Made by a program: the position numbers and the translations under genes. From contig PAVO01000004.1 in assembly GCA_002713215.1 (NCBI GenBank), positions 1 through 64,000 of the forward strand: 64,000 nucleotides of DNA, written 5' to 3'. Numbering within the stretch: the first letter of the stretch is position 1; the number at the start of each line of letters is the position of its first letter. Of the stretch, positions 1-64,000 are shown one piece after another. The notes below the pieces were generated by a model. The model made no database searches. It was given only the letters and a program-made list of their open reading frames with translations, and had not been told where the DNA came from. This DNA comes from Crocinitomicaceae bacterium. Lineage in GTDB: Bacteria > Bacteroidota > Bacteroidia > Flavobacteriales_G > Salibacteraceae.

Positions 1-186
1 GTGGCGGTAGGAAATACCGACACGTTAAACGCTTGTAAGAGGCGATGTAAGACGTAATCAATCTAATGTTGATCGCTATTGCCAATGACGACAAGAATCA
101 CCTTGCTTTAGCTAGGTGAGTTTCAATATTAAGATGATAACCTAGTGTACACGAATTAAAGTCAGTTGTCACTTGACAACAGGGTT

Positions 187-468
187 ATGGAAGATTATAT
201 TTTGGCAAGAGAAAAGCACCCTAATAAACATGTTGAAGAAGCTATTCAATATGCTGAAAGCAAAGGGTGGACTACACGGAAAGGAACGGGGCATTGTTGT
301 TTGCGTTTACTTTGCCCATACGGTGAAGCTAACCCAGATTGTCGTTGTGGCCTGTATTGTTCATCGTCTATCTGGAAGACGCCGAGAAAACCTGAAGACA
401 TGGCTAAGAAGATAATCAGCCGAGTTGATAAATGTAAGTATCCAGATGGCAAGAAAGGTAAAGGTTAA
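187..468 (+). CDS. HicA-like small cysteine-rich protein, probable toxin of a TA-like pair
   Basis: Predicted 93 aa. It contains a HicA-like helix (HVEEAIQYAESKGW, about residues 16-29) and a Cys-rich segment with CRCGLYC followed by SIWKTPRKPEDMAKKI. I recall this arrangement from a widespread family of small proteins encoded next to an HTH protein. The ATG at 187 is preferred; an in-frame TTG at 166 would add seven residues but has no ribosome site. It ends 2 nt before the HTH gene at 471, so the two are cotranscribed. Toxin activity is inferred from this pairing only; no ribonuclease residue has been confirmed. Confidence 0.55.
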   Translation: MEDYILAREKHPNKHVEEAIQYAESKGWTTRKGTGHCCLRLLCPYGEANPDCRCGLYCSSSIWKTPRKPEDMAKKIISRVDKCKYPDGKKGKG

Positions 469-470
469 GT

Positions 471-977
471 ATGAAAGATTATGAATTTGCGTTGCGTTAT
501 CACGTAGGCAGCATGGATCTTACGACGGACCAAATTGACGACGCACTGTTTGAGGCCGGGTGCGACGATGCGCTTGTTAGCCATAACGGTGCCGGATTGA
601 TTGAATTGGACTTTACGCGTGAAGCAGAAAGTGTCGCCGAGGCGGTTGAGTCCGCGATGGAATGCGTCAAAAACGCACTGCCTAATTCGGTGTTGGTTGA
701 AGCGAAACCGGATTACGTTGGGGTTACCGACGTGGCAGAGTATTGCAAAGTGTCAAGGCAATACATCCAGAAGCTATTGTCGACGCATGTTATAAACCTT
801 GTTCCGCTAACGGTGGTAGGTAAATCAAGCGTGTACCGCTTAGCTCCCGCTATTGCTGAAATAAAGAAACGTGAAGTACCTGGGTTAACATTGCCGCCAG
901 AATTGGAAGAGCTGTCTGCGTTAACAATGAAAATCAACCTGCAAAATGAGCAGGCTCACCAACTAGCAACGTTGTAA
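471..977 (+). CDS. HTH DNA-binding protein, probable antitoxin/autorepressor
   Basis: 168 aa. The N-terminal half has the pattern EAGCDDALVSHNGAGLIELDF, then DFTREAESVAEAVESA. Residues about 83-107 (VGVTDVAEYCKVSRQYIQKLL) read as an excisionase/MerR-like helix-turn-helix. I recognise this architecture as the usual partner of the upstream HicA-like gene. It is likely an antitoxin that also represses its own promoter in the 165 nt before the pair. It is the only clear DNA-binding regulator in the window, but nothing ties it to the element-wide operator described below. Confidence 0.6.
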   Translation: MKDYEFALRYHVGSMDLTTDQIDDALFEAGCDDALVSHNGAGLIELDFTREAESVAEAVESAMECVKNALPNSVLVEAKPDYVGVTDVAEYCKVSRQYIQKLLSTHVINLVPLTVVGKSSVYRLAPAIAEIKKREVPGLTLPPELEELSALTMKINLQNEQAHQLATL

Positions 978-1018
978 TTCCCGCCTTATTTATACTGGGG
1001 CTCTCGCCCCCGTCTACC

Positions 1019-1930
1019 CTACATATGAAATCTCAAGTAATACTGAGCTGACAAGTTAAACAGATCTATCTTGTGTTTCTCAGCTGCTTTTGCCAGCTCC
1101 ATTCGCATATCTTCAGGGAAGCGATATAAAGCACATTCTTCATCCAGCTTGTAAGCGTCTTTGATGTTGCTGGCCCAAACAATGTGGGTTCGGTCAATGT
1201 CACCGGCGATAAGACACCCAGATTCAATCCATTCCGTCGCCTGCTTCTTCGTGCGAAAGCTTTCAAAGTGATTTATCGCCCGGGTGGCGGCATCAACAGC
1301 AAAAGGGGAGAGGGTCTTGTTCTTTACGACATCCCATACGTACTTTGAGCCAATGTTTCGCTTAGTAACGGAAAACCCATCGGTGTTAATTGGCTTGTTG
1401 AGTGTCATCCAGTTTGCCACCTCACCATCGAGGTCGGTGCTATTGGATTGCTCCTGGTCGATTAACGCATCTTCTTGAGCATCGATTTTCGACATGAGTT
1501 CAGCAAAAGAGCCAGCAGCCACATTCCCTTCAACAGACGCGCCGATAGGGGAGTTATCCATAAAGCCGTTTAGCGCCATGAACCAATCAGTAAGCCATTC
1601 TTCAAAAGCCTGGCGAAGTGAATCGTCAGCATAGATCTCATCTGGCGTTTGTTCGTGGGGTTCATCCCATTCGGTATAAAAATGGTAGTAGGCAGCACCT
1701 TTGCTGATCACGACAGTGCCATAGCGTATTTCTTTGTGTGACGCTGTGTGGATAGTGATAGCTGGTGTTGTACCGTCAAACGCAGATTGCATAGCGTCCC
1801 ACAGGCTTTGATCTTTAGGTAATTTTGAATCAGAGTTGTAGTTCTGATGCTCATTCCACCAAGACTCTTCAGCGCTCCAGAGGCACCATTTAAGATCGAC
1901 GTTATATTGGTTTTCAGTGTTGTTCATCAT
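1019..1930 (-). CDS. Unknown 303-aa protein
   Basis: Soluble, acidic and rich in Trp and Glu; no signal peptide or membrane segment. I do not recognise the family. The C-terminal third (KQATEWIESGCLIAGDIDRTHIVWASNIKDAYKLDEE, given here only as a location near residues 230-265) looks like a compact alpha/beta domain. Start is the first ATG of an ATG-ATG pair, 6-8 nt after AGGAAACTCC. It runs convergent with the HTH gene and is transcribed away from the csf operon. Upstream at about 1961 there is one operator-like half site (ACAACA). Confidence 0.8.
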   Translation of the reverse strand: MMNNTENQYNVDLKWCLWSAEESWWNEHQNYNSDSKLPKDQSLWDAMQSAFDGTTPAITIHTASHKEIRYGTVVISKGAAYYHFYTEWDEPHEQTPDEIYADDSLRQAFEEWLTDWFMALNGFMDNSPIGASVEGNVAAGSFAELMSKIDAQEDALIDQEQSNSTDLDGEVANWMTLNKPINTDGFSVTKRNIGSKYVWDVVKNKTLSPFAVDAATRAINHFESFRTKKQATEWIESGCLIAGDIDRTHIVWASNIKDAYKLDEECALYRFPEDMRMELAKAAEKHKIDLFNLSAQYYLRFHM

Positions 1931-2413
1931 AGGAGTTTCCTTTGTGTTTTAAGTTAAAAACACAACATGAAACTCGCTTTGCTTAGTTGCTCCGCGAGTT
2001 AACGCGGTTGCAAACGATGCTTTGTCTGTTTCCCATTCTGCCCATGAGCGTTATTTACCGTGGCGCATGCGACTTATTGGTAGAACTCTCATGGTTAATG
2101 CTTTCTGCAACCGAGACCTGCTGTCTAGTTTCGCTCCATAATGGACGCGCCCGCTACCAACGGTTGCACCACACATGCCGTGTGGTTGGGAACTAAGCTG
2201 TTAATGATGATGACAACAATATGTCATTGTTTCTCATATCTTAACTCATTCTTGAAGTTCTTATTTACTATAACAAAACCAAGTAAAAGAAACAATTGGC
2301 GCATTGAAAAATAAAACAATTAATACAACAAAAATGTTGTTTACATAAAGACAGTAATTAGGTATCATTTTTAATACGCAATGAGTGAACATACACCAGC
2401 ATGGAGTTAGGTT
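1931..2413. other. 483-bp gene-free divergent region with a GC-richer structured stretch
   Basis: This separates the orphan at 1019-1930 from csf1. About 1985-2200 is clearly more GC-rich than its AT-rich right side. It holds a perfect hairpin, ACCACAC-atgcc-GTGTGGT (2168-2186), and the sequence GGTTGCA near both ends. Short reading frames here lack ribosome sites. It could carry a small RNA. From 2205 on it is AT-rich and carries the csf promoter and operator. Confidence 0.4.
2325..2340. promoter_or_regulatory. Operator palindrome before csf1
   Basis: ACAACA-AAAA-TGTTGT, both arms perfect. The + strand promoter TTTACA (2340-2345), 17-nt spacer, TATCAT (2363-2368) begins inside the right arm. 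A bound protein would block RNA polymerase at the type IV cas operon. Confidence 0.8.
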
Positions 2414-3385
2414 GTGCACGCAATAGATTTTATTTACGAAACAATTCCTCAGTTGTATGAGGGTATAGAGACGAAGCCGGCTAAAGAAAATGATTTCTGC
2501 GTCTGCTGTAACCGTCCAGTAAGAGAAACGGCAGTACCTGAAGAGGTATGTGAAGTGTCTATATACGGCAAGTTGGAAATCCACTGTATGCCTTGCCAGT
2601 TGCTCTATCAGTCAAACGAGAAGTATCTGGGAGTAGAAGGGTACCGTGGACGAAAAGTCCTTTTCACAAATGAAGGATCTGCTCGTTTCTTGAATACGCT
2701 AATGCAAACAATGGCCGATGAAAAAGTATCGATTAGAGAAAAGGCGGCCAAATCGCAGGAAGGACACACTGTTTACCCTAATGAAGATAAATCCATCAAA
2801 GAAACTGGTGAAGCGCACGAAGTCGTCATTAATGAAGGCTCACCCGTGATCGGTAAATTAGGGATGCTAGTTGGTGCCGGAATGGCGATCAGTAAGTCTA
2901 AAGCGGTGTTTTATGCCCCCGGCAAACATTTCGATAAGTTAAAAGGGTTGGCACCGCTTTTTACTATCAAACAAATCGGTGGTTTTGCCATGGTGAATGA
3001 CGTTTTGGATGAGTTTGATGGTTCTGAACCGTATGTCTTTATTCGAGATTTTGGGAAAAAGAAAGCTCAACTCGTTCAGAACTTGAATGTGTCATCAGGA
3101 GAAAAGTCACTTTTTGCCTGTTCGAGTGACGGCGCAATGCGGATCAATAAGAAAGCCTACCTTGCCCTTAGAAAGTACGTGAACACGAATTTTGAGGGTA
3201 AATCGAAGGCTTCCGTTTCGGACTTTTTTCGAACGATTAGAAGCATGGCGGCCGGGTATACGTCGGTATCAGACGCTCAGGAAAAACTAAAAGAAATGCC
3301 GAAGATAGGTGAACTACTGAGAATCTTACCTACATGCCCTCACGAGAGAATTGATTTAACAACAGCAGTTGATAAGGGACTTTAA
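2414..3385 (+). CDS. csf1: Csf1, large-subunit-like (Cas8-like) protein of type IV-A CRISPR-Cas
   Basis: 323 aa. It opens with a four-cysteine zinc site: C29/C32 (FCVCCNRP) and C58/C61 (IHCMPC), the feature that identifies Csf1. The middle (GKLGMLVGAGMAISKSKAVFYAPGK would be about residues 145-170) fits the rest of the family. Csf1 is the Cas8-like subunit that helps the crRNA complex find its target. It starts with GTG at 2414, after GGAGTTAG. It is the first gene of csf1-cas6-dinG-csf3-csf2, all on the + strand with overlaps or short gaps, and it is driven by the operator-overlapped promoter at 2340-2368. Confidence 0.85.
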   Translation: MHAIDFIYETIPQLYEGIETKPAKENDFCVCCNRPVRETAVPEEVCEVSIYGKLEIHCMPCQLLYQSNEKYLGVEGYRGRKVLFTNEGSARFLNTLMQTMADEKVSIREKAAKSQEGHTVYPNEDKSIKETGEAHEVVINEGSPVIGKLGMLVGAGMAISKSKAVFYAPGKHFDKLKGLAPLFTIKQIGGFAMVNDVLDEFDGSEPYVFIRDFGKKKAQLVQNLNVSSGEKSLFACSSDGAMRINKKAYLALRKYVNTNFEGKSKASVSDFFRTIRSMAAGYTSVSDAQEKLKEMPKIGELLRILPTCPHERIDLTTAVDKGL

Positions 3386-3386
3386 A

Positions 3387-3983
3387 ATGCACTGTATTTA
3401 TCAAGAAACCAGTTTTCTTATGCCAAATACGGGTCAAGGAAATGCTGACGTTTGGCACAAGCAAATCATCGATCTGATGACGGATGGTAAAAATCAGGAA
3501 GGTATCCAATACCTATTCAAAAAAGACTTTAGCCAGCAGCTCCCTGAGTCCGCTCTGATTAAACTAAGAGCGGCGACTTTACCGGATGCACTCAGACCAA
3601 CTGAAAAGCGCGTAGAGTTTGCCTGTGGGGCGGATATTAAGTTAAAGCTTCGACTTTGCACCACGCGAAGAAAAAAACAGGTAGTGAGCGGCAAAGAAAA
3701 AACCGTTGAATCATTTATATCTCCCAGTGACGAAGGCTTTGTCGACTTCTTAAGTGCCATGTTATCGAACAATGGTTTTGAACTTAAAGAAATCATAAGC
3801 ACAAGTGAACTGGTGGTAGAGCCCATAAAGAAAACCAAGGGTGGACGTTCTTTTGTCCCTTGGTGTGACGTTCACTTTACTGCGACTGTGAACAATGAAG
3901 AATCGGCAAGCGTTGCTTACATCAAAGGAATTGGTCGTAAGAAAGTTTTTGGTACAGGGATGTTAGAGGTGATCAGTGAGTGA
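3387..3983 (+). CDS. cas6: Cas6/Csf5-type crRNA-processing endoribonuclease
   Basis: 198 aa. The C-terminus has the glycine-rich loop typical of Cas6 RAMP proteins (GIGRKKVFGTGMLEV, residues about 180-194). The I-E-like hairpin repeats of the adjacent array fit a Cas6e/Csf5-like enzyme that cuts at the 3' base of the repeat stem. The ATG at 3387 directly follows the csf1 stop and has AAGGGAC upstream; an in-frame TTG at 3369 would overlap csf1 and is less likely. The 3' end overlaps dinG. Catalytic residues cannot be assigned without an alignment; H2 and H18 near the N-terminus are candidates. Confidence 0.8.
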   Translation: MHCIYQETSFLMPNTGQGNADVWHKQIIDLMTDGKNQEGIQYLFKKDFSQQLPESALIKLRAATLPDALRPTEKRVEFACGADIKLKLRLCTTRRKKQVVSGKEKTVESFISPSDEGFVDFLSAMLSNNGFELKEIISTSELVVEPIKKTKGGRSFVPWCDVHFTATVNNEESASVAYIKGIGRKKVFGTGMLEVISE

Positions 3984-5970
3984 TTTAAAAAGTGTTGTTG
4001 AAACCGTATTTGGCCCAAATGGTTGGCTGAAAGAAAACGGCTTTAGACACACCGATGTTCAATTGCGATATGCACTTTCGGTCTGTGATGCTGTTGAGCA
4101 TTCAAAACAGTTGCATGCGATAGCGGCTGATACGGGCGTGGGAAAAACGCTGGCTTACCTGGTGGTTGCTTCCCTGCATAACATTATCAACTCCAAGCGT
4201 GTCGTTGTCGCTGCACATAGTATTGAGCTGCTGAGACAAATGGAAAAAGAGCTTCCACTTGTAGAGGAAATTACTCGCGAGCTCATGGGTACGGCGCCAC
4301 AGCTGGAAGTAAAAATCGGTCGGCAGCACTATATCGATCCTGAACGTGTTGAGATGCTATTAGACAGACTGAAGACAGATGGTGCTTGTCTTACCTTACG
4401 ACACACATCATTTCTTGAATGGGCGCAAAAGACGTCCACGAGCGGAACAGGCCTTATAAGCGAATGGCTCGATAAATACGGTCAATTACCTAATGGTGTT
4501 GACATGGATGCCGTTTGCATGACCAGTTACAGCAATCAGTCATCCAATATGGCTAGTTTTTTCATCAACCAGAGAACGAAAGAGTCTGGCGTCGTTTTGA
4601 CAACCCATGCAATGGTGGTTAGTTCTGCGTTTTCAGAGTCATTAGGTGACATTTGCGATACATCTTTCATTATCGATGAAGGTGACAAATTCGACGCCGC
4701 TGCGGCACTCTGGGGTAATGTAAAGACGCCACTTCAAAGGATCGCCTCTATGGCGAAGCAATGTCTATCTGATTTGAAAGGGAAGGGGGTACCTTCGTTT
4801 AAGGACATTGTCTCCCTTGCGCTTGAATTCGATGAATATTTAAGAACATTCGATCATGGTAAGGATATTTACTTTGAGTATGCACCTGTCGAAGTGACTA
4901 ATGAAATAAAGTCGTGCACCGAGCAGTTATTATCGGCTATTGAGAAGGCGTTGGAATCGACTAAAGAACAATTGGATAACGTACCTTCTTATAACGAAAT
5001 GAAAATGCTGCGAGATTTTATGCGAACCTACCAGAAGAATTCATTTTCGATTGGCCTTCACTTTTCAGAAAAGAAGCGAAATCCAGCGTTGTTAAGGCAT
5101 TTTGTTAAGCCCGCCGCATTGGTACGAAAGCATATTGAACAAGGTGCGAATCTTGTGTTTACGAGCGCGACGTTGCGCGACTTAGGTACGAGCAGAGTGT
5201 CATTTTCATCCCTTGCATCAACGTTACTTATTTCTGAACAAGAAATGGGCGTGAAAGCAGTGTACTCACCAGAGTCCTACGGTAGCTTACGTTTTTTTGT
5301 GCCGACAGATGATGTGCCAAAACCTTATAAAGATGGTGAGGTGGATTTAGCGTGGCGTGGCTATGTCGTTGAGACAATTAAGCATGCTCAGAAGGCAAAT
5401 CGTCATGTGCTTGTTTTGGCATCTAGCTACGACGAAGTTGAGGCGCTGAAGAGTCGATTAGGTAGCGCCGGCTTCTTTCACACAAAAGGTGAGTCTCTTA
5501 ACTCATTGGTTGACGCATGGAAAATCTCTGGTGGTGTTCTTGTATCACCGGCGGTATGGGAAGGTTTCAGTCCGCGAATGGATGACGGATCGCAATTGTA
5601 TACAGCAATTGTGATGACGAAGCTCCCTTACTCGGTAGCAAACGATGTGAAGCTTGGGGCATTAAGCGAGATGCTAGCGTCCAAAGGTTCTCACCATTCG
5701 GCCAACGCAATCTACTTCAAAGAAATGACACAAGAAGCCATGAAACGCTTCTGCCAAGGGGTAGGGCGTGGTGTCCGTGCGAAAACAGATAAATGTGACG
5801 TGTATATTTGTGATCCAAGAATCAATCACAGTATCAAATTGCAAAAAGGCTTTGCTAAATCACTTCCCGTGAGATTTGAATCCAACATCAACGAAGCCGT
5901 AAGGTTTGACGGTAAAGATATTGTTGAAAGCAAGGCTCTTGAGTTAGACGCTCTGGAGGGCTGGGTATGA
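3976..5970 (+). CDS. dinG: CasDinG (Csf4), superfamily 2 helicase of type IV-A CRISPR-Cas
   Basis: 664 aa. Walker A is DTGVGKT (residues about 52-58), motif II is DEGD (about 234-237), and motif VI is GVGRGVRAK (about 596-604) followed by DVYICDPR. DinG/XPD-family 5'-3' helicases have this layout, and type IV-A interference depends on this helicase. The region between Walker A and motif II has only two cysteines, so the four-cysteine Fe-S cluster of chromosomal DinG is missing. That matches what is known of CasDinG. Motif II is DEGD rather than DEAH/DEGH. GTG start at 3976 inside the end of cas6, with AGAGGTGATC as ribosome site; the stop overlaps csf3. Confidence 0.9.
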   Translation: MSDLKSVVETVFGPNGWLKENGFRHTDVQLRYALSVCDAVEHSKQLHAIAADTGVGKTLAYLVVASLHNIINSKRVVVAAHSIELLRQMEKELPLVEEITRELMGTAPQLEVKIGRQHYIDPERVEMLLDRLKTDGACLTLRHTSFLEWAQKTSTSGTGLISEWLDKYGQLPNGVDMDAVCMTSYSNQSSNMASFFINQRTKESGVVLTTHAMVVSSAFSESLGDICDTSFIIDEGDKFDAAAALWGNVKTPLQRIASMAKQCLSDLKGKGVPSFKDIVSLALEFDEYLRTFDHGKDIYFEYAPVEVTNEIKSCTEQLLSAIEKALESTKEQLDNVPSYNEMKMLRDFMRTYQKNSFSIGLHFSEKKRNPALLRHFVKPAALVRKHIEQGANLVFTSATLRDLGTSRVSFSSLASTLLISEQEMGVKAVYSPESYGSLRFFVPTDDVPKPYKDGEVDLAWRGYVVETIKHAQKANRHVLVLASSYDEVEALKSRLGSAGFFHTKGESLNSLVDAWKISGGVLVSPAVWEGFSPRMDDGSQLYTAIVMTKLPYSVANDVKLGALSEMLASKGSHHSANAIYFKEMTQEAMKRFCQGVGRGVRAKTDKCDVYICDPRINHSIKLQKGFAKSLPVRFESNINEAVRFDGKDIVESKALELDALEGWV

Positions 5971-6692
5971 CCCCATTTATATTAAAGGCGCGACTTATTA
6001 CGCCTTGTGTTTACAACCGACCAGTGAGACTACCTGGCTTGGTGTATCACGCTTTATTGGCTCATCATTGTGATGAAGGAAAAGCCACATCTGAATTGAA
6101 AAAGCTATTTAAAGAAACCGATGGTGTGTTGCACGGCTCAAGTTTGATTTTTGGTATCAAGCCTGATGCACCAGTTATCCCTTGTTACCATCCAACAATC
6201 GGTGCGATGAAGAATGAAATAGATTTTTCAAAACACCTCATTTCACCCAATGGCAGAGGTGGAAAATACACCAACGTCGTTTTGGTGGGAGGGGCAACAG
6301 GAACAAGGCTTGCCAAGAATAACGCCTACCACGCCCCCTTCATTACATTTTTTGGTTATGGTGACGCGGAAAAGATAGTGAGCCTGCTAAACCACTACGT
6401 ATCATCGGTTGGTATATATGCCAACCGAGGTGCAGGAACCTTGGATGTAGATGGCTGGAGTGCCCAGAAAATACAAGAAGATCATAGTTTGATTGATGTT
6501 TCAGGGCGCACAGGAGAAATGAACAAAGGTATGCCATTGGCACCATTGCCTGATGGCCTATTTAAGCATCTCTCGCCAGAGAAATACGGCGAGCATGATG
6601 TAGAACAATCGAGTTTGGTTCCGCCATACCACAAAGGGGCAAATGCCTGTTTGTGCGCGGTGCCAGAAAAAGTATCAAGACAGTTAGTTTAA
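5967..6692 (+). CDS. csf3: Csf3, Cas5-like subunit of type IV-A CRISPR-Cas
   Basis: 241 aa. It has a short N-terminal strand (FILKARLITPCVYN) and the segment VGIYANRGAGTLDVDGW (about residues 150-166). This resembles the glycine-containing RAMP region of Csf3/Cas5, which caps the 5' end of the crRNA. Two cysteines near the C-terminus (ACLCAVP) may bind metal. Its ATG overlaps the dinG stop (ATGA), and csf2 follows after 18 nt. Identity rests on position in the operon plus these motifs. Confidence 0.8.
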   Translation: MTPFILKARLITPCVYNRPVRLPGLVYHALLAHHCDEGKATSELKKLFKETDGVLHGSSLIFGIKPDAPVIPCYHPTIGAMKNEIDFSKHLISPNGRGGKYTNVVLVGGATGTRLAKNNAYHAPFITFFGYGDAEKIVSLLNHYVSSVGIYANRGAGTLDVDGWSAQKIQEDHSLIDVSGRTGEMNKGMPLAPLPDGLFKHLSPEKYGEHDVEQSSLVPPYHKGANACLCAVPEKVSRQLV

Positions 6693-6710
6693 AATATTTA
6701 GGGATAGACC

Positions 6711-7814
6711 ATGACTTTATTTACGGATGAAAAACGAATCAGCTTAAACATCACTGGTGAAGTAACAGTACTTTCACCAATTTCAGTTACGCGCCCAGAT
6801 GACAACTTTGTCAGTGGCACAGGAACAAAGAATAAGCCACGATTACCTCGTGCCGGCGTCAAAAAAGATGGCACAATGCCATTCATTCCGGGCTCTAGCT
6901 TCCGTGGTGGATTACGTCGTGCAGCTCGTGACTGTGTGCGAAACCTAACGGGTGAGCAATTCGATTTAGCAACAACGTACATGCTGACCCAAGGTGTTGA
7001 TATTACCAATGCGATGATTGCGCAAAAGTCGGCAGGCTCTATTGGCCTTGAAGAGCCACTTCGCAAGAAGAACCCATTCCTAAGCCTTTTCGGAGCGTGG
7101 TCACTACCTGGTCATACAGGTGTTGGTGATTTAATCCCTAGTGAGCCAGATTGTGTATTCACTGCTGGTGGCGGCGTGAGAACAAACGAATTTATTCGTG
7201 ACCCGAAACAAATTCAATTCCTGACACCGGAAGATGCAGAGAAGCTTGAAAAGATCATTATGGACGACAGCGTTACCGCCTCAGAAGTGGGTGATCTAAA
7301 AAAAGAAATCACGGACCTTAAAGCACAAATGCGCGAAGTTCGCGACAAAGAAGTTAAGGCTGCTCTGCAAGAACAGGTTGCTCACGTAGAAGCGATGATC
7401 AAAGCCAAAAAAGGCGAGAAGTCTGGTTCGACGGAAACGATTCAACGCCCATTGGAAGGTTACGAAGCGATCGCCCCTGGCACAGTGTTACATCACCGCT
7501 TGCCACTTACGATGGTAAACAGCATGGAGATGGCTCTTTTCCTTGAGTCACTTGCCAAGTACGCTAAAAACCCTGTGATTGGCGGACACAAGAACCATGC
7601 ATGTGGATACTTCAGCGCCCAATACTCAATCAGTTACTGGCCAGAAGATGAGGATCAACCTCGCGAAGTCGCCGTTATCCGTTTTGATGAGACAGGTTTC
7701 TTTATCGAAGGCGAAGCTGCTGGTGAATTGCAGGCGCTTAGAAAAGAATTCAAATCATCAGTGAAAAATGGTGACTTTGACTTCACTGCTTTCCTGTTTA
7801 GTCAGGCTGAATAA
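6711..7814 (+). CDS. csf2: Csf2, Cas7-like backbone subunit of type IV-A CRISPR-Cas
   Basis: 367 aa. The N-terminal part has the RAMP pattern ISLNITGEVTVLSPISVTRPDDNF, then PFIPGSSFRGGLRRAARD (residues about 62-79), where the G-S-x-x-R-G-x-x-R stretch is characteristic of Cas7-type proteins. Csf2 forms the filament along the crRNA spacer. Residues about 183-250 are Lys/Glu-rich and predicted coiled coil, probably an insertion in the thumb region. GGHKNHACGYF (about 288-298) is near the C-terminus. It is the last cas gene; the CRISPR array starts 58 nt after its stop. Confidence 0.85.
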   Translation: MTLFTDEKRISLNITGEVTVLSPISVTRPDDNFVSGTGTKNKPRLPRAGVKKDGTMPFIPGSSFRGGLRRAARDCVRNLTGEQFDLATTYMLTQGVDITNAMIAQKSAGSIGLEEPLRKKNPFLSLFGAWSLPGHTGVGDLIPSEPDCVFTAGGGVRTNEFIRDPKQIQFLTPEDAEKLEKIIMDDSVTASEVGDLKKEITDLKAQMREVRDKEVKAALQEQVAHVEAMIKAKKGEKSGSTETIQRPLEGYEAIAPGTVLHHRLPLTMVNSMEMALFLESLAKYAKNPVIGGHKNHACGYFSAQYSISYWPEDEDQPREVAVIRFDETGFFIEGEAAGELQALRKEFKSSVKNGDFDFTAFLFSQAE

Positions 7815-7872
7815 ACTCGGTACAAACTGAGTCACCATAAAACCTCAATTAAAGCAATGGTTTGAATTTGGA
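7815..7872 (+). promoter_or_regulatory. Short leader between csf2 and the CRISPR array
   Basis: 58 nt with no obvious separate promoter, so the array may be transcribed from the cas operon. It contains a small hairpin, CTCGGT-aca-aACTGAG (7816-7832). AAAGCAATGGTT (7851-7862) is complementary to AACCgATTGCTTT just after the first repeat (7897-7909), so repeat 1 can be enclosed in a longer stem. Confidence 0.45.
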
Positions 7873-9191
7873 GTATTCCCCGCATTTGCGGGGGTGAACC
7901 GATTGCTTTATCCATAGCGTTTATCCGTCCGTTAAATACGGATTTTAGTATTCCCCGCATTTGCGGGGGTGAACCGCGCATTATTGTCACGCCGCACCTT
8001 TTTACCCGGTATTCCCCGCATTTGCGGGGGTGAACCAAACCCCATTCTTAAGACAATTTTGTCTGACGGCGTGTTCCCCGCGTTTGCGGGGGTGATCCCC
8101 ACCCTCGACTTGGAGCAATATATGCTCGGGGTGTTCCCCGCGTTTGCGGGGGTGAGCCCGAGTGGCTTAGTCGCCACTCGACCGGCGTGGTCGTGCTCCC
8201 CGCCTCTGCGGGGGTAAACTGTTGCTGATACTTTTAGTCGTTTCGCTATATTGGTATTCCCCACACCTGTGGGGGTGGCCCGTTTGCTCGCTTACAAACG
8301 CTGGTTTATGGACAGCATTCCCCGCGTTTGCGGGGGTGAACCGTACTTACCAGGTAACGCCGAAATCATGCTCTAGTGTTCCCCGAACCTGCGGGGGTAA
8401 TCTGGATGAAAACAGCGCCGCTGAAGTGTGGAAATAGTATTCCCCGCGCCGGCGGGGGTGAGCCGTCAGCTTTGGTTAATGCCTGGACTCATTATCGGCA
8501 TTCCCCGTGACTGCGGGGGTAACCGAAAACACGCGCAATGATTCAGTGGAATTACCGCATTCCCCATGCTTATGGGGGTGAACAGCTAGGGAAGTTGTTT
8601 CGTTCTGAACTGCTACAGTATTCCTCGCTCCGCCGGGGGTGAATCAGGCGAATATACCAAGCTATTTTTGGAGAACTGTGTATTCCCCGTATCTGCGGGG
8701 GTGAACCGTACTCGCAAAAATTTGTTGGTATTCTCTCTGGGTGTTCCCCGAGCTACGGGGTGGCCGGGTTTCTAACGAAAAACGATCCAAAGAGGCGCTG
8801 TTCCCCACACCTGTGGGGGTGGTCCGGACTGAATGGCTCTCAGAGTTTTTTAAGATTCGTGTTTCCCGCATGTGCGGGGGTGAACCGGAAATACGCATGG
8901 ATGCGAAGAAGCTTTCGGGGTGTTCCCCGCGTTTGCGGGGGTGAGCTGGCAATGTATCGTCATCTAAGCTCCAAACACGAGTGTTCCCCACACCTGTGGG
9001 GGTGAGCCGGACTTTTACACGTTCTCACACGGAATATATTTGTGTTCCCCGAGCTACGGGGGTGAACCGGATTACCAAACTGAAGCTGTTACTGACGTAA
9101 TGTGTTCCCCGAACCTGCGGGGGTGAACCGTTTCGGCTGTTAGCTAATGCACAAGCGAATGTCTATTCCCCCACACCTGTGGGGGTGAATT
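7873..9191 (+). CRISPR. 22-repeat type IV-A-associated CRISPR array with variable I-E-like repeats
   Basis: Repeats are 28-29 nt, begin GTATTCCCC or GTGTTCCCC and end GGGGGTGAACCG or a variant. Repeat starts: 7873, 7948, 8009, 8071, 8131, 8193, 8254, 8315, 8376, 8437, 8498, 8557, 8618, 8680, 8741, 8798, 8859, 8920, 8981, 9042, 9102, 9163. The 21 spacers are mostly 32 nt (31-33); the first is 46 nt and the one at 8769 about 29 nt. The stem varies between repeats (CCCCGCATTTGCGGGG, CCCCACACCTGTGGGG, CCCCATGCTTATGGGG, CCCCGAACCTGCGGGG) but stays paired. The last repeat is degenerate and marks the leader-distal end. No cas1, cas2 or cas3 is nearby. Spacer targets cannot be assigned here. Confidence 0.97.
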
Positions 9192-9208
9192 AAAAGTGAG
9201 TTCGGCTT

Positions 9209-9853
9209 CTAGCAGAAGCCTCGACCTCGCACCACAACACCAGCTGCTTCGCGGTTTTCATCGCTTTCTTTCGACCATGCGGCCCAATCTTTTTGTAATA
9301 GAATGTCGTGTGCCAGTCCAGCAATGTGCTGATTCTTTTTCTCAAGCAAATCGTCCATGCGCTGCGTTTCAATCATCATATCGACTGTCACTTGGTCGAA
9401 GTTACCTTCAAAGCCTAACTCTTCGTACATGGCTTCATAGGCTGCACGAGACGCTTCATCAGAATCAATCGCCACAATCACATTGATAGGTTGTACTTTT
9501 TCAGCCGTTTTCCAGCTTTCGGCAGTACCCACCTTTACTTCGAAGTGGTCTAATTCGCCATTAAAGCAAAGTACACCGCCTGGCTCACCATTAACGTTTG
9601 TGATGGCGATAAGTTCAGGTTCAGATAACGCATCGCTATCAAGGGCGGTTTGGATTGCGTCAATGAACGCTTCGTTAATCGTGCCATCTTCGTACGTCGG
9701 ACTACCTTCCACAGTGAATTCGCCCCCTGTGATGTAGCTGTTACCCAGCTCCCCAGAGCGCTCGCCGTCAGCGATAGATTGTGCGATGTCGTGCAGTGCG
9801 CCTTGGATAGCATCGGCGTTTAGGCCTGTAAGTGTAACTGAAACTTGTAACAT
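9209..9853 (-). CDS. Unknown 214-aa acidic protein
   Basis: No signal peptide or membrane segment. The N-terminus reads as a beta strand followed by helix (LQVSVTLTGLNADAIQGALHDIAQSIADGE is its approximate extent, residues 2-31). The C-terminal half is helical with an MYEELGFEGNFDQVT segment and ends in VVVRGRGFC. I do not recognise it. It converges on the CRISPR array, ending 18 nt past the last repeat. ATG is preceded by CAGGGGAATTC, a member of the shared leader class, and the operator-overlapped promoter lies at 9951-9979. Confidence 0.8.
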   Translation of the reverse strand: MLQVSVTLTGLNADAIQGALHDIAQSIADGERSGELGNSYITGGEFTVEGSPTYEDGTINEAFIDAIQTALDSDALSEPELIAITNVNGEPGGVLCFNGELDHFEVKVGTAESWKTAEKVQPINVIVAIDSDEASRAAYEAMYEELGFEGNFDQVTVDMMIETQRMDDLLEKKNQHIAGLAHDILLQKDWAAWSKESDENREAAGVVVRGRGFC

Positions 9854-9930
9854 GAATTCCCCTGTTTAAATTCGTAACCAATAATGGTAAATGCTTATAT
9901 TGATCGGTGGTCTGCAACAGTGTGAAACCA

Positions 9931-9946
9931 ACAACATTTTTGATGT
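9931..9946. promoter_or_regulatory. Secondary operator before the 9209-9853 gene
   Basis: ACAACA-TTTT-TGATGT: one perfect arm and one with a single change (TGATGT). It lies between the promoter -10 (9951-9956) and the gene, where a bound protein could act as a second block. Confidence 0.6.
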
Positions 9947-9975
9947 GTTTAGAATATCAGGGAAGAAACCCAAAA

Positions 9976-9991
9976 ACAACATTTTTGTTGT
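9976..9991. promoter_or_regulatory. Operator palindrome before the 9209-9853 gene
   Basis: ACAACA-TTTT-TGTTGT, perfect arms. On the minus strand TTGTTT (9974-9979), 17 nt, TATTCT (9951-9956) forms a promoter whose -35 is the operator arm. Confidence 0.8.
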
Positions 9992-10013
9992 TTTAATTGA
10001 AGTGTAAAGACGC

Positions 10014-10577
10014 CTATGCAGCGTCTTTAATTGCCCACTGGCCGATAACCTTTTCAGCAAAAGAGCTTTGTTGAAAATAATCAGTAGTTAGCTTGTTAGC
10101 AGGGAATCCCGACTTTAACACTGGAGGGACAGCGCCTCCTGTAGCAAGGATGAAACTGTTCTCAGGGTTTCTTGATAGCAATGGATCGAGGATAAGATTC
10201 TTTAGCTCTCTGGCGACGTAAGAAGCCACTCCAAGACCGCGAACACTGCTGTCCGTGAGAAAGTGAACGTGCCCAAGGTGTTTGTATCCTTGGTCATTAT
10301 GGTAAAAAACCTTGTCGTCACGGTGCTCATAGCTTTCAATGAATGAATATGCGACCAGTTTGTTGTTGCGATACAACATGACGACTTCGCCAACTGTGCC
10401 ATTTGAGTATTCGCCATGATTGATCAGGTATTCCAGTGGGTACCAGACTAAGCCATTATTAGACGTTAGTTTAGATAGCTCGGCCGCGACATCTTGAGTG
10501 TTGGCATGAACGACTGAATAAGATGCTCCATCTGGAGAGAAGCTGGTTTCTACTGCTATATTTTTATTAGGTTTCAT
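10014..10577 (-). CDS. GNAT-family N-acetyltransferase
   Basis: 187 aa. The core (GHVHFLTDSSVRGLGVASYV, residues about 110-129) contains a strand followed by R-G-L-G-V-A, the acetyl-CoA pyrophosphate loop (Q/R-x-x-G-x-G/A) of GNAT enzymes. The preceding strand pair (GEVVMLYRNNKLVAYSFIES) is also usual for the fold. Acceptor substrate unknown. Monocistronic, driven by the operator-overlapped promoter at 10607-10636. Confidence 0.75.
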   Translation of the reverse strand: MKPNKNIAVETSFSPDGASYSVVHANTQDVAAELSKLTSNNGLVWYPLEYLINHGEYSNGTVGEVVMLYRNNKLVAYSFIESYEHRDDKVFYHNDQGYKHLGHVHFLTDSSVRGLGVASYVARELKNLILDPLLSRNPENSFILATGGAVPPVLKSGFPANKLTTDYFQQSSFAEKVIGQWAIKDAA

Positions 10578-10632
10578 AACTTTTGCGCCCTGTCTTTGTT
10601 AGGTTAATTATACCAAAACAAGCACCATCAAA

Positions 10633-10648
10633 ACAACACTTTTGTTGT
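10633..10648. promoter_or_regulatory. Operator palindrome before the GNAT gene
   Basis: ACAACA-CTTT-TGTTGT, perfect arms. Minus-strand promoter TTGTTT (10631-10636), 18 nt, TATAAT (10607-10612). Confidence 0.8.
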
Positions 10649-10664
10649 TATTGTATCATAAAAA

Positions 10665-10688
10665 AAACCCCAGCCGAAGCCGGGGTTT
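10665..10688 (-). terminator. Rho-independent terminator of the 10714-11670 gene
   Basis: On the minus strand a GC-rich stem (AAACCCCGGC / GCTGGGGTTT) is followed by a run of eight T. It insulates the GNAT promoter from read-through. Confidence 0.85.
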
Positions 10689-10713
10689 GAGAAAGGAATT
10701 TTTGTGAAGAGTA

Positions 10714-11670
10714 TTACTTTACGTCATAAAGCGGCAGCGCCACCCCTTCAACTTCAGTGAACTCAACGACAGCTTTAGGCGTAAAGTCGGTAAAGCGCAA
10801 GAAGCGTGCAGACTGCGTTGACATAGGTTTGCTCACCTTGAATTCACCGATAAATGGCTGAACCCAAGCATTCGTACCTTCTGCTGTTGAAAGTACGCCA
10901 AGGTGCTGACTCATTTTTGTATCCGGATCAGGATTCATTTTAGCCGGTAGAATGTTATCGCCCCAGCTAGCCAATGGCATTTGGAAGCCTACGCCACGTT
11001 GGTATGACACGCTGATGGCTTCAGTCTTGTACTTGCTAATGCTGATTTTGAACGTTTCATCGGTGATGGTGAAGTCCACGTCGGCCAGCTGCTTTGGATA
11101 GCCCCAGATTTGAACGCCGGCATCAACTGCTTTTGGATTATCCAGTAGTAGGTGAGGGAAGTAAAAGCCGTAGTCGTTTGGTAGACCCGCTTGAATGTTC
11201 TCTGTATTTGCGCCACCCAGAACGCCCAGCGTACTCAGGAGATGACTTAAGAATGTACTGTTATCAGGATTTGCGTCAAGACAGTTAAGCGCGAGTTCCG
11301 GCGCACCCTTGCGTTTAACAAGCACGCCAACCAGCGTTTCTTCATAAGCGCCCACAGGACTTGTTTTAACGTCCTGAGCGTAAAAGGCACTGTATGTCAT
11401 GTTTGATGCTGTTCCGTCGCAAGAAGGCACGATAACGGGCTCAAAATCGCCACTGATGAAGCGTGTGCTAGCTTTCGCGTTACCGGTACCAACAATCATG
11501 GTTGTGGTTCCAGTTGTATGGAAAGGCATATCAACCTTGAAATCGGCATCGGCCACCTGGCCTTTAACGGTAACAGAGTCAGTTACAGGGAAGTTGTCAT
11601 GGATAGATGCTGCGTGTGCTGAAAGTGAAAGCATTGCTGCTACTGCAAGTGTGAAATGTGTTTTTACCAT
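10714..11670 (-). CDS. Secreted acetoacetate-decarboxylase-like protein
   Basis: 318 aa with a Sec signal peptide (MVKTHFTLAVAAMLSLSAHAA, cut after about residue 20). The core has NPKAVDAGVQIWGYPKQLADVDF (about residues 178-200), matching the AIDAGREIWGFPKKLA-type motif of the acetoacetate decarboxylase fold. The catalytic lysine of the true enzyme cannot be confirmed here; K192 of the YPK motif is nearby. Periplasmic location is unusual for a decarboxylase, so it may be a binding or surface protein built on this fold. Strong terminator at 10665-10688; operator-like sites lie 120 nt upstream. Confidence 0.75.
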   Translation of the reverse strand: MVKTHFTLAVAAMLSLSAHAASIHDNFPVTDSVTVKGQVADADFKVDMPFHTTGTTTMIVGTGNAKASTRFISGDFEPVIVPSCDGTASNMTYSAFYAQDVKTSPVGAYEETLVGVLVKRKGAPELALNCLDANPDNSTFLSHLLSTLGVLGGANTENIQAGLPNDYGFYFPHLLLDNPKAVDAGVQIWGYPKQLADVDFTITDETFKISISKYKTEAISVSYQRGVGFQMPLASWGDNILPAKMNPDPDTKMSQHLGVLSTAEGTNAWVQPFIGEFKVSKPMSTQSARFLRFTDFTPKAVVEFTEVEGVALPLYDVK

Positions 11671-11790
11671 AATGGTCCTCGTTATAATAGGAATTTCCGA
11701 GCCTCATAAAATCACAACAAACCATATTTGTTATGTACTACATGCAGATTTAAGTGGCAGGAAAACAGTAACAGATAAACAACATCAATA

Positions 11791-11806
11791 ACAACATATT
11801 TGATGT
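11791..11806. promoter_or_regulatory. Operator variant upstream of the acetoacetate-decarboxylase-like gene
   Basis: ACAACA-TATT-TGATGT; the TGATGT arm recurs at 9931 and 18826. It is 120 nt from the start codon, further than at most other genes. Confidence 0.6.
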
Positions 11807-12026
11807 ATTAAATAGATCAAGAATTTATTACAAACTGGTTGCACCAGTTGACGTACGTGAATTTTGATTGAGTAGAAGAGGGAGCATCAATAAGTGCATT
11901 GCAACCAGTATCTTTATCGAATTGGCGACAAATAGAATAGTGAAGTGTTAAAAGTGCAGACACTATGCAGTCATAAGGGGATGGTGTGTTGGACTTTATT
12001 ACATTTTGACACCGATACAGTAAATA

Positions 12027-12048
12027 AAACCCCGCAAAAGCGAGGTTT
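12027..12048. terminator. Terminator after the 12071-12784 gene
   Basis: Stem AAACCCCGC / GCGAGGTTT with loop AAAA and a T-rich tail on the minus strand (weaker on +). Confidence 0.75.
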
Positions 12049-12070
12049 ATTTTTGAAACTGGGTGAGAAG

Positions 12071-12784
12071 TCAGCTCTGCTTTTTACGGCGTAAACCTAA
12101 CCCTAATAGTGCAAGGCCACTCATGGCGATGACCGGCGCATTGTTAATTGGTGCGTCAGGGTTTTCAATAAAAAGCTCTGGATATTCGATACTCGTTAAC
12201 GACATTCCACCATCGTTGACTAAAAAGATGCTTGTTGTGCTTCCGCTAGAATCAAGCGTGTAGCTGTTCTCATGGCTAAACCACATTTGCATGTAGTCAG
12301 AAGAGCGATCGTATGCGCGCCACTGGAGCAAGTTGACGTCACCGTCTTCGTCCAGATAAAAGCCGCGTACGCGACGATCAGAGCCTATTCCAGACTCATC
12401 ATTATAGGTTCGACCTAAGTCTGACTCCATGGCCCGATAGGCATTCCAGATGCCAGAGTTAGTTTTGGCATAAAACTTCACGTAATAGTTCTCAGTGGTT
12501 TCAGCCACGTTTCGATATGGAGAAAGGTACCCATTGAACATGGTTCGTACTTCTTCCTCAGAGGGCAAGCGCCACCCCTCGTACAGACCGCCTTTACCCA
12601 TTTCAGCCAAGACAGCGTTAACAGACATGCCCTTGGTATCGGTTAGGTCCAGCCATTCAATACCGGTTGATGTATCAATGGTTACTCTGCCATCACCAGC
12701 TTCATCTAAATCGCCGACGATCATTTCTGCCTGGGATAAACTCGAAAAAACTAACCCTAATGCCATCACTGCATACTTAAACAT
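12071..12784 (-). CDS. Secreted DUF1566-like protein with PEP-CTERM-like sorting tail
   Basis: 237 aa. Signal peptide MFKYAVMALGLVFSSLSQA. The mature N-terminus has TGIEWLDLTDTKGMSVNAVL, then GLYEGWRLPSEEEVRTMF, the GWRLPT signature of DUF1566-type extracellular domains. The C-terminus is tripartite: a short N-A-P motif, a hydrophobic helix (VIAMSGLALLGLGL) and a basic end RRKKQS, as in exosortase substrates. It is a paralogue of 52504-53217. No exosortase is in the window, so the host must supply it. No operator site precedes it. Confidence 0.8.
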   Translation of the reverse strand: MFKYAVMALGLVFSSLSQAEMIVGDLDEAGDGRVTIDTSTGIEWLDLTDTKGMSVNAVLAEMGKGGLYEGWRLPSEEEVRTMFNGYLSPYRNVAETTENYYVKFYAKTNSGIWNAYRAMESDLGRTYNDESGIGSDRRVRGFYLDEDGDVNLLQWRAYDRSSDYMQMWFSHENSYTLDSSGSTTSIFLVNDGGMSLTSIEYPELFIENPDAPINNAPVIAMSGLALLGLGLRRKKQS

Positions 12785-13202
12785 AACTCAAATCCTTCTG
12801 TGCCAAACTCAGCCCCGCTAAATACGGGTCATGTATATCGAGGTGCAGGTACTATGCCAGATTGACCTATGAGATATGAGGGTGTGTTGTAAGTGTTCAG
12901 GAACGTGAGTTTGATGTGAGTGGCGAGCAATGGTTAATGCAGGGGTACGATTAGCTTTGAATTCACAAGTTTATACCTTATGGCAGGTCATCCTAACCAG
13001 CCACAAGGTAAGTGAGGTCGTATAACCCCACACTCTCCGCCGCGAATGGTAACACCCAATCACTGGTTGCGCAAAGAGCAATTATTGCCAAATGCTGAAT
13101 AGTAAGGCATTTCTTTCCCCGACATTGAAAGAATCAATTTGGGTTAAAGAAAAGCCTGGGTGCAATAAGCAACAATGTTAAATTAACTGCTTAAAGAGTT
13201 GA
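12785..13202. other. 418-bp gap, nothing recognised
   Basis: It contains the upstream region of the DUF1566-like gene and the 3' flank of the 13203-14438 gene. CCCCGCTAAATACGGGTC (about 12812-12829) could form a weak stem. I see no gene, operator or clear terminator. Confidence 0.4.
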
Positions 13203-14438
13203 TCAGGTGACCTCCAGTACAACAGTCCGGCTTCCATCTTGCGCGACACAAACAAGATCGGTCATTGAATATTGATTTCTTGCTTTTTTACTGTGAAACC
13301 GTTTAAAGATCTCGCTGGCAGACTCAAGATTTGGTGCAACAAACCCATGAGCAACAGCGCCTTCGGCCTTAGGGTAACAATAGAACCAATCAACATTGAA
13401 GTTTCGCTCTTCTCTGTAAATGTTGCTTTCAGCAAAGGGTCTATGGGCGCCAAACGCACCATGCTTACCTTCATGCTCAACCGAATGTGAGAAGACCACT
13501 TGTCCTGAGTTGTCTTTCGCTTCACAAGTTACATTAAAAAGAGCATTTTCGTATGCGAAAACGTCCCCACATCGCTGCAATTCAATTAATTGGTCATTCC
13601 GCCAAGATGCACACTTTTTCAAGGTCGGTCGTTTATAATGTTTGAAACCGCCTGAGCGATAAACCGCGATTTTAAATGAAAGCTGTAAGCCTTCTCTTTG
13701 TGCACGAAAATAAGAGTCGATAACACTAAGATCTTCAGGTAAGAATTCACGCCCACCGCAAAAAATCTCAGTTACCTCACGGAGCTGGTTGGTATCGCTA
13801 ATGGATAGCAGAGATTTGAGATTTTCAGCAACGGCCATAAACTCGATAGATGTGAAATCTTTTCTTTTGATGAAGCCCTCACTGTAATAAGGACAATGTA
13901 TGTGCCACTCAATGGCAGTGGGCCCGTCCTCATGTTCATCCCACTTATCATCAAGGGGTAAGTTAAGTGTCATCTTACCAAACAGATCAAAGTTGGTAGC
14001 GGCGCGCTGTATTTCTTTAAGCCATTCGTCAGACCCATAGGCCCGGGTAAGGTAGGACGCGAACTCATCTTTCTTCATACAAAAGACATCAGGCACGTCG
14101 CTCAACTTGCTTGCTTTGTCGTCTTCTATAAAGCATTCACCATTAAACATGTTTCGCTTCATATTGAACTTAATCTGCCAGCCAAAGGTATCCTCACCTC
14201 CACATAAGGTGCCTGCAATCTTGCCATTCTTTATATGATGCGTTATTTCACAAAGGTCATTTAGTGAAAATGACCTTATCGATCCATTGCGCCAAAAGTC
14301 TGTATAATCCTTAAATCCGACAGCTTTAGCCGTTAGCTTGTCGAGCTTATCAGAGTAAAGACTGTATCCGAGCTTTTCCGTAGCCAACTTTAGGTTGTCG
14401 GCAAGGAAGGAAAACTGTTCGTAGTTCAAGTAAATCAC
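13203..14438 (-). CDS. Unknown 411-aa protein with an N-terminal GF-Y helical motif
   Basis: Residues about 28-52 read SDKLDKLTAKAVGFKDYTDF, a helix-turn pattern (A-x-x-hGF-x-x-Y/W) also seen in the products of 14518-16011, 21092-23488, 41910-42623 and 61349-62359. The rest has alternating strands and several His/Cys (for example IEWHIHCPYY near residue 180) but no family I know. No membrane segment. GTG start at 14438 with AGGTG upstream. It follows the 14518-16011 gene on the same strand, possibly an operon of related genes. Confidence 0.75.
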   Translation of the reverse strand: MIYLNYEQFSFLADNLKLATEKLGYSLYSDKLDKLTAKAVGFKDYTDFWRNGSIRSFSLNDLCEITHHIKNGKIAGTLCGGEDTFGWQIKFNMKRNMFNGECFIEDDKASKLSDVPDVFCMKKDEFASYLTRAYGSDEWLKEIQRAATNFDLFGKMTLNLPLDDKWDEHEDGPTAIEWHIHCPYYSEGFIKRKDFTSIEFMAVAENLKSLLSISDTNQLREVTEIFCGGREFLPEDLSVIDSYFRAQREGLQLSFKIAVYRSGGFKHYKRPTLKKCASWRNDQLIELQRCGDVFAYENALFNVTCEAKDNSGQVVFSHSVEHEGKHGAFGAHRPFAESNIYREERNFNVDWFYCYPKAEGAVAHGFVAPNLESASEIFKRFHSKKARNQYSMTDLVCVAQDGSRTVVLEVT

Positions 14439-14517
14439 TTACTTACACCTGATGCTTATCGTTGAGTTTGAAAATGTTCATCATCTTTTAGTTGACCCTG
14501 TAAATGTGGCCTTTAGG

Positions 14518-16011
14518 TTATGCGCCATCACCGTCATTTCGCGAACTAAAAAAGAAATTATGAGGATGTGGCAATGTGTCTTCAGGAAATTTATGTTTCC
14601 TAAAAACGTCATGGTAGAATTCCAGTTTCTGGTTGTGTTCTTGCTTCTCTTCATCAGTGGCCTGGCGACATTTACGCCACCATATTCCCTTATCACTATG
14701 GTACATGAAGAGATCATCCCACATTCCATTCTTAGTCAAAATGTCTTTGAAGAAAGGTTTACACCCTGGATTCTCAGCCCAAAAAGGTGTCAACCAATAG
14801 TCAAGCTCCTGCATTTCTGCTGGCGAATCTTTGTTGCTACTAACAGGTAAGTCTCGCCATTCTTCTAATTGACCGTAAAAGATTTCCACAGCGCCACGAC
14901 TAGCTATTGCTGCTCGCTTTATATACTCAGAAGCTTTGTCATATTTTCCGGATTTGTAGAAATCCAAAGCAAATAGAATGCAGGTCCAAGCACCATTAGT
15001 CCGGTCTTCCTTAGCGATGTAAGTAGTAAGCTTATTTCCATAGCCAAGAACAGATAAGAGAGATAGGTAGTAGCGACCACCCCAAGAGTCGCTATCTCCA
15101 TTGAGGACTCTCCAGTATCGATTGAGCCTTTTCTTGGCAAGTTTAAAATCACCGCTATTCATAGCAACTTTAGCACCCCAGAACAGAAGATCTGGCCAAA
15201 AAAAGAAGTCCGTTGGCTCAAGTGTAACCAGTTTGTGGTGTCCCCAATTTTTATCCTTGTTTCCAATGATTTTTTCGAAGGCTTTTATCGTGTAATTAAA
15301 GTCATCAGACAATTGGTTGGCACCATCCTGAGCCAATTCAACAATATCATCAAACGCATCTGGGACTTGTTCCGACGTATTAAATATCCACGAATCCCAT
15401 GCATTCTGAAACAAGTAATCTGGGGCCAAGAAACAAAGAAAGATAGCCACGGTGTACATGTTGTGCGGCGTAGTGTTAACAAGAGTATGAAATGCCGCAA
15501 GACCCTCTTCATGACGATCGTCGGAGCTCGTATATCGATCAGGGATAATATCCTGAATGGCCTGCTTTAATCGAACACCATTTTCATTTAACAACAGCCC
15601 ATATTCCCCTTGAGAACTGGCTGGAGCGATGCTGCCGATGTCGGATGTGTTTAATGCGAAATTATTTTCTCTGGACAAGATTTGAGGATCAAGCCTTTCT
15701 TCAACCGTTGTATTTCGATAATAGAGAGCGGATGTCGCCGTTAGGAAATTGGTCAACTCGGCATTGAAGCCGAAATCAGATTTCAATAAAGACTCAAGTT
15801 TTTTGTCAACGGCATCGAAACCAGGTACGTACTCTGGCGTACTCCAAGGCAATGAAGCGATCCAGTGGTTATATGAATTAAATCCATTAGCTTTAGCAAA
15901 GCACTCTTTGAATTTTAACGGCTTAACCCTAAAGTCATACTTGTCATGGAGTCTGCTGGATGCCTGATTGGTTAACGCATTTAACTGCGTCTTACTATAG
16001 ATAGTAGTCAT
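14518..16011 (-). CDS. Unknown 497-aa helical-repeat protein with N-terminal GF-Y motif
   Basis: The N-terminus has ALTNQASSRLHDKYDFRVKP then ECFAKANGFNSYNHWI (about residues 30-50), the shared motif. From about residue 230 the protein is mainly helical with TPR-like pairs (FWGAKVAMNSGDFKLAKKRLNRY; CILFALDFYKSGKYDKASEYI), pointing to a protein-binding scaffold. Start at 16011 is chosen over an upstream ATG because AAAGGGATTAGT precedes it. Two to three operator sites lie in the divergent gap toward 16306. Confidence 0.75.
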   Translation of the reverse strand: MTTIYSKTQLNALTNQASSRLHDKYDFRVKPLKFKECFAKANGFNSYNHWIASLPWSTPEYVPGFDAVDKKLESLLKSDFGFNAELTNFLTATSALYYRNTTVEERLDPQILSRENNFALNTSDIGSIAPASSQGEYGLLLNENGVRLKQAIQDIIPDRYTSSDDRHEEGLAAFHTLVNTTPHNMYTVAIFLCFLAPDYLFQNAWDSWIFNTSEQVPDAFDDIVELAQDGANQLSDDFNYTIKAFEKIIGNKDKNWGHHKLVTLEPTDFFFWPDLLFWGAKVAMNSGDFKLAKKRLNRYWRVLNGDSDSWGGRYYLSLLSVLGYGNKLTTYIAKEDRTNGAWTCILFALDFYKSGKYDKASEYIKRAAIASRGAVEIFYGQLEEWRDLPVSSNKDSPAEMQELDYWLTPFWAENPGCKPFFKDILTKNGMWDDLFMYHSDKGIWWRKCRQATDEEKQEHNQKLEFYHDVFRKHKFPEDTLPHPHNFFFSSRNDGDGA

Positions 16012-16163
16012 ACTAATCCCTTTATGGCCATGCTCGACAAGTTTAAATACATAGCACAAATGGATCATATGAAAATACGTGCTTGCGTTAATTTATTACA
16101 ATTTAAGTGCATTTTGAGCCTTGTCGAACTCAGCTTGCCAGCCTGTTGCGCCCGTGAAGAACT

Positions 16164-16179
16164 ACAACATATTTATTGT
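16164..16179. promoter_or_regulatory. Operator variant before the 14518-16011 gene
   Basis: ACAACA-TATT-TATTGT, one mismatch in the right arm. A shortened copy, AACAACATTGTTGTT, lies at 16212-16226, so this divergent gap holds a cluster of sites. Confidence 0.6.
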
Positions 16180-16275
16180 AAGGCACTTTCCATATTTAAT
16201 CAAACAAATACAACAACATTGTTGTTATGGTTACCTAAAAAGAATTGACGGAAGGTTGTGTTAAATCAATAATTA

Positions 16276-16291
16276 ACAACATTTATATTGT
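16276..16291. promoter_or_regulatory. Operator variant before the DUF2726-like gene
   Basis: ACAACA-TTTA-TATTGT, ending 14 nt before the ATG at 16306; here the site would cover the translation start region rather than a -35. Confidence 0.6.
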
Positions 16292-16305
16292 TTTACTGTT
16301 TTTGT

Positions 16306-17157
16306 ATGCGTTTACTAAAGTTGTTTAATAAAAGCGAGATGGAATGTCTAAACTTAATTTCCAAGTCGCTTGGGGATGTTTTTATTGTGGCCGGGAAAGT
16401 TCGCGTTGCTGACGTGTTCGAAATACAAGGGAGCGGGATTGATGTGGAAATGTATTCTTATGCATTGAAAGCCCATTTCGACTTTGTTGTTTACGACAAG
16501 CTTTATGTGCCAATTATGGCCATTGAATTCGACGGACCATCGCACAAAAAAGAATCACAGGTTGTAAATGATGACATGAAGAATGAGTTATGTCGTAAGT
16601 TTAATTTCCCGCTCTTAAGGTTGAACGACAATTGGTTGAGCAAAGATGACTCCGGAGTCTCAATTGTTGAGTGCTTACTTAGCTCTTTTGTAGATTATTC
16701 GAAGATTGTCGAGACTAATGATGAAGTTGGGTTTGTGTATGATTGCTTTAATTTGCATGCCGGCGACGATTTGTCCTTTTATCGCAAAAAGAGAAGCGCA
16801 CAAAAAGCTATAAAAGATAAGTTTGAGTCAGGAAAGTTACACTCACATGATGTTTTTTATTCTATAAGTGGCGACCAAAAGAGCTATAGGGCTGAAGCGT
16901 GGGTTGAGGTGGAACGAGGGAGATTCGTTTCAACTTCCGTTTCCATTCGCCATTGGGGCGTTCACTGGATAAATCCTATTGAACTTCTTGAAGTGCTAGT
17001 TCATATTCAACTATGGAGGAAAGTAGAACACTGGCTTCGTAATGGTGGCGATTTATCTTTAGAGATTAGTTTAAGACAGGTTGTTCTGCGTGGTCGTTTG
17101 AAACCTGAATACTTGGAGCGACAAAACTTTTTCACACCAGCAACCCCTGCATTTTAG
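16306..17157 (+). CDS. DUF2726-like putative PD-(D/E)xK nuclease
   Basis: 283 aa. Residues about 50-95 contain FDFVVYDKLYVPIMAIEFDG, then a His, a conserved D-D-M-K-N and PLLRLNDNWL. This D...(E)xD...K series is the DUF2726 / very-short-patch-like endonuclease core. The C-terminal part (about 150-283) is unknown. Start ATG 16306 is preferred to an in-frame TTG at 16288. No helicase or methylase is attached, so a role in restriction or repair is only a guess. Codon use is AT-rich like its neighbour at 17503. Confidence 0.65.
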   Translation: MRLLKLFNKSEMECLNLISKSLGDVFIVAGKVRVADVFEIQGSGIDVEMYSYALKAHFDFVVYDKLYVPIMAIEFDGPSHKKESQVVNDDMKNELCRKFNFPLLRLNDNWLSKDDSGVSIVECLLSSFVDYSKIVETNDEVGFVYDCFNLHAGDDLSFYRKKRSAQKAIKDKFESGKLHSHDVFYSISGDQKSYRAEAWVEVERGRFVSTSVSIRHWGVHWINPIELLEVLVHIQLWRKVEHWLRNGGDLSLEISLRQVVLRGRLKPEYLERQNFFTPATPAF

Positions 17158-17502
17158 TTTTTTGCTCCCATAAATGTCTATTTATGGGAGTTGAGTATTA
17201 TGTTAAACAAATCAGTCGAAAGCCTTGTTATATGTAACACGTTAAAATCAACACCACTTTACCATAGTAGTGCCATGGCAATTTAAGCGTTACATGTAAC
17301 AATTGCGTTGCAATATTCACCTAAAATTATTAAACTGATAATCATAACAATCTGTTTCGACAGGTTGGGGACGGAATAATCCTTGGCAGCTCTCACGCAA
17401 TCGCGGCTGGAATTACATCAACTGATATTGGTACATGTCTTTTACACTGTTATGTGTGGAGGTTAACGAGAGCACTCAGCACAAATTGCAGGATAAAAGA
17501 AT
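17158..17502. other. 345-bp gap with short inverted repeats
   Basis: It starts with a stem CCCATAAATGTC-TATTTATGGG (about 17167-17189), a likely terminator for the gene before it. A 12-bp palindrome GTTACATGTAAC lies at about 17290-17301, with a related TTATATGTAACA about 60 nt upstream. No operator of the common class and no open frame. Confidence 0.45.
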
Positions 17503-18699
17503 ATGAGACCGCATACATTGTGGGGAGGTTCCGTTTTCTATGAGAATGGAAAATACTTCCATGAACAAATCACACAAGCTATCCATAAACGATTCCCTAA
17601 TCTAAATGTCATTGAGCATAGAGAGCACAGCATTCTGGCGCTTGTTAATCTTGTAGACACCGTTGATATCAACGAATTATTGGGCGATAGGGCGCCAATT
17701 GTTAATGAGTTGCCACAACCAGAACAAGAGACGCTAAACCTTGTTGCTCACCTTTTTTGGTGCCTAAAAAGATTTGAAATGGCTCATTCAGATTTAGAAG
17801 AGAAATACGAACCTAACAATTCGTTTTCTTGGTTTTTGTATCGAGATAAATTGCGTGAATTAGAAGTTAAATTGGTTTCTGATTTTTTATCTGGAAGATT
17901 TGATGATTTTTTAATGGGCATATCCGAGCTTTTTGTTCATTACCAAGGCACATACGAGAAAATCACTCGGTTCTATGGTCACGATAGAGATTACTCTAAT
18001 TTAATTTCTTCTATTTACGAAAACAAGTTTGAGGTCCCGGATCAAGGGGGTGAGCTTCATGACTTCGCCGGGGAGATTGGTCATTGGGTTTCAAATATTC
18101 TCTTCACGACTTTGATGATAAAAAACGCGAGAGCGTTAGGTGTTGAGTTTCGTTCGTTCAATCCGAGATTTGAGTTTGAGTATAGAGACAATATCCATTT
18201 TTTCATGAAGGACTTTTCAGAAGAATTTGGAATATCCGTCAAAAAGAGTAAAGCTTTAGATTTAAAGGCTGAAATGCTGGGGTATGAGTCAGGTTACCAG
18301 CAGTTTAAAAAGACCCTGATTGAAATAGGTAAAATAAATGAATTTGGCTTTTCTGTTGACCCATTGTTTATTGAGGCATCAGCGCGAATCCATGATGATA
18401 TAACGAAGATGGGTGAGTTGGATTTGTACTGTTTGTCAGATATGCATCGAACCTGGCTAGGGATTCATAATGACATTCAAAGCCAAGATTCAATCCACCG
18501 TTTAAGTGACGACTACGTGTCCGATATTATTGGGTTCGCTGGCGAGTGCTATAAAGATTGGTTTGCAGAGAAATTCATGCCAGAAAAATCACAAAATTTT
18601 CGAATAATTTCGAATATGGCTGGTGTTGATATGGAGTCCTTATTTGATGGCATAGCTGAAATTGCAGTGAGACTAATTTGCAGTTATGACGAAGAATAA
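17503..18699 (+). CDS. Unknown 398-aa acidic protein
   Basis: No signal peptide or membrane helix. Residues about 252-275 (KALDLKAEMLGYESGYQQFKK) resemble the GF-Y/W helical motif of several other products of this element, though placed in the middle. The remainder is helical and aromatic-rich. The gene is notably AT-rich. It converges with the 18992-19768 gene. Function unknown. Confidence 0.75.
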   Translation: MRPHTLWGGSVFYENGKYFHEQITQAIHKRFPNLNVIEHREHSILALVNLVDTVDINELLGDRAPIVNELPQPEQETLNLVAHLFWCLKRFEMAHSDLEEKYEPNNSFSWFLYRDKLRELEVKLVSDFLSGRFDDFLMGISELFVHYQGTYEKITRFYGHDRDYSNLISSIYENKFEVPDQGGELHDFAGEIGHWVSNILFTTLMIKNARALGVEFRSFNPRFEFEYRDNIHFFMKDFSEEFGISVKKSKALDLKAEMLGYESGYQQFKKTLIEIGKINEFGFSVDPLFIEASARIHDDITKMGELDLYCLSDMHRTWLGIHNDIQSQDSIHRLSDDYVSDIIGFAGECYKDWFAEKFMPEKSQNFRIISNMAGVDMESLFDGIAEIAVRLICSYDEE

Positions 18700-18825
18700 T
18701 AATGATGAGTTTGATTGAATGCTTCGCTATGCATACCATTGGGAAGCATTTGGTGGTTTTACGAATGATAGACTCAATTAATTCATCCCAAGAACGTAGA
18801 ACAGCATAAAAACCCGCAAATAAAA

Positions 18826-18863
18826 ACAACAAATATGATGTTTCATTACATCATATATGTTGT
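18826..18863 (+). promoter_or_regulatory. Double operator plus promoter between convergent genes
   Basis: Two sites 22 nt apart: ACAACA-AATA-TGATGT (18826-18841) and ACATCA-TATA-TGTTGT (18848-18863). TTGATG (about 18865), 17 nt, TATAGA follows on the + strand. No coding gene lies downstream in this direction, so it may drive a small RNA antisense to the 18992-19768 gene. Confidence 0.5.
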
Positions 18864-18991
18864 GTTGATGGGAATATTACTTACATTTATAGAATTCTTT
18901 GTGAGTAATCTATATGTAGTAACTTTGAATTTTAATTCATAATTAATTTGCGATACTTCTTTGTGAAAAAAATTGTATCGTTGGTTCTTGG

Positions 18992-19768
18992 TTATGGTTG
19001 CGCGAAAATCCGGCGGTGATTATGGCTAAGAATTCCCCACCCCAAACGGAGCAATGCCTCACTTTGACCAAGTTTACCTAGAATAATGTCGTTCTCATGA
19101 AAACAATAAGGGTGATCTGAATGCGATTTCGCATAACGCTTTGATAACGCGTTAAAATCGACTTTTTTGACCACTTCACGTCTGAGAGCGCGTGGATTGT
19201 CGAGTAGATATAGTCGAGATAGTAAGAAATAAAGAAATTTCTTTTCGTCCTCGTCAATATCGACCGCAAAAGGCATCTTGTAGATCATGATACTTAAGTT
19301 CTTCAACTCTTTATGTCCACGATGCGAACTGGCATGTGTATTATCGACAAACGCTGTTGTTAACTGAGTATCATTATACCAGTCGGGTAGTTTATCTAAC
19401 GACGTCGGGTTGTTGTGTAAAATACATCGAGATAACAGGTAGATTGCAGCACATTTACCAACGCGAAGATCTTCGTAATCACGTAGAGTAAAAGCTAACC
19501 CAGAATCAGAATTAACTGGCTTGCCCATGTAACGTTCCGCCAGTGCATCCACCTCATCAGAGAGGTGATTGATCAAGCAAGAACGCAGCTTGGTGTCGTC
19601 ACCTAAAGATTGTAAATTTGCAAAAACGCGGTCAAGGAAAAGGCGTTCTTCCTTCCCTGATACGCTCTGTTTGACAAAAAGTATGCGAAGAATTTCACGC
19701 AAACAGTACATGTCACCTTGCGATGGCGTTCGCTTGATTCTTAAAATCTGTTTGATAACTCTAAACAT
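18992..19768 (-). CDS. Unknown 258-aa partner of the ADP-ribosylglycohydrolase gene
   Basis: Helical, basic, no signal peptide. Features: YLLSRCILHNNPTSL and FLYFLLSRLYLLDNPRALR, two similar leucine-rich segments. I do not recognise the family. The ATG at 19768 has GGGGAG 10 nt upstream; an in-frame ATG at 19786 lacks a ribosome site. It follows the ADP-ribosylglycohydrolase gene by about 20 nt on the same strand, so the two form an operon and probably work on the same process. Confidence 0.75.
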   Translation of the reverse strand: MFRVIKQILRIKRTPSQGDMYCLREILRILFVKQSVSGKEERLFLDRVFANLQSLGDDTKLRSCLINHLSDEVDALAERYMGKPVNSDSGLAFTLRDYEDLRVGKCAAIYLLSRCILHNNPTSLDKLPDWYNDTQLTTAFVDNTHASSHRGHKELKNLSIMIYKMPFAVDIDEDEKKFLYFLLSRLYLLDNPRALRREVVKKVDFNALSKRYAKSHSDHPYCFHENDIILGKLGQSEALLRLGWGILSHNHRRIFAQP

Positions 19769-19790
19769 AGATATCGAACTCCCCATTATT

Positions 19791-20786
19791 TCATGATCGT
19801 GTCACAGAATTAATTCGCAATGCGTTAAACAATCGACGGAGCCCGCTCAGTTTGTCAGTTTTATGCATTGGAGTTTCCACATCACCGAAGTAATTAGGGT
19901 ATCTCTTGTTGTTCTGCACGCCAGTTTTATAAATATCGAACAAGTAAGGGCCATCTCGTTCAAGGATTTTCAGTGACAGTGAAACGAACTCATCAGGGAT
20001 CCCGTAAAGCGGTTCGGCAATTGAACCAGCGATTGCGCAAATTGTGTCAGTATCCCCACCAATAGCTAAACATCGGCGCATAACGGTTTCAAAATCGGGA
20101 CCTTCTAATGCTGCCCATATTGCCTGGGGCACTGATTTCTGGCACGTCGGACTGAACACGTAATGCTCCACCAGCGTGTCAAAATCAAAATCCAATTTGT
20201 ACGAGAAGTTCTGTTCGATGCATAGTTTGATATCTTCAGCAGGCATGCCATTCAATGCCAGCCATATTGCAGCACCGACAGCCTGACCACCTTTAATCCC
20301 TTCAGGATGGTTGTGAGTGCATTCGCAACTGGTTCGCGCTTCATTAAGCATATCAACAAGGCTATCAGGGTGATGGTATGGTATCGGGGATATACGCATT
20401 GCAGAGCCGTTTCCGTAGCTTCCATACGCTTTTCGAGTTGGGTCTTTAAGGTAGTCCATCGCCCATTCCATGAACATAGAACCATAACCAATACCCGGGC
20501 CATGATAAAAAGGATTAGGCTCACTGTGCATGTCAAAAAAGTTCGCGTAGCAGTGTGCGTAGTGTGCGCCGTAAGATTTTGTTTTACGCAAAGCGCTTTC
20601 TGTAGCCAGCGTTAGAACTGTATCGTCAGTAAAGGTCAAGCCTTCATGAAGAATGTCTTCAGGGGATGGGAGAGGGGTTGTCTGCCCGTTTTTTACCGTT
20701 GCGATAATCTGCCCATGTTCATTAAATTGGCTTTTGCGCCCCTCACGGACTGAGCCAATGATGTCACCTATAATTGCTCCAAGCAT
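19791..20786 (-). CDS. ADP-ribosylglycohydrolase (DraG/ARH family)
   Basis: 331 aa. All hallmark motifs are present: IIGDIIGS at the N-terminus, FTDDT (52-56), GNGSAMR (about 127-133), THNHPEG (about 158) and GGDTDT (about 243-248). The aspartates coordinate the Mg2+ pair that removes ADP-ribose from modified macromolecules, or hydrolyses a related ADP-ribose conjugate. On a mobile element it could reverse host or phage ADP-ribosylation, but no transferase gene is nearby. It is cotranscribed with 18992-19768; a degenerate operator lies upstream at 20851-20866. Confidence 0.9.
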   Translation of the reverse strand: MLGAIIGDIIGSVREGRKSQFNEHGQIIATVKNGQTTPLPSPEDILHEGLTFTDDTVLTLATESALRKTKSYGAHYAHCYANFFDMHSEPNPFYHGPGIGYGSMFMEWAMDYLKDPTRKAYGSYGNGSAMRISPIPYHHPDSLVDMLNEARTSCECTHNHPEGIKGGQAVGAAIWLALNGMPAEDIKLCIEQNFSYKLDFDFDTLVEHYVFSPTCQKSVPQAIWAALEGPDFETVMRRCLAIGGDTDTICAIAGSIAEPLYGIPDEFVSLSLKILERDGPYLFDIYKTGVQNNKRYPNYFGDVETPMHKTDKLSGLRRLFNALRINSVTRS

Positions 20787-21091
20787 GGTGCTTCTCCATA
20801 ATTAAATTGAAACATTATGGTAGTTTAATTTTGTAATATGATTTAACTAAAATACAGAAATGTTGTAAATATTAATTTATTTCAATATGATTTCTTTGAT
20901 TTGTTCTTCTTTATGCTATGATAAATTTAAGATTTCATTAACAGTAATGGAATGGCTTGCTCAGCCCTGTACCGCAGCAGCACGAGCGCAAAATTACGAT
21001 TTAACCCCAAGCAAGTTTGATTGGCCTATTCATTCATCGAATTGAGCCCTGTTGAATAATATCGCGGCATTAAGGGTGTGGAGATGATAAT
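20787..21091. other. 305-bp divergent gap
   Basis: The left part is AT-rich with a degenerate operator (20851-20866). The right part (about 20940-21075) is more GC-rich, with CAGCCCTGTACC and GAGCCCTGTTGA as near repeats about 85 nt apart. No open frame. Confidence 0.35.
20851..20866. promoter_or_regulatory. Degenerate operator before the ADP-ribosylglycohydrolase operon
   Basis: AATACA-GAAA-TGTTGT: right arm perfect, left arm with two changes. Confidence 0.35.
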
Positions 21092-23488
21092 ATGACTATT
21101 GAACAGTTGTTCGGTTCGGTTGTGCTTTTGCGTAACCAAAAAGACCTTAATGAGCTTGTTAAACAAGTGTCCAAAGCCTTTTCAATAAAGCAGTCAAGAG
21201 CGCGCGAGCGTGTAGCGGAAGCCCTTAACCTTTCCTCGTGCAATGCGCTTGTCGCATCCATCAAGAAAAAACAATCAGTAGCTAAATCTTTAGATGAATT
21301 TCTGAATGGTTTACTTTTGGCTGTATCAGATAGCCACCCTGAAAAAGATTTCGAATCGCTTAGTAAATCCATAAGCGAATTGAAACCCCAAATAACATCG
21401 TCTTCGAGTGCGCTATTTGCAGAATGTAAATTCAAGGATTTCATGGAATTTGCACTTTACCAAAGTGAACAAAGGGTTCCTAAGTGCGGATTTGAAAATG
21501 CATGGTGGTCAGAGCATGACGATGACTCTGGTGAAGATATTCTTAGAAGATATTGGGAGCTGGATAATGCATTGGTTTTATACTTGTGTACAGGTGAAAT
21601 GAATGAAGCCCTGGCATATGGAATAGACTTTTTCCTTAATTACCAGCGCAAGAAAATGTTAAGGGCTTCATGTGAATATTGGGAGTACAGCGGTGGAAAT
21701 AATCGTTTCGTTAAGAAGGAACTGTTGATTTCGTATCGTGACGCAGTAATGCATATCGGAAGCCCTAAAATTGTTCACAACTATGTCATGGCACTTTACT
21801 TTGTTGATGCTTCCACTTTTTGCAATTCTGATTTTAGATTGAAAAATTACCGTTCGTCGATAAATGACAACGAAGATTTATTTATCGGTCGCTCAGCATT
21901 TGATTCTCGAAAATATTTTGAAGATATCGAAGACGGATTCACACCGTTCTACCCACATCCTTTTACGGCGTATAGATTTGAATTCGCTAAGCGCAGTAGT
22001 GAGGAAGGAAGTGTTTCTGTGTCTGGCCGTTTCCAGATATCCGATAGGGAAGATGAATATGATTTTATGATGCACCATGTATTGACGCCCACAGGGAATG
22101 ATGGTGTGTTGTACGTCTCGAATGAAAGCTCAGTTGATCCGGAATACAAACTCCCATCGGTACCAGGTGGCATTTTTCATCGACTAGGGCCTGATTATGG
22201 ATATATTGATTACCAAGATGATGAACGGCCAATGAAGGTTGCAATGCTCCCGATTGTAAAGATAGGAAACCCTCTGACTTCGGCGGCACTAAAAGCGTTG
22301 CGCGAAGATCTAGCGCCTGCACTAAAAACAGTGGGTCGCACTTGGAGTTACGCAAGTGAGATTGTTGATGAAGACAGTCTGCTGCTTGACTTCTATAGCG
22401 ATGAAGCTTTCAGTCAGGGGACAAAACTTACAGGAAGTGCAATTGCAGATTTCCTCAAAAAAAATACTAATAGTGAGTTGGAATGGTTATCACCAGATAA
22501 GGGGGATTATCTCTGTTTTTCAGCACGCGGAATATATCGACCAACAGGATTAGATGACAATCTGCTGAGCTATGTGTTGGGCAGGCACGTGTGTGAGCAT
22601 GAGCATGGCGATGCGCTTGCAAAAATGCCAGACATAATTAACAGTATTGCTTCAGGGCTTGGCTACAGTCCAACACTTTACAACACACTCACAGACAACC
22701 TTGTAAAGATGGATAGTTTTGGTGTCACAGATGAAGGTGAATGCCTTTATTTTGAAGCTCATGATGGAGGTGGTGTTGAAATTTGCCCTGAACATGAAAT
22801 CTTTCCGGCCGCGCAAAAATTAATACCTGCTGGTGAGGATGTATTAGAACACATCAATTTGAGCGAATGTCATAATGTCTATGTTATGAATGTGGACAAC
22901 GATGAAGACGCTATGACTCATCAACACATATTAGGTTTTGATAAAGGGGGAAACCTTGTCGTTAATGTTGTTTGGTATTCCCACGACACATGGGCTTTCA
23001 ATACAACATCAGATAAGATAATTGCTAATTTATACAGAGGTATCCAGTCTCAAATATCAGGCACCTTGACAACATCATGCTTGGAAGGGCTATCTCATAG
23101 TGACGATGGCCGAAGCAATTTGATAGCTTGCTGGACAGAACAATCGCTTTTGGAAGCTCACTTTGGTGTCACAGCAAAAAAGAAGAGAATGAGAATAACA
23201 ACGTCTCGTAAAGGAAAGATATTTTCTGATATTTCTAATTACAGCGACGTTAGTATTAGCCGACCGCTATTAAACATGGGGACTAACCCGTTTATGGATG
23301 GGGAAACATTCTGGGAACCATGCGGGAATGTTGTTCTCGTCGACGATATTTCAATTGAAGAAGATTGCATGATTGCAAACGTGGTTCTTAAAAAATATTT
23401 TGACCCAGAAATACCAAGCTGCTTTGAAGTTGATTATTTTGATCGAGAGCTTAAGCGGGAGTTAACTGTAAAGTTCGAAGAGATTTAA
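21092..23488 (+). CDS. Unknown 798-aa protein with N-terminal GF/L-S helical motif
   Basis: Large acidic soluble protein. Residues about 38-62 (SRARERVAEALNLSSCNALV) match the shared motif found in other orphans here, with L-N-L-S in place of the aromatic pair. The centre is rich in acidic beta segments (DYGYIDYQDDERPMKVAML near 370). I cannot name a domain. GGAG precedes the ATG by 8 nt. It is monocistronic with a terminator at 23498-23519. No operator of the common class in front of it. Confidence 0.75.
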   Translation: MTIEQLFGSVVLLRNQKDLNELVKQVSKAFSIKQSRARERVAEALNLSSCNALVASIKKKQSVAKSLDEFLNGLLLAVSDSHPEKDFESLSKSISELKPQITSSSSALFAECKFKDFMEFALYQSEQRVPKCGFENAWWSEHDDDSGEDILRRYWELDNALVLYLCTGEMNEALAYGIDFFLNYQRKKMLRASCEYWEYSGGNNRFVKKELLISYRDAVMHIGSPKIVHNYVMALYFVDASTFCNSDFRLKNYRSSINDNEDLFIGRSAFDSRKYFEDIEDGFTPFYPHPFTAYRFEFAKRSSEEGSVSVSGRFQISDREDEYDFMMHHVLTPTGNDGVLYVSNESSVDPEYKLPSVPGGIFHRLGPDYGYIDYQDDERPMKVAMLPIVKIGNPLTSAALKALREDLAPALKTVGRTWSYASEIVDEDSLLLDFYSDEAFSQGTKLTGSAIADFLKKNTNSELEWLSPDKGDYLCFSARGIYRPTGLDDNLLSYVLGRHVCEHEHGDALAKMPDIINSIASGLGYSPTLYNTLTDNLVKMDSFGVTDEGECLYFEAHDGGGVEICPEHEIFPAAQKLIPAGEDVLEHINLSECHNVYVMNVDNDEDAMTHQHILGFDKGGNLVVNVVWYSHDTWAFNTTSDKIIANLYRGIQSQISGTLTTSCLEGLSHSDDGRSNLIACWTEQSLLEAHFGVTAKKKRMRITTSRKGKIFSDISNYSDVSISRPLLNMGTNPFMDGETFWEPCGNVVLVDDISIEEDCMIANVVLKKYFDPEIPSCFEVDYFDRELKRELTVKFEEI

Positions 23489-23497
23489 GAGTAGTAC

Positions 23498-23519
23498 AAA
23501 GCCCACAAGAGTGGGCTTT
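23498..23519 (+). terminator. Terminator of the 21092-23488 gene
   Basis: AAAGCCCAC-aaga-GTGGGCTTT followed by a T/A-rich tail. Confidence 0.75.
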
Positions 23520-23553
23520 ATATTGTGTGTTTTAATTAACTTTTCGCAAATAA

Positions 23554-23583
23554 AAACCCGCCAATCGTGAGACTAGCGGGTTT
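23554..23583 (-). terminator. Terminator of the SPFH gene
   Basis: AAACCCGC / GCGGGTTT stem with a 14-nt loop, T-run on the minus strand. Confidence 0.7.
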
Positions 23584-23606
23584 GGTTGGGAAGTTGTCAG
23601 GTTAAA

Positions 23607-25367
23607 TTAGTTAGAGCTTGTCGCGCCAGCCGCTTTAACTTTGATTGGTTTCACTGATTGCTTGATGCTTTGTGAAATCATGTGAGCATCAACAATAGAA
23701 CCCTGTTCACCGTTGCCATATACCACAACGTCTGGGCCGTTGAACTTGTCAGCTGCTTCGTTGATGGTTTCTTGCAACAGGATAGATGCCGCATTATCTT
23801 CACCAATCGCATCAGAAAGCTCTTTATAAGCTTTAGCTAAGCGTTTAATACGCTGCTCATTTGCTTCGGTTTCTTCTGTGATACGGTATGCTGCTGCTTC
23901 AGCTTCTTTAGCTGATTTAATACGGTTAGCTTCTGCAATTTTGCCGATTGCTTCAGCTTCTTGGTCAGCGGCTTTGTTCTTCACTGTCGCTTTCGCTAAC
24001 TCTTCTTGGTTATCAGCCTGGTCCTGCATGTTACGAACCTTGATGGCTTGTTCAACACTCTTTTCCTTCTGGATAAGCGCAGATTTCAGAGCAATTGACG
24101 CACTTTCGATTTTGCCCGGGATCAGTACAATCGCTGGGATATCGATGTTAGTGATTTCAACAGTCTTGGTTCGGAAACCTGTTTTAGCAGTACGTTCGCG
24201 AAGTAGTGCAGACACACGCTCACCGATTTCCTTCTTCTTGTTCTTAAGATCAAGCGCCTCATATTCAAGTGTAATGTTAGACAGGATGTTGCGAGTGAAC
24301 GGTTCAATCACTTTGTCATCCAATACGCCTGGGTCACGAATAGTACCTACGAAACGAGGGGCCTGAACTGGTTCAATCTGACCAAGTACACGAACGTCGA
24401 AACGAACAGTGTGGTTGTCTTTTGTTTTCGCTTCAAATGCAGCGCCATGCTTCTGCTCGTCTGGCTCAACCCAGCCCTCAACAGTTTTAAGCTTGTCAGT
24501 TTCTGGATCGATAGCTAAATCCATCGATTTAGATTTGTAACCACCGCCATAGATGAAGGTTTGCAGTACGATAGAGACGCTGTGTTTCTTTTGCGTCACA
24601 GGGTGAATGGCATAGAAGCCTGATGGGTATGCTTTATTTACAATACCACGGTACTTATCTGATTCAACCAGAGGTACAGACAGAATTTCATCGTCCGACG
24701 TTTGCGTGAACGCAGGAGCTTCACCGAATTTAGATTCGATAACCAACACTTCATCCGCATTCACTTCAGTTAATGAGTGGTTTTTGATTTCAGTCCACTG
24801 GAATTGGTTTAATCGGTAAATACCCGTTGTCAACAAGCGACGCTGGATGCCACGTTGACCGCCATTGTCGATGAAGTATTCAACGTCCATCAACATTTTA
24901 TCTTCGTCAACATTTTCGCTCCATTCATCAGCAGCGATGGTCGGGTTCATTTTGCCGTCACGAGCAGTTAGTACCGCGAATTTACCAGTTGGGACGATGT
25001 AATCTGGCACTTCTTTAATTTCCATTACCCAAGGGTAGCGGATGTCGTAGCCGAAGCCCGGGTTTAAAAGTTCAGATTGCAATCCGCGTTGGCCTTCACT
25101 TGTGCGAGCAATCAACTGACCGCTTTTAAGTGGAGCACCCACCTTTAAAGTGACATGTCCCGAGTGTTTTTCTTTGATGTAGTACATGCCAAGACTGGAA
25201 AAAATAAGCCCAATCCCAAGTATAACAGCGAAAACAGATGCACCTTTACTTGCACCACTTCTCGGTTTGTCCGTTGGGGTCTTGTTAATGAATTTGTATA
25301 TCAGACGGTGGAACACCAGCGCGGCGCCACCAAAAAGGCACAAGCCTTTTATTAAGGTAAGCAACAT
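23607..25367 (-). CDS. SPFH/band-7 membrane protein (flotillin/prohibitin-like)
   Basis: 586 aa. Two N-terminal membrane helices (about residues 3-20 and 46-63) precede a band-7 domain (about 300-420, including VRFDVRVLGQIEPVQAPRF and RERTAKTGFRTKTVEITNIDIP). Residues about 430-520 form a long Ala/Glu/Lys coiled coil (QEAEAIGKIAEANRIKSAKE and similar), typical of SPFH oligomers. Such proteins form ring or lattice assemblies at membrane microdomains. The large domain between the helices and the band-7 region is unusual in size. Monocistronic; function on the element unknown. Confidence 0.85.
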   Translation of the reverse strand: MLLTLIKGLCLFGGAALVFHRLIYKFINKTPTDKPRSGASKGASVFAVILGIGLIFSSLGMYYIKEKHSGHVTLKVGAPLKSGQLIARTSEGQRGLQSELLNPGFGYDIRYPWVMEIKEVPDYIVPTGKFAVLTARDGKMNPTIAADEWSENVDEDKMLMDVEYFIDNGGQRGIQRRLLTTGIYRLNQFQWTEIKNHSLTEVNADEVLVIESKFGEAPAFTQTSDDEILSVPLVESDKYRGIVNKAYPSGFYAIHPVTQKKHSVSIVLQTFIYGGGYKSKSMDLAIDPETDKLKTVEGWVEPDEQKHGAAFEAKTKDNHTVRFDVRVLGQIEPVQAPRFVGTIRDPGVLDDKVIEPFTRNILSNITLEYEALDLKNKKKEIGERVSALLRERTAKTGFRTKTVEITNIDIPAIVLIPGKIESASIALKSALIQKEKSVEQAIKVRNMQDQADNQEELAKATVKNKAADQEAEAIGKIAEANRIKSAKEAEAAAYRITEETEANEQRIKRLAKAYKELSDAIGEDNAASILLQETINEAADKFNGPDVVVYGNGEQGSIVDAHMISQSIKQSVKPIKVKAAGATSSN

Positions 25368-25463
25368 ATATCGTCCTTGAGTTTAATAAGGCCTTTGGGC
25401 CTGCTTCATCCATTGAATTCGAGAACTAATTTACCAATATTAATCAGCAATGTAAACAAAAAA

Positions 25464-25491
25464 AACACCACAATAGTTGTTATGGTGTTTT
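25464..25491 (-). terminator. Terminator of the DUF2797 gene
   Basis: AAACACCA / TGGTGTTT stem with a minus-strand run of eight T. It also contains ACAA-TTGT but not an operator. Confidence 0.7.
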
Positions 25492-25532
25492 CTGATAGCT
25501 TGATTCCGCGTCATTAGCGGGATTGGGGTTAG

Positions 25533-26372
25533 CTAGAACGATAAATTCACTTCATACCCAGCGAATTTTCGAATGTTCACAACACTTTGACCGACATAAA
25601 GGTACTGTCCCTTAACACCATGAAGCACTCCTGAAAGTTCGGGTTGCTTATCAAAGTTGTGAGTCCCGCTGAGTTTCTGCATAGGTCGTTCGCCAATAGG
25701 ATAATCAGGTCGCACAGGGTCAATGGGTGTTAGCTTGATAGCGTCAGCGCCATATTGAAGTTGCAGCTTGTCAATTGCCGGCTTCATTAGCGCCATAAGT
25801 TGAGCGACATGCGCTTTAAATTCTTCATCAGAAGGGGCGGCGTCCGATAACAACATTGTACGCCAGTTTGTGCGGTCTGAGACATGCTCACGGAAAGCAT
25901 CCTCGACAACACCAGACAACAAGCGTTCACGCACTTCAAAAATCGGTGTAGCGACAAGCGCGCCTTGATCAAGCCAGCGTGAAGGCACGTTTTTACCGCG
26001 AGTAATACCGACCTTGTAGCCAGAGGTGAAACTGATATAAACAAAGTGCGGAGTCAGGCATTCCTCTTCACCCCACTTAGGGTCGCGGCACGTACCTTGT
26101 GAATAATGGCACTTCTCTGGTGATACGCGGCATGAGTCACATTCTGGTAGCGATGCAGCGCATTCACCACAATACCCCTGGTGATAAGATTTTTTCGTAT
26201 CAGCACCGCAGCTCACACAGTTTATCTTGCCTGTCGCAGTAATGGTGATCGGTTTTCCGATTAGCTCATTAATGGGAACGGCACGCTCTTTATTGCCATT
26301 TAAAGGGAGTGAATAAAGTACGCCTGATTGGTCACAAAGTGACACGGTCATTTTTCTTAATGAGCCTTGCAT
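25533..26372 (-). CDS. DUF2797 zinc-finger protein
   Basis: 279 aa. Residues about 55-105 hold a Cys-rich cluster (NCVSCGADTKK, YCGECAASLPECDSC, and later Cys), followed by FVYISFTSGYKVGITRG and SRWLDQGA, then DRTNWRTML. This KVGIT...RW.DQGA...TNWR.ML series is the DUF2797 signature, a family related to GIY-YIG-like domains. Biochemical role unknown. Operator-overlapped promoter at about 26408-26435. Confidence 0.85.
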   Translation of the reverse strand: MQGSLRKMTVSLCDQSGVLYSLPLNGNKERAVPINELIGKPITITATGKINCVSCGADTKKSYHQGYCGECAASLPECDSCRVSPEKCHYSQGTCRDPKWGEEECLTPHFVYISFTSGYKVGITRGKNVPSRWLDQGALVATPIFEVRERLLSGVVEDAFREHVSDRTNWRTMLLSDAAPSDEEFKAHVAQLMALMKPAIDKLQLQYGADAIKLTPIDPVRPDYPIGERPMQKLSGTHNFDKQPELSGVLHGVKGQYLYVGQSVVNIRKFAGYEVNLSF

Positions 26373-26431
26373 TGAGTTCTCACATTAACTATTTAACATG
26401 AGTGTATGATAGCATCTATTAATTAATAAAA

Positions 26432-26447
26432 ACAACATTTTTGTTGT
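26432..26447. promoter_or_regulatory. Operator palindrome before the DUF2797 gene
   Basis: ACAACA-TTTT-TGTTGT, perfect. Minus-strand TTGTTT, 18 nt, TATCAT follows. Confidence 0.8.
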
Positions 26448-26503
26448 TTTTATTTTGAGTTAAACCCTCAACTAAACTATAGATTGAGGGCCTGATTAGG
26501 TTG

Positions 26504-26947
26504 TTACTTTTTGGGGATGACAACAATATCGATCGCTTTTGCTGCCGCATTGAAGAACTGTTCCCATGTACCACATTGCTTAATAGTGACAGTGGTTAGG
26601 GCTGGTTTTTCCATCGTTGATATTTCAATATCAAACTCGTCTGATAGCGCACTGAAAGCTGATTCAATATGCTTTGCTTCAGGGTTCTTTAACTCGAATG
26701 AAAGTGAGCCATGCTGTTTATCATCATCCAAATTAATGTCATGACAATACAACCGCATAGTAATCTGTTTTACCTTGTCGGTAACAACAATCTTCGGGTA
26801 AAGGACGGAATGAACCCACAAATAATCAAACCCGTCCTTGCCGGCTTCATAGAAGTTATGAAGAAGCTGTTTCGCGGAAGGTGATAATGCGTCTTTCTTT
26901 TCTGCTAAGAATGCAGTCAATTTCTGTAGTGCTATACCGTGTTGCAT
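26504..26947 (-). CDS. Unknown 147-aa protein
   Basis: Soluble, alpha/beta; about residues 60-147 look like two beta-alpha repeats (VKQITMRLYCHDINL; ALTTVTIKQCGTWEQFF). Not recognised. It lies about 20 nt downstream of the deaminase-like gene on the same strand, so probably one transcript. Confidence 0.7.
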   Translation of the reverse strand: MQHGIALQKLTAFLAEKKDALSPSAKQLLHNFYEAGKDGFDYLWVHSVLYPKIVVTDKVKQITMRLYCHDINLDDDKQHGSLSFELKNPEAKHIESAFSALSDEFDIEISTMEKPALTTVTIKQCGTWEQFFNAAAKAIDIVVIPKK

Positions 26948-26966
26948 GTAATACCTCTAATTCGGC

Positions 26967-27650
26967 TTACCCGATTCTTTCGTTTCTGACGTTGATGGTT
27001 TTAACGCTTGCTTGTTCTGCACAAGATGAGCAATTGCCACACGCATATTGGTGACCTGTAAGATAGATAATTCCACCTTTCGCCTTTTCGCCGGCCTGAG
27101 TGATTGCGTCAACTTCAGCGTGAGAGCGTTGCTGGCAAATTTCTTCACATAAGTGGTAGCCTTCACCTGACTTCATGCCAAAGGTGTCTCTGGGGCATTC
27201 CTTTTGCGGATTTCGGCATAGATTTGTGCCTACAAACACTTCGCCATCTTCAGAGATCAGCGTTGCCAGCACATTTTGCTTCGCGTACGGGCCTGTATTC
27301 TCTTCTTTGATGCGTACAATACGCATACCGATGGTGCTATAGGCGATATAGAACCCACTAGAGCCTTCGAGCCATTCCTCTAAAACAGGGTGACTTAGAA
27401 TAAGCGTACTGCCGTTTTCACTGCGTTCCAATTGCGCGTAATGCTCAACAGTGTCAGCAATAGCCTCAGGAACAGTCGCTGAGTCTCGCAACATCCAGTT
27501 GTCCATCTCTGCGCTGGCGCGATTTGGGATAACCAGTGAAGCGGAGTAGTCACGTAGCCCAATCATATCCATTGCTGGCTCTGAGAGGACAAGGCATCCA
27601 TCTACCAGTTCGGGAATGTTGTGGTAAGTGACAATTAATGGTTTATTCAT
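26967..27650 (-). CDS. Phage-type dCMP/cytidine-deaminase-like zinc protein
   Basis: 227 aa. The C-terminal half carries the zinc-dependent deaminase signature: H177-A-E179 (SHAEVDAI) and C204-G-N-C207 (YACGNCSSC). It is preceded by CPR and GEGYHLCEEICQQ, as in phage deoxycytidylate-deaminase-like proteins. E179 would be the proton shuttle; H177, C204 and C207 the zinc ligands. The usual P-C before the second cysteine pair is A-C. The first about 130 residues are unfamiliar. Likely acts on deoxynucleotide pools, alongside the MazG-like, Nudix and thymidylate synthase genes of this element. Confidence 0.75.
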   Translation of the reverse strand: MNKPLIVTYHNIPELVDGCLVLSEPAMDMIGLRDYSASLVIPNRASAEMDNWMLRDSATVPEAIADTVEHYAQLERSENGSTLILSHPVLEEWLEGSSGFYIAYSTIGMRIVRIKEENTGPYAKQNVLATLISEDGEVFVGTNLCRNPQKECPRDTFGMKSGEGYHLCEEICQQRSHAEVDAITQAGEKAKGGIIYLTGHQYACGNCSSCAEQASVKTINVRNERIG

Positions 27651-27701
27651 GGGAACCTCGCCTAAAGGAGTGTGCCGCCGTCTCCAGCGGCCAATCTATT
27701 A

Positions 27702-28349
27702 CTATGACTCAACGTATAAACAGATGTAGCCGTCGATATCATCAGGCTCAATGCCCAACTTTTCAGCCATTGCTGCACGCTCTTCGTGTAGTTCAGGATC
27801 AGTGAAATGCGTCAAATCGATGATGAATTCACTGTCATTGTCACTACGTTCGTAAACGTCAAACTCTGATCGGATGCCGTTAAATGTGTCTGCCGTCACT
27901 TCAACTGAAAGCATCTCCAAGCGGTTAACTTTCTGGTCGTTTTTTTCTGGCGAAGAAATGATAGGGTTGTCGTACATATCGAGAACACCCACAGCGATGT
28001 CGATGTAAATTTCGATGTCACTATCAAGACCTTTAAGGGTGTCTGCTATGAATAACTCTGTCGCACAGTCCAGCGATGATGTTTCAACCAGCGCCCAGAC
28101 GAGAGAATCGCCTTCTGCGTGAGCTACAATAAGGAAGAGTGCGCCAGAACATAAACTGCCATCTTTGATGCGTTCGCTTACAATGTTGAATGCTTTATCG
28201 CATCCGTCGATGTAGACATCATCACTGCCATATTCATTCTCAATGAATGCGGTCAGCTCGTTTTGGGCAATTAATTCGTTATCTGCAATGACAACTTTGG
28301 CTACGGGTTCCTGACCATCGGCGTGGCCAATAACGATAAATGGTTGCAT
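27702..28349 (-). CDS. Unknown 215-aa acidic protein
   Basis: Begins MQPFIVIGHADGQEPVAKVV. This ATG has the CAGGGGAAACAAC leader; longer in-frame extensions run through the promoter and are rejected. Strongly acidic with a repeated Asp/Glu pattern, no membrane segment. The C-terminus ends DIDGYICLYVES. No known family. Driven by the operator promoter at 28414-28429. Confidence 0.75.
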   Translation of the reverse strand: MQPFIVIGHADGQEPVAKVVIADNELIAQNELTAFIENEYGSDDVYIDGCDKAFNIVSERIKDGSLCSGALFLIVAHAEGDSLVWALVETSSLDCATELFIADTLKGLDSDIEIYIDIAVGVLDMYDNPIISSPEKNDQKVNRLEMLSVEVTADTFNGIRSEFDVYERSDNDSEFIIDLTHFTDPELHEERAAMAEKLGIEPDDIDGYICLYVES

Positions 28350-28413
28350 GTTGTTTCCCCTGTTTTCATGTCTTGTTTCAGTATGTATATAATGCCACAA
28401 CAAGAACTTAAAA

Positions 28414-28429
28414 ACAACACTTTTGTTGT
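28414..28429. promoter_or_regulatory. Operator palindrome before the 27702-28349 gene
   Basis: ACAACA-CTTT-TGTTGT, perfect arms; minus-strand TTGTTT then CATTAT/TATATA about 17-20 nt on. Confidence 0.8.
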
Positions 28430-28484
28430 TATTTGTTTGAAAGGGGGAAGTGGCCAATGTTGTTTATTGGCCGGTATACCTGAG

Positions 28485-28907
28485 TTACTGTTTCGTTTGT
28501 TTTGCGCCCCACATTGAACGCGCAGCAACCGCCCCCCATCCATTACCTTTGGGATAAGTGAGGATTTCATAACAACGATTGAATGGCTCATTTTGTGTCA
28601 TGCATAGCCAGTTTGAATCGCCTTCTGAAGTAACTACGTATGATCGATTGTGCGCCGCTATAGCAATGCGCTGATCTACAACGAATGAGGCATAGCTAAG
28701 ATTTATTTCGTAACCTAAACTGGGGATAGCTATAGGTCGCTGAACTGGTTTTATTACACCAATGTCATAGATGGCAACAGGTTCAATAGCACTGATTGTC
28801 TTGATTTGCTGTTTAACATCATCGAATCGTGTTCCTGATACTGGTTCCAAGCCTGCATAGGCGCTAATACTCATTAGCGACGTCAGTGCCAATAAAGTCC
28901 GTTTCAT
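28485..28907 (-). CDS. Unknown secreted 140-aa protein
   Basis: Signal peptide MKRTLLALTSLMSISAYA with an A-x-A-type end, then a mature domain of about 120 residues with two cysteines (WLCMTQNEPFNRCYE) that could form a disulfide. Predicted periplasmic. Last gene of the minus-strand run 30196-28485. No family recognised. Confidence 0.75.
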   Translation of the reverse strand: MKRTLLALTSLMSISAYAGLEPVSGTRFDDVKQQIKTISAIEPVAIYDIGVIKPVQRPIAIPSLGYEINLSYASFVVDQRIAIAAHNRSYVVTSEGDSNWLCMTQNEPFNRCYEILTYPKGNGWGAVAARSMWGAKQTKQ

Positions 28908-28910
28908 AAG

Positions 28911-29345
28911 TTACTTCTCCGTTTTGTTACTGTGTTGAATGTCGTATTCCAGTTGAGAAATTTTTGACATGATAGAATCAAACATACCGTTGGTTGCTCG
29001 CCACTTTTCAATAAAATAAGTAAATAGTACGATTGGTAGCGCCCAAATCAGCACTAATAATCCTGAAGCGCCAGTTAGCCCTGTGAAAATGAGAGTGTAA
29101 GCGGCCATGACGATACCAAACACCAGACTCATCGCCGCGCCCATCATGGCAGCACCATTGCAAGAGCGAATCTCTCCTTTCAAAAGATGAAGACCAGCAA
29201 CATCGTTGCATCGATCAAGCTGATCAGGGACTGACTTTAAATCGCGCATTGAAAGGATTGAGTAAGACTCCATCAACACATTGCATGCAAGGTAAAACCA
29301 CATTGTCAGGTAACCCATAATGTCTCGAAGAGAAAACTTACGCAT
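28911..29345 (-). CDS. Unknown membrane protein, about three helices
   Basis: 144 aa. Membrane segments at about residues 10-28, 65-90 and 92-112 (MSLVFGIVMAAYTLIFTGL; LLVLIWALPIVLFTYFI). Start MRKFSLRDI at 29345 overlaps the stop of the preceding gene, implying translational coupling; longer starts (29354, 29366) are possible. The C-terminus is a charged helix in the cytoplasm. Not recognised. Confidence 0.7.
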   Translation of the reverse strand: MRKFSLRDIMGYLTMWFYLACNVLMESYSILSMRDLKSVPDQLDRCNDVAGLHLLKGEIRSCNGAAMMGAAMSLVFGIVMAAYTLIFTGLTGASGLLVLIWALPIVLFTYFIEKWRATNGMFDSIMSKISQLEYDIQHSNKTEK

Positions 29346-29706
29346 CGTCACCATCCTTAACTTCAACAGTAAAGCTTAACTGATTGTCAGCATGCGCTTG
29401 AGCTAACTCTTTGGCTTTAGTAGCAAGCTTAGTTGTTTCGACCTGGATTTTCGCTTTGATTGCTTCAATCGTTTCTGGAATGTCACCCTCATTGGTTAGG
29501 ATGATTCGATAGGCATTACTAATCACCGCAGGGGTAAATTTACCAACATCGCTTTGGTTGTATCGACTGCTGCCGGCCGTAAATGTTGATTTGCCCGCAG
29601 TAACCACAACCAACGATTTTTTGAAAATTGAAATCGACGCTTTGGGTTTTTCCAGCGTGGGAAGCATGAACCCGAGCGAGTAGACAATATCACCTTTGTT
29701 GACCAT
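29338..29706 (-). CDS. Unknown 122-aa protein
   Basis: Begins MVNKGDIVYSLGFMLPTLEK (a start two codons earlier is possible). Ser/Thr/Lys-rich beta N-terminal half, then a helical stretch (TKLATKAKELAQAHADNQ). No membrane helix. It sits in a minus-strand operon between the 29744 gene and the membrane protein, overlapping the latter by 8 nt. Confidence 0.7.
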   Translation of the reverse strand: MVNKGDIVYSLGFMLPTLEKPKASISIFKKSLVVVTAGKSTFTAGSSRYNQSDVGKFTPAVISNAYRIILTNEGDIPETIEAIKAKIQVETTKLATKAKELAQAHADNQLSFTVEVKDGDDA

Positions 29707-29743
29707 TACCATCTCCAGTAAGGGGTAGTCTTACCCCTGTGGT

Positions 29744-30196
29744 TTATTTAATTTCCGCCAGAATACCATTCTGGATGGTAATTAGGCGCGAGCTAAGAGC
29801 TTCGCCAAATAATGTCATGAAAATGGCGTCAACTGCGTCTGAGTCGCTCTCATTGGCATCATTCCACAAATCCATGATGTAGCCTGTTTGCTGGAACGGG
29901 TCATCATCATCGGAGTTTATTTCGTCTTCCAAGATCTGAATCCAGCTGCTGGTGCGAGAAAGGGCCAAATCTTTTAGTGTTCCAAAGTGCCAGCCGCAGA
30001 TAGATAAAAGACTGTTGTCAAAAAGTTTGAAAGCTGATTTGGGTAAAGCTTCAATTGTTTCTTTAAGCTCACCAGAGTCAAAGTCTGTTTCAATGCCATT
30101 AAACTCAGAGCTAAGGGTGGGTAATTCGAAACCCAAAGATTCTCCGTAGTTGAACATGTGAGGTTTGATTGTTTCGTTAAGTTTAAATTTAGCCAT
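29744..30196 (-). CDS. Unknown 150-aa acidic protein
   Basis: Helical and acidic, containing GWHFGTLKDLALSR and a D-D-D-D-P loop; no known domain. First gene of the run 30196-28485. ATG follows the CAGGGGAAACACT leader, and a textbook operator-overlapped promoter lies at 30234-30262. Confidence 0.75.
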   Translation of the reverse strand: MAKFKLNETIKPHMFNYGESLGFELPTLSSEFNGIETDFDSGELKETIEALPKSAFKLFDNSLLSICGWHFGTLKDLALSRTSSWIQILEDEINSDDDDPFQQTGYIMDLWNDANESDSDAVDAIFMTLFGEALSSRLITIQNGILAEIK

Positions 30197-30258
30197 AGTG
30201 TTTCCCCTGTGTTAGTGGCTAACCGATATAAAGATCATATCAAAACAGGGGGCTAAAA

Positions 30259-30274
30259 ACAACAATTATGTTGT
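30259..30274. promoter_or_regulatory. Operator palindrome before the 29744-30196 gene
   Basis: ACAACA-ATTA-TGTTGT, perfect. Minus-strand TTGTTT (30257-30262), 17 nt, TATGAT (30234-30239). Confidence 0.85.
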
Positions 30275-30637
30275 TTATTTTAGGTGGTATTCAGGATCTC
30301 CCGCGTGGTGCGTCAATGCCTGTAGTTCGGCGTACACCTCTGGCGTGATTTGCTTTTGACGTACACTAAGCTGACTTGCCTTGAGTAGCTTGGATTCTTT
30401 CAATACATGTTCGTGACCACGTATGGCAACACATTCGTCCTGCCGACCAGTCGCGAGTAGCAGTAAGTGGTAAACCACCATGAGATCGACCTTCTCCCCA
30501 CGAAGCCTTTCAAAATTATCGAGGGTCTGACCTGGTTGCACTTCATCATGGCCAAAACGGGATAGCTTAGAGGCGCGCTGGCCCACTTCGTTGCACTCTT
30601 CTGAAATCAATAAGCAAAGGTACTGAATTAATGTCAT
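30275..30637 (-). CDS. MazG-like (all-alpha NTP pyrophosphohydrolase) protein
   Basis: 120 aa. Residues about 10-60 contain E-E-C-N-E followed by GEKVDLM, the E-E-x-x-E ... E-x-x-D metal-binding pattern of the MazG/all-alpha NTP-PPase fold, with R/K-rich helix between (VGQRASKLSRFG). Such enzymes hydrolyse (d)NTPs to NMP and PPi. Start at 30637 overlaps the upstream stop (ATGA), with GGAGGCGAG as ribosome site. The stop codon touches the operator at 30259-30274. Confidence 0.7.
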   Translation of the reverse strand: MTLIQYLCLLISEECNEVGQRASKLSRFGHDEVQPGQTLDNFERLRGEKVDLMVVYHLLLLATGRQDECVAIRGHEHVLKESKLLKASQLSVRQKQITPEVYAELQALTHHAGDPEYHLK

Positions 30638-31209
30638 GGTCTCGCCTCCGCAGGGCATCCGCTCGCGCAGACAAGCTTGCCTGCAATTTGAGCTGAGTCT
30701 TCAATGTCATCAACCGTACCGCAGTTCTCACAGCGGAATAAATCATCGTCTGACAGGTCGTAATCTTCAATTAGTTCACGCACTTCATCGATGTTTCTAT
30801 CGATGTGGACAAGCATCTCTGGGTTGTTTTCATTGTCGCGCGCATCAAGCAGCTCTTCTAAGTCGCGCTGAAGCTCATCGTAATTTTTGTTTTCCACGGA
30901 TTCATCCTGTAGGCGTTGTTCTTCGACAGTGACGGAGTAGTCACCCACTGTAAATTTTCCGGTTAATGAATCTTGAACATCGGTGCAATCAATTTCATGG
31001 CCGTCTTCATAAAGCACACCTTGCGTATAACAAGTGTCGTCTCTGCATGTGATGACCTGTATAGACATCATTTTTCCATCATCAAAATGAACTTCACGGT
31101 CAAAGACATTTGAGGCATCTCGCATAACCGAAAATTCGGGAACGATATTTTCGCAAGCATTATCAAACTCAGCGAGGATGGCTTTTTCGATTTCAATTGT
31201 TTTATTCAT
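30634..31209 (-). CDS. Unknown 191-aa protein with C-terminal zinc ribbon
   Basis: The last 35 residues hold CENCGTVDD and LVCASGC, a four-cysteine zinc ribbon. A Glu/Arg-rich helix (about 105-150) precedes it, and two cysteines flank VITCRDDTCY near residue 55. Middle gene of a three-gene overlapping operon (31510-30275). Role unknown; zinc ribbons often bind nucleic acid or protein. Confidence 0.7.
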   Translation of the reverse strand: MNKTIEIEKAILAEFDNACENIVPEFSVMRDASNVFDREVHFDDGKMMSIQVITCRDDTCYTQGVLYEDGHEIDCTDVQDSLTGKFTVGDYSVTVEEQRLQDESVENKNYDELQRDLEELLDARDNENNPEMLVHIDRNIDEVRELIEDYDLSDDDLFRCENCGTVDDIEDSAQIAGKLVCASGCPAEARP

Positions 31210-31510
31210 AGTGATCCCGTGATTGTTCAAGTAATTCGTAGCTACCACCTAAACCAGCGAGAAAGCTGGATGGTATGGGGCCAACTCGTTTTGGGCAGCG
31301 AACAAATTCGATGGCCCGTGAATAGCGTCCCGTCATATACATCTGCTCATAAGTGAAGCCTTGTGATGCCAGCGTGTCGATTTCATCATCTGAACAGCTA
31401 AATTGTCCTTCTGACGATTTAAAGCGTATTCGCTGTGAGTTTGTGGCGCTATCCATTCGTTCAGATTTACTTGATGACACAACCTTCCCGGGTTTAAGTA
31501 ATTTCATCAT
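31202..31510 (-). CDS. Unknown 102-aa basic protein
   Basis: Lys/Arg/Ser-rich N-terminus, then SDDEIDTLASQGFTYEQMYMTGRYSRAIEF, a small helical segment. First gene of the operon with the zinc-ribbon and MazG-like genes; its end overlaps the next start by 8 nt. Promoter on the minus strand next to the operator at 31541-31556 (TTGTAA, 16 nt, TACAAT). Confidence 0.65.
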   Translation of the reverse strand: MMKLLKPGKVVSSSKSERMDSATNSQRIRFKSSEGQFSCSDDEIDTLASQGFTYEQMYMTGRYSRAIEFVRCPKRVGPIPSSFLAGLGGSYELLEQSRDHYE

Positions 31511-31540
31511 GTGACCATTGTATCAAACCTCAAATTAATT

Positions 31541-31556
31541 ACAACATTTTTGTTGT
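31541..31556. promoter_or_regulatory. Operator palindrome facing the 31202-31510 operon
   Basis: ACAACA-TTTT-TGTTGT, perfect; one of a pair 34 nt apart serving divergent promoters. Confidence 0.8.
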
Positions 31557-31574
31557 TTTAAATTCGCCCTTAAT

Positions 31575-31590
31575 ACAACAATTCTGTTGT
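31575..31590. promoter_or_regulatory. Operator palindrome facing the 31663-33355 operon
   Basis: ACAACA-ATTC-TGTTGT, perfect; + strand TTGTTT, 17 nt, TACTAT follows. Confidence 0.8.
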
Positions 31591-31662
31591 TTTTATACGT
31601 CAATTTTGCTACTATATTCACAGGTTGAAAAAGGCACTGGGCCTTTTGTTTACGGAGTATTT

Positions 31663-32175
31663 ATGTCAGTTAGTTACACAGCGAATGGCAAGTTTAAATT
31701 TAAAACTGAAGCGTCAATGGACGCAGCTATTGTCATCATGAAACAAGCAGGATTAATTAGTGAGCACAATGGCAATTTTGGGCTCTATGCGGATTCAGAG
31801 GAATTTCACGCAGTTGATGTCATAGATACTGATGGGCTTCAATTTGTCCTGGCTTTCGGCATGTATAGAAATCTATTGATCACCATGGAGAAGATCTTGC
31901 CGTACTGCAATGAGTGGGAACTAGATTTTTACTCAACAGAAACACCTGAAGTTGGCAGCTGGAAAAACGGTGAAGTAAAAGTAGTGGCAGGTGCTGAAGA
32001 ACTGCTGCAACTGATAGGCGACGGGGCATGTGAATCCGACGTTGATGCCATTGAAATGACCAGTGAGGACTTTGAAGAAAAGTACGAAGAATACGATTAC
32101 TACGACGTGCTGGAAAACCTGCTTGAAGATCTGTGTACTCGTGTCTGGTCACAACCAAATCGTTTAAAACAATAA
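31663..32175 (+). CDS. Unknown 170-aa acidic protein
   Basis: Starts MSVSYTANGKFKFKTEASMD with GGAG 9 nt upstream (an in-frame ATG at 31606 lies within the promoter and is rejected). The N-terminal half looks like a ferredoxin-like alpha/beta domain; the C-terminus has a run of acidic and Tyr residues (EEKYEEYDYYDVL). Not recognised. Start of a + strand operon with the next two genes. Confidence 0.7.
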   Translation: MSVSYTANGKFKFKTEASMDAAIVIMKQAGLISEHNGNFGLYADSEEFHAVDVIDTDGLQFVLAFGMYRNLLITMEKILPYCNEWELDFYSTETPEVGSWKNGEVKVVAGAEELLQLIGDGACESDVDAIEMTSEDFEEKYEEYDYYDVLENLLEDLCTRVWSQPNRLKQ

Positions 32176-32195
32176 CTGTCAGTATAGGGGGAAAC

Positions 32196-32603
32196 ATGCT
32201 GGAAGGTAGCTCTACAATAAGTCACAACGCATTGCTTGCAATGATTGAAGATAGCTCACGCATAAAGTCGATCATCTACTCACAGGGCGATAGACACTGG
32301 AGTGAGAAAGAGATTCAGGAGGCAATCGAGGAAACATTACATTTCCACTTACCTATTACGGAAATGACACAGGCTTTTTACGGCAAGCTAAAAGTCATTT
32401 TTAATGGCCAATGCGTCAATGGTGAGGAAGCCAAGGTGTTCTCTTTGGATATCGACGGCGAGGAAATTGAACAGGTGCTGATCCGAGAATCAAACTCTGG
32501 TTTGTATTTCAGTGTTGATGCCAGTTACGTCGAGCAAGATGTTGACGTGGTCATTAGCCCATATCGCAACGGTGCAATCGTATTAGCGGAGGATGCCCAA
32601 TGA
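32196..32603 (+). CDS. Unknown 135-aa protein
   Basis: Begins MLEGSSTISHNALLAMIED directly after TAGGGGGAAAC, the shared leader. Helical N-terminus, then acidic beta segments ending VLAEDAQ. It overlaps the next gene by 4 nt (ATGA), so translation is coupled. No known domain. Confidence 0.7.
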   Translation: MLEGSSTISHNALLAMIEDSSRIKSIIYSQGDRHWSEKEIQEAIEETLHFHLPITEMTQAFYGKLKVIFNGQCVNGEEAKVFSLDIDGEEIEQVLIRESNSGLYFSVDASYVEQDVDVVISPYRNGAIVLAEDAQ

Positions 32604-33355
32604 TAACAATCACCCCCGTCCTTTTTGATGGCGACATCGTATGTGAGCCAAGTGAAACCTACAAAAGCCAAAATACGCCATTGCATGCAATTGTAATGGA
32701 TGTGCTAGAGAAGATGAAGTCTCATAAGGCGTTGACGCAACCAGAGTGGCTAGGCCATAAGATTGTGCCGCATCCAGAACTTGCGCTGCCGGAACCAGTA
32801 GAGCCTGTGAATATTGAGTTTGTACTGGTGGATAATGATGACGCGATGGCTTATTGGGATGCGCCAGATTGCTGCCTCGGCCTTCATGCGATGACATCTG
32901 GTGTATATGAGTCTGAAGATGGTGATGTGCTAAGCATGAAGCACCGTGTCGTTATGAAAGTGTGTGAAGAACAATATCGACAGTACATAGCAGAAGAACG
33001 TCAGCAAGAGATGGATCCAACATCACCCCGTAATGACTTCGAATACCTGTTGGCCTACCTGACCACTATCACCCATGAGTTGGCTCATTGCGTAGAGTGG
33101 ATTTCATGGACAAATGGCATGACCCCGAGTGAGGTTCAAAACGCCATTGAAGATGAAACGGTAGATTTAACGATGCGCGACATCAGCGCCGGAAACGGCA
33201 TTATTATGGAGTTTGACGACCAAATTAGCGAGCTTAAACTCAATGATTTGATGGAAGAACGTGTAGAAGAAAAGGGGCGGCATTGGTTGCGTGAGATTAA
33301 ACTCGATAACGCACTGGTTGCTAAAGTTTGCGAGCATTATGCCCCTAATTGCTAA
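32600..33355 (+). CDS. Putative HExxH zinc metalloprotein
   Basis: 251 aa. Residues about 154-165 read TITHELAHCVEW, an H-E-x-x-H zinc motif of the gluzincin/SprT type; a later E-E-K-G-R-H-W could give the third ligand. No signal peptide, so cytoplasmic. A protease role is plausible but unproven; the same HELAH motif occurs in the product of 43175-43717. Third gene of the operon from 31663. Confidence 0.6.
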   Translation: MITITPVLFDGDIVCEPSETYKSQNTPLHAIVMDVLEKMKSHKALTQPEWLGHKIVPHPELALPEPVEPVNIEFVLVDNDDAMAYWDAPDCCLGLHAMTSGVYESEDGDVLSMKHRVVMKVCEEQYRQYIAEERQQEMDPTSPRNDFEYLLAYLTTITHELAHCVEWISWTNGMTPSEVQNAIEDETVDLTMRDISAGNGIIMEFDDQISELKLNDLMEERVEEKGRHWLREIKLDNALVAKVCEHYAPNC

Positions 33356-33416
33356 TCGCTGTGATATAATCACGGTTGAAAGGATTCAACCCACTAGTAG
33401 TACAAGGAAGTTATAT

Positions 33417-34016
33417 ATGGAACACCCTCAACACATTGTCTGTGTGAAATCAGCCTTATTTGATAAACGCAAAAACGGTTTCTCTGATTACGAGATCCAA
33501 GGTGGTGATATTATCATCGCTCAACGTGAACTGTTGGAGAAGGATGATACCTACCGTCAAGTCTTGCCTGAATGCGTGTTCGTTCACAATGGTAAAGTGT
33601 GGGCTTACGAGCGCACTGAAGCTGGCGGCGAAGCGAACTTACATGGAAAGACCGCTGTGGCAGTAGGTGGCCATTGGGATCTCGAAGATCTCGTGTCGAA
33701 CAACAGCGTAATTGACTTAGCTGCATCGTTTGAAAAAGCGATGAATCGCGAAATCGAAGAAGAAGTCAGCCTCACCTCAAACATTATTAAGAAGCGTAAG
33801 CTTGAAAAAGTAATTTGTGCCGATGATACGTTTGTTGATCGCCATCATGTTGCTGTAATTTACATCTGTGAGTTAGATGGCGAAGGTATCAGTGCTAATG
33901 AGGATCAACTTAAGGAGTTAGGATTCATTGACCCTCAGGAGCTTCTGGACGGTGATTACAACAATGAAGTGTGGACTCGCATGATTTGCGAAATCCTGGT
34001 TAACGAGAAGCAGTAA
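33417..34016 (+). CDS. Nudix-family hydrolase (COG4112-like)
   Basis: 199 aa. GGHWDLEDL is followed, after an insertion, by SFEKAMNREIEEEVSL, giving the R-E-x-x-E-E core of the Nudix box (about residues 80-120). The wide gap between G and R-E fits the putative phosphoesterase branch of the family. It probably cleaves a nucleoside-diphosphate derivative. Start at 33417 with AAGGAAG upstream. Just before it lie two short hairpins (GTGAT-ATCAC, containing TATAAT, and GGTTGAA-TTCAACC, 33361-33391). Confidence 0.75.
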   Translation: MEHPQHIVCVKSALFDKRKNGFSDYEIQGGDIIIAQRELLEKDDTYRQVLPECVFVHNGKVWAYERTEAGGEANLHGKTAVAVGGHWDLEDLVSNNSVIDLAASFEKAMNREIEEEVSLTSNIIKKRKLEKVICADDTFVDRHHVAVIYICELDGEGISANEDQLKELGFIDPQELLDGDYNNEVWTRMICEILVNEKQ

Positions 34017-34036
34017 GCGTCACAGATAAAGAAAAA

Positions 34037-34078
34037 ACGCAAAACTCATTACGACAATCGTCACTTTGAGTTTTGCGT
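34037..34078. terminator. Bidirectional terminator between the Nudix and PEP-CTERM genes
   Basis: 12-bp perfect stem ACGCAAAACTCA / TGAGTTTTGCGT with an 18-nt loop, A-run before and T-rich after, between convergent genes. Confidence 0.85.
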
Positions 34079-34101
34079 CATTTTGATAGGTTACGTCGTA
34101 G

Positions 34102-34800
34102 TTAGTCTTTCTTTAACTTTTTGCGACGGCCAGCCGCTCCTGAAAGCCCCATAAGACCAATTGAAACGGCCCCCAGCATTGCTGGGGCGTTCACGACCAA
34201 TGAACCATAAGTGTCAAGCGCAACCTGGTCGGTAACGGACAGGTTAAGTGAAGGCGCATAAACGTATCCATCGTTGTTTGTACCAGACTTTCTATCAGCA
34301 TAAAGTAGAACGCTCACTGAAACAGCATCCATTGGCACTGTGCCAGAGATGGTGTACTGACCCCAAGAGTTGCGACTTGTCCAACCAGTGTTGTACTGAG
34401 CTGTTAGTGCTCCGCTATGATCATAAAAAGCAACTTTAGCCAACACTCTGTCAGAATCCCCGGACCATGAATTAAGCAAGACGTTAAAGTCAAAGTTAAC
34501 AGCGCCAGCACCAATCAATCCAGCATTGATACTTTCATCATAAATCATGTTCTTTCTGCTTTGGATAACAGAGTACCCAGATTTCCCACCTAGCCAGTAA
34601 TAGCGATTAACGCCATCAACGGTCGTATACCTGCGTAAAGCAGAACTTCCTGACACCTGGCTCCACCCTGCATAGCTACCATTTTCAAAGTATTGGTTGG
34701 TTACCAACTCTTTACTAACAATGAGCTCGGCCATGGCGGGAGAAGAAACTCCAATAAGCATAGCAAGAGCAACAATTCCTTTTTTGATGAGATTGCTCAT
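34102..34800 (-). CDS. Secreted PEP-CTERM-like protein
   Basis: 232 aa. Signal peptide (MSNLIKKGIVALAMLIGVSSPAMA). The mature domain is a beta sandwich (TNQYFENGSYAGWSQVSGSS, VNFDFNVLLNSWSGDSDRV), like carbohydrate-binding modules. C-terminus: VNAPAM, hydrophobic helix, then GRRKKLKKD, an exosortase-type sorting tail. It is a divergent neighbour and structural look-alike of 34971-35672; probably an ancient duplication. Likely surface or matrix protein. Confidence 0.75.
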   Translation of the reverse strand: MSNLIKKGIVALAMLIGVSSPAMAELIVSKELVTNQYFENGSYAGWSQVSGSSALRRYTTVDGVNRYYWLGGKSGYSVIQSRKNMIYDESINAGLIGAGAVNFDFNVLLNSWSGDSDRVLAKVAFYDHSGALTAQYNTGWTSRNSWGQYTISGTVPMDAVSVSVLLYADRKSGTNNDGYVYAPSLNLSVTDQVALDTYGSLVVNAPAMLGAVSIGLMGLSGAAGRRKKLKKD

Positions 34801-34970
34801 TTCATACCGTCCTTGTGTGATTAGTTTGATTCAAATTAAATCCATCATGCTTGATGGGAGCAAGAAGCATACCTAACTTGAATTTTGTGCAAAAACGTTC
34901 GTAAGTTAAATCTGACACTCCTGTTGCAACGGTTAGGCATCTAGGAAAACTACTTTGGGAAGTATTACTT

Positions 34971-35672
34971 ATGAACATGAAAACAGGGATGTTTGCTATT
35001 GCTTTAACTGGCCTATTCGCGGCAGGTAACGTAAGTGCTGAAATCATCACTACAGACAACGTTATTGAAAATGCACTGTTCAGCAATGAAGGTGGCAGTC
35101 GTTTAGATGGCTGGACTCTTGAAGTGGGGAGCCCGCAGTTTGGTGCTCGTGCTGACGGGTACTACATTCGTGGTGGCGCAAACTATGAAAATAACATGCG
35201 TATTTCTCAAGTTGTGTCATTCGAAGATCTTAACATTAACACATCAGTGATTGATGCCGGCCTTGCAGATCTAACGCTTTCAGCGTACCTGTGGTCTTAT
35301 GCTGGTAAGGATGATGCTCGTGTGCGCTTGTACTACATGGACGAGAACATGAACCACGTTGAAGGCAATCCATCTCAAATCTACGGCTGGTATGATGATG
35401 CCACGAGCCCTAAATACTTTGAGGGTACTGTGACCATTCCTACTGACTCTCGATACTTGCTTATCTATGTCGAAGCTAACCGGGATTATGGTTCTGGTAA
35501 CAATGGTTATATCTATAATCCATCGGCGACAATTTCATACGACAGTGAAGAACTTGCTCTTGCTGGATTTAAGGATCTGTACAACGATGTGTCGTTACCA
35601 TTATTGGGATTCGGGTTGCTACCTGGGTTATTTATGTTTGCAGGTCGCCGAAAAGGGCGTAAAGTCGCTTGA
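34971..35672 (+). CDS. Secreted PEP-CTERM-like protein
   Basis: 233 aa. Signal peptide MNMKTGMFAIALTGLFAAGNVSA. The mature part (VIENALFSNEGGSRLDGWTL; LTLSAYLWSYAGKDDARVRL; GSGNNGYIYNPSATISY) follows the same order as the 34102-34800 protein, including the G-x-x-N-x-G-Y-x-Y-x-P-S segment. C-terminal tail: LPLLGFGLLPGLFMFA then GRRKGRKVA. Divergent pair with 34102; no operator between them. Terminator at 35721-35746. Confidence 0.75.
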   Translation: MNMKTGMFAIALTGLFAAGNVSAEIITTDNVIENALFSNEGGSRLDGWTLEVGSPQFGARADGYYIRGGANYENNMRISQVVSFEDLNINTSVIDAGLADLTLSAYLWSYAGKDDARVRLYYMDENMNHVEGNPSQIYGWYDDATSPKYFEGTVTIPTDSRYLLIYVEANRDYGSGNNGYIYNPSATISYDSEELALAGFKDLYNDVSLPLLGFGLLPGLFMFAGRRKGRKVA

Positions 35673-35720
35673 CGTCGATAAGGCATCTTCGCATGATGGT
35701 GTCATGATATTAAACACTTG

Positions 35721-35746
35721 AAAGCTCGCGTATTGCGGGCTTTTTT
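35721..35746 (+). terminator. Terminator of the 34971-35672 gene
   Basis: AAAGCTCGC-gtatt-GCGGGCTTT followed by six T. Confidence 0.85.
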
Positions 35747-35781
35747 GTTTCCTAACGGGAAATTTTTCAACACAAACAACC

Positions 35782-35797
35782 ACAACATTTATGTTGT
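35782..35797. promoter_or_regulatory. Operator palindrome before the 35873-38200 operon
   Basis: ACAACA-TTTA-TGTTGT, perfect. TTGACT (about 35804), 17 nt, GAGAAT may be the promoter, so the site lies just upstream of the -35. Confidence 0.8.
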
Positions 35798-35872
35798 TTT
35801 ATTGTTGACTTGAAATGCAATTCATGGGAGAATTGAAATATATCAACTCAACTAAGAAATCAGGGGAACAAG

Positions 35873-36412
35873 ATGAGTGGCTCAGATTTAACAAGATTCA
35901 AATTTAAAGATCATGGCTTTGCTATTTTTGCATATCAAGACATCGTCAATGCATACGAAGATAACGGGCTAATTCTATACCCTGGTCATGTGGCCATGGT
36001 GAACTTGAATTTGGATGACAACTCATGTTTCGTTCTTGATCAAACGTTCCGTGCTGAATTAGGTTTTAATGAAGATGGCGCTACCATTGAAAAAACGGGT
36101 AAAGAAGTCGCTCACGAATACGTGCAGGACTTGGTCCGTAAAGGTGGCATTGTTGACCTTACTGAGTGGGACGCTGGTGACACACATGAAATCAAAGATG
36201 ATGTGACAGAAACAGCCAAGTTGAAAGCTGACATGCTTCCATTAACAGAAGGTATTGAGCTTCGCGTGACTAAGCACGATGCCAATCACGTGGAATTCGA
36301 GTTCTACGATACCAAGAATGATATGCTTGCTGAACGCATTCGCTCATTTGAACCTAATTTTGCGGTCAGCTTTAGTCAAATGTTATCTCGCTTTGTAGCG
36401 ACTCATTGTTAA
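35873..36412 (+). CDS. Unknown 179-aa protein
   Basis: ATG follows CAGGGGAACAAG. Alpha/beta with a hydrophobic N-terminal strand pair (HGFAIFAYQDIVNAY), acidic in the middle, and a C-terminal helix (VSFSQMLSRFVATHC). No membrane segment or known family. First of three closely spaced + strand genes. Confidence 0.7.
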   Translation: MSGSDLTRFKFKDHGFAIFAYQDIVNAYEDNGLILYPGHVAMVNLNLDDNSCFVLDQTFRAELGFNEDGATIEKTGKEVAHEYVQDLVRKGGIVDLTEWDAGDTHEIKDDVTETAKLKADMLPLTEGIELRVTKHDANHVEFEFYDTKNDMLAERIRSFEPNFAVSFSQMLSRFVATHC

Positions 36413-36431
36413 ACCATAAGGATACCCAGTA

Positions 36432-37190
36432 ATGCACCCTTATAGCTACGTAAACGAAGTTCAGGCTCAAATTGATGCCGTTTTATCTGCCAACATTCCA
36501 AAGCAGTTATTACCGCACAAAGAAAGCTTACTATCAAAACTTAAGGCCGAGAAAGCTCGACTTGAGTCTACGTGGTATGACGATGAAACATACGTTCGAC
36601 GTCCATACATGGCGATCATCAAAGTTAATTCGGTATTGTCTGACTCACCTGTTGCGGTATTTGGCGCTGATGTCGCCAGCCAAGCATTAGTGAAGATATC
36701 CCTCTATTCAGCTCGCTTTAACAAAGTGACAAAAGATTATGAGGAACTGGACCTGTTGTTGTCGTGCCATGCATCTGAAAGTCAGTATGCAGACATGCTA
36801 ACAAACACGAATCAGGAATTTTCTAGCTGCATTACGTATGACGTAGTTGATGGGGTGCAGGTGTCAGATTATGACCCCGGACAAGATCCCACGAAATTGA
36901 ATTTACGCGCCATTGTAGAGAATGCGAAAGCATCTACAACTGCAAATGAATCGTACCTGAAACAACTTGGAGAGATCACCACCAAGCTGGAAGGTGGGAA
37001 GCTCACGAAAACCGACGTGCAACAATTGCTACGCGCTTTGGGCAATCTAGCTTCCATGGAAAAGGGTAATAGTGAATTCCGTGTTGCTAAAGTGGCGGAA
37101 GGGATTGACACACGCCTCCGCGAAACCCTTTTAAATATTGATGGTGCAGCACATCTTGCGATCAGCCAGCACGCACTGGAGAAAAAATAA
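36432..37190 (+). CDS. Unknown 252-aa protein
   Basis: N-terminal Pro/Lys-rich helix, a central beta domain, and a C-terminal helical region (about 165-252) with KLTKTDVQQLLRALGNL. Its stop overlaps the start of the next gene (TAATG), suggesting that the two proteins act together. Not recognised. Confidence 0.7.
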   Translation: MHPYSYVNEVQAQIDAVLSANIPKQLLPHKESLLSKLKAEKARLESTWYDDETYVRRPYMAIIKVNSVLSDSPVAVFGADVASQALVKISLYSARFNKVTKDYEELDLLLSCHASESQYADMLTNTNQEFSSCITYDVVDGVQVSDYDPGQDPTKLNLRAIVENAKASTTANESYLKQLGEITTKLEGGKLTKTDVQQLLRALGNLASMEKGNSEFRVAKVAEGIDTRLRETLLNIDGAAHLAISQHALEKK

Positions 37191-38200
37191 TGAGCATATA
37201 CACCTTAGGTTTAAATGATCCCGAATTGGCATTGCTTTCACACTGTTGCGCCGAGTCAGCCCAATCTTTGTTGATGGACGTTGCGGAAAAGGGAGCTGTT
37301 AAACACGATGTCGTAGCCAATTTCTTTAAAGAGGAAGTGGTTGATATTGATGGTGATGATGTTTTGCTTACTCGAAGTAAAAGTAAAGACAGTCTAAGCA
37401 TTAGCCTAAAGGTCGTTTACAATGCTGCTGTTATGGATGCTTGCCCTGAAGAACTGCCGTCAAAAGAAATTGTGACTGCGTTGATGAAAATAGGTAAAGT
37501 CAGACTGGGTCCAGTGAACCGTGACAGTGATGAAACAGAACTTCCTATGCCGATGGGGCTGGTGGATGTTGCTCATGGGTCAAGCGGCTCAAATCGCCTT
37601 GTGGATGAAACAGGTTATGTAAGTCGCTTCAGCCATATTAACTTTCATAGCGCGAGAGTATATCGAGATAACCTTCAATCAAGTAAGAAAACGGACTACT
37701 CAAACCTAATGGGGAGTCAGCACCTTGTAAGTGTGAATTTGAGCCCTAAGCAGTTCGCTAAAGTTGCTAGAGCAAACGGTGCACCAACGGCTGTAACTTT
37801 GTGCCGTTACCTGGGGGATATATTACCTAAACCTGACAAGTCAATTGAGTTCTCTGAGCAGACAATTCGCAAAGAGGGAACAGGTGTTGACCCAGCATTA
37901 GAAAAAGCGTTAGAGAGCGCTATGGATGCGGTGGTCACTATGTTGACCCCAGTGAAGGCTGTTACGTCTAAGAAAGCATCAGCAGAGCTTACTACGTTAT
38001 TACAAGCAGTAAGTGTTGCCTACAGCAACTTGGCCGGAGCAATGCAGGAACAACGCCGAGCAGACATGCAAACGTTATTATCTGGATACATGGAAAAGTT
38101 CCAGATCCAAGTTGAAGAATCGGTAAGAAAATTGCCACCTAAAGTGCAAAGTAAAGTGGATATACCAAGTTTCGGCTTACTGCTTAATCACACAAAATAA
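37190..38200 (+). CDS. Unknown 336-aa protein
   Basis: Central RFSHINFHSARVYRDNLQSSKK and HLVSVNLSPKQFAKVARANGAPT (about residues 145-205) look like a folded catalytic or binding core; the C-terminal 100 residues are helical. I know no family. Coupled to 36432-37190; terminator follows at 38210-38233. Confidence 0.7.
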   Translation: MSIYTLGLNDPELALLSHCCAESAQSLLMDVAEKGAVKHDVVANFFKEEVVDIDGDDVLLTRSKSKDSLSISLKVVYNAAVMDACPEELPSKEIVTALMKIGKVRLGPVNRDSDETELPMPMGLVDVAHGSSGSNRLVDETGYVSRFSHINFHSARVYRDNLQSSKKTDYSNLMGSQHLVSVNLSPKQFAKVARANGAPTAVTLCRYLGDILPKPDKSIEFSEQTIRKEGTGVDPALEKALESAMDAVVTMLTPVKAVTSKKASAELTTLLQAVSVAYSNLAGAMQEQRRADMQTLLSGYMEKFQIQVEESVRKLPPKVQSKVDIPSFGLLLNHTK

Positions 38201-38209
38201 TCACCAATA

Positions 38210-38233
38210 AAAGCGGGCTAAGGCTCGCTTTTT
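38210..38233 (+). terminator. Terminator of the 35873-38200 operon
   Basis: AAAGCGGGC-taag-GCTCGCTTT followed by TT; immediately before the next operator. Confidence 0.8.
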
Positions 38234-38258
38234 CAATTCCCCCCCCACCATCATAAAA

Positions 38259-38274
38259 ACAACATTTTTGTTGT
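38259..38274. promoter_or_regulatory. Operator palindrome before the 38336-39367 operon
   Basis: ACAACA-TTTT-TGTTGT, perfect. + strand TTGTTT (38271-38276), 17 nt, TATAGT (38294-38299). Confidence 0.85.
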
Positions 38275-38335
38275 TTTTGATTCGTTAATTTGGTATAGTT
38301 TACACATCAAATAAATAACACCAACTGGGGGAAAC

Positions 38336-38722
38336 ATGTTAACCAAAGAAACACTTCAAGACCGCGTCGAAAAAATGACTCAACAGGCATTTGCTTTTTT
38401 CCGTATGGATGTCGGTGATGTTGAACTTGTTATTGCTGAGGATGGCGGCACTAATGAGGTTTACGGTGAAACGTTGGTAGAGAGTGCTCCTAATCTTAGA
38501 AATATGATTGAGAGCGCGGTTTATGCTCATGCGCTATGTGCGGCAACAATCCATCAAGGTGAGTACAACGTCGAAAATCTTGATCCGGAAGCGTTTGGTG
38601 ACATCCGTTCCGAGATGGTGGATGCATTTAAAGGCATCTTCGGCACCCCTTGTATTGATTTTCGTGGTGACCTGGTTATCTGTCTGAAGACAGCAACTGA
38701 ATTTGGTCGTAACGTGGAGTAA
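38336..38722 (+). CDS. Unknown 128-aa protein
   Basis: ATG directly after CTGGGGGAAAC. Mixed alpha/beta, acidic, with ALCAATIHQGEYNVENL in the middle. No known family. First gene of a three-gene operon, 5 nt before the next. Confidence 0.7.
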   Translation: MLTKETLQDRVEKMTQQAFAFFRMDVGDVELVIAEDGGTNEVYGETLVESAPNLRNMIESAVYAHALCAATIHQGEYNVENLDPEAFGDIRSEMVDAFKGIFGTPCIDFRGDLVICLKTATEFGRNVE

Positions 38723-38727
38723 AAAGC

Positions 38728-38961
38728 ATGAAAAGAGTAATGCAAAAACTGATTTCCGACGTGCAGGTAAGCGGTGGTCTTTTGAAGTTTGGTAACGGTA
38801 CCCATGCGCCGGCAAGTGATCCAAGCTGGATTGACCTGGGCGAAACTGTTTTAGAGGTCAAGGAGGAACTGGAAGCGCTTGGCGAGCCAGTGGAATTAAC
38901 AATCATAGATATTTCAGATGAATACATGTCTTGTGATGAGTACGATGACAGTGGCGCTTGA
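38728..38961 (+). CDS. Unknown 77-aa protein
   Basis: Small, acidic, with a short hydrophobic strand at the N-terminus and EPVELTIIDISDEYMSC near the end. It overlaps the next gene by about 25 nt. Supported mainly by its position between two coupled genes. Confidence 0.6.
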   Translation: MKRVMQKLISDVQVSGGLLKFGNGTHAPASDPSWIDLGETVLEVKEELEALGEPVELTIIDISDEYMSCDEYDDSGA

Positions 38962-39367
38962 TAGGCGAAATAAGTCCAAGGTACTCAGGCTTGCTTTTGA
39001 AATGGCGATAGAAGATCGCCAGCAGTTTGCTGTGGACAATGAAGACTGCGCGCCAGAGTTTGCCAGTGAAGTAAGAAAAGAGGGGGAGATGTTTTCTAGC
39101 CTCCTTTCTCGCTTACCTGACAATAAAGGGAAAGATAAATTCTTTCTTGAAAGCAAGAAAATGACAAGTGAATATGAAACGTTTGATCGCGTGCTCTACA
39201 TTGCGTCGCTTGCAGCAATCAGCATCAGAGATAGCATTGCGGAACAGGCAAGGGAAGCACAAGCAAACCTTCTGGCCTTTGACGCCCTGAGGAACGAGTT
39301 TAACGACCCGCCCCCGGTTCAGAGTCGAGTGGTGGAATACCCATTTGGCGAAGTCCAAGGTAAATAA
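38936..39367 (+). CDS. Unknown 143-aa helical protein
   Basis: ATG at 38936 or 38945, inside the end of the previous gene. Helical throughout, Glu/Arg/Lys-rich, with a YIASLAAISIRDSIAEQAREA amphipathic region. Last gene of the operon; terminator at 39385-39407. Not recognised. Confidence 0.65.
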   Translation: MSTMTVALDRRNKSKVLRLAFEMAIEDRQQFAVDNEDCAPEFASEVRKEGEMFSSLLSRLPDNKGKDKFFLESKKMTSEYETFDRVLYIASLAAISIRDSIAEQAREAQANLLAFDALRNEFNDPPPVQSRVVEYPFGEVQGK

Positions 39368-39384
39368 AACAAGTGAGAGAACAC

Positions 39385-39407
39385 AAGGGCCAATAGGCCC
39401 TTTTTTT
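39385..39407 (+). terminator. Terminator of the 38336-39367 operon
   Basis: AAGGGCC-aata-GGCCCTT followed by a T-run. Confidence 0.85.
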
Positions 39408-39686
39408 GTTTCTAATAAATAAGAACGTTGTTTCGATGCAATATACCAGCAACCACCGCGTTCTGCCGTTTACTATAATGGTTAAGAACGATTACATAAT
39501 TGGGGCGTAGATAGGGATATAAGCACTCAGGTAAACATCATTTATGTCGAACAAGTAAACTACTGGAGGGCGACTGCGCTGTGAATGGGGCTTAATGGTG
39601 AACACTGGACGTAAGCATGTTCTGCCAAGAATAAACGCTTAGAGCGCCTGGTGACTCTTTTTATCCATAAAAATCGGGCAACAAAA

Positions 39687-39709
39687 AAGGCCCTTCTTTG
39701 AAGGGCCTT
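39687..39709 (-). terminator. Minus-strand terminator at the end of the repeat array
   Basis: 10-bp perfect stem AAGGCCCTTC / GAAGGGCCTT with a 3-nt loop. The T-run (six T) is on the minus-strand side only, so it would end transcription coming leftward out of the repeats. Confidence 0.75.
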
Positions 39710-39751
39710 CCTGTGAGGTTTTACTACATCCTAGAATAAAATTTTTCCTCA

Positions 39752-40803
39752 GACTCCATGTCTATCATCTCGTCCATGTCGATGATCAAAAAGGCTCCTG
39801 CCTTTGATGTAAAGGTTTACCAGCGTTCCTGCGGTAAATTAATCCGTTTGACTCCATGTCGGCTGTCTCATCCACTGTGACAACTAAGAAAGGCTCCAGC
39901 CTTAATCTACGAGGTTTTACTACATCCTAGAGCAAAAGTGTTCCTCAGACTCCATGTCTATCATCTCATCCATGACGATGATTAAGAAGGCTCCTGCCTT
40001 CACCGGCTATTTTGCATAGCATTCCAGCTAAGAAATAAACCAAAATCCATTTAACCCACCAAATCCAATCTGGCGGCCCTGGATCAATCCTGAATCCAGT
40101 TTAATAATGTGCGGGGATTCACATATTCCTAATGTAAATTAGTCCCATGACTCCGTGTCTACTACCTCATCCATGCAGATAGTCAAAAAGGCTCCAGCCT
40201 TTGATGGTCGGTATCATCAGCAATCCAGCTGAGAAGTGAACCAAAATCCATTTCATCCATTAAATCCAGTCTAATGGCACTAAAACATCCAGCTTTAGTT
40301 AGGGTGGGGGGATCAGCATCGTCCTAATACAAATTGGCCCCATGACTCCATGTCCACTACCTCGTCCATGTAGGTAATCAAGAAGGCTCCAGCCCTCGAT
40401 AGTCGATTTCATCAGCAATCCAGCTTAGAAACAAACAAAATCCATTTAATCCACCAAATCCAATCTGGAGGCCCTGGATCAATCCTGAATCCAGTTTAAT
40501 AATGTGCGGGGATTCACATATTCCTAATGTAAATTTATCCCATGACTCCATGTCTACTATCTCATCCATGCAGACAGTCAAAAAGGCTCCAGCCTTCAAT
40601 GTTCAGTTTCAAAAGCAATCCAGCTAAGAAACAAACTAAATCCGTTTTACTCATCAAATCCAATCTAATGAGACTAAAAAATCCAATTTTTTAGTTAGGG
40701 TGGGGAACCAGCATTTATCCAACATACTAATTTTGTCCCCATTTATGACTCCGTGTCTATCATCTCGTCCATGTCGATGATCAAAAGGACTCCAGTCCTC
40801 GTT
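39752..40803 (-). repeat. Seven-unit array of covarying hairpin repeats
   Basis: Core units of about 57 nt start at 39752, 39850, 39948, 40149, 40344, 40544 and 40747 (spacing 98, 98, 201, 195, 200, 203). Each starts GACTCC(A/G)TGTC, has a 6-bp stem around a CTC(A/G)TCCA loop, and ends with AAGGC-TCC(A/T)-GCCTT or a close variant. The first stem changes sequence but stays paired: ATCATC/GATGAT, ACTACC/GATAGT, ACTATC/GACAGT, ACTACC/GGTAAT, GCTGTC/GACAAC. On the minus strand most units also read as a short peptide (GAFLI..MDE..D.ES) but start codons are not conserved and one unit is frameshifted. Could be structured RNAs, a DNA-level site array (centromere or origin), or decayed small genes. 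Confidence 0.85.
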
Positions 40804-41150
40804 TTCGGTTTACCTACATTTACAATTGTAAATATAAATCAGACAAATTGCCTGGTGACTTCATGTCAAATCTCGCTAATGCATCCTGCTGCGAGGGTAA
40901 CAGCGCTTCGTGTGTTTGAGGTCATTCGTCGCTGCTCAACCGATGAAGTAATCTTATCAAAACTAAGCTTTCAAAGTAAAGTCTTTTTTGAAAAAAAAAC
41001 AACACTTCGGTTACTTAGTAATCAATCTAATTATTCAACTAAATTGATTAATCCGCTAGACCCATTGACTGGTCTGACTTGTAGCTGAAACCCCTACAGA
41101 TCATGCGGTTATAAAAAAGTGATCAAAACACAACGAAACACACTCAAAGC

Positions 41151-41188
41151 CTTTTACAATGCGTCATATGACGCAACAAAGTGTAAAG
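41151..41188. repeat. Nested perfect palindrome
   Basis: A 16-bp perfect palindrome, TGCGTCATATGACGCA (41160-41175), is enclosed by CTTTTACA (41151-41158) and TGTAAAG (41182-41188). There is no T-run, so a protein-binding or replication/recombination site is more likely than a terminator. Confidence 0.6.
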
Positions 41189-41551
41189 TCGTTTCATCAA
41201 GGTGGTGGACCAGATTTTCATTTCAGATCTCAATCAGACAACGCTGACATAGTGACTGGCATTTGCTTAGTACACCATCGTTTCGACCGAGCGCATACTA
41301 CAAAAGGATAAGATGCCTCGCAACCTATTTTTGTAAATTAATGCAATATTTGTCAACTTAACGTCAGCAATTACGACAAAAGACTTAAAAATATAACTTT
41401 AAGCGCACGAAAAACATGCTAATAGTATTGAAAAAATAGGAATAAAGTGGCAAGGCGCCCCTACAGCCCTTTATTTACGTGGTGTAACATATTTGTAACT
41501 ATTAGGCAGGGAAATTACTTTCAAATTGTGTTTTTTAGAACATTTATTAAT

Positions 41552-41917
41552 CTATGAACTCTGTATGCGTTCCCAGTTGTTCATTAAGTAGTCTTTTAAT
41601 GGTTCAGCAAGCAACGATTGATTTCGCACATTGCAGACCTTGAGCAAATAAAGATCAAGGCCTTTACGGAAAGCAGTGATTACCGTCGTGTAAACGTCAT
41701 CACGTTCAAAAACTGCCCGGGCGACGTGAAAGCTTTCCTTAAGGTACAGGTTTGGCCTTTCAAGTCGAGTGGCATCAATTTGGATCAGATAGGGTTTACC
41801 GTCAAACAAAAGGTACATGCCGCCACTAGGTGAAGCGCCAAACAGATTGATTCGCTTGTCGCCGGCGCAATAAAAAGATTCATAGATAGTTTGCTCTAAC
41901 CAAGCGCTGTTACTCAT
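41552..41917 (-). CDS. Unknown 121-aa protein
   Basis: Starts MSNSAWLEQTIYESFYCAG with GGAGGTGACC in front; the longer in-frame start at 41995 lies inside the upstream gene. Beta-rich middle (MYLLFDGKPYLIQIDATRLERP), C-terminal helix. It overlaps the preceding gene by 8 nt, so the pair is coupled. No family known. Confidence 0.7.
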   Translation of the reverse strand: MSNSAWLEQTIYESFYCAGDKRINLFGASPSGGMYLLFDGKPYLIQIDATRLERPNLYLKESFHVARAVFERDDVYTTVITAFRKGLDLYLLKVCNVRNQSLLAEPLKDYLMNNWERIQSS

Positions 41918-42623
41918 GGTCACCTCCAGCAAAGCTAGATACGGTAGTCTGGATCTGGAACCGCATTTGAGACCCCACCTTTTCGAGCTGTTCATTGTTC
42001 AGGTGGACGATTGCTGGCTCTCCGAAGCCACCCGTGCGGATGTAACCAGAAATTGGTTCCATGTCGCTCGCGTCTACTTTTAGGTGTAGAGCGGTGTTTG
42101 ACGATAACGTAAAGGTCACATCGATGCTTGCAACCACAGAACCAAAAATGGCATCTTCAAAAAACTCGTCATTACCATTATTTAACGCATCAACAATGTC
42201 GCTATAGTGGTTCTGGGCATCTTGAACAAGCTTGGCATCAGGCAGTGGACTTGTGTCCGTATCGTCGATGACCACCTTCTTTTTGATGTTGAATCGGCTG
42301 CAATAGTTGCGAGCTAGTTCAGCGGCGCTAGTAGGATAATTAGGGTTGCACGCTTGTGATTTAAGTGTATGCCACGCAGCGTCGGCATATGCTTCAGAAA
42401 CGCCGTACTCATCCATCATTGTTGATACGAAATCGTTGTACTGGAGCTTAGCTAGCATCTGTTGCCAGTTATCAAAGCCCAGCGCTTCAGCGTGACGATG
42501 AAGTCGCTTTGACGGGCCCAGAGAGCGTAAATCTTGATTATTGAGCTCTAGGTTGTCAGATAGGTGTGCCAAGTAAGCAGTAACTTTGTCTTGGGTATCC
42601 AGAACGTAATTCGGTGTAGTCAT
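41910..42623 (-). CDS. Unknown 237-aa protein with GF-W helical motif
   Basis: Residues about 36-60 (PSKRLHRHAEALGFDNWQQMLAKL, shown by its key residues A-x-x-LGF-x-x-W) are the clearest example of the motif shared with four or five other orphans here. The C-terminal half is a beta-rich domain (GSVVASIDVTFTLSSNTALHL is its first strand region). Coupled to the 41552-41917 gene. The nearest operator (42851) is 230 nt upstream. Confidence 0.7.
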   Translation of the reverse strand: MTTPNYVLDTQDKVTAYLAHLSDNLELNNQDLRSLGPSKRLHRHAEALGFDNWQQMLAKLQYNDFVSTMMDEYGVSEAYADAAWHTLKSQACNPNYPTSAAELARNYCSRFNIKKKVVIDDTDTSPLPDAKLVQDAQNHYSDIVDALNNGNDEFFEDAIFGSVVASIDVTFTLSSNTALHLKVDASDMEPISGYIRTGGFGEPAIVHLNNEQLEKVGSQMRFQIQTTVSSFAGGDHE

Positions 42624-43174
42624 GTTTGTGCTCCAACAGTTAGCTTGCGCATTTAAACGATGTGTCTCGATTCATCATGCAAGCCAATCGTTTGGTCATA
42701 ACATGAATAAGGTATAAATAATTAAGACTGCTTTCCCCGCCAAAGGCGTCGAGACCGTCGGTAGTCAACCGGTTTCTAAGCCACTGTCCGTATCTCAGAA
42801 CGAGAGCCATTCGCGAAACAAGATCATCATCTCACAAACAAGACTTAAAAACAACATTTTTGTTGTTCTATATTAAATATAGCAATTCCTATAAGTTTAA
42901 TTACGGTTGTAAAAAATAGCCGAAAATAAATTTTTGCCGGAAATATAAAATGCAAAAAAAAGAGGTTTAACACTAAAAAGCAAGTTAAACACCAATTAAA
43001 AACAATAAAGAACCTAAAAACAACACTAAAACCATTTATAAATATGAAACAAACAACTGCAAAACCCCTGCCACAAAAGGGCTTAGGTGCGTTTTGCGTG
43101 GTTTTATGGTATAATATGCAATCTTTGGAATTAAACACTTCTAATATCTATTAAGATGAGTGCAAAGAGGGAAC
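42624..43174. other. 551-bp divergent gap with operator
   Basis: 42700-42840 is GC-richer, with CCGCC-aaa-GGCG and GAGACCGTCGG; it could fold but I cannot assign it. 42851-42866 is an operator. 42870-43120 is very AT-rich. The -10-like TATAAT at about 43112 may serve the SprT-like gene. Confidence 0.45.
42851..42866. promoter_or_regulatory. Operator palindrome between the 41910-42623 and 43175 genes
   Basis: ACAACA-TTTT-TGTTGT, perfect; distant from both flanking genes, so it may belong to an RNA promoter or act over a long leader. Confidence 0.75.
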
Positions 43175-43717
43175 ATGAAAGAGTTAAACGTATATACTGG
43201 TGAATATACAATCAACAGTGAAGATCATGAGACGATAATAAACGAGTTTGTAGGGCTTGCTAAGAAAGCAACAAGAAAAGCGTCTGCTCCTTTCAAGCTA
43301 TCCGCAGATTTCTGGAAACGACTTATTGTTACACTGGACTTTAATGATCACAGAACAGCTAGCAGGGGCGGTTATCGTAACGGCGTTGCATGGATAAATC
43401 TTGCGCTCGACAAGTACCCAAGAAAAGATGGTTATCGATTCAAGGAATACAGTACCCTTGCTACCAGTCAGAGCATGGGTAGCTGTCAGGGGTCTCTTAG
43501 GGTTTATCTGTTTGCATTGTGTGCACATGAGCTCGCTCACGCAATGCAGTATTACGCCAGAAGCAATCCTCAGAAACTGGCGGACAAAAAGGTTAACAAA
43601 GCAGGGATTAGTCGCCTTCAGTTAAAGCCACCGCATGGCGATGGTTTTAAGGAGATTTATCGCTTCTTACGCATTGAATTAGTTAATAAAATTGATGGTT
43701 TTGAGTGGCTAAAATAA
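43175..43717 (+). CDS. SprT-like HExxH metalloprotein
   Basis: 180 aa. CAHELAHAMQYYARSN (about residues 118-133) has the H-E-x-x-H zinc motif; PPHGDGFKEIYRFLR about 30 residues later supplies the third histidine, the spacing seen in SprT/Wss1-type domains. Those proteins act on DNA-bound proteins in eukaryotes; the bacterial role is unclear. Start MKELNVYTG at 43175 after AGAGGGAAC. Confidence 0.7.
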   Translation: MKELNVYTGEYTINSEDHETIINEFVGLAKKATRKASAPFKLSADFWKRLIVTLDFNDHRTASRGGYRNGVAWINLALDKYPRKDGYRFKEYSTLATSQSMGSCQGSLRVYLFALCAHELAHAMQYYARSNPQKLADKKVNKAGISRLQLKPPHGDGFKEIYRFLRIELVNKIDGFEWLK

Positions 43718-43796
43718 ACACAAAAACATTGAAATAAATCAACCGAAATGATACAATAGGTGCATCTTTTAACAGTTCATTGAAAGGGGAAACACA

Positions 43797-44165
43797 ATGA
43801 CAATTAACACTGTATACATGGTCGCAATCGTGCTTCTTATTGTCGCGTTAGCTATCATCAGAGCAACTCAATCTTACATGAAAGCATCTAAAGTAAGCGC
43901 TGACTTTGAGACCATGCTTAACGATATCGATACTCTACTCAGCATTGAAGAGCTTCATTGCAGAAACAACAGCGAGCAAACTGGTGTGAGCATGAAGAAT
44001 AAGATGCGAAAGTACGTTCTAACTGAAAGACAGCAAGCTCTTTCTGGTAAGTTTACTCGATCTTCTATAGCTAAAATGCGAGAAGCAGAAAAAGCTCGCA
44101 AAGCTAAGTTCCTTGATCCGATCGCTAAGATTAACTTAATGAAACTCCTTAAGCTGGTTCAATAG
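43797..44165 (+). CDS. Unknown 122-aa single-pass membrane protein
   Basis: N-terminal membrane helix (VYMVAIVLLIVALAIIRA, about residues 6-23), then a basic cytoplasmic helical domain (Lys/Arg-rich, KMREAEKARKAKFL). ATG preceded by AGGGGAAACACA. Terminator at 44344-44369. No family known. Confidence 0.7.
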   Translation: MTINTVYMVAIVLLIVALAIIRATQSYMKASKVSADFETMLNDIDTLLSIEELHCRNNSEQTGVSMKNKMRKYVLTERQQALSGKFTRSSIAKMREAEKARKAKFLDPIAKINLMKLLKLVQ

Positions 44166-44343
44166 CCAGCTTTAATATCACAGCGGGGAACACCACCTCG
44201 CTGAATCCTACCCAGAACAAGATTTTACCAACTCCCCCTTACCAGTTATTTCATAACGGTATTTCGCTGCTTACAGAGCGATAGAGTCGCCATTTATGGC
44301 AAATACAGATCAGGTTTTTACTAACTATTAAAGCGGAAATTAA

Positions 44344-44369
44344 AAAAGCCCTGCGGGAACAGGGCTTTT
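44344..44369. terminator. Bidirectional terminator
   Basis: AAAAGCCCTG-cgggaa-CAGGGCTTTT, T-run on both strands. Confidence 0.9.
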
Positions 44370-44389
44370 TGAGTATAGGGATAGCTGTG

Positions 44390-44686
44390 TTAGGGGCACA
44401 GCTGTCAGGGGAATTGAACGACACCGCCTATTGCCATGTCGTATTGTTCTTAAAGAAACTGCTTAAGAGAAAGCCGGGCGTCGGTGCTTACCATTGGCCT
44501 TTCGTGAAGTGCGCCCACCACCAATGAATACGTCTACCACTCGTTTATGGATGAGTAGTGCGGCGCGACCCGCCTATGCCATCCTGCCCACTTAGTGACT
44601 TCGTTGACTCTCTCTTAAGCAGTCTCGACCAGTAAAAGCAGCGAGACCTGGCGCCACTCACTAAAGTGAGTAGCGACAATTAGGGA
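44390..44686 (-). ncRNA. Candidate structured RNA, type unknown
   Basis: A 13-bp perfect long-range helix (ACTGCTTAAGAGA 44458-44470 with TCTCTTAAGCAGT 44611-44623) encloses about 140 nt. Inside it CATTGG/CCAATG (44492-44497, 44521-44526) pairs. Flanking hairpins: GTCTCG/CGAGAC (44622-44647), ACTCAC-taaa-GTGAGT (44656-44671), CGACA/TGTCG (44419-44441), and GCTGTG/CACAGC near 44383-44403. Near repeats CCGCCTATTGCCAT and CCGCCTATGCCAT lie on either side. On the minus strand it follows the 44687-45244 gene and ends at the terminator 44344-44369, so it may be a 3'-UTR-derived or separate RNA. No known family matched. Confidence 0.45.
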
Positions 44687-45244
44687 TTATGCAAATAACC
44701 CCATTTGTTCTGGTTTTTGACTAACAGGAACCACCTGTCTAACAGCAGGGTTTGCAGCTTTGATTGTTGCAGCCTCTGCCACGCCCGCGACTACGCGAAC
44801 TGCTTTCTTTACGGCTTTGCGAACAGGCGACTTTCTCACCTCAACAGGGTCCGTTTCGCGCTCGTCTTCAATCTCCGTAGCGGCTTCAGCTAATGCTGCC
44901 ATGATGATTTCAAGATCTTCAGTGCTTGCGCGCTTTCGTTTAACAGACATTGAAGCGGCAACACGTTGGCCACCTTTTGAAATAGCTTCACAATCCAAGT
45001 GAATGTTCTCCACCAGGCTTGCACTCTCTCCAGTTGCAACCAAAGAATCACCTTCTTTAGCTAATCGGCGTTCTGCGATATGGCGCTCAAGCCACATGCT
45101 GAGGCGACTATTCTCGATAACGACCATCTCTTCAACTTGCTGTGCTGGTGTTAGCTCACTGTCCAGTTTGTTGTTTAAGCAAAAACGCGCGTAGCGTGCG
45201 TCTAGTTCTTCGATACTTCTAAGGTTGTTGTTTTGTTCAGACAT
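44687..45244 (-). CDS. Unknown 185-aa protein ending in a sliding-clamp-binding-like peptide
   Basis: Helical N-terminal half, then a basic Ala/Val/Lys linker (VRKAVKKAVRVVAGVAEAA). The last residues are EQMGLFA, close to the beta-clamp motif Q-L-x-L-F. A protein of this form could be tethered to the replication clamp, but this is inference from seven residues. ATG follows ACGGGGAAACACATT. Operator 96 nt upstream. Confidence 0.7.
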   Translation of the reverse strand: MSEQNNNLRSIEELDARYARFCLNNKLDSELTPAQQVEEMVVIENSRLSMWLERHIAERRLAKEGDSLVATGESASLVENIHLDCEAISKGGQRVAASMSVKRKRASTEDLEIIMAALAEAATEIEDERETDPVEVRKSPVRKAVKKAVRVVAGVAEAATIKAANPAVRQVVPVSQKPEQMGLFA

Positions 45245-45339
45245 AATGTGTTTCCCCGTACATTGTTTGTCATTTACTTGGTTATATTGTGATTATTACT
45301 GAGGAAACCAAAATGTTCAAGTCTTTTTTGTTAAAAATA

Positions 45340-45355
45340 ACAACTTTTTTGTTGT
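45340..45355. promoter_or_regulatory. Operator before the 44687-45244 gene
   Basis: ACAACT-TTTT-TGTTGT; one change in the left arm. Confidence 0.65.
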
Positions 45356-45369
45356 ATCTAAAATGCACT

Positions 45370-45624
45370 CTATTGCTTGTCAACAATGAAGGTTATGAAC
45401 ACCCATTCATCGAAGGTGTCGAGTGTGCCTGTTACGCCTGGAACCTCTTGGTGAACAAGTGCAAGGAGCCTTTGGCCTTCTGTAAGATCCTTTTCACCAG
45501 GCCGGTTGTCTGGTTCAGCGTGATCTCTGCAACTAAATGCAATCTGCTCTATAGTCATTTCTTCCTGTTCAAAAGATGATTGTTCTTTGCTGATGACAGC
45601 GAGGACTTTATCAATAAGCGACAT
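45370..45624 (-). CDS. Unknown 84-aa acidic protein
   Basis: Starts MSLIDKVLAVISKEQSSFEQ at 45624 with AAAGGATCTGGC in front; the longer frame to 45786 runs through the shared promoter and the divergent gene, so it is rejected. Small helical N-terminus and a C-terminal beta segment (EWVFITFIVDKQ). No family known. Confidence 0.6.
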   Translation of the reverse strand: MSLIDKVLAVISKEQSSFEQEEMTIEQIAFSCRDHAEPDNRPGEKDLTEGQRLLALVHQEVPGVTGTLDTFDEWVFITFIVDKQ

Positions 45625-45685
45625 GCCAGATCCTTTAAAGTTTAAAATATCCCCATAATAATACGCCAATCCACCACCTCCTTCA

Positions 45686-45701
45686 ACAACATATATGTTG
45701 T
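45686..45701. promoter_or_regulatory. Operator shared by divergent genes 45370-45624 and 45752-46441
   Basis: ACAACA-TATA-TGTTGT, perfect. Minus strand: TTGAAG, 17 nt, TATTAT; plus strand: TTGTAG with TATGAT 19 nt on. Confidence 0.8.
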
Positions 45702-45751
45702 AGTAAGTATTACTCGATATGATATGATCATTATATAGCCAAGGAGGGTGT

Positions 45752-46441
45752 ATGACTGGACCATTATTTAAAATCGACATTCGCATGCCGGCGCTAACGC
45801 CAGCTCAGCGGGATGATATGAGAAGGCACGTTGCGCAATGTATAGAGAAAACTAATGATAGTGCAGGGGAAGCCGTAGTTGAAGTTCTGCTGAAAATCGG
45901 TTTTATATCGACATTCATCGCCACATTTCATTACCAAAGCTGGTTCTCACTGTTTGACACAAAGATGATCGGAACACTAGCCAGCCATGGGCTTATTGCT
46001 TTTTTATGCTTAGTAGCGACAACGATTTACCATACTCGATTTTTCGACCGTTCAGCAACAGAGAGTGATCGCAAATTTGGTATCACATCGATATTTTTAA
46101 TATTCTGGCTCTTAGCCCAACCAGAAGGCACCTTCGGCATGTGGCCTGGTGATATTTTTCCAGAAACAACCGTGTTAGGTTGGATTATTTACGCCTATTC
46201 GATTTATTTTACCAGTTCGCTTGGTTTCGATGTCGTCAACATGTTTCCAGTTATAGCTGAAGAATTAGAGCGTTTGGATTTGCTTACAGAAGATTTGTCG
46301 GATAGCGCTTATACGGCTGAGGAACTACTTGAGGACGTAGAAGAGTTGGATGAAATTGCCATTCGCTACTTGGGAGAGGTGGCGCTTCAAGGAAGAACGT
46401 TGATTGAACTTGAGGTTGATGAGTTACTTGATGAGCGTTAA
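45752..46441 (+). CDS. Unknown 229-aa membrane protein
   Basis: Four predicted membrane helices between about residues 45 and 155 (TLASHGLIAFLCLVATTIYH, ITSIFLIFWLLAQ, VLGWIIYAYSIYFTSSLGF among them). Cytoplasmic ends are acidic, with a C-terminal Glu/Leu-rich helix (ELLEDVEELDEIAIRYL). AAGGAGG precedes the ATG. Terminator at 46444-46470. Not recognised. Confidence 0.75.
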   Translation: MTGPLFKIDIRMPALTPAQRDDMRRHVAQCIEKTNDSAGEAVVEVLLKIGFISTFIATFHYQSWFSLFDTKMIGTLASHGLIAFLCLVATTIYHTRFFDRSATESDRKFGITSIFLIFWLLAQPEGTFGMWPGDIFPETTVLGWIIYAYSIYFTSSLGFDVVNMFPVIAEELERLDLLTEDLSDSAYTAEELLEDVEELDEIAIRYLGEVALQGRTLIELEVDELLDER

Positions 46442-46443
46442 AG

Positions 46444-46470
46444 AAAAAGCCCGCACAATGCGGGCTTTTT
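46444..46470. terminator. Terminator between convergent genes 45752 and 46486
   Basis: AAAAAGCCCGC-acaat-GCGGGCTTTTT, symmetrical, works in both directions. Confidence 0.9.
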
Positions 46471-46485
46471 AAATTGGAACTTTGC

Positions 46486-47013
46486 TTACTTGGCTTTCAC
46501 TGAATTGATGCCAATTTGTTGCAGGCCAGAAACCAGAGTTTCAAGATTGTCAGGGTTAACATCAATGCCAAAGCTAAATGGTGCGTTACCCATGCCTGTA
46601 GATAATTGGAATACGAAAGCTGTCTCAGCTTCAGAATCAAACTCAAGCACACCAATAACAGTGTTGTTGGCGTCAGATACAGCATATGTAGCGCGATTTT
46701 GTGTAATTTGCGAAAGCTTCACATTGCTAAGCTGATCGTGAAGTTTGAACGGCATGATTACCGTTGTTTCCGGCTCTTGCTCCTTGCCCGCTTCTGATTC
46801 GCGAGAAAAAACAGAGTCCATGAAATTAGAGATTTGAATGCCGATACCAATACCTTGTTCAACGCCTTTTTTAAGGACATCGTCCTGCATGCTTTGGATA
46901 GTGCTTTGCAGTCGAGAAACGGTTTGCTCTGTCTTAGGACTGTTCGGGAAACGGATCTGAACTTCACCGATGTTTACTAAAATGCTTTTCGCGTCGCGGG
47001 TTGCTGTAATCAT
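46486..47013 (-). CDS. Unknown 175-aa protein
   Basis: A Ser/Gln-rich helix near residues 28-60, then a beta domain (TVIMPFKLHDQLSNVKLSQI; TVIGVLEFDSEAETAFVFQL) ending with a helix. No signal peptide or membrane helix. No family known. Operator-like site at 47099-47114 overlaps its promoter (TTTACT, 17 nt, TACTAT). Confidence 0.7.
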   Translation of the reverse strand: MITATRDAKSILVNIGEVQIRFPNSPKTEQTVSRLQSTIQSMQDDVLKKGVEQGIGIGIQISNFMDSVFSRESEAGKEQEPETTVIMPFKLHDQLSNVKLSQITQNRATYAVSDANNTVIGVLEFDSEAETAFVFQLSTGMGNAPFSFGIDVNPDNLETLVSGLQQIGINSVKAK

Positions 47014-47320
47014 ATAACTCTTCCTGTGATTAGATTATGCAGTTCAAATACTGCTTCTTTTGAGTACCTGATTATAGTAGCAATAAACCACCTAAAAGTA
47101 AACATATATGTTGTTGTGGATGTTACTAAATTATTGCTACCCAACTTATGAACAGCAATAAAATTATGCGCTACACGCAATATGGCACGAAACCAGCAAA
47201 ACCAAACAGGCAAGTGTCGTAATAAATGAATTAAGACACTAAATGATGAAAAATATATGGACACTAAAAAATAATTAGCGCCAAAAGCGTATAGTTATCA
47301 TACAAACAAGGATGTTGAAA
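47014..47320. other. 307-bp divergent gap with operator
   Basis: Contains the promoter and operator of the 46486-47013 gene on the left. The right 190 nt are AT-rich upstream DNA of the 47321 gene with no recognisable element. Confidence 0.4.
47099..47114. promoter_or_regulatory. Operator variant before the 46486-47013 gene
   Basis: TAAACA-TATA-TGTTGT: right arm perfect, two changes in the left arm, yet in the usual -35 position. Confidence 0.55.
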
Positions 47321-47584
47321 ATGGATGTTTCGTTTTGGGTGCTACTAGGATATTTGGGTACCGCCCTTTATATTCTCAGTTACATTCTGCTTAATGCAGG
47401 GAAGATGAAAGGTGAGTCTATTTCTTATATTGGCATGAATGGACTGGCCGCTGGTCTGGTTTTGACATCCATGCTTGAAGAGTGGAACGGGCCATCTGCG
47501 GTAATACAGGGAACCTGGTTGTTTATATCGGCATTGGGTATAACAAAGATATTACTAAAGCAGAGAAGACATAAAGCGGTATAA
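47321..47584 (+). CDS. CBU_0592-like small membrane protein
   Basis: 87 aa, three hydrophobic helices (LLGYLGTALYILSYILLNAG; GMNGLAAGLVLTSML; AVIQGTWLFISALGITKILL). The pattern G-Y-x-G-x-x-x-Y-x-x-x-Y...N...A...W matches what I recall of the CBU_0592 family. Function unknown. AAGGATG sits 7 nt before the ATG at 47321; an ATG at 47312 is also in frame. Terminator at 47591-47615. Confidence 0.6.
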   Translation: MDVSFWVLLGYLGTALYILSYILLNAGKMKGESISYIGMNGLAAGLVLTSMLEEWNGPSAVIQGTWLFISALGITKILLKQRRHKAV

Positions 47585-47590
47585 AAATCA

Positions 47591-47615
47591 AAAACGCCTT
47601 TTAAAGAGGCGTTTT
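47591..47615. terminator. Terminator between convergent genes 47321 and 47617
   Basis: AAAACGCCT / AGGCGTTTT stem, inner CTT/AAG, T-run on both sides. Confidence 0.8.
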
Positions 47616-47616
47616 C

Positions 47617-47904
47617 TTATTCTGGGGAACGAAAGGCAATAATTTCAGTGCGGCTTTCTTTAGGGTAATGCTTGATTGTTGCCATTGCGCGCGAGTTGAA
47701 ATCGAGATCGGCCTGTTTAAGAACGGCATCACGTGCACGAACAAACATAGAACCCTTTTCGATCAATCCGGGCATACAGTCACTTTTCAGTTCAATAGTT
47801 TTAGCAGAATCGTCTTTTGCTACACAGTCAAACAACGTAGAAGGTTTGGCAGATGCCCCTGTCGAGATTGCTATAGCGGCAAGAAGGATAAGCCCTTTTT
47901 TCAT
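47617..47904 (-). CDS. Unknown secreted 95-aa protein
   Basis: Signal peptide MKKGLILLAAIAISTGASA. The mature part of about 75 residues has two cysteines (FDCVAKDD, SDCMPG) likely joined by a disulfide. Periplasmic; no family known. It shares the orientation of the ion channel gene downstream but is separated from it by 130 nt. Confidence 0.7.
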   Translation of the reverse strand: MKKGLILLAAIAISTGASAKPSTLFDCVAKDDSAKTIELKSDCMPGLIEKGSMFVRARDAVLKQADLDFNSRAMATIKHYPKESRTEIIAFRSPE

Positions 47905-48036
47905 TTTACACTCCCTGTGATATTGGCTTTTGTAACCAGAATAATATCACATGCGAGGCAACAGGGCATTATATAAAACGAATGTGACAAAACGATGACA
48001 AGGTTGCCATCGTTAATTTTATTTTACCATTCTTCG

Positions 48037-49158
48037 TTAGATTTGCGCATTTCTAATTCCAGCATTGATTGCAGGAGAAGTATTTCCACCTCTATCGTGA
48101 GCTCCATCAAATAAGTCGCGCAATGATGTTTTAAGGCGTTTCAGTGCAACATAATGAACGTAATAAGTTTGCCCCGCCATAAGAATGGTTTCATTGTCAG
48201 GATTCACGACCAGTGAGGTACTCATCAAGTCTGTTGCAAACCCCATGAAAATGGCGTTGTGGCTATCTTGCATTTTTTCTCGCAATTGCTTCACTGGCAC
48301 GTTGCATTCAAAAACGACTTCCTGAGTGTGCATGGTCTGCATTTCATTCGTTAGTAGATGGTAAAAAACGGATGATGTACCGGTATCCTGCATGGCGCGA
48401 ACCATCTGTTCGTGCTTAAACGTGGTGATGACTTCGATATTCTGGCCAAGATTGCGTAGTGTCTCTGCGCGGCTTTCGTCCTGTAGGAACGTCGTAATTA
48501 CGCCTTTACTGTCAGCTTTGGTGGCAAAGTGAACGGATAGGGCGAAATTGGCGTTGTCATCCTCCATATCGATAACAATGCGCGATGCGGCACTGATATA
48601 TGCCTTATCAGTGGTAGATTGGTCATAAAGCCCGTCAACCTTTAAGAATCGGATGTGGTCCTCATCCGGAAAGGGGTGTTGGAACTCCGCATCTGTCAGG
48701 AGAACAATCTGACGATCAGGTCTGTTTTCATCAGACATGATTAGCTTGATCAGGTGTCGAGCGGATTTCTCATTGTTCGTTACCAAAGTAATGTGGTTGC
48801 TCAAATTGCTCATTTTCAGTTTTCCATCCATGAGGTCGTTTCTGTATTTGTAAACAAGTTCCCCAAGCTTCCCTAGCAATAGGCCGAATAGTAGGAAGAA
48901 TGAAGGGATGTAATAAAGTACGAGGAACAGTCTGCCGGCATCCGTAACTGGCGATATGTCACCAAAGCCTAACGAGCTTGCAGTGACGATTGACCAGTAA
49001 ATAAAGGTGACTGCATCTGGGGTGATGGTTGGTTCTTCCATAAATGAGTAGCAGAGGAAGCCAACAAGTAGATTTACGCCAATCAACCCCAGAATCGAAG
49101 ATAATTTCGTCTTGAATATCTGACGTTTTAAGCTGCGGATTAAGCGATTAAGTAGCAT
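48037..49158 (-). CDS. Two-TM potassium channel with RCK/TrkA-like cytoplasmic domain
   Basis: 373 aa. TM1 at about residues 22-40; pore helix and selectivity filter TASSLGFGDIS (60-69) with the K+ signature G-F-G-D; TM2 at about 75-97. Residues about 115-300 look like a Rossmann RCK domain (HITLVTNNEKSARHLIKLI; RFLKVDGLYD; ASRIVIDMEDDNANFA), and residues 300-350 a second lobe. It would form a tetrameric ligand-gated K+ channel. Such channels occur in known chromosomal clusters with the spermidine synthase, DUF350 and TelA genes found 5 kb away here. Confidence 0.85.
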   Translation of the reverse strand: MLLNRLIRSLKRQIFKTKLSSILGLIGVNLLVGFLCYSFMEEPTITPDAVTFIYWSIVTASSLGFGDISPVTDAGRLFLVLYYIPSFFLLFGLLLGKLGELVYKYRNDLMDGKLKMSNLSNHITLVTNNEKSARHLIKLIMSDENRPDRQIVLLTDAEFQHPFPDEDHIRFLKVDGLYDQSTTDKAYISAASRIVIDMEDDNANFALSVHFATKADSKGVITTFLQDESRAETLRNLGQNIEVITTFKHEQMVRAMQDTGTSSVFYHLLTNEMQTMHTQEVVFECNVPVKQLREKMQDSHNAIFMGFATDLMSTSLVVNPDNETILMAGQTYYVHYVALKRLKTSLRDLFDGAHDRGGNTSPAINAGIRNAQI

Positions 49159-49279
49159 ATCTCGATTCCATTCGAAGCGCAGTGCGCCGTTGTCCTTAAC
49201 ATCTGGGCGTCATACAAGTTTTAGCCCGTCTTAATAATCAGTATGTTACCACGCTCACTACTCTAGCGCCACCATAAAA

Positions 49280-49295
49280 ACAACATAAATGTTTA
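49280..49295. promoter_or_regulatory. Operator variant between the channel and 49373 genes
   Basis: ACAACA-TAAA-TGTTTA; left arm perfect, right arm two changes. Confidence 0.45.
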
Positions 49296-49372
49296 TATTT
49301 ATACCTAGTCAAACCTGGCTAGGTTGGGATGTGATAATATCAATGATTCAAATCGGCTATGGATGGTGTTAA

Positions 49373-50098
49373 ATGGAACTTAAGTTAAATGATAAACAAC
49401 GCGCACAGGTAGAGCTGATCCTAGATTGTGCAAATATGTCGTTGGAAGATTACTGTAAAGAAGTAGCCAAGTATTACCCGCTTACTTCGACGATTAGTTT
49501 TGCTCTGTCGGCAAACCCGAGTCAGGCATTACTTTATGATCGAATGAATGAGCTGGCTAAATTGGGCGTATTGCCAGAACTTTCAGGGTTTATCGGTTTC
49601 GAATCTTTGTCTGAAGCTGGTGAATATGAACATGAAGGTTATATTGCTACGCAATCCCATGATGATAAAACCAAGGAGCTGTATGGCTGCGCACCTGGGG
49701 AAGATGGGTTTGATAATCACAGTGTTCAAATCGGCAGTGTTAATGTGGTTTCTGCATTTCAAGAAAGCGAAGTGTTAGTGGCATCAACAGAGTTGCCTGG
49801 TAACTATTACATTCTTTACCACGACGGCGACGAAACCGTGCTTACAGGAAGTCATGATAACTTCATCAAAGCAATGTGCTCTCTTGCGCTAATGAAAGAC
49901 ATTGAAGTGTTCTTCACAGTGCTGACGAAGCTTCCGAACGCTCAAACATTTGATTTAAAGGATCCGCTTGAAACCCTTGCCAGAATCGTATTGGGTGGAG
50001 ATGATGCGGTCAAATCAATTGATGGCTTTGATTTTAACAATGACCATCATGACAAGCTGTATGACTTCTATTGGGAAGTTAGAGAGGGTGTGTCGTAA
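49373..50098 (+). CDS. Unknown 241-aa acidic protein
   Basis: Soluble. Helical N-terminus (ELKLNDKQRAQVELILDCAN), then a mixed domain containing LPGNYYILYHDGDETVLTG and a helical C-terminus. No family recognised. GGATGG precedes the ATG. Terminator at 50109-50130. Confidence 0.7.
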   Translation: MELKLNDKQRAQVELILDCANMSLEDYCKEVAKYYPLTSTISFALSANPSQALLYDRMNELAKLGVLPELSGFIGFESLSEAGEYEHEGYIATQSHDDKTKELYGCAPGEDGFDNHSVQIGSVNVVSAFQESEVLVASTELPGNYYILYHDGDETVLTGSHDNFIKAMCSLALMKDIEVFFTVLTKLPNAQTFDLKDPLETLARIVLGGDDAVKSIDGFDFNNDHHDKLYDFYWEVREGVS

Positions 50099-50108
50099 CA
50101 AATCGGAA

Positions 50109-50130
50109 GAAGCCGCTTTAGGGCGGCCTC
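50109..50130 (+). terminator. Terminator of the 49373-50098 gene
   Basis: GAAGCCGC / GCGGCCTC stem with one mismatch, then TTTT. Confidence 0.65.
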
Positions 50131-50146
50131 TTTTATTCATGCCGAA

Positions 50147-51307
50147 TTACTTTGTGAATCGGAATGACTCAGTGATGATTGATTGGTTTACTGTTTGATA
50201 GCGAATGCCGGCACGAGTACCTGTTAAACCGTTTGTATCGGTATATGACAGGACTTTTGCGCCATTTAATAGGATATTCACTTTATTGCCATTAATGCGA
50301 ACAGCAAGCTCATCAGACGCCGTACCGCTCGTGTAAATATCTTGCTCTGCAACCATCGTACCGGCTGAATCTGATTGATCAGCGTGCAAATATAGCTTAG
50401 CGCGATTGTACTGACCATCTTCAATCACAGCCGTGTAATATGGGCTGTTAGCGTCTGTGTAGCGAAAGATGATAGAAGGTGAGTTTTCCGCATATCCGCT
50501 AGTGTTTTTCCAAGCCAGTGCCACTTCATGATCACCATCAGCAACAAAGCTCTCATTTAAAATAAGATCGCCAGCTTGGAGTGCCGTTAGTTGACGATAA
50601 CCTGTCGTCCAATCACCGGTAAACTCATAATAACCACGCAGTGCGCCATTACCGTTGATGCCTGCAAAATTTTCCGTAAATACTTCCGTGTTTTTCACAA
50701 CGAAATTATCAGCGGTTGTCGCATTTGATAAGCTGAAATCATAGATGCCCACCTGACCACCAGCATGAGGTAAGTCGAGTAGGGCTTCTAAATATGGCGT
50801 ACCATCAACGGAGATGGTAGCTTCCATATCCTTTACGGTCACTGACAACTTGTGAGGGGTGCTCGCGTCAAATGCAATGTCAGACGTGGCCGCAACCTGG
50901 GTTCCACCTAAGTCGTTGTACAGATCGGTATGGCGGTAGATTGAAGGTTTGCCATAAGCGCCGCTTTTAAGTCGAACAGTATAATAAGGGCTGTTTTCAT
51001 CTTTGAAACCAATAACAATCGTTGGGTTATAAATGGTGCCGGCACTGTCAACTTCCATAGATGCTTCAAAGTGCTGAGCGACGCTAAATTTCGCCGGATT
51101 AATGGTGGTAAAGCTGTAGTTTGATGAAGTCAGTTTTTCATTGGTAACAGTGGCCGGTGCGATCTGTCCATTTTCAACAGATGCCCATTTTGGCAGTGAT
51201 GCGTCAGAAAAGTCATCTGCAAAGGTGTCAATTGATGCTGCGCTAACGCTTGTTGATAAACATAGAGCGGCGATAGTAAGGCTTAACAGTTTACGAGTTG
51301 ATTGCAT
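50147..51307 (-). CDS. Secreted protein with two concanavalin-A-like (LamG-type) domains
   Basis: 386 aa. Signal peptide MQSTRKLLSLTIAALCLSTSVSA. Two related halves: each has S-P-I/T-I-x-F-R/K-x-x-D-x-N-S-P-Y-Y-T-x-x-x-x-x-G (residues about 92-115 and about 275-300) followed by IYRHTDLYNDLGGT or LYLHADQSDSAGT. This is a jelly-roll sugar- or protein-binding layout. No C-terminal sorting tail. Probably periplasmic or released. Promoter TTGTAT, 17 nt, TATTAT (51374-51402) overlaps the operator at 51399. Confidence 0.75.
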   Translation of the reverse strand: MQSTRKLLSLTIAALCLSTSVSAASIDTFADDFSDASLPKWASVENGQIAPATVTNEKLTSSNYSFTTINPAKFSVAQHFEASMEVDSAGTIYNPTIVIGFKDENSPYYTVRLKSGAYGKPSIYRHTDLYNDLGGTQVAATSDIAFDASTPHKLSVTVKDMEATISVDGTPYLEALLDLPHAGGQVGIYDFSLSNATTADNFVVKNTEVFTENFAGINGNGALRGYYEFTGDWTTGYRQLTALQAGDLILNESFVADGDHEVALAWKNTSGYAENSPSIIFRYTDANSPYYTAVIEDGQYNRAKLYLHADQSDSAGTMVAEQDIYTSGTASDELAVRINGNKVNILLNGAKVLSYTDTNGLTGTRAGIRYQTVNQSIITESFRFTK

Positions 51308-51398
51308 TCGCAATTCCTTCTTGTTTTAGTTTATGACTAAGCATGGGGATTCATGTCTTAATCGGTATGAAAAATAATACCTAAAGCCAAACTGAAAT

Positions 51399-51414
51399 AC
51401 AACATATTTGTTGT
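51399..51414. promoter_or_regulatory. Operator palindrome before the 50147-51307 gene
   Basis: ACAACA-TATT-TGTTGT, perfect; its left arm overlaps the minus-strand -35 (51397-51402). Confidence 0.8.
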
Positions 51415-51461
51415 TATATTAATTTAAAATACCCTCCCCATTATAAAACGTAGAACAAAAA

Positions 51462-51484
51462 AAGAGGTGCCAATCACACCTCTT
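51462..51484 (-). terminator. Terminator of the 51502-52403 operon
   Basis: AAGAGGTG / CACCTCTT stem followed on the minus strand by seven T. Confidence 0.85.
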
Positions 51485-51501
51485 ATTAGTAGCAGCAGAT
51501 T

Positions 51502-52035
51502 TTAAATGACAGCCGTCAAGTGTGATGCTTTATCGTCCCCAAACTCGGTTTCATATTTTTCACGAAGAGGCTTCAACTTTCCTCTTGCTCGCTCATTGTG
51601 CATACTCATGGCGCTACGTAAAACATCAGTTATCGCTTCTTTGTCTGGGATATTGTTTGCATCAAAGTCATTGCCAGAAAACGGCACACCTGGGTAGCAC
51701 TTAGCGTAACATTGCCAGATTGTGTCTAGCGGAGTGATCAAAATGCTTTTGATGTCATGCCATTGCTCTAGGTTAGGTTTGTTTAAGTATGAAATAATGG
51801 CCTTGCGACGATCATCATTCAGTTGCTTGCCAAAGCCATTTTTCAGTTGGGTTACAAGGGAAGGGGTGTCGCCTTCTTCGAATATTTGTGACTCCCAGAA
51901 TGCAATAGACTGCTCAAGCTCCGCCTTAGCTTCTGCGCGCAGGGTTGCATCGTCCTTTTCAGCATTCATTTCTTCTTTGGTTCTGAACTGGCGATACAGG
52001 GTGTTGCTTTCCACTGATTGAACCGCAGCATTCAC
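51502..52035 (-). CDS. Unknown 177-aa helical protein
   Basis: GTG start whose codon overlaps the previous stop (GTGA). Helical and charged, with AKAELEQSIAFWESQIF and a C-terminal LKPLREKYETEFGDD. No known domain. Translationally coupled to 52032-52403. Confidence 0.7.
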   Translation of the reverse strand: MNAAVQSVESNTLYRQFRTKEEMNAEKDDATLRAEAKAELEQSIAFWESQIFEEGDTPSLVTQLKNGFGKQLNDDRRKAIISYLNKPNLEQWHDIKSILITPLDTIWQCYAKCYPGVPFSGNDFDANNIPDKEAITDVLRSAMSMHNERARGKLKPLREKYETEFGDDKASHLTAVI

Positions 52036-52403
52036 AGCTTCATCAAGCGTTGAAAAACAATAGTACCAACGCTGAATCCGCCGCCACTTCTACACAGTTC
52101 ATTCATTGGAACATCATTTGAAATGCACCATGCCTCAAAACCGTTCGGATCGGCATTAAATGCATCTCGAATAGTATCGGCACGAGAATGGTCGAAACGT
52201 TTGTTTACGGGAAGCTTAGAGCCCTTGAAGAGCACCCCTGAAGGCTTAAGTTCAAATGGGTAGAAGCACCCAGAATCCGTTAGCGCGACAGTGAAATGGC
52301 GACCAAAGATTTTTGCGTCACTTTCTTTTGTTTCTCGTTCTTCATCCCACTCAAGGTTTCTGAGTGACTTGATGAATTGACCGCGCTGAATATCGTTTAG
52401 CAT
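52032..52403 (-). CDS. Unknown 123-aa protein
   Basis: Alpha/beta; includes FGRHFTVALTDSGCFYPFEL and NELCRSGGGFSVGTIVF. Not recognised. ATG follows ACGGGGAAACAC. First gene of a two-gene operon driven by TTGTGA, 17 nt, TATAAT adjoining the operator at 52458. Confidence 0.7.
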   Translation of the reverse strand: MLNDIQRGQFIKSLRNLEWDEERETKESDAKIFGRHFTVALTDSGCFYPFELKPSGVLFKGSKLPVNKRFDHSRADTIRDAFNADPNGFEAWCISNDVPMNELCRSGGGFSVGTIVFQRLMKL

Positions 52404-52457
52404 GTGTTTCCCCGTTAACTTGCAATAAAGCCATTATAGCAAAACGAGGAAACCCTC

Positions 52458-52473
52458 ACAACAAATATGTTGT
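52458..52473. promoter_or_regulatory. Operator palindrome before the 52403-51502 operon
   Basis: ACAACA-AATA-TGTTGT, perfect. The promoter -10 is a consensus TATAAT at about 52434-52439 (minus strand). Confidence 0.8.
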
Positions 52474-52503
52474 TTTAATGTGTTTTTATTAACGATTTTT
52501 GCT

Positions 52504-53217
52504 TTATTTCCTGCGCAGGGATAGGAAAAATAATCCCAATCCACTTAACAAATATGCTACTGGAACATTATTGATTGGTGCATCCGGGTTATTAATGTTT
52601 AGCGTAGGATCAAGTTTAGAGCTAAGCGTTGTTCCTCCGTCAGAAATAAGGTAAACGCCGTAATATGTGCTTGATGCATCCCAATTGTTAGAATCGACTG
52701 AAACCTGGTTCATGATGTTAAATTCATAAAGGCGAGGGGTGGCTTTCCAATTGAAATGGTTCATTCCACTGTTTTGAAGCTGGGTTCCTGTGTCATCCAA
52801 ATGAAAACCTAGTGAATGCGCCCAGTAAGAGCCGTCAACGACGCGGTAATCCGTTCCTCCCATTTGCTTTCGATAAGTGTCTGCTTCTTTCCAGTACGCA
52901 TCGTTATAGCCTTCAGCCATATATGTGTTTTTTCCGGTTTTCAAATTAAAACCAAGAAAGGAATCTTTAAGCATTACCTCAACCTCGCTGGCTGTTGGTA
53001 GGCGCCAGCCATCAAATGTCCCGCCATTCCCTAATTGTGCGATCACCTGATTAATGCTCATCCCATCTGTTTGGGTGAGACTCAACCACTCCTTCCCTGT
53101 TTCTTCATGCAGAACGGACAGTGAATCGCCAGATGATTTCCAATCTGTTTTTACAAATCCAGCATTTGCAGTTAAGGAGAATGTTAGTAGTAATGCTGCG
53201 AATGTCTCTTTGAACAT
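52504..53217 (-). CDS. Secreted DUF1566-like protein with PEP-CTERM-like tail
   Basis: 237 aa; start MFKETFAALLLTFSLTANAGF is the signal peptide (longer frame rejected for lack of need). The mature N-terminus has TGKEWLSLTQTDGMSINQVI, then TFDGWRLPTASEVEVML, aligned with the 12071-12784 paralogue. Both also share a D-A-P-I-N-N segment before the C-terminal helix; the end is LFFLSLRRK. Surface or matrix protein needing a host sorting enzyme. Confidence 0.8.
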   Translation of the reverse strand: MFKETFAALLLTFSLTANAGFVKTDWKSSGDSLSVLHEETGKEWLSLTQTDGMSINQVIAQLGNGGTFDGWRLPTASEVEVMLKDSFLGFNLKTGKNTYMAEGYNDAYWKEADTYRKQMGGTDYRVVDGSYWAHSLGFHLDDTGTQLQNSGMNHFNWKATPRLYEFNIMNQVSVDSNNWDASSTYYGVYLISDGGTTLSSKLDPTLNINNPDAPINNVPVAYLLSGLGLFFLSLRRK

Positions 53218-53375
53218 GGCTCGATTCCTTTCGATAAGCTTTAGTTTCACTGGGGTGTATTTGCAATATGTAGGCCATGAAACACAGTGTGAATCGCACT
53301 TTAAGAAGCAGGTTTGTAAATTTGACTGACAGTTGATTTAGAGTTTGTTCTTTTTACGTCCAGTTAGTTAACAAA

Positions 53376-53398
53376 AAACCCCGCATTTAGCGAGGTTT
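53376..53398 (-). terminator. Terminator of the 60560-53417 cluster
   Basis: AAACCCCGC-attta-GCGAGGTTT with six T on the minus strand, directly after the last gene of the polyamine/TelA cluster. Confidence 0.85.
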
Positions 53399-53416
53399 GC
53401 TTTTATTATGGAATAA

Positions 53417-53764
53417 CTACCCAGCGTAGGCCTTATTCGACGTGAGAGTCGAGAAACCTTTTACAATCTTGATGATGTTATAAATATAAACGCCAATCAA
53501 GATAGGTACACCAATCAACAATGGTGTCGTTAGAACGCCAACGATGCTGCCTACAACGCCAACCCAGAATACCTTAATGATGTTGTCGTAATGATCATCA
53601 AAACGTGTTCCCGAGCAATCCTGGCGATTAAGGTACGCCCACACGCCAGCAGCGATAAAGGTGGCACCTGTAAAGAAGCCAAGGGATAAAAGGACGTATG
53701 CGATGAATGCATTCGATTTTGCTTCCTGCTCTTTTGCTGAAAGCGGTGTGGTTTGGTCTGTCAT
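53417..53764 (-). CDS. Small membrane protein, DUF4870-like
   Basis: 115 aa, start MTDQTTPLSAKEQE with GGAGTCACCT upstream. Three helices; the first (FIAYVLLSLGFFTGATFIAAGVWAYLNR is its extent) ends in A-Y-x-N-R, followed by D-D-H-Y-D-N-I-I-K-V-F-W. That Y-x-L-x-x-x-G...A-Y...H-(Y/F)...F-W pattern resembles the DUF4870-type family. Last gene of the nine-gene cluster. Family assignment is tentative. Confidence 0.6.
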   Translation of the reverse strand: MTDQTTPLSAKEQEAKSNAFIAYVLLSLGFFTGATFIAAGVWAYLNRQDCSGTRFDDHYDNIIKVFWVGVVGSIVGVLTTPLLIGVPILIGVYIYNIIKIVKGFSTLTSNKAYAG

Positions 53765-53818
53765 AGGTGACTCCATGTCATCAGTTAGGCCGGCGCAACC
53801 ATGCACCGGCGATAGGTG

Positions 53819-54691
53819 TTACAGACTTACGTTGTAAACGATAGAACCTGCAATTGTTAACTGCATGACGGCGCGGATCATTGCGCCATTTAGCGCAGTA
53901 GACCTGATACGCATGACTTTTAATAGAATGGGCTCCATTAAGAACATGTAAATCAAGAATAGGCCAAATTGCAGTCCGAACATTTTCAGGAAGTAAGGGA
54001 TATCTTGTGCATAGCCATAGAAATCACCTGCGACCCCGTTCTTAACAAACATCGCGACCACCAGCAGCATGGTTGATACGATCACACCGGATGCGACGCA
54101 GCCTTTTTCAATATCTGACTTTGCGTTGTGCTCAGGGTGAATGACGTATTCCATTAGGTAGCTGATTACAACAAACACCACCTGGCCGATTAAGAAGAAT
54201 ACCCAAGCAGAGGTGATGTGTCCTTCACCAAGTAACGAGCCATAAGCAACGAAACCAGTTCCCAGTAAGATTGCCCCTTCTGTCAGTCCAACCGCATAGT
54301 TGTTGTTGTTGGCAACCTGAGTATCATTGTCAACGTTAGATAGGATAAGCCAATCAATGCTTCGCAGTGCAGTGAACACGAATACAAAGATAGATAGCAA
54401 TCCTAATCCGCTTTCTATAAGCAGATCACTTGTCAGGCCGTCAGCGATTGAACCAGCTTTAAACACTGCATTGCCGATGTTTTGGGCGACGGCAAAGGTC
54501 CCCATCAGAAACGCTGCATACAAACCCATACGGCGCGTTACAAAGGCCGTTGATGACCAAAGTGCATCAGGGTTGGTTAGCAGTTCTGGGTGTTTGCGAC
54601 CCATACGCCAGTTGGCGACACTGTGTGCTGCGGATACCATAATGGTGCCCAACACAAAGAAGATGATTGTATTAAATAACATCAATTCCAC
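53819..54691 (-). CDS. DUF350-family membrane protein (YjfL-like, duplicated)
   Basis: 290 aa with about eight membrane helices in two sets of four, as expected for a tandem DUF350 protein (YjfL of E. coli has one set). Characteristic stretches: VGLTEGAILLGTGFVAYGS and the matching first-half segment MGLYAAFLMGTFAVAQ. DUF350 genes are commonly linked to spermidine synthase-like, DUF4178, PspA/TelA and K+ channel genes; function is thought to concern membrane stress, not proven. Confidence 0.75.
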   Translation of the reverse strand: MELMLFNTIIFFVLGTIMVSAAHSVANWRMGRKHPELLTNPDALWSSTAFVTRRMGLYAAFLMGTFAVAQNIGNAVFKAGSIADGLTSDLLIESGLGLLSIFVFVFTALRSIDWLILSNVDNDTQVANNNNYAVGLTEGAILLGTGFVAYGSLLGEGHITSAWVFFLIGQVVFVVISYLMEYVIHPEHNAKSDIEKGCVASGVIVSTMLLVVAMFVKNGVAGDFYGYAQDIPYFLKMFGLQFGLFLIYMFLMEPILLKVMRIRSTALNGAMIRAVMQLTIAGSIVYNVSL

Positions 54692-54702
54692 GATAATACT
54701 CC

Positions 54703-56235
54703 TTACTTGCCTTTACCTGGGCCACGGTTACGGAACGACTCACCTGAACCACGTAGGTTACTGTTGCGAGAGCGAGTAAGTGACTTTTGGATTGGTGATT
54801 GGTTGCTTGTTACACCGTAATGGTTAGTCCAAGAATGACTGCGGCGCTCTTTAGGCGGAACATAGTTACGCATGTTTGCCATGTAGCGCTCATGACGGCG
54901 ACGGTCGATACGGTCATCTACAATGTCATCAATGATTGAGTAAGCCATAAACCAAGTCCAAATTTCTGCGCCTGATACTGGATCGCGCTGCCATTGGCCA
55001 TAGTTTGAGTTACCCACATAAGCCATGCCCGGGGTTTGAGGTTTATCAATCGCTTCATCTTCAAACTTGCCGTACGGCTTAGAGAACACTTCCTGATTAA
55101 CAGCATTGATCAGTTTCATGTAGGTGTTACGGTCAACCGTTTCTTCAATCTCACTTGTTTTGCCATCTTCAATGATCAAGTAAGAGTGCACATACTCAGA
55201 TTCAGCATCTTCAACCCAGATTTCAGCTTCATCATCACCGCTATCCCATCCATTTCGAGACTTGCCAGACGTTGCCAGAGCAATGGTGCTGTCAGATTCA
55301 ATGCTGCTCACATACATTGTTCGACCAGAGCCAATTAGACGTTGGATCTTGTTTAACTGCTCATAAGTTACCTCAGTGTAAGGGAAGGTGCGGTTGTGCT
55401 CTGTTGGGTAATCGTAGAAGTTGTCCCATGACACAGCGCCCAATACGATACCGTGACTCTCTTCCATATCGACCAGCACTTTGCTATACGACTTGTACAG
55501 TTGATCCACCATGCGGTCGTAGTCACCTGCCAACGTCATCGGGAAGTTTTCTTTTACCTTCAGATCGTTGAACTTGCCTACGTAACCTAAATAGTCCTCA
55601 ATTTTTAGTGACGATTTTGGTTTGGCAAAAAACGCCATCAACTCTTGATATTGATTATCAAAGTTGGCCAAGTGAGCCTGGAACGTTGAGATGCGTGCTT
55701 TCTGGTGAGGATGATCAACCAGCGCCTTTGCAAATTTAGCCTTTGTTGTTTCATAAGCCTTGCTGAATGCAGCATACGCTTTAACCAAATCAGCTTGCTC
55801 CTGATCACGGCGAGAAATGATAGAACTTACTCGACTGTAATCAGTTTTCCACTTACGAAGGGCTGAACTCAGTTTCGATATTTCAAGCTGCATTGAACCG
55901 TACACTTTTCCGGCTTTGTTTTCATTACTGCTGTTGTCGTCAAGGTCTTCCATTGCGCGCAACTCTTTCGCAAGCTGACGAATTTTGGCAACGGTAGCAT
56001 TGGCTTTGTCAGATTCAGTTTTAAGCACTTCGTCTTTAAGTAGTGACGTATAAGCACTATCTTTAGATAGCTCTCTGATCGTCTTTTCTGCCGAAATTAC
56101 GCTATTTGCGTAAATTTTTTTGGCGATACTATTTTCAACCTTTTCCAAGTTGTCTTCGTACTTGTCGATTGGTGAGCAGGCCGCCATCAAGGCGACCCCT
56201 ACCAGCAACATTCCGCGCTTAAGGTTATTCAGCAT
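54703..56235 (-). CDS. Large lipoprotein of the polyamine/TelA cluster
   Basis: 510 aa. N-terminal lipobox MLLVGVALMAACS gives a lipid-modified cysteine at about residue 20. Residues about 25-200 are helical coiled coil (KIYANSVISAEKTIRELSKD; RRDQEQADLVKAYAAFSKAY). A middle acidic domain includes GWDSGDDEAEIWVEDAESEY. The C-terminus is basic and Arg/Ser/Gly-rich (RNSNLRGSGESFRNRGPGKGK is the last part). It resembles in position the DUF1190/YjfM-type proteins of yjf clusters, but I cannot confirm homology. Its 3' end is 11 nt from the DUF350 gene. Confidence 0.65.
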   Translation of the reverse strand: MLNNLKRGMLLVGVALMAACSPIDKYEDNLEKVENSIAKKIYANSVISAEKTIRELSKDSAYTSLLKDEVLKTESDKANATVAKIRQLAKELRAMEDLDDNSSNENKAGKVYGSMQLEISKLSSALRKWKTDYSRVSSIISRRDQEQADLVKAYAAFSKAYETTKAKFAKALVDHPHQKARISTFQAHLANFDNQYQELMAFFAKPKSSLKIEDYLGYVGKFNDLKVKENFPMTLAGDYDRMVDQLYKSYSKVLVDMEESHGIVLGAVSWDNFYDYPTEHNRTFPYTEVTYEQLNKIQRLIGSGRTMYVSSIESDSTIALATSGKSRNGWDSGDDEAEIWVEDAESEYVHSYLIIEDGKTSEIEETVDRNTYMKLINAVNQEVFSKPYGKFEDEAIDKPQTPGMAYVGNSNYGQWQRDPVSGAEIWTWFMAYSIIDDIVDDRIDRRRHERYMANMRNYVPPKERRSHSWTNHYGVTSNQSPIQKSLTRSRNSNLRGSGESFRNRGPGKGK

Positions 56236-56788
56236 GCGAGACCACCTCGATTTGTTTTACGTTAACTTCCTTGTAAAAGAAGGCTTCGATATTTCCACCT
56301 TCCCAAACTTCCACACCTAGCATTTCGCCACTGTCAGCTTCATAATCCAGCATCAACACTGACTCTTCACCGTTCTTGCCATCAAAAACAGCGTGGCAGA
56401 ACTCTTCTAAATAAAGAGTGCCAATTGGTGAACCTTCAATACAAAGCTGCTTTAAGCCTTTGTGTGGCGTGTCGCTCAAACGGCCTTGAGAAACCTTTTC
56501 ACCAGTCAGGTAAGCTTCCAATTCATCGTCATCTTCAACTTCCAAGAAGCGAACAGAGAAGTCTTTCAAGTCGCGAAGCATGTACTCTTTCCACTTGAAT
56601 TTCTTCTTTTCGCCGTGCTTGTTGGTTTCAGTGTATTCAAACACCTGCTCAACCATTTGAAGTGGGTTAGGCAATGTGTTGATGCGAACGACCGAGCCAA
56701 CCTTGAGGTTAAGCAAGGTAGACTTAGGTAAACCCGAAACGGGTGGTGCGATTTGACGCACCAAAGAGATTTTTTCTTGCAATTCCAT
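56225..56788 (-). CDS. DUF4178-like protein
   Basis: 187 aa. NLKVGSVVRINTLPNPLQMVEQVFEYTET near the N-terminus and KFKWKEYMLRDL after it fit the small beta-barrel DUF4178 domain, which has G-x-x-v...Y...W-x-E-Y-x-L. The rest is acidic. No signal peptide. It overlaps the lipoprotein start by 11 nt, so the two are coupled. The assignment rests on pattern and genomic context. Confidence 0.55.
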   Translation of the reverse strand: MELQEKISLVRQIAPPVSGLPKSTLLNLKVGSVVRINTLPNPLQMVEQVFEYTETNKHGEKKKFKWKEYMLRDLKDFSVRFLEVEDDDELEAYLTGEKVSQGRLSDTPHKGLKQLCIEGSPIGTLYLEEFCHAVFDGKNGEESVLMLDYEADSGEMLGVEVWEGGNIEAFFYKEVNVKQIEVVSHAE

Positions 56789-56799
56789 CTGCGGACTCC

Positions 56800-57936
56800 T
56801 TAAACTTCCTTGCTGTCACCGTCGATAGTCACGGCGCCTTTCATATCATCGTCCAAAGCGTCAACTGCTGGTGCAAACTTCTCATTCATCACCTTCAGAC
56901 CTTTGGTCATTTCAACCGCAATTTCAGTACCTTTAGCCTGAGCCTCACGAGTGATAGCCATAGCTTCCACTAAGTTTTGGAATGACTTCTCGAAAGATTC
57001 CATCGCAATAACTGGGTTGTTGTATAGCTCCGCCACATCGGTAGCGTTTTGCTTCATTAAGCGTCCGTTGGCTTCCAAAGACTCGGCAAGGGATGCCTGA
57101 GTGTTTTGGGCAGCTTCGGTAACCTGACGCTGTGCATCAATGGCGCTGTGCAGCATGATTGCGTTTTGCAGTACCAATGGACCAACATCCAAAATAGAGT
57201 CAATAGAGTCAGTCAGCATTTGCTGTACGTTAAACGTCTGATCAATAGACATGAAGAATTGATTAATAGCCGCTTTCTTTGTTTCCAAGTCGCGGTGCTT
57301 ACGGGCAACACGGTTAAGTGCACGCTCGTATTTAGTCTTTTCAAACTCGTCCATGTTAGACGTGTCTTGCGCGTTCAGTTCTTCTTGAAGTTGAACAGTC
57401 ATAGTAATGTCTGCATTCACTTCCGCTATCGTTTCTTTTAAGGCGCGGTATTGGTTTTGCAACATGATCATTTTTTCAAGTAGGTGCTCTTTGCCGCCTA
57501 CTAGGTTGTCAAAGATGGTTTGAACTTTGCCTGACTCGCTCTGGAAGTTCTCAACGTAGCCGCGCAAAAGGAATTTGCGAACTACTGGTACCGGAACCCA
57601 CTTGTATAAGAAACTGGTGGTCACTGAATTAGGGTTGAGTTCAGTTGTCTTAATGGTGGCTTCGTTGATGATTTTTGCCAACTCAGAGTCTTTGCCCAAT
57701 GAAGGGAGAGCCGCGTCAACAGATGCTTGCATTGTGCCGCGAAGCTCTGCGATACGTGCAGTAGACTTAGCGCCGATGGCGTTAAGCTCTTGATCAAGCT
57801 GTGGACCACCAATTGAATCTTTTACGACTGTCATGTAGTGCGTTACACGGTCTTTAAGCAGGTTTTGAACGTCAGTTTGTTGTACTGGTTCAGCAGTTGC
57901 CGTAGCGGTTGTTTGATTTACAGTAGTTTCGGTCAT
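56800..57936 (-). CDS. TelA/toxic-anion-resistance family protein
   Basis: 378 aa, almost entirely helical. The segment TDSIDSILDVGPLVLQNAIM (about residues 225-245) with preceding ALNRVARKHRDLETKKAAI matches the TelA signature (I-x-S-I-x-x-x-x-P-L-x-x-x-x). TelA proteins accompany tellurite-resistance and membrane-stress systems; tellurite resistance itself is not shown. Helix at about 115-128 (VPVVRKFLLRGY) could bind the membrane. Central gene of the cluster. Confidence 0.75.
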   Translation of the reverse strand: MTETTVNQTTATATAEPVQQTDVQNLLKDRVTHYMTVVKDSIGGPQLDQELNAIGAKSTARIAELRGTMQASVDAALPSLGKDSELAKIINEATIKTTELNPNSVTTSFLYKWVPVPVVRKFLLRGYVENFQSESGKVQTIFDNLVGGKEHLLEKMIMLQNQYRALKETIAEVNADITMTVQLQEELNAQDTSNMDEFEKTKYERALNRVARKHRDLETKKAAINQFFMSIDQTFNVQQMLTDSIDSILDVGPLVLQNAIMLHSAIDAQRQVTEAAQNTQASLAESLEANGRLMKQNATDVAELYNNPVIAMESFEKSFQNLVEAMAITREAQAKGTEIAVEMTKGLKVMNEKFAPAVDALDDDMKGAVTIDGDSKEV

Positions 57937-57946
57937 TGTTCAGTCC

Positions 57947-58459
57947 TTAAAATTTGTCCGAGTAACGAATTTCCATGAAGCCATGTTTGCTGGCGAGGGC
58001 AACATAGTTGCGATCTGCAATGTTCTTCAAGATGATGTCTAGTTCACCAATGATCTGTTTCAGCAATTCATTGAACTTCTGAAAATCGGCATCAGTGGCA
58101 GCAGCGCTGATTTGACCGAACTTCGTCAGCCATTCAGGTAAATGGATTTCAATGAGGCGCTTAAAGTCACCTGGTGCCGAATGAAGTTGCGAACGTTCTT
58201 CAGGGTTTACGCTGATTAGTTCTTCGTGTACTTCGATACATTTATCAATTAAATCGTTGATGTTCGTGCTGTGGGTAATACCCAGCAGTGACGCCTGTAT
58301 TTGAGCGCTAACAATTGCATCTTCACGTTGTGCTATCGGGTCAATTTGCGCTGGCGCTGACTCAGAAGCAGAAGGGGTATCACTCCCTTTTTGTTGGGTG
58401 TAGAAATAAGCTCCTACAGCTCCCGCGACAATGAGAATTAACAGAACAATCCATATCAT
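57947..58459 (-). CDS. Unknown single-pass membrane protein
   Basis: 170 aa. N-terminal helix MIWIVLLILIVAGAVGAYFY anchors it; residues 25-45 are a Ser/Ala/Pro linker, and the rest is a helical domain ending EIRYSDKF. It lies between speD-like and telA-like genes with gaps of about 11 nt. Role in the cluster unknown. Confidence 0.75.
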   Translation of the reverse strand: MIWIVLLILIVAGAVGAYFYTQQKGSDTPSASESAPAQIDPIAQREDAIVSAQIQASLLGITHSTNINDLIDKCIEVHEELISVNPEERSQLHSAPGDFKRLIEIHLPEWLTKFGQISAAATDADFQKFNELLKQIIGELDIILKNIADRNYVALASKHGFMEIRYSDKF

Positions 58460-58470
58460 GATTACTACTC

Positions 58471-58866
58471 CTAGTGGTTTAATGTTTTCTTGATTTCCAA
58501 TCCTTCCGGAGAGCGCGCCAGAAGCAAAACCTCGGTTTTTTCTGGCTTAAAGTGCTCTTCGAGTGCCGGTAACGCTAAAAGCGGGTCGGCATCACCACAC
58601 ATGAAGACGTCCAGTGCTGCATAACCAAGCTCTGGCCACGTATGGATGCTCATGTGAGATTCAGCAAGAATGGCAACACCAGTGAAGCCAGCTTCTTGCA
58701 TTTCTTCAGTTTTAAACGAGTGAAGATTGATGTTTAAAAGCGTTGCGCCAGCAGCTTCAACTGCTTTTTCGAACACGCTTTCAGCAACGTCGTGATCAGT
58801 AAGATTTGATGCGCCGTTAAACTCGATAATGAGGTGTTTACCAATGGCATTTACAACAGTGCCCAT
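58471..58866 (-). CDS. speD: S-adenosylmethionine decarboxylase (bacterial class 1B)
   Basis: 131 aa. AESHMSIHTWPE (residues 68-79) contains the self-cleavage site E69-S70; S70 becomes the pyruvoyl cofactor. H75 and C90 (LDVFMCG) are the expected catalytic partners. The product is decarboxylated AdoMet, the aminopropyl donor for the spermidine synthase encoded just upstream. Start at 58866 has AAGGAGGAAC in front and removes the overlap with that gene. Confidence 0.9.
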   Translation of the reverse strand: MGTVVNAIGKHLIIEFNGASNLTDHDVAESVFEKAVEAAGATLLNINLHSFKTEEMQEAGFTGVAILAESHMSIHTWPELGYAALDVFMCGDADPLLALPALEEHFKPEKTEVLLLARSPEGLEIKKTLNH

Positions 58867-58901
58867 ACTCGTTCCTCCTTGAACATTCTGCGTTAGGTTA
58901 T

Positions 58902-60560
58902 TCATTCGACTTTCCAAGATTCTTTAGAATAAAGTCTCACGAGTACCGGGCGCATTAGGGAATTAACTTCCAATGTTTCGTCGTCGATAATTTCGTTTTT
59001 GCCGAATAGAAAGCTCGCTTTGGCTAACTCATCGGTGAAGTATTGCGTATCAGTGTGCAAGCCTTCGAATTTCTTAGGTGTCTTGCCAGCGAGCCACCAT
59101 CCCCATTCCCCAAAAGAGGGAATATTTTGACGGTAAGGGGTTGCATAGTAGCCCGCTGCTCGCATGGTTTTACCAATCGTTGCAAACACTTTTGGCGCGT
59201 GAAACGGAGAGGTTGACTGTGACACAATCACGCCGTCGTCATTCAATAGGGCATTTAGGCGGTTGTAGAACTGCAACGTGTACATCTTGTTGATAGCAAG
59301 GTTGTACGGATCAGGTAAGTCGATGACGATTATATCATATCGAGGTGGTACCTGATTTTGGACATAGGCGTTAATGAAATTGTTTGCATCTGTGTAAAAC
59401 ACACGGTGGCCGCCGTCAGAGCGAAAATCACGGAGAGCGCTTCTGACTGCTGCATAATCATTGATATCAATTTCTTTAAAATCGGCAAAAGCATTGTGAT
59501 TAAGTTTAGTCAGGTGCTCCTGGGTCTTTGACCACGTGAACATGTCACGGTCAAGTTCGATTAAGTCAATCTCAATGCCGTCGTACTTCTTTAATTCACG
59601 TGTAGCCATACCATCGCCACCGCCCAGTACCAAAGCGCGCTTGGGAGCCTCTGAGAGCGTGCTGGCAGGAATGTGAATTAGCGCCTCGTGGTAACGCACT
59701 TCATCAATAGATGAAAATTGCGTACTCCCGTTGATGTAAAGGCGGGTATCGTTGTTTATTGGGTTGTGTGTCAGCGTTAAATTCTGGTATGGCGTTTTCT
59801 TACTTGTCACAATTGGATCAGGGTACATCTTCTGATCAACGACCACAGCCCACTCAGGCACCTTGTTAAAACCTACGATTAGTGCGGTTGCTACCAGTAG
59901 CATCCCGAACAACACTTTCTTGCACTGCGAGAATAGGGTTTGGCGACGGAAGTAAGCATACGTCATAGCTGCAACACCGAAGTTCAATGCTGAAAGCACA
60001 AAACCGATTTGAATGATGTTCATGTGCGGCAGCAAGAAGTAAACCCAGATTAAAGCGCCCACGAATGCTCCGACATAGTCAGCCGCAAACACGATAGACA
60101 AGTTATCACTAAGTCGCTTAGTGAAAGTAGAATTCGCTCTGGTGATAAATGGAATCTCGAATCCGACCATAAAACCAATGCTCATGACGAAGAAATAGTA
60201 CACAAGCTGATAGTGTTCTGGGGTATAGCTAAATGCGGCATATACGGCTATTGGGGCGAATGCCGATACCACAGCCAATGCCAATTCTAAGTAAACAAAT
60301 TTGTCGATGATGTTCTTATCTGAAACGAATCGCTGAGCCCAGCCACCGAGACCCATCATGCCCATCATAATGGCAATGGTTAGCGAGAAAGATTCAACTG
60401 ATGAACCGTTTAAATAAGAAGATACTGTTGATAGGACGTATTCAACGACCATACCTGACGCACCAGTCATAAACATTGATAATGTCATTAAGACGATGTA
60501 CCAATTGACTTTACCCGTAACAGGTGGAGCGCTATTGATAGCGGCGGTATTTACCGACAT
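58902..60560 (-). CDS. speE: Membrane-fused spermidine/aminopropyl synthase
   Basis: 552 aa. Residues about 15-240 form seven or so membrane helices. The C-terminal enzyme domain has LVLGGGDGMATRELKKY (AdoMet-type binding), the acidic IDLIELD, then TDANNFI and IVIDLPDP, the catalytic Asp motifs of aminopropyl transferases. Many bacteria carry such membrane-fused SpeE proteins beside SpeD and DUF350 genes. Start at 60560 has AAGGAATTGGCC upstream; an in-frame ATG at 60593 adds 11 residues. First gene of the nine-gene cluster, under operator-like sites. Confidence 0.85.
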   Translation of the reverse strand: MSVNTAAINSAPPVTGKVNWYIVLMTLSMFMTGASGMVVEYVLSTVSSYLNGSSVESFSLTIAIMMGMMGLGGWAQRFVSDKNIIDKFVYLELALAVVSAFAPIAVYAAFSYTPEHYQLVYYFFVMSIGFMVGFEIPFITRANSTFTKRLSDNLSIVFAADYVGAFVGALIWVYFLLPHMNIIQIGFVLSALNFGVAAMTYAYFRRQTLFSQCKKVLFGMLLVATALIVGFNKVPEWAVVVDQKMYPDPIVTSKKTPYQNLTLTHNPINNDTRLYINGSTQFSSIDEVRYHEALIHIPASTLSEAPKRALVLGGGDGMATRELKKYDGIEIDLIELDRDMFTWSKTQEHLTKLNHNAFADFKEIDINDYAAVRSALRDFRSDGGHRVFYTDANNFINAYVQNQVPPRYDIIVIDLPDPYNLAINKMYTLQFYNRLNALLNDDGVIVSQSTSPFHAPKVFATIGKTMRAAGYYATPYRQNIPSFGEWGWWLAGKTPKKFEGLHTDTQYFTDELAKASFLFGKNEIIDDETLEVNSLMRPVLVRLYSKESWKVE

Positions 60561-60658
60561 GGCCAATTCCTTTTGTTTATTCGTTTCATCCATGAAATCC
60601 GCGTGTTAGCGGATGAACAGGTGTATATATTTGATGTGCTTAGAATACCGTAAAATGA

Positions 60659-60704
60659 ACAACATAGTCAACATAATAACATCAAAAAACATCAAAAAAG
60701 TTGT
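60659..60704. promoter_or_regulatory. Operator cluster before the speE cluster
   Basis: Contains ACAACA (60659), ACATCA repeats and ACATCA-AAAA-AGTTGT (60689-60704), all half-site variants. Minus-strand TTGACT, 18 nt, TATTCT (about 60642-60671) is the likely promoter. Confidence 0.6.
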
Positions 60705-60756
60705 TTTTATTCTTCTGTGGCAGGTGGGGAAAGGGATTCAGAGGGAGTGATTTATA

Positions 60757-60772
60757 ACAACACTAATGTTGT
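60757..60772. promoter_or_regulatory. Operator palindrome before the 60832-61293 gene
   Basis: ACAACA-CTAA-TGTTGT, perfect. + strand TTGTAA, 17 nt, TAATCT overlaps its right arm. Confidence 0.8.
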
Positions 60773-60831
60773 AATGCAAGAGATGCTCTGATAATCTGTT
60801 TTGAGAATTCAATATACAAGGAAGTATACTT

Positions 60832-61293
60832 ATGTCTGAAGTGAGTCAGATTGGATTAATGTCCGACATTCAGCAAATGCTGAGCGAAAAGTACCCTCAT
60901 ATTAAGCTAAATACACGCCAGTTCAACACAATCATACAGGTGGCATCCACCCTTGCCGATTCGTTAAATAAACCAACGCAACGATCAGAAGAGGGGATGG
61001 GGATCACCGCATGGTTAGCATCTGATGATGTTGGTCTGAGCAGCAAGTTTATGGCGCACGTTCTTGTTCCCTTACCTGGTGTTCCAGAACACGCACACCC
61101 ATACGACCCTTCTGATTTTCAGCGTTGTCGAAAATTGTTGCTGGCTGTACCAGAGTTGGTTGAGCGTTTACCTAAAATGGCTGAGCAATCTGAGATCTGG
61201 GCGGGATTGATTGAGAATTGGGATCGAATCAGTGATTTGATTGATAGTGGAAAATCCAGAGAAGCCTATGAGGTAATTAAGAGCTTGAGATAA
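60832..61293 (+). CDS. Unknown 153-aa helical protein
   Basis: Helical; notable are SSKFMAHVLVPLPGVPEHAHPYDPSDFQRC (location about residues 65-95), with a His/Pro-rich loop, and a C-terminal leucine-rich helix. Not recognised. AAGGAAG precedes the ATG. It diverges from the speE cluster, with its own operator at 60757; a 13-bp hairpin follows at 61303-61336. Confidence 0.7.
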   Translation: MSEVSQIGLMSDIQQMLSEKYPHIKLNTRQFNTIIQVASTLADSLNKPTQRSEEGMGITAWLASDDVGLSSKFMAHVLVPLPGVPEHAHPYDPSDFQRCRKLLLAVPELVERLPKMAEQSEIWAGLIENWDRISDLIDSGKSREAYEVIKSLR

Positions 61294-61302
61294 GCTGATC
61301 AC

Positions 61303-61336
61303 CCTGTGTATCAAAAATTAATGTTTGATACACAGG
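61303..61336. terminator. Long hairpin between convergent genes
   Basis: 13-bp perfect stem CCTGTGTATCAAA / TTTGATACACAGG, loop of 8 nt; no T-run, so termination is likely but not certain. Confidence 0.6.
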
Positions 61337-61348
61337 TGTGGTAGGGTG

Positions 61349-62359
61349 TTAACCTAAAAGTTCTTTTATAATACCGTCCCAAGTTTCAAAGCTACCTTTA
61401 GATGGTGTAAATAGCGCCTCTGAAGTTAATCGAGAATCCACCAGCTTTGACTCGCTGAATGCTTCCATATCATTGAACTTTATTTTTACGCTTAAAACAG
61501 TCCCAGCATCCTTAAACCCTCGCGGGAATGTCACATAGATAACCGGAGACTTAGCGTCTTTATCATCAATGCCAAGCGAAATTGCCCCAGTAACATGCAC
61601 CGCGCCATCTCCGCTATTCAATACGCCATTCTCATCGGTGATGTAGTTATTTTTTACAACTTCTTTCAAAAGCGGCTTAAGGGAAGCTGTGTGTATGTTG
61701 TTTTGGTGTCGAATAAGATCAATCCATACGTTTTTCGATAATGGATAACGAAAGCCATCATGGTTATCAAAAAGTTCATTTTGGGCGCCTTCGATTTCAT
61801 CCGTCGCATTTTCGTAACTGCTAACCTCCACTTTAACGAGTACAATTTGGTTATCTTCAGGAAAATTATCTATAACACTCTGCCTATCTTTTTCGAATGC
61901 ATTAAATGCATCCACTTCATTTTTGTACCAATCAAAACCAGCGATGCCATAGTGAAGCGCGTTAAACAGGACGACAAAAACTTCAACCCCTTTGTTAATT
62001 ACGTACACAGGTAGTGTGCTGCTGTCTAATAAGCTTCGTTTTAAAATGTAGTCTTCAAATGGCTTTATGCCGTTGAAACCGTATCGGGAAGCGATGCCTT
62101 TGCGGAGTTTGTTCAGCGGTAGATTTAAGTGCTGTGCCAGCGCGATAGTTTCACGGTGGAATTCGTTAACGCTGCTGTACGGAAATGCTTTCATGTATTT
62201 GTCCTCTATCTTGGCCATGCAGACAGTTGCTTCGCTCACCATCAAGGCCGGATATAGGCTCATGATGTTTGTTTGCCATAAAGGTGGCGCCTGAAATCTC
62301 GTTTGCCATTGCGAAGCGGCGGGGGAGTAACCCACATAAGATTTTACGGATACGTCCAA
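61349..62359 (-). CDS. Unknown 336-aa protein with GF-x-F helical motif
   Basis: Residues about 78-103 (LNKLRKGIASRYGFNGIKPF) match the shared helical motif of the 41910-42623 and 13203-14438 products. The middle is alpha/beta (VYVINKGVEVFVVLFNAL). The C-terminal 100 residues look like a beta sheet with VYVTFPRGFKDAGTVLSVKI. No known family. Operator at 62400-62415. Confidence 0.7.
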   Translation of the reverse strand: MDVSVKSYVGYSPAASQWQTRFQAPPLWQTNIMSLYPALMVSEATVCMAKIEDKYMKAFPYSSVNEFHRETIALAQHLNLPLNKLRKGIASRYGFNGIKPFEDYILKRSLLDSSTLPVYVINKGVEVFVVLFNALHYGIAGFDWYKNEVDAFNAFEKDRQSVIDNFPEDNQIVLVKVEVSSYENATDEIEGAQNELFDNHDGFRYPLSKNVWIDLIRHQNNIHTASLKPLLKEVVKNNYITDENGVLNSGDGAVHVTGAISLGIDDKDAKSPVIYVTFPRGFKDAGTVLSVKIKFNDMEAFSESKLVDSRLTSEALFTPSKGSFETWDGIIKELLG

Positions 62360-62399
62360 CTCATGATGGGGTTATCATAACATGAATAATTGAAATAAA

Positions 62400-62415
62400 A
62401 CAACGGAAATGTTGT
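62400..62415. promoter_or_regulatory. Operator before the 61349-62359 gene
   Basis: ACAACG-GAAA-TGTTGT, one change in the left arm. Minus-strand TTGTTT, 17-18 nt, TATGAT follows. Confidence 0.7.
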
Positions 62416-62423
62416 AAAATAAA

Positions 62424-62440
62424 CCCCAGCGCTGCCGGGG
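62424..62440 (-). terminator. Terminator of thyA
   Basis: CCCC-aGC-gct-GCc-GGGG stem with TTTATTTT on the minus strand. Confidence 0.7.
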
Positions 62441-62449
62441 CTTGGTTTA

Positions 62450-63307
62450 TTAAGATGCGAATGGGTACGCTATTGCTTCGTGATGCTTGTAATTTTGAGG
62501 CTTAAAGTCTTTCTTGCTGACCCAAGTCTCAATATCTTCAAGAGATTGAATGTCCGGATTTACCCACAATTGAGGGGCTTCAAATACTTCGCGCTCCATT
62601 TGCATTTCGAACAATTCAAGCTGTGGTCGGTACAGGTGAACATTGACCATATTGTGGTAAGCATAGCCTGGTTTGAAGCCGGTGATTTGCGCCATAAGTC
62701 TAAGTAAAACAAAGGCTTGGATTTGATTCCATACGACACCAAGCGGATAGTCAGCGCTTCTTTGGTATGAGTGAAGATGCAATCTGTCACCATCGATTGA
62801 GAATTGGTGGGTATGCATACATGGGCGCAAACATCCCAAATCGAACTCACCCGGGTTATAAAAGGTTACAATCTCGCCTCGGTCGTCAATTCCACGGCGC
62901 AGGTCGTTGTAGACTTTAAGCAATTGGTCAACAAGGTCGCCGTTTGGCTTCATCCACCCACGGCCTTGAACACCATACACACGACCGAGGTCATCCGTCC
63001 CTTTGCGATTAGGGTTGGCTAACCAGCCAGTTGATTCGTTTGCATTGGCATCCCAAGACTTTACGCCAATTTCACGGAACTGCGCCGCATTGTCATAGCC
63101 TCGTAGGTAGCCAATAATTTCCATGATAGCCATACCAACGTATGTCTGTTTGGTGGTGACGATAGGGCAGATATTCTCACCCACGTCATAGACGTGATTT
63201 GCGTTGATCATGAACAAGCAGTCATGCCCAGTTCGTTCATTGTGTTTCCAGCGTCCACGGCTCAAAAGCTCTTTTCCGGTATCTTCATATTGAGTCAGTA
63301 ATCTCAT
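62450..63307 (-). CDS. thyA: Thymidylate synthase (ThyA-type)
   Basis: 285 aa. Converts dUMP to dTMP with methylene-tetrahydrofolate. Visible motifs: catalytic C163 in LRPCMHTHQF, SYQRSADYPLG (180-190) and N194, the residue that selects dUMP (Asp in dCMP hydroxymethylases). YGVQGRGW (111-118) lies upstream. The residue after the catalytic cysteine is Met rather than the usual His (P-C-H), and the His shifts by one, a form seen in some phage and plasmid enzymes as far as I recall. Monocistronic, with operator at 63373 and its own terminator. Confidence 0.85.
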   Translation of the reverse strand: MRLLTQYEDTGKELLSRGRWKHNERTGHDCLFMINANHVYDVGENICPIVTTKQTYVGMAIMEIIGYLRGYDNAAQFREIGVKSWDANANESTGWLANPNRKGTDDLGRVYGVQGRGWMKPNGDLVDQLLKVYNDLRRGIDDRGEIVTFYNPGEFDLGCLRPCMHTHQFSIDGDRLHLHSYQRSADYPLGVVWNQIQAFVLLRLMAQITGFKPGYAYHNMVNVHLYRPQLELFEMQMEREVFEAPQLWVNPDIQSLEDIETWVSKKDFKPQNYKHHEAIAYPFAS

Positions 63308-63619
63308 ACTTCAGCCAACATCCTTGTCGTTAATGTGAGCAGTGATTCTATCACATTCCAACAACAATATGCACAACATATATGTTGATTTGAGAGCTAA
63401 ATAATGTAATACTAAATGCGCTTGTGAGTTCTTGGCGTTCGGCAGCTCTGAGTTGGCAAGTAGAGGGGCACCTCTGTCGCTGTCCACCGGTATATCCGGC
63501 GTGGTGCGAATGCGAAATCATTTTTTATTTAAAACATATCACTATCATGGTGCAGACCTAGTGCCTGGTGAGTGTAACGGACAGCCACGAACAAATTCAG
63601 GCCGTTGGAGAATTATGCC
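63308..63619. other. 312-bp divergent gap with a structured leader candidate
   Basis: It carries the operator at 63373-63388. About 63420-63610 is GC-rich, with hairpins AGAGG-ggca-CCTCT (about 63461) and CCGG-tatat-CCGG (about 63488), and could be a leader RNA of the next gene. A short frame here has no ribosome site. Confidence 0.4.
63373..63388. promoter_or_regulatory. Operator palindrome before thyA
   Basis: ACAACA-TATA-TGTTGA; one mismatch at the last base. Minus-strand TTGTGC, 18 nt, GATAGA; + strand TTGATT with TAATAC 16 nt on, so it could serve both directions. Confidence 0.65.
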
Positions 63620-64000
63620 ATGACCCAAGTTAAGACTATTCCTTCAATTGAAGAATTAGGTTTCACATCAGAAACCGTCGACGTTATCCGCGAAGTGCTT
63701 CGTGGTGGTATTGCCAACTATCAAGGCAATCCGGTTAAACGTGAAAACAAATTAAACGAATCATTGGCAATCGGTTTTAATGAACCGAACTACGATACGT
63801 TGTCAGCCAAAATCGAGAAGAACGACACTCGTAATGGGAAAACGCCACTGGCGCTGGCCAATGATGGTTTGTGTCCTATTTGTGGCTCTGATCATGTTGA
63901 ATACGATGCGCGTAGTTTTGACGGCGCTCAGCGTTCATCCTGCGATAGCTGCTCTGCCATTTGGATTGAATCTACTGACGGCTCTGATTGGGAAGATGCC
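63620..64000 (+). CDS. Zinc-ribbon protein, truncated by the window end
   Basis: At least 127 aa, open to the last base. Helical N-terminus (SIEELGFTSETVDVIREVLRGG extent, residues 9-30), then a zinc ribbon CPICGSDHVEYD ... SSCDSCSAIW (about residues 89-118). Start at 63620 follows TTGGAGAATTATGCC. Function unknown; the rest lies outside the window. Confidence 0.65.
   Translation, partial: MTQVKTIPSIEELGFTSETVDVIREVLRGGIANYQGNPVKRENKLNESLAIGFNEPNYDTLSAKIEKNDTRNGKTPLALANDGLCPICGSDHVEYDARSFDGAQRSSCDSCSAIWIESTDGSDWEDA

Follow-up and report, generated by a model that had tools for sequence, protein, structure and literature searches.

A tandem hairpin array on a probable marine megaplasmid is predicted to encode an enlarged CsrB-type CsrA-sequestering RNA

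CsrA is a global regulator of bacterial lifestyle. The CsrA/RsmA proteins bind GGA in a hairpin loop, ideally in the form ANGGA (PMC5864184, PMC11882849, PMC9928087). CsrB, CsrC and RsmB are intergenic RNAs composed of repeated GGA hairpins and ended by an intrinsic terminator; E. coli CsrB (RF00018) is chromosomal, 369 nt long with 22 GGA, and has a single fold without long tandem units. RsmX, RsmY and RsmZ of Pseudomonas, also chromosomal and controlled by GacA, carry ANGGA in hairpin loops and titrate RsmA/RsmE. Chromosomal Csr sponges are known in marine gammaproteobacteria as well. Alteromonas macleodii Te101 has Aln1a-c, all three encoded in one intergenic region of 404 nt (PMC5864184), and Pseudoalteromonas fuliginea has Pf1-3, with 25, 21 and 9 GGA (PMC11882849, which cites 22 for CsrB and 14 for CsrC). 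RsmQ, a Csr/Rsm protein encoded by plasmid pQBR103, reprogrammes its host (PMC9928087). In the open-access literature searched we found plasmid-borne CsrA proteins such as RsmQ and no plasmid-borne sponge, an absence that is weak evidence; likewise no report was found of a mobile element with an antagonist RNA besides its CsrA/RsmA protein.

The window, that is the whole analysed stretch of 64,000 nucleotides, is the first 64 kb of the 197,284-bp contig C4. A first-pass annotation had described in it a seven-unit array of covarying hairpins in gene-free DNA, and this description was reproduced. The frame GACTCCRTGTC-N6-8-CTCRTCCA has seven exact matches in 64 kb, all of them within 39,752-40,771 (shuffles expect 0), with regular start-to-start distances of 98, 98, 201, 195, 200 and 203 nt, and the longest stop-free run on the minus strand is 74 codons. 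The GGA excess, the placement of GGA in hairpin loops, the non-coding sequence with compensated stems, the Rho-independent terminator, the presence of CsrA in the same cell through a csrA gene on the array's own contig, and the occurrence of a sponge-like RNA in a related plasmid all argue for one reading. The array is very probably a gene for a CsrB-type CsrA-sequestering RNA on the minus strand, enlarged by tandem duplication and titrating the CsrA of plasmid and host. The earlier proposal of a multi-copy structured RNA is thus kept as far as a structured RNA is concerned; the prediction is now one long RNA of tandem units, on the opposite strand.

The informative strand of the array is the minus strand, and the CsrA/RsmA motif had been missed because the TCC complement was read. 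The conserved minus-strand loops are AGGA or UGGA in AAGGC-NGGA-GCCUU, ACAUGGAC or similar in the middle stem, which is the most variable of the stems, and AYGGA in GAC-AYGGA-GUC. The hairpin GAC-AYGGA-GTC, present in every unit, is a third one beyond those annotated before. Every conserved loop holds GGA, giving three GGA hairpins per unit. The spacers of about 200 nt, another addition to the earlier description, each form further GGA hairpins, in RNA letters for example CUGGAU-UCAGGAUUG-AUCCAG, CUAAAGCUGGAUGUUUUAG and CAGC-UGGAUU-GCUG.

Between 39,683 and 40,905 we counted 58 GGA on the minus strand and 8 on the plus strand; 100 dinucleotide-preserving shuffles gave 35.9±4.5 with a maximum of 49. 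In the minimum free energy fold 29 GGA were fully unpaired, all 29 in hairpin loops, against 5.8±2.3 in the shuffles (maximum 11). The mean unpaired probability of GGA was 0.616 (0.376±0.045 in shuffles), and the folding energy lay 4.2 sd below that of the shuffles. GGA was the most unpaired trinucleotide of the predicted fold among those with at least 12 copies, although some array GGA are paired in the model, such as those in the 5' arms of the spacer A hairpins. Each third of the array RNA contained 8-12 loop GGA where about 1 was expected, and the distance from one GGA to the next had a median of 18 nt and a maximum of 36 nt. Along the 197-kb contig the array with its 58 GGA per 1.2 kb was followed by a runner-up of 29, the mean being 12; the density stops at both edges, and the flanks hold one GGA each. 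As a positive control, E. coli CsrB was treated identically, and its 22 GGA included 10 in hairpin loops, where 1.4 were expected.

For the covariation test, the seven units were aligned on the minus strand, pairs were counted for the three-hairpin structure, and 500 column shuffles were made. The covarying stems of the first-pass annotation proved genuine: of 15 pairs in three helices, eight changed on both sides (2.6 in column shuffles), 99% of the cells were paired (92.4% in column shuffles), and the covariation score was 0.425 (0.253 in column shuffles), none of these values being reached in any of the 500 shuffles. The signal was lost when the partner was shifted by 1-3 columns. The number of further pair types, counted alone, was not unusual (69 of 500 shuffles). 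Loop GGA is fixed across the units and the N of ANGGA varies (AUGGA or ACGGA) while the stems change in compensation. The copies of the B-type spacer differ by three compensated pairs; those of the A-type spacer resemble each other too closely for compensation to be judged. The coordinates of all features are collected in Table 1.

Table 1. Features of the array and of the related plasmid RNA (window positions unless an accession is given)
Feature	Position	Strand	Description
Core of predicted CsrA-sponge RNA	39683..40801	(-)	about 1.12 kb, 57 GGA; from GGA density, loop placement and spacing
Intrinsic terminator	39680..39709	(-) only	AAGGCCCTTC-AAA-GAAGGGCCTT-TTTTGTT; perfect 10-bp stem and T tract
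Unit 1	39752..39806	(-)	hairpins AAGGC-AGGA-GCCTT, ATCATC-GACATGGACGA-GATGAT and GAC-ATGGA-GTC
Unit 2	39850..39905	(-)	three GGA hairpins; middle stem GTTGTC/GACAGC
Unit 3	39948..40002	(-)	three GGA hairpins
Spacer type A	40003..40148, copy 40,399-40,543	(-)	hairpins CTGGAT-TCAGGATTG-ATCCAG, TTACAT-TAGGAAT-ATGTGA and others with loop GGA
Unit 4	40149..40203	(-)	three GGA hairpins; middle stem ACTATC/GGTAGT
Spacer type B	40204..40343, copy 40,599-40,746	(-)	hairpins CTAAAGCTGGATGTTTTAG, CCATTAGACTGGATTTAATGG, CAGCTGGATTGCTG
Unit 5	40344..40398	(-)	three GGA hairpins; middle stem ATTACC/GGTAGT
Unit 6	40544..40598	(-)	three GGA hairpins; middle stem ACTGTC/GATAGT
Unit 7	40747..40801	(-)	three GGA hairpins; first stem compensated to AGGAC-TGGA-GTCCT
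Possible 5' part of the RNA	40802..40960	(-)	read from sequence
AT-rich palindrome	~40,818-40,833	(-)	ATTTACAATTGTAAAT; read from sequence
Degenerate eighth unit	~40,855-40,882	(-)	GCATTAGCGAGATTTGACATGAAGTC; read from sequence
Candidate extended -10-like element	~40,951-40,959	(-)	TGATAAGAT; read from sequence, unproven
CsrB-like RNA of pAMCP48-600	NZ_CP018025.1 514,222-514,830	minus	609 nt, 27 GGA

Beyond the seven units, the feature reaches the terminator on one side and perhaps about 40,905 on the other, with the GGA density falling off at about 40,800. RNAs of the CsrB/RsmZ class have a promoter of their own, usually activated by GacA/UvrY. The promoter scan upstream of the array gave weak candidates alone, promoter-like sites being no commoner than in shuffles. 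No GacA/UvrY-like palindrome with up to three mismatches was found within 39,628-43,483, the box search staying at chance level. There is also a perfect palindrome, TGCGTCATATGACGCA, at window 41140-41180 upstream of the sponge, which is a possible operator.

Compared with the described systems, the array resembles CsrB, CsrC and RsmB in its intergenic position, repeated GGA hairpins, terminal intrinsic terminator and loop statistics, but differs from CsrB in length (~1.1-1.2 kb), in its 57-58 GGA, roughly 2.6 times the content of E. coli CsrB, in its tandem units of 98, 200 and 395 nt, in its megaplasmid location and in the lack of an Rfam match. It shares ANGGA loops with RsmX, RsmY and RsmZ; the Rfam model of RsmY, however, is 121 nt long and so holds far fewer sites; the Pseudomonas RNAs are GacA-controlled, and no GacA box was recognised at the array. 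The sponges Aln1a-c and Pf1-3 are similar in kind, yet Pf1-3 hold under half of the array's GGA, and the array is about 2.3 times the size of the richest sponges cited in the literature consulted for comparison. As with RsmQ of pQBR103, a plasmid would intervene in the Csr/Rsm network of its host; RsmQ is a protein that meets host sponges, whereas the plasmid of the array additionally carries a putative antagonist RNA.

In Rfam no family reached its gathering score; the top clan match was RsmY (RF00195) with 16.7 bits (E 0.26, gathering 57), CsrB (RF00018) did not match, and the array is assigned to neither family. DNA similarity and pattern searches revealed no homologue of the array in PLSDB, INPHARED, IMG/VR, GTDB species genomes or 99 relatives of the bin. 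Eight pattern matches in IMG/VR were rejected, being isolated singles without array context and mostly copies of one related sequence. No plasmid relative was found for the neighbouring proteins at 37,190-38,200 and 41,910-42,623.

Contig C4 has a GC content of 44%, like C1, C7, C9 and C30 (43-45%) and unlike most other contigs sampled (mostly 38-40%). csrA was found in only one of 45 other genomes searched among the relatives of the bin, and C5 (20-kb sample) carries a TonB-dependent receptor of a kind common in Bacteroidota. Because of the different GC content, the near absence of csrA in the relatives and the Bacteroidota-type receptor, C4 seems to have been binned with a foreign genome, and the bin appears chimeric. 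Proteins of C4 have counterparts on the Alteromonas mediterranea megaplasmid pAMCP48-600, in many cases at 50-77% identity; C1 and C9 also match it. C4 contains type IV CRISPR genes, PcfJ-like proteins, methylases and transposase genes, and no tRNA gene was found on it. Given the plasmid matches, the gene content and the lack of tRNA genes, C4 most likely belongs to a megaplasmid from an Alteromonas-like gammaproteobacterium. The class Ia ribonucleotide reductase genes nrdA and nrdB, at C4 180,437-184,001, are 67-73% identical to their pAMCP48-600 counterparts.

The sole csrA of the bin is located at C4 90,768-90,974 on the minus strand, 50 kb from the array. It encodes a canonical 68-aa CsrA (E 7e-30 to the solved carbon storage regulator 1y00) that is near-identical to 1y00 over residues 1-55, with Arg44 present, and shares 85% identity over 55 aa with the plasmid CsrA of pAMCP48-600. 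Its leader has GCAGGAAGC and AAAGGAGT ahead of the start codon, which we take to be the pattern expected of CsrA autoregulation. As the probable megaplasmid encodes both a canonical CsrA and the array, the element would carry both halves of a Csr switch.

When pAMCP48-600 was scanned blind for GGA-rich intergenic DNA, a single peak stood out, at about 514,230-514,830 on the minus strand. The RNA predicted there (Table 1) has 11 GGA in hairpin loops, where 1.7 were expected, and a terminator; it sits between an integrase gene and sbcB, where PLSDB lists no gene, and an identical copy is present on a second A. mediterranea plasmid, NZ_CP018028.1. It scored 42.6 bits (E 6.7e-10) against Rfam CsrB, below the gathering score of 71. 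The two RNAs are alike in lying on related megaplasmids that also carry csrA and in ending with an intrinsic terminator. The pAMCP48-600 RNA, on the other hand, is half as large, lacks a tandem array, has loops of the classical CAGGAUG type and lies in a different gene neighbourhood, and its sequence shows no clear homology to the array of C4. Among other csrA-bearing plasmids, the GGA-density scan gave no sponge-like outlier in V. tubiashii p123 (first 120 kb), Teredinibacter Bs12_MP, Halopseudomonas pSMJS2, P. salmonis and L. adelaidensis, nor was one seen in the plasmids of S. xiamenensis, P. agarivorans and most of P. donghaensis. An apparent peak in P. agarivorans proved to be coding sequence truncated at the edge of the scanned segment. 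Covariance model R1 gave chance-level matches alone against the scanned plasmids.

Among other explanations, the GGA-rich stretch might belong to a CsrA-controlled mRNA, for example as a 3' UTR belonging to the minus-strand gene pair at 42,623-41,552, which shares the strand of the array; no strong promoter was found at the array. But about 550-750 nt of GGA-poor DNA intervenes (one GGA in 41,000-41,550) and 57 sites greatly exceed what the control of one mRNA needs; we consider this improbable, and even as a 3' UTR the array would titrate CsrA. Small repeated peptide genes of the MDEMIDMES type on the minus strand, intact or decayed, could account for the ATG or GTG followed by D-E-x-x-D-x-E-S in each unit, and the first hairpin has an AGGAG-like loop that resembles a ribosome site. 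This loop, however, lies some 17 nt away from the ATG, the mini-ORFs range over 9-63 aa (17, 29, 17, 11, 18, 63 and 9 aa) with no common C-terminus, codons 4-5 swap amino acids (M/T/V/I and I/A/V) exactly along the stem covariation, one covarying arm sits upstream of the start codon, and the GGA hairpins of the spacers are left unexplained. The decayed peptide genes proposed in the first-pass annotation are therefore not supported, and intact ones are likewise very improbable.

The centromere or origin suggested there is not supported either, since loop GGA stays fixed while the stems covary. Tandem repeats on a plasmid, with an adjoining AT-rich palindrome that could bind protein, would suit origin iterons, a partition centromere or recombination sites. 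Yet DNA-binding iterons keep their sequence, whereas here the stems vary and stay paired, the conservation lying in structure; the invariant letters are loop GGA on one strand (58 against 8), a terminator stands at one end, the neighbouring genes, where rep or par would be expected, have no Pfam match, and the array of ten 107-bp repeats at contig 196,023-197,045 is a better iteron or centromere candidate. A DNA-level element is accordingly very improbable. Hardly more credit is due to a structured RNA encoded on the plus strand, where the complementary hairpins are present, or to a minus-strand RNA binding another protein: there is no convincing plus-strand terminator past the array, the loop conservation is sensible on the minus strand only, and GGA displayed in loops is the specific motif of CsrA/RsmA, with csrA on the same replicon. 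A CRISPR array would have near-identical repeats, unique spacers of similar length and adjacent cas genes; the hairpin array does not fit, as its units diverge and covary and its spacers are themselves repeated, and the CRISPR of the contig lies elsewhere.

For the CsrA-sequestering RNA we infer transcription, CsrA binding, titration, order of duplication and biological purpose as follows. An RNA of the CsrB/RsmZ kind would be encoded by the minus strand from about 40,900 to 39,680, transcribed leftward and ended by the intrinsic terminator. The transcript would fold as a chain of hairpins displaying GGA in single-stranded loops, and CsrA dimers may bind adjacent loops at the median spacing of 18 nt. 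CsrA would thereby be drawn off mRNA leaders, so that free CsrA drops and CsrA-repressed genes are released. The array may have grown by successive tandem duplications, first of a unit of about 98 nt, next of about 200 nt and lastly of about 395 nt, and its likely purpose would be to buffer plasmid-supplied CsrA, to change the host cell's lifestyle, or both.

The mechanism is already established in kind; plasmid carriage, the tandem-array build and the size are what is new. A plasmid with both halves could shift free CsrA either way, making Csr crosstalk between plasmid and chromosome directly testable. The tandem design indicates a route by which sponge capacity could evolve, copy number growing while compensatory changes keep the structure. 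We might speculate, with the chances evenly balanced, that large marine megaplasmids carry a self-contained Csr switch of their own CsrA and their own sponge, used to control the host's lifestyle; on C4 the sponge would be a tandem array, its capacity tunable by gain or loss of units. The signature, an excess of GGA on one strand in intergenic hairpin loops, can be searched in other plasmids and flagged pAMCP48-600 at once.

Several other features of the contig were observed. The ten tandem 107-bp repeats lie near the contig end and are a candidate iteron, centromere or assembly-breaking repeat. Window 2414-9194 holds type IV CRISPR genes, including a DinG/Csf4-like helicase (3976-5970) and a Csf2-like gene (6711-7814), and after them a CRISPR array (7871-9194) with a 61-nt period and at least 20 repeats; Csf2 as query against genome contigs gave no match. 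CRISPR repeats are normally near-identical, but these are unusually divergent and keep a covarying stem (CCCCGCATTTGCGGGG, CCCCACACCTGTGGGG, CCCCATGCTTATGGGG). At window 34102-34800 (-) and 34971-35672 (+) lie genes for two PEP-CTERM-like secreted proteins, whose C-termini combine a hydrophobic segment with a basic tail; both match pAMCP48-600, on which prsT, a gene of the PEP-CTERM system, is found near the predicted sponge of that plasmid.
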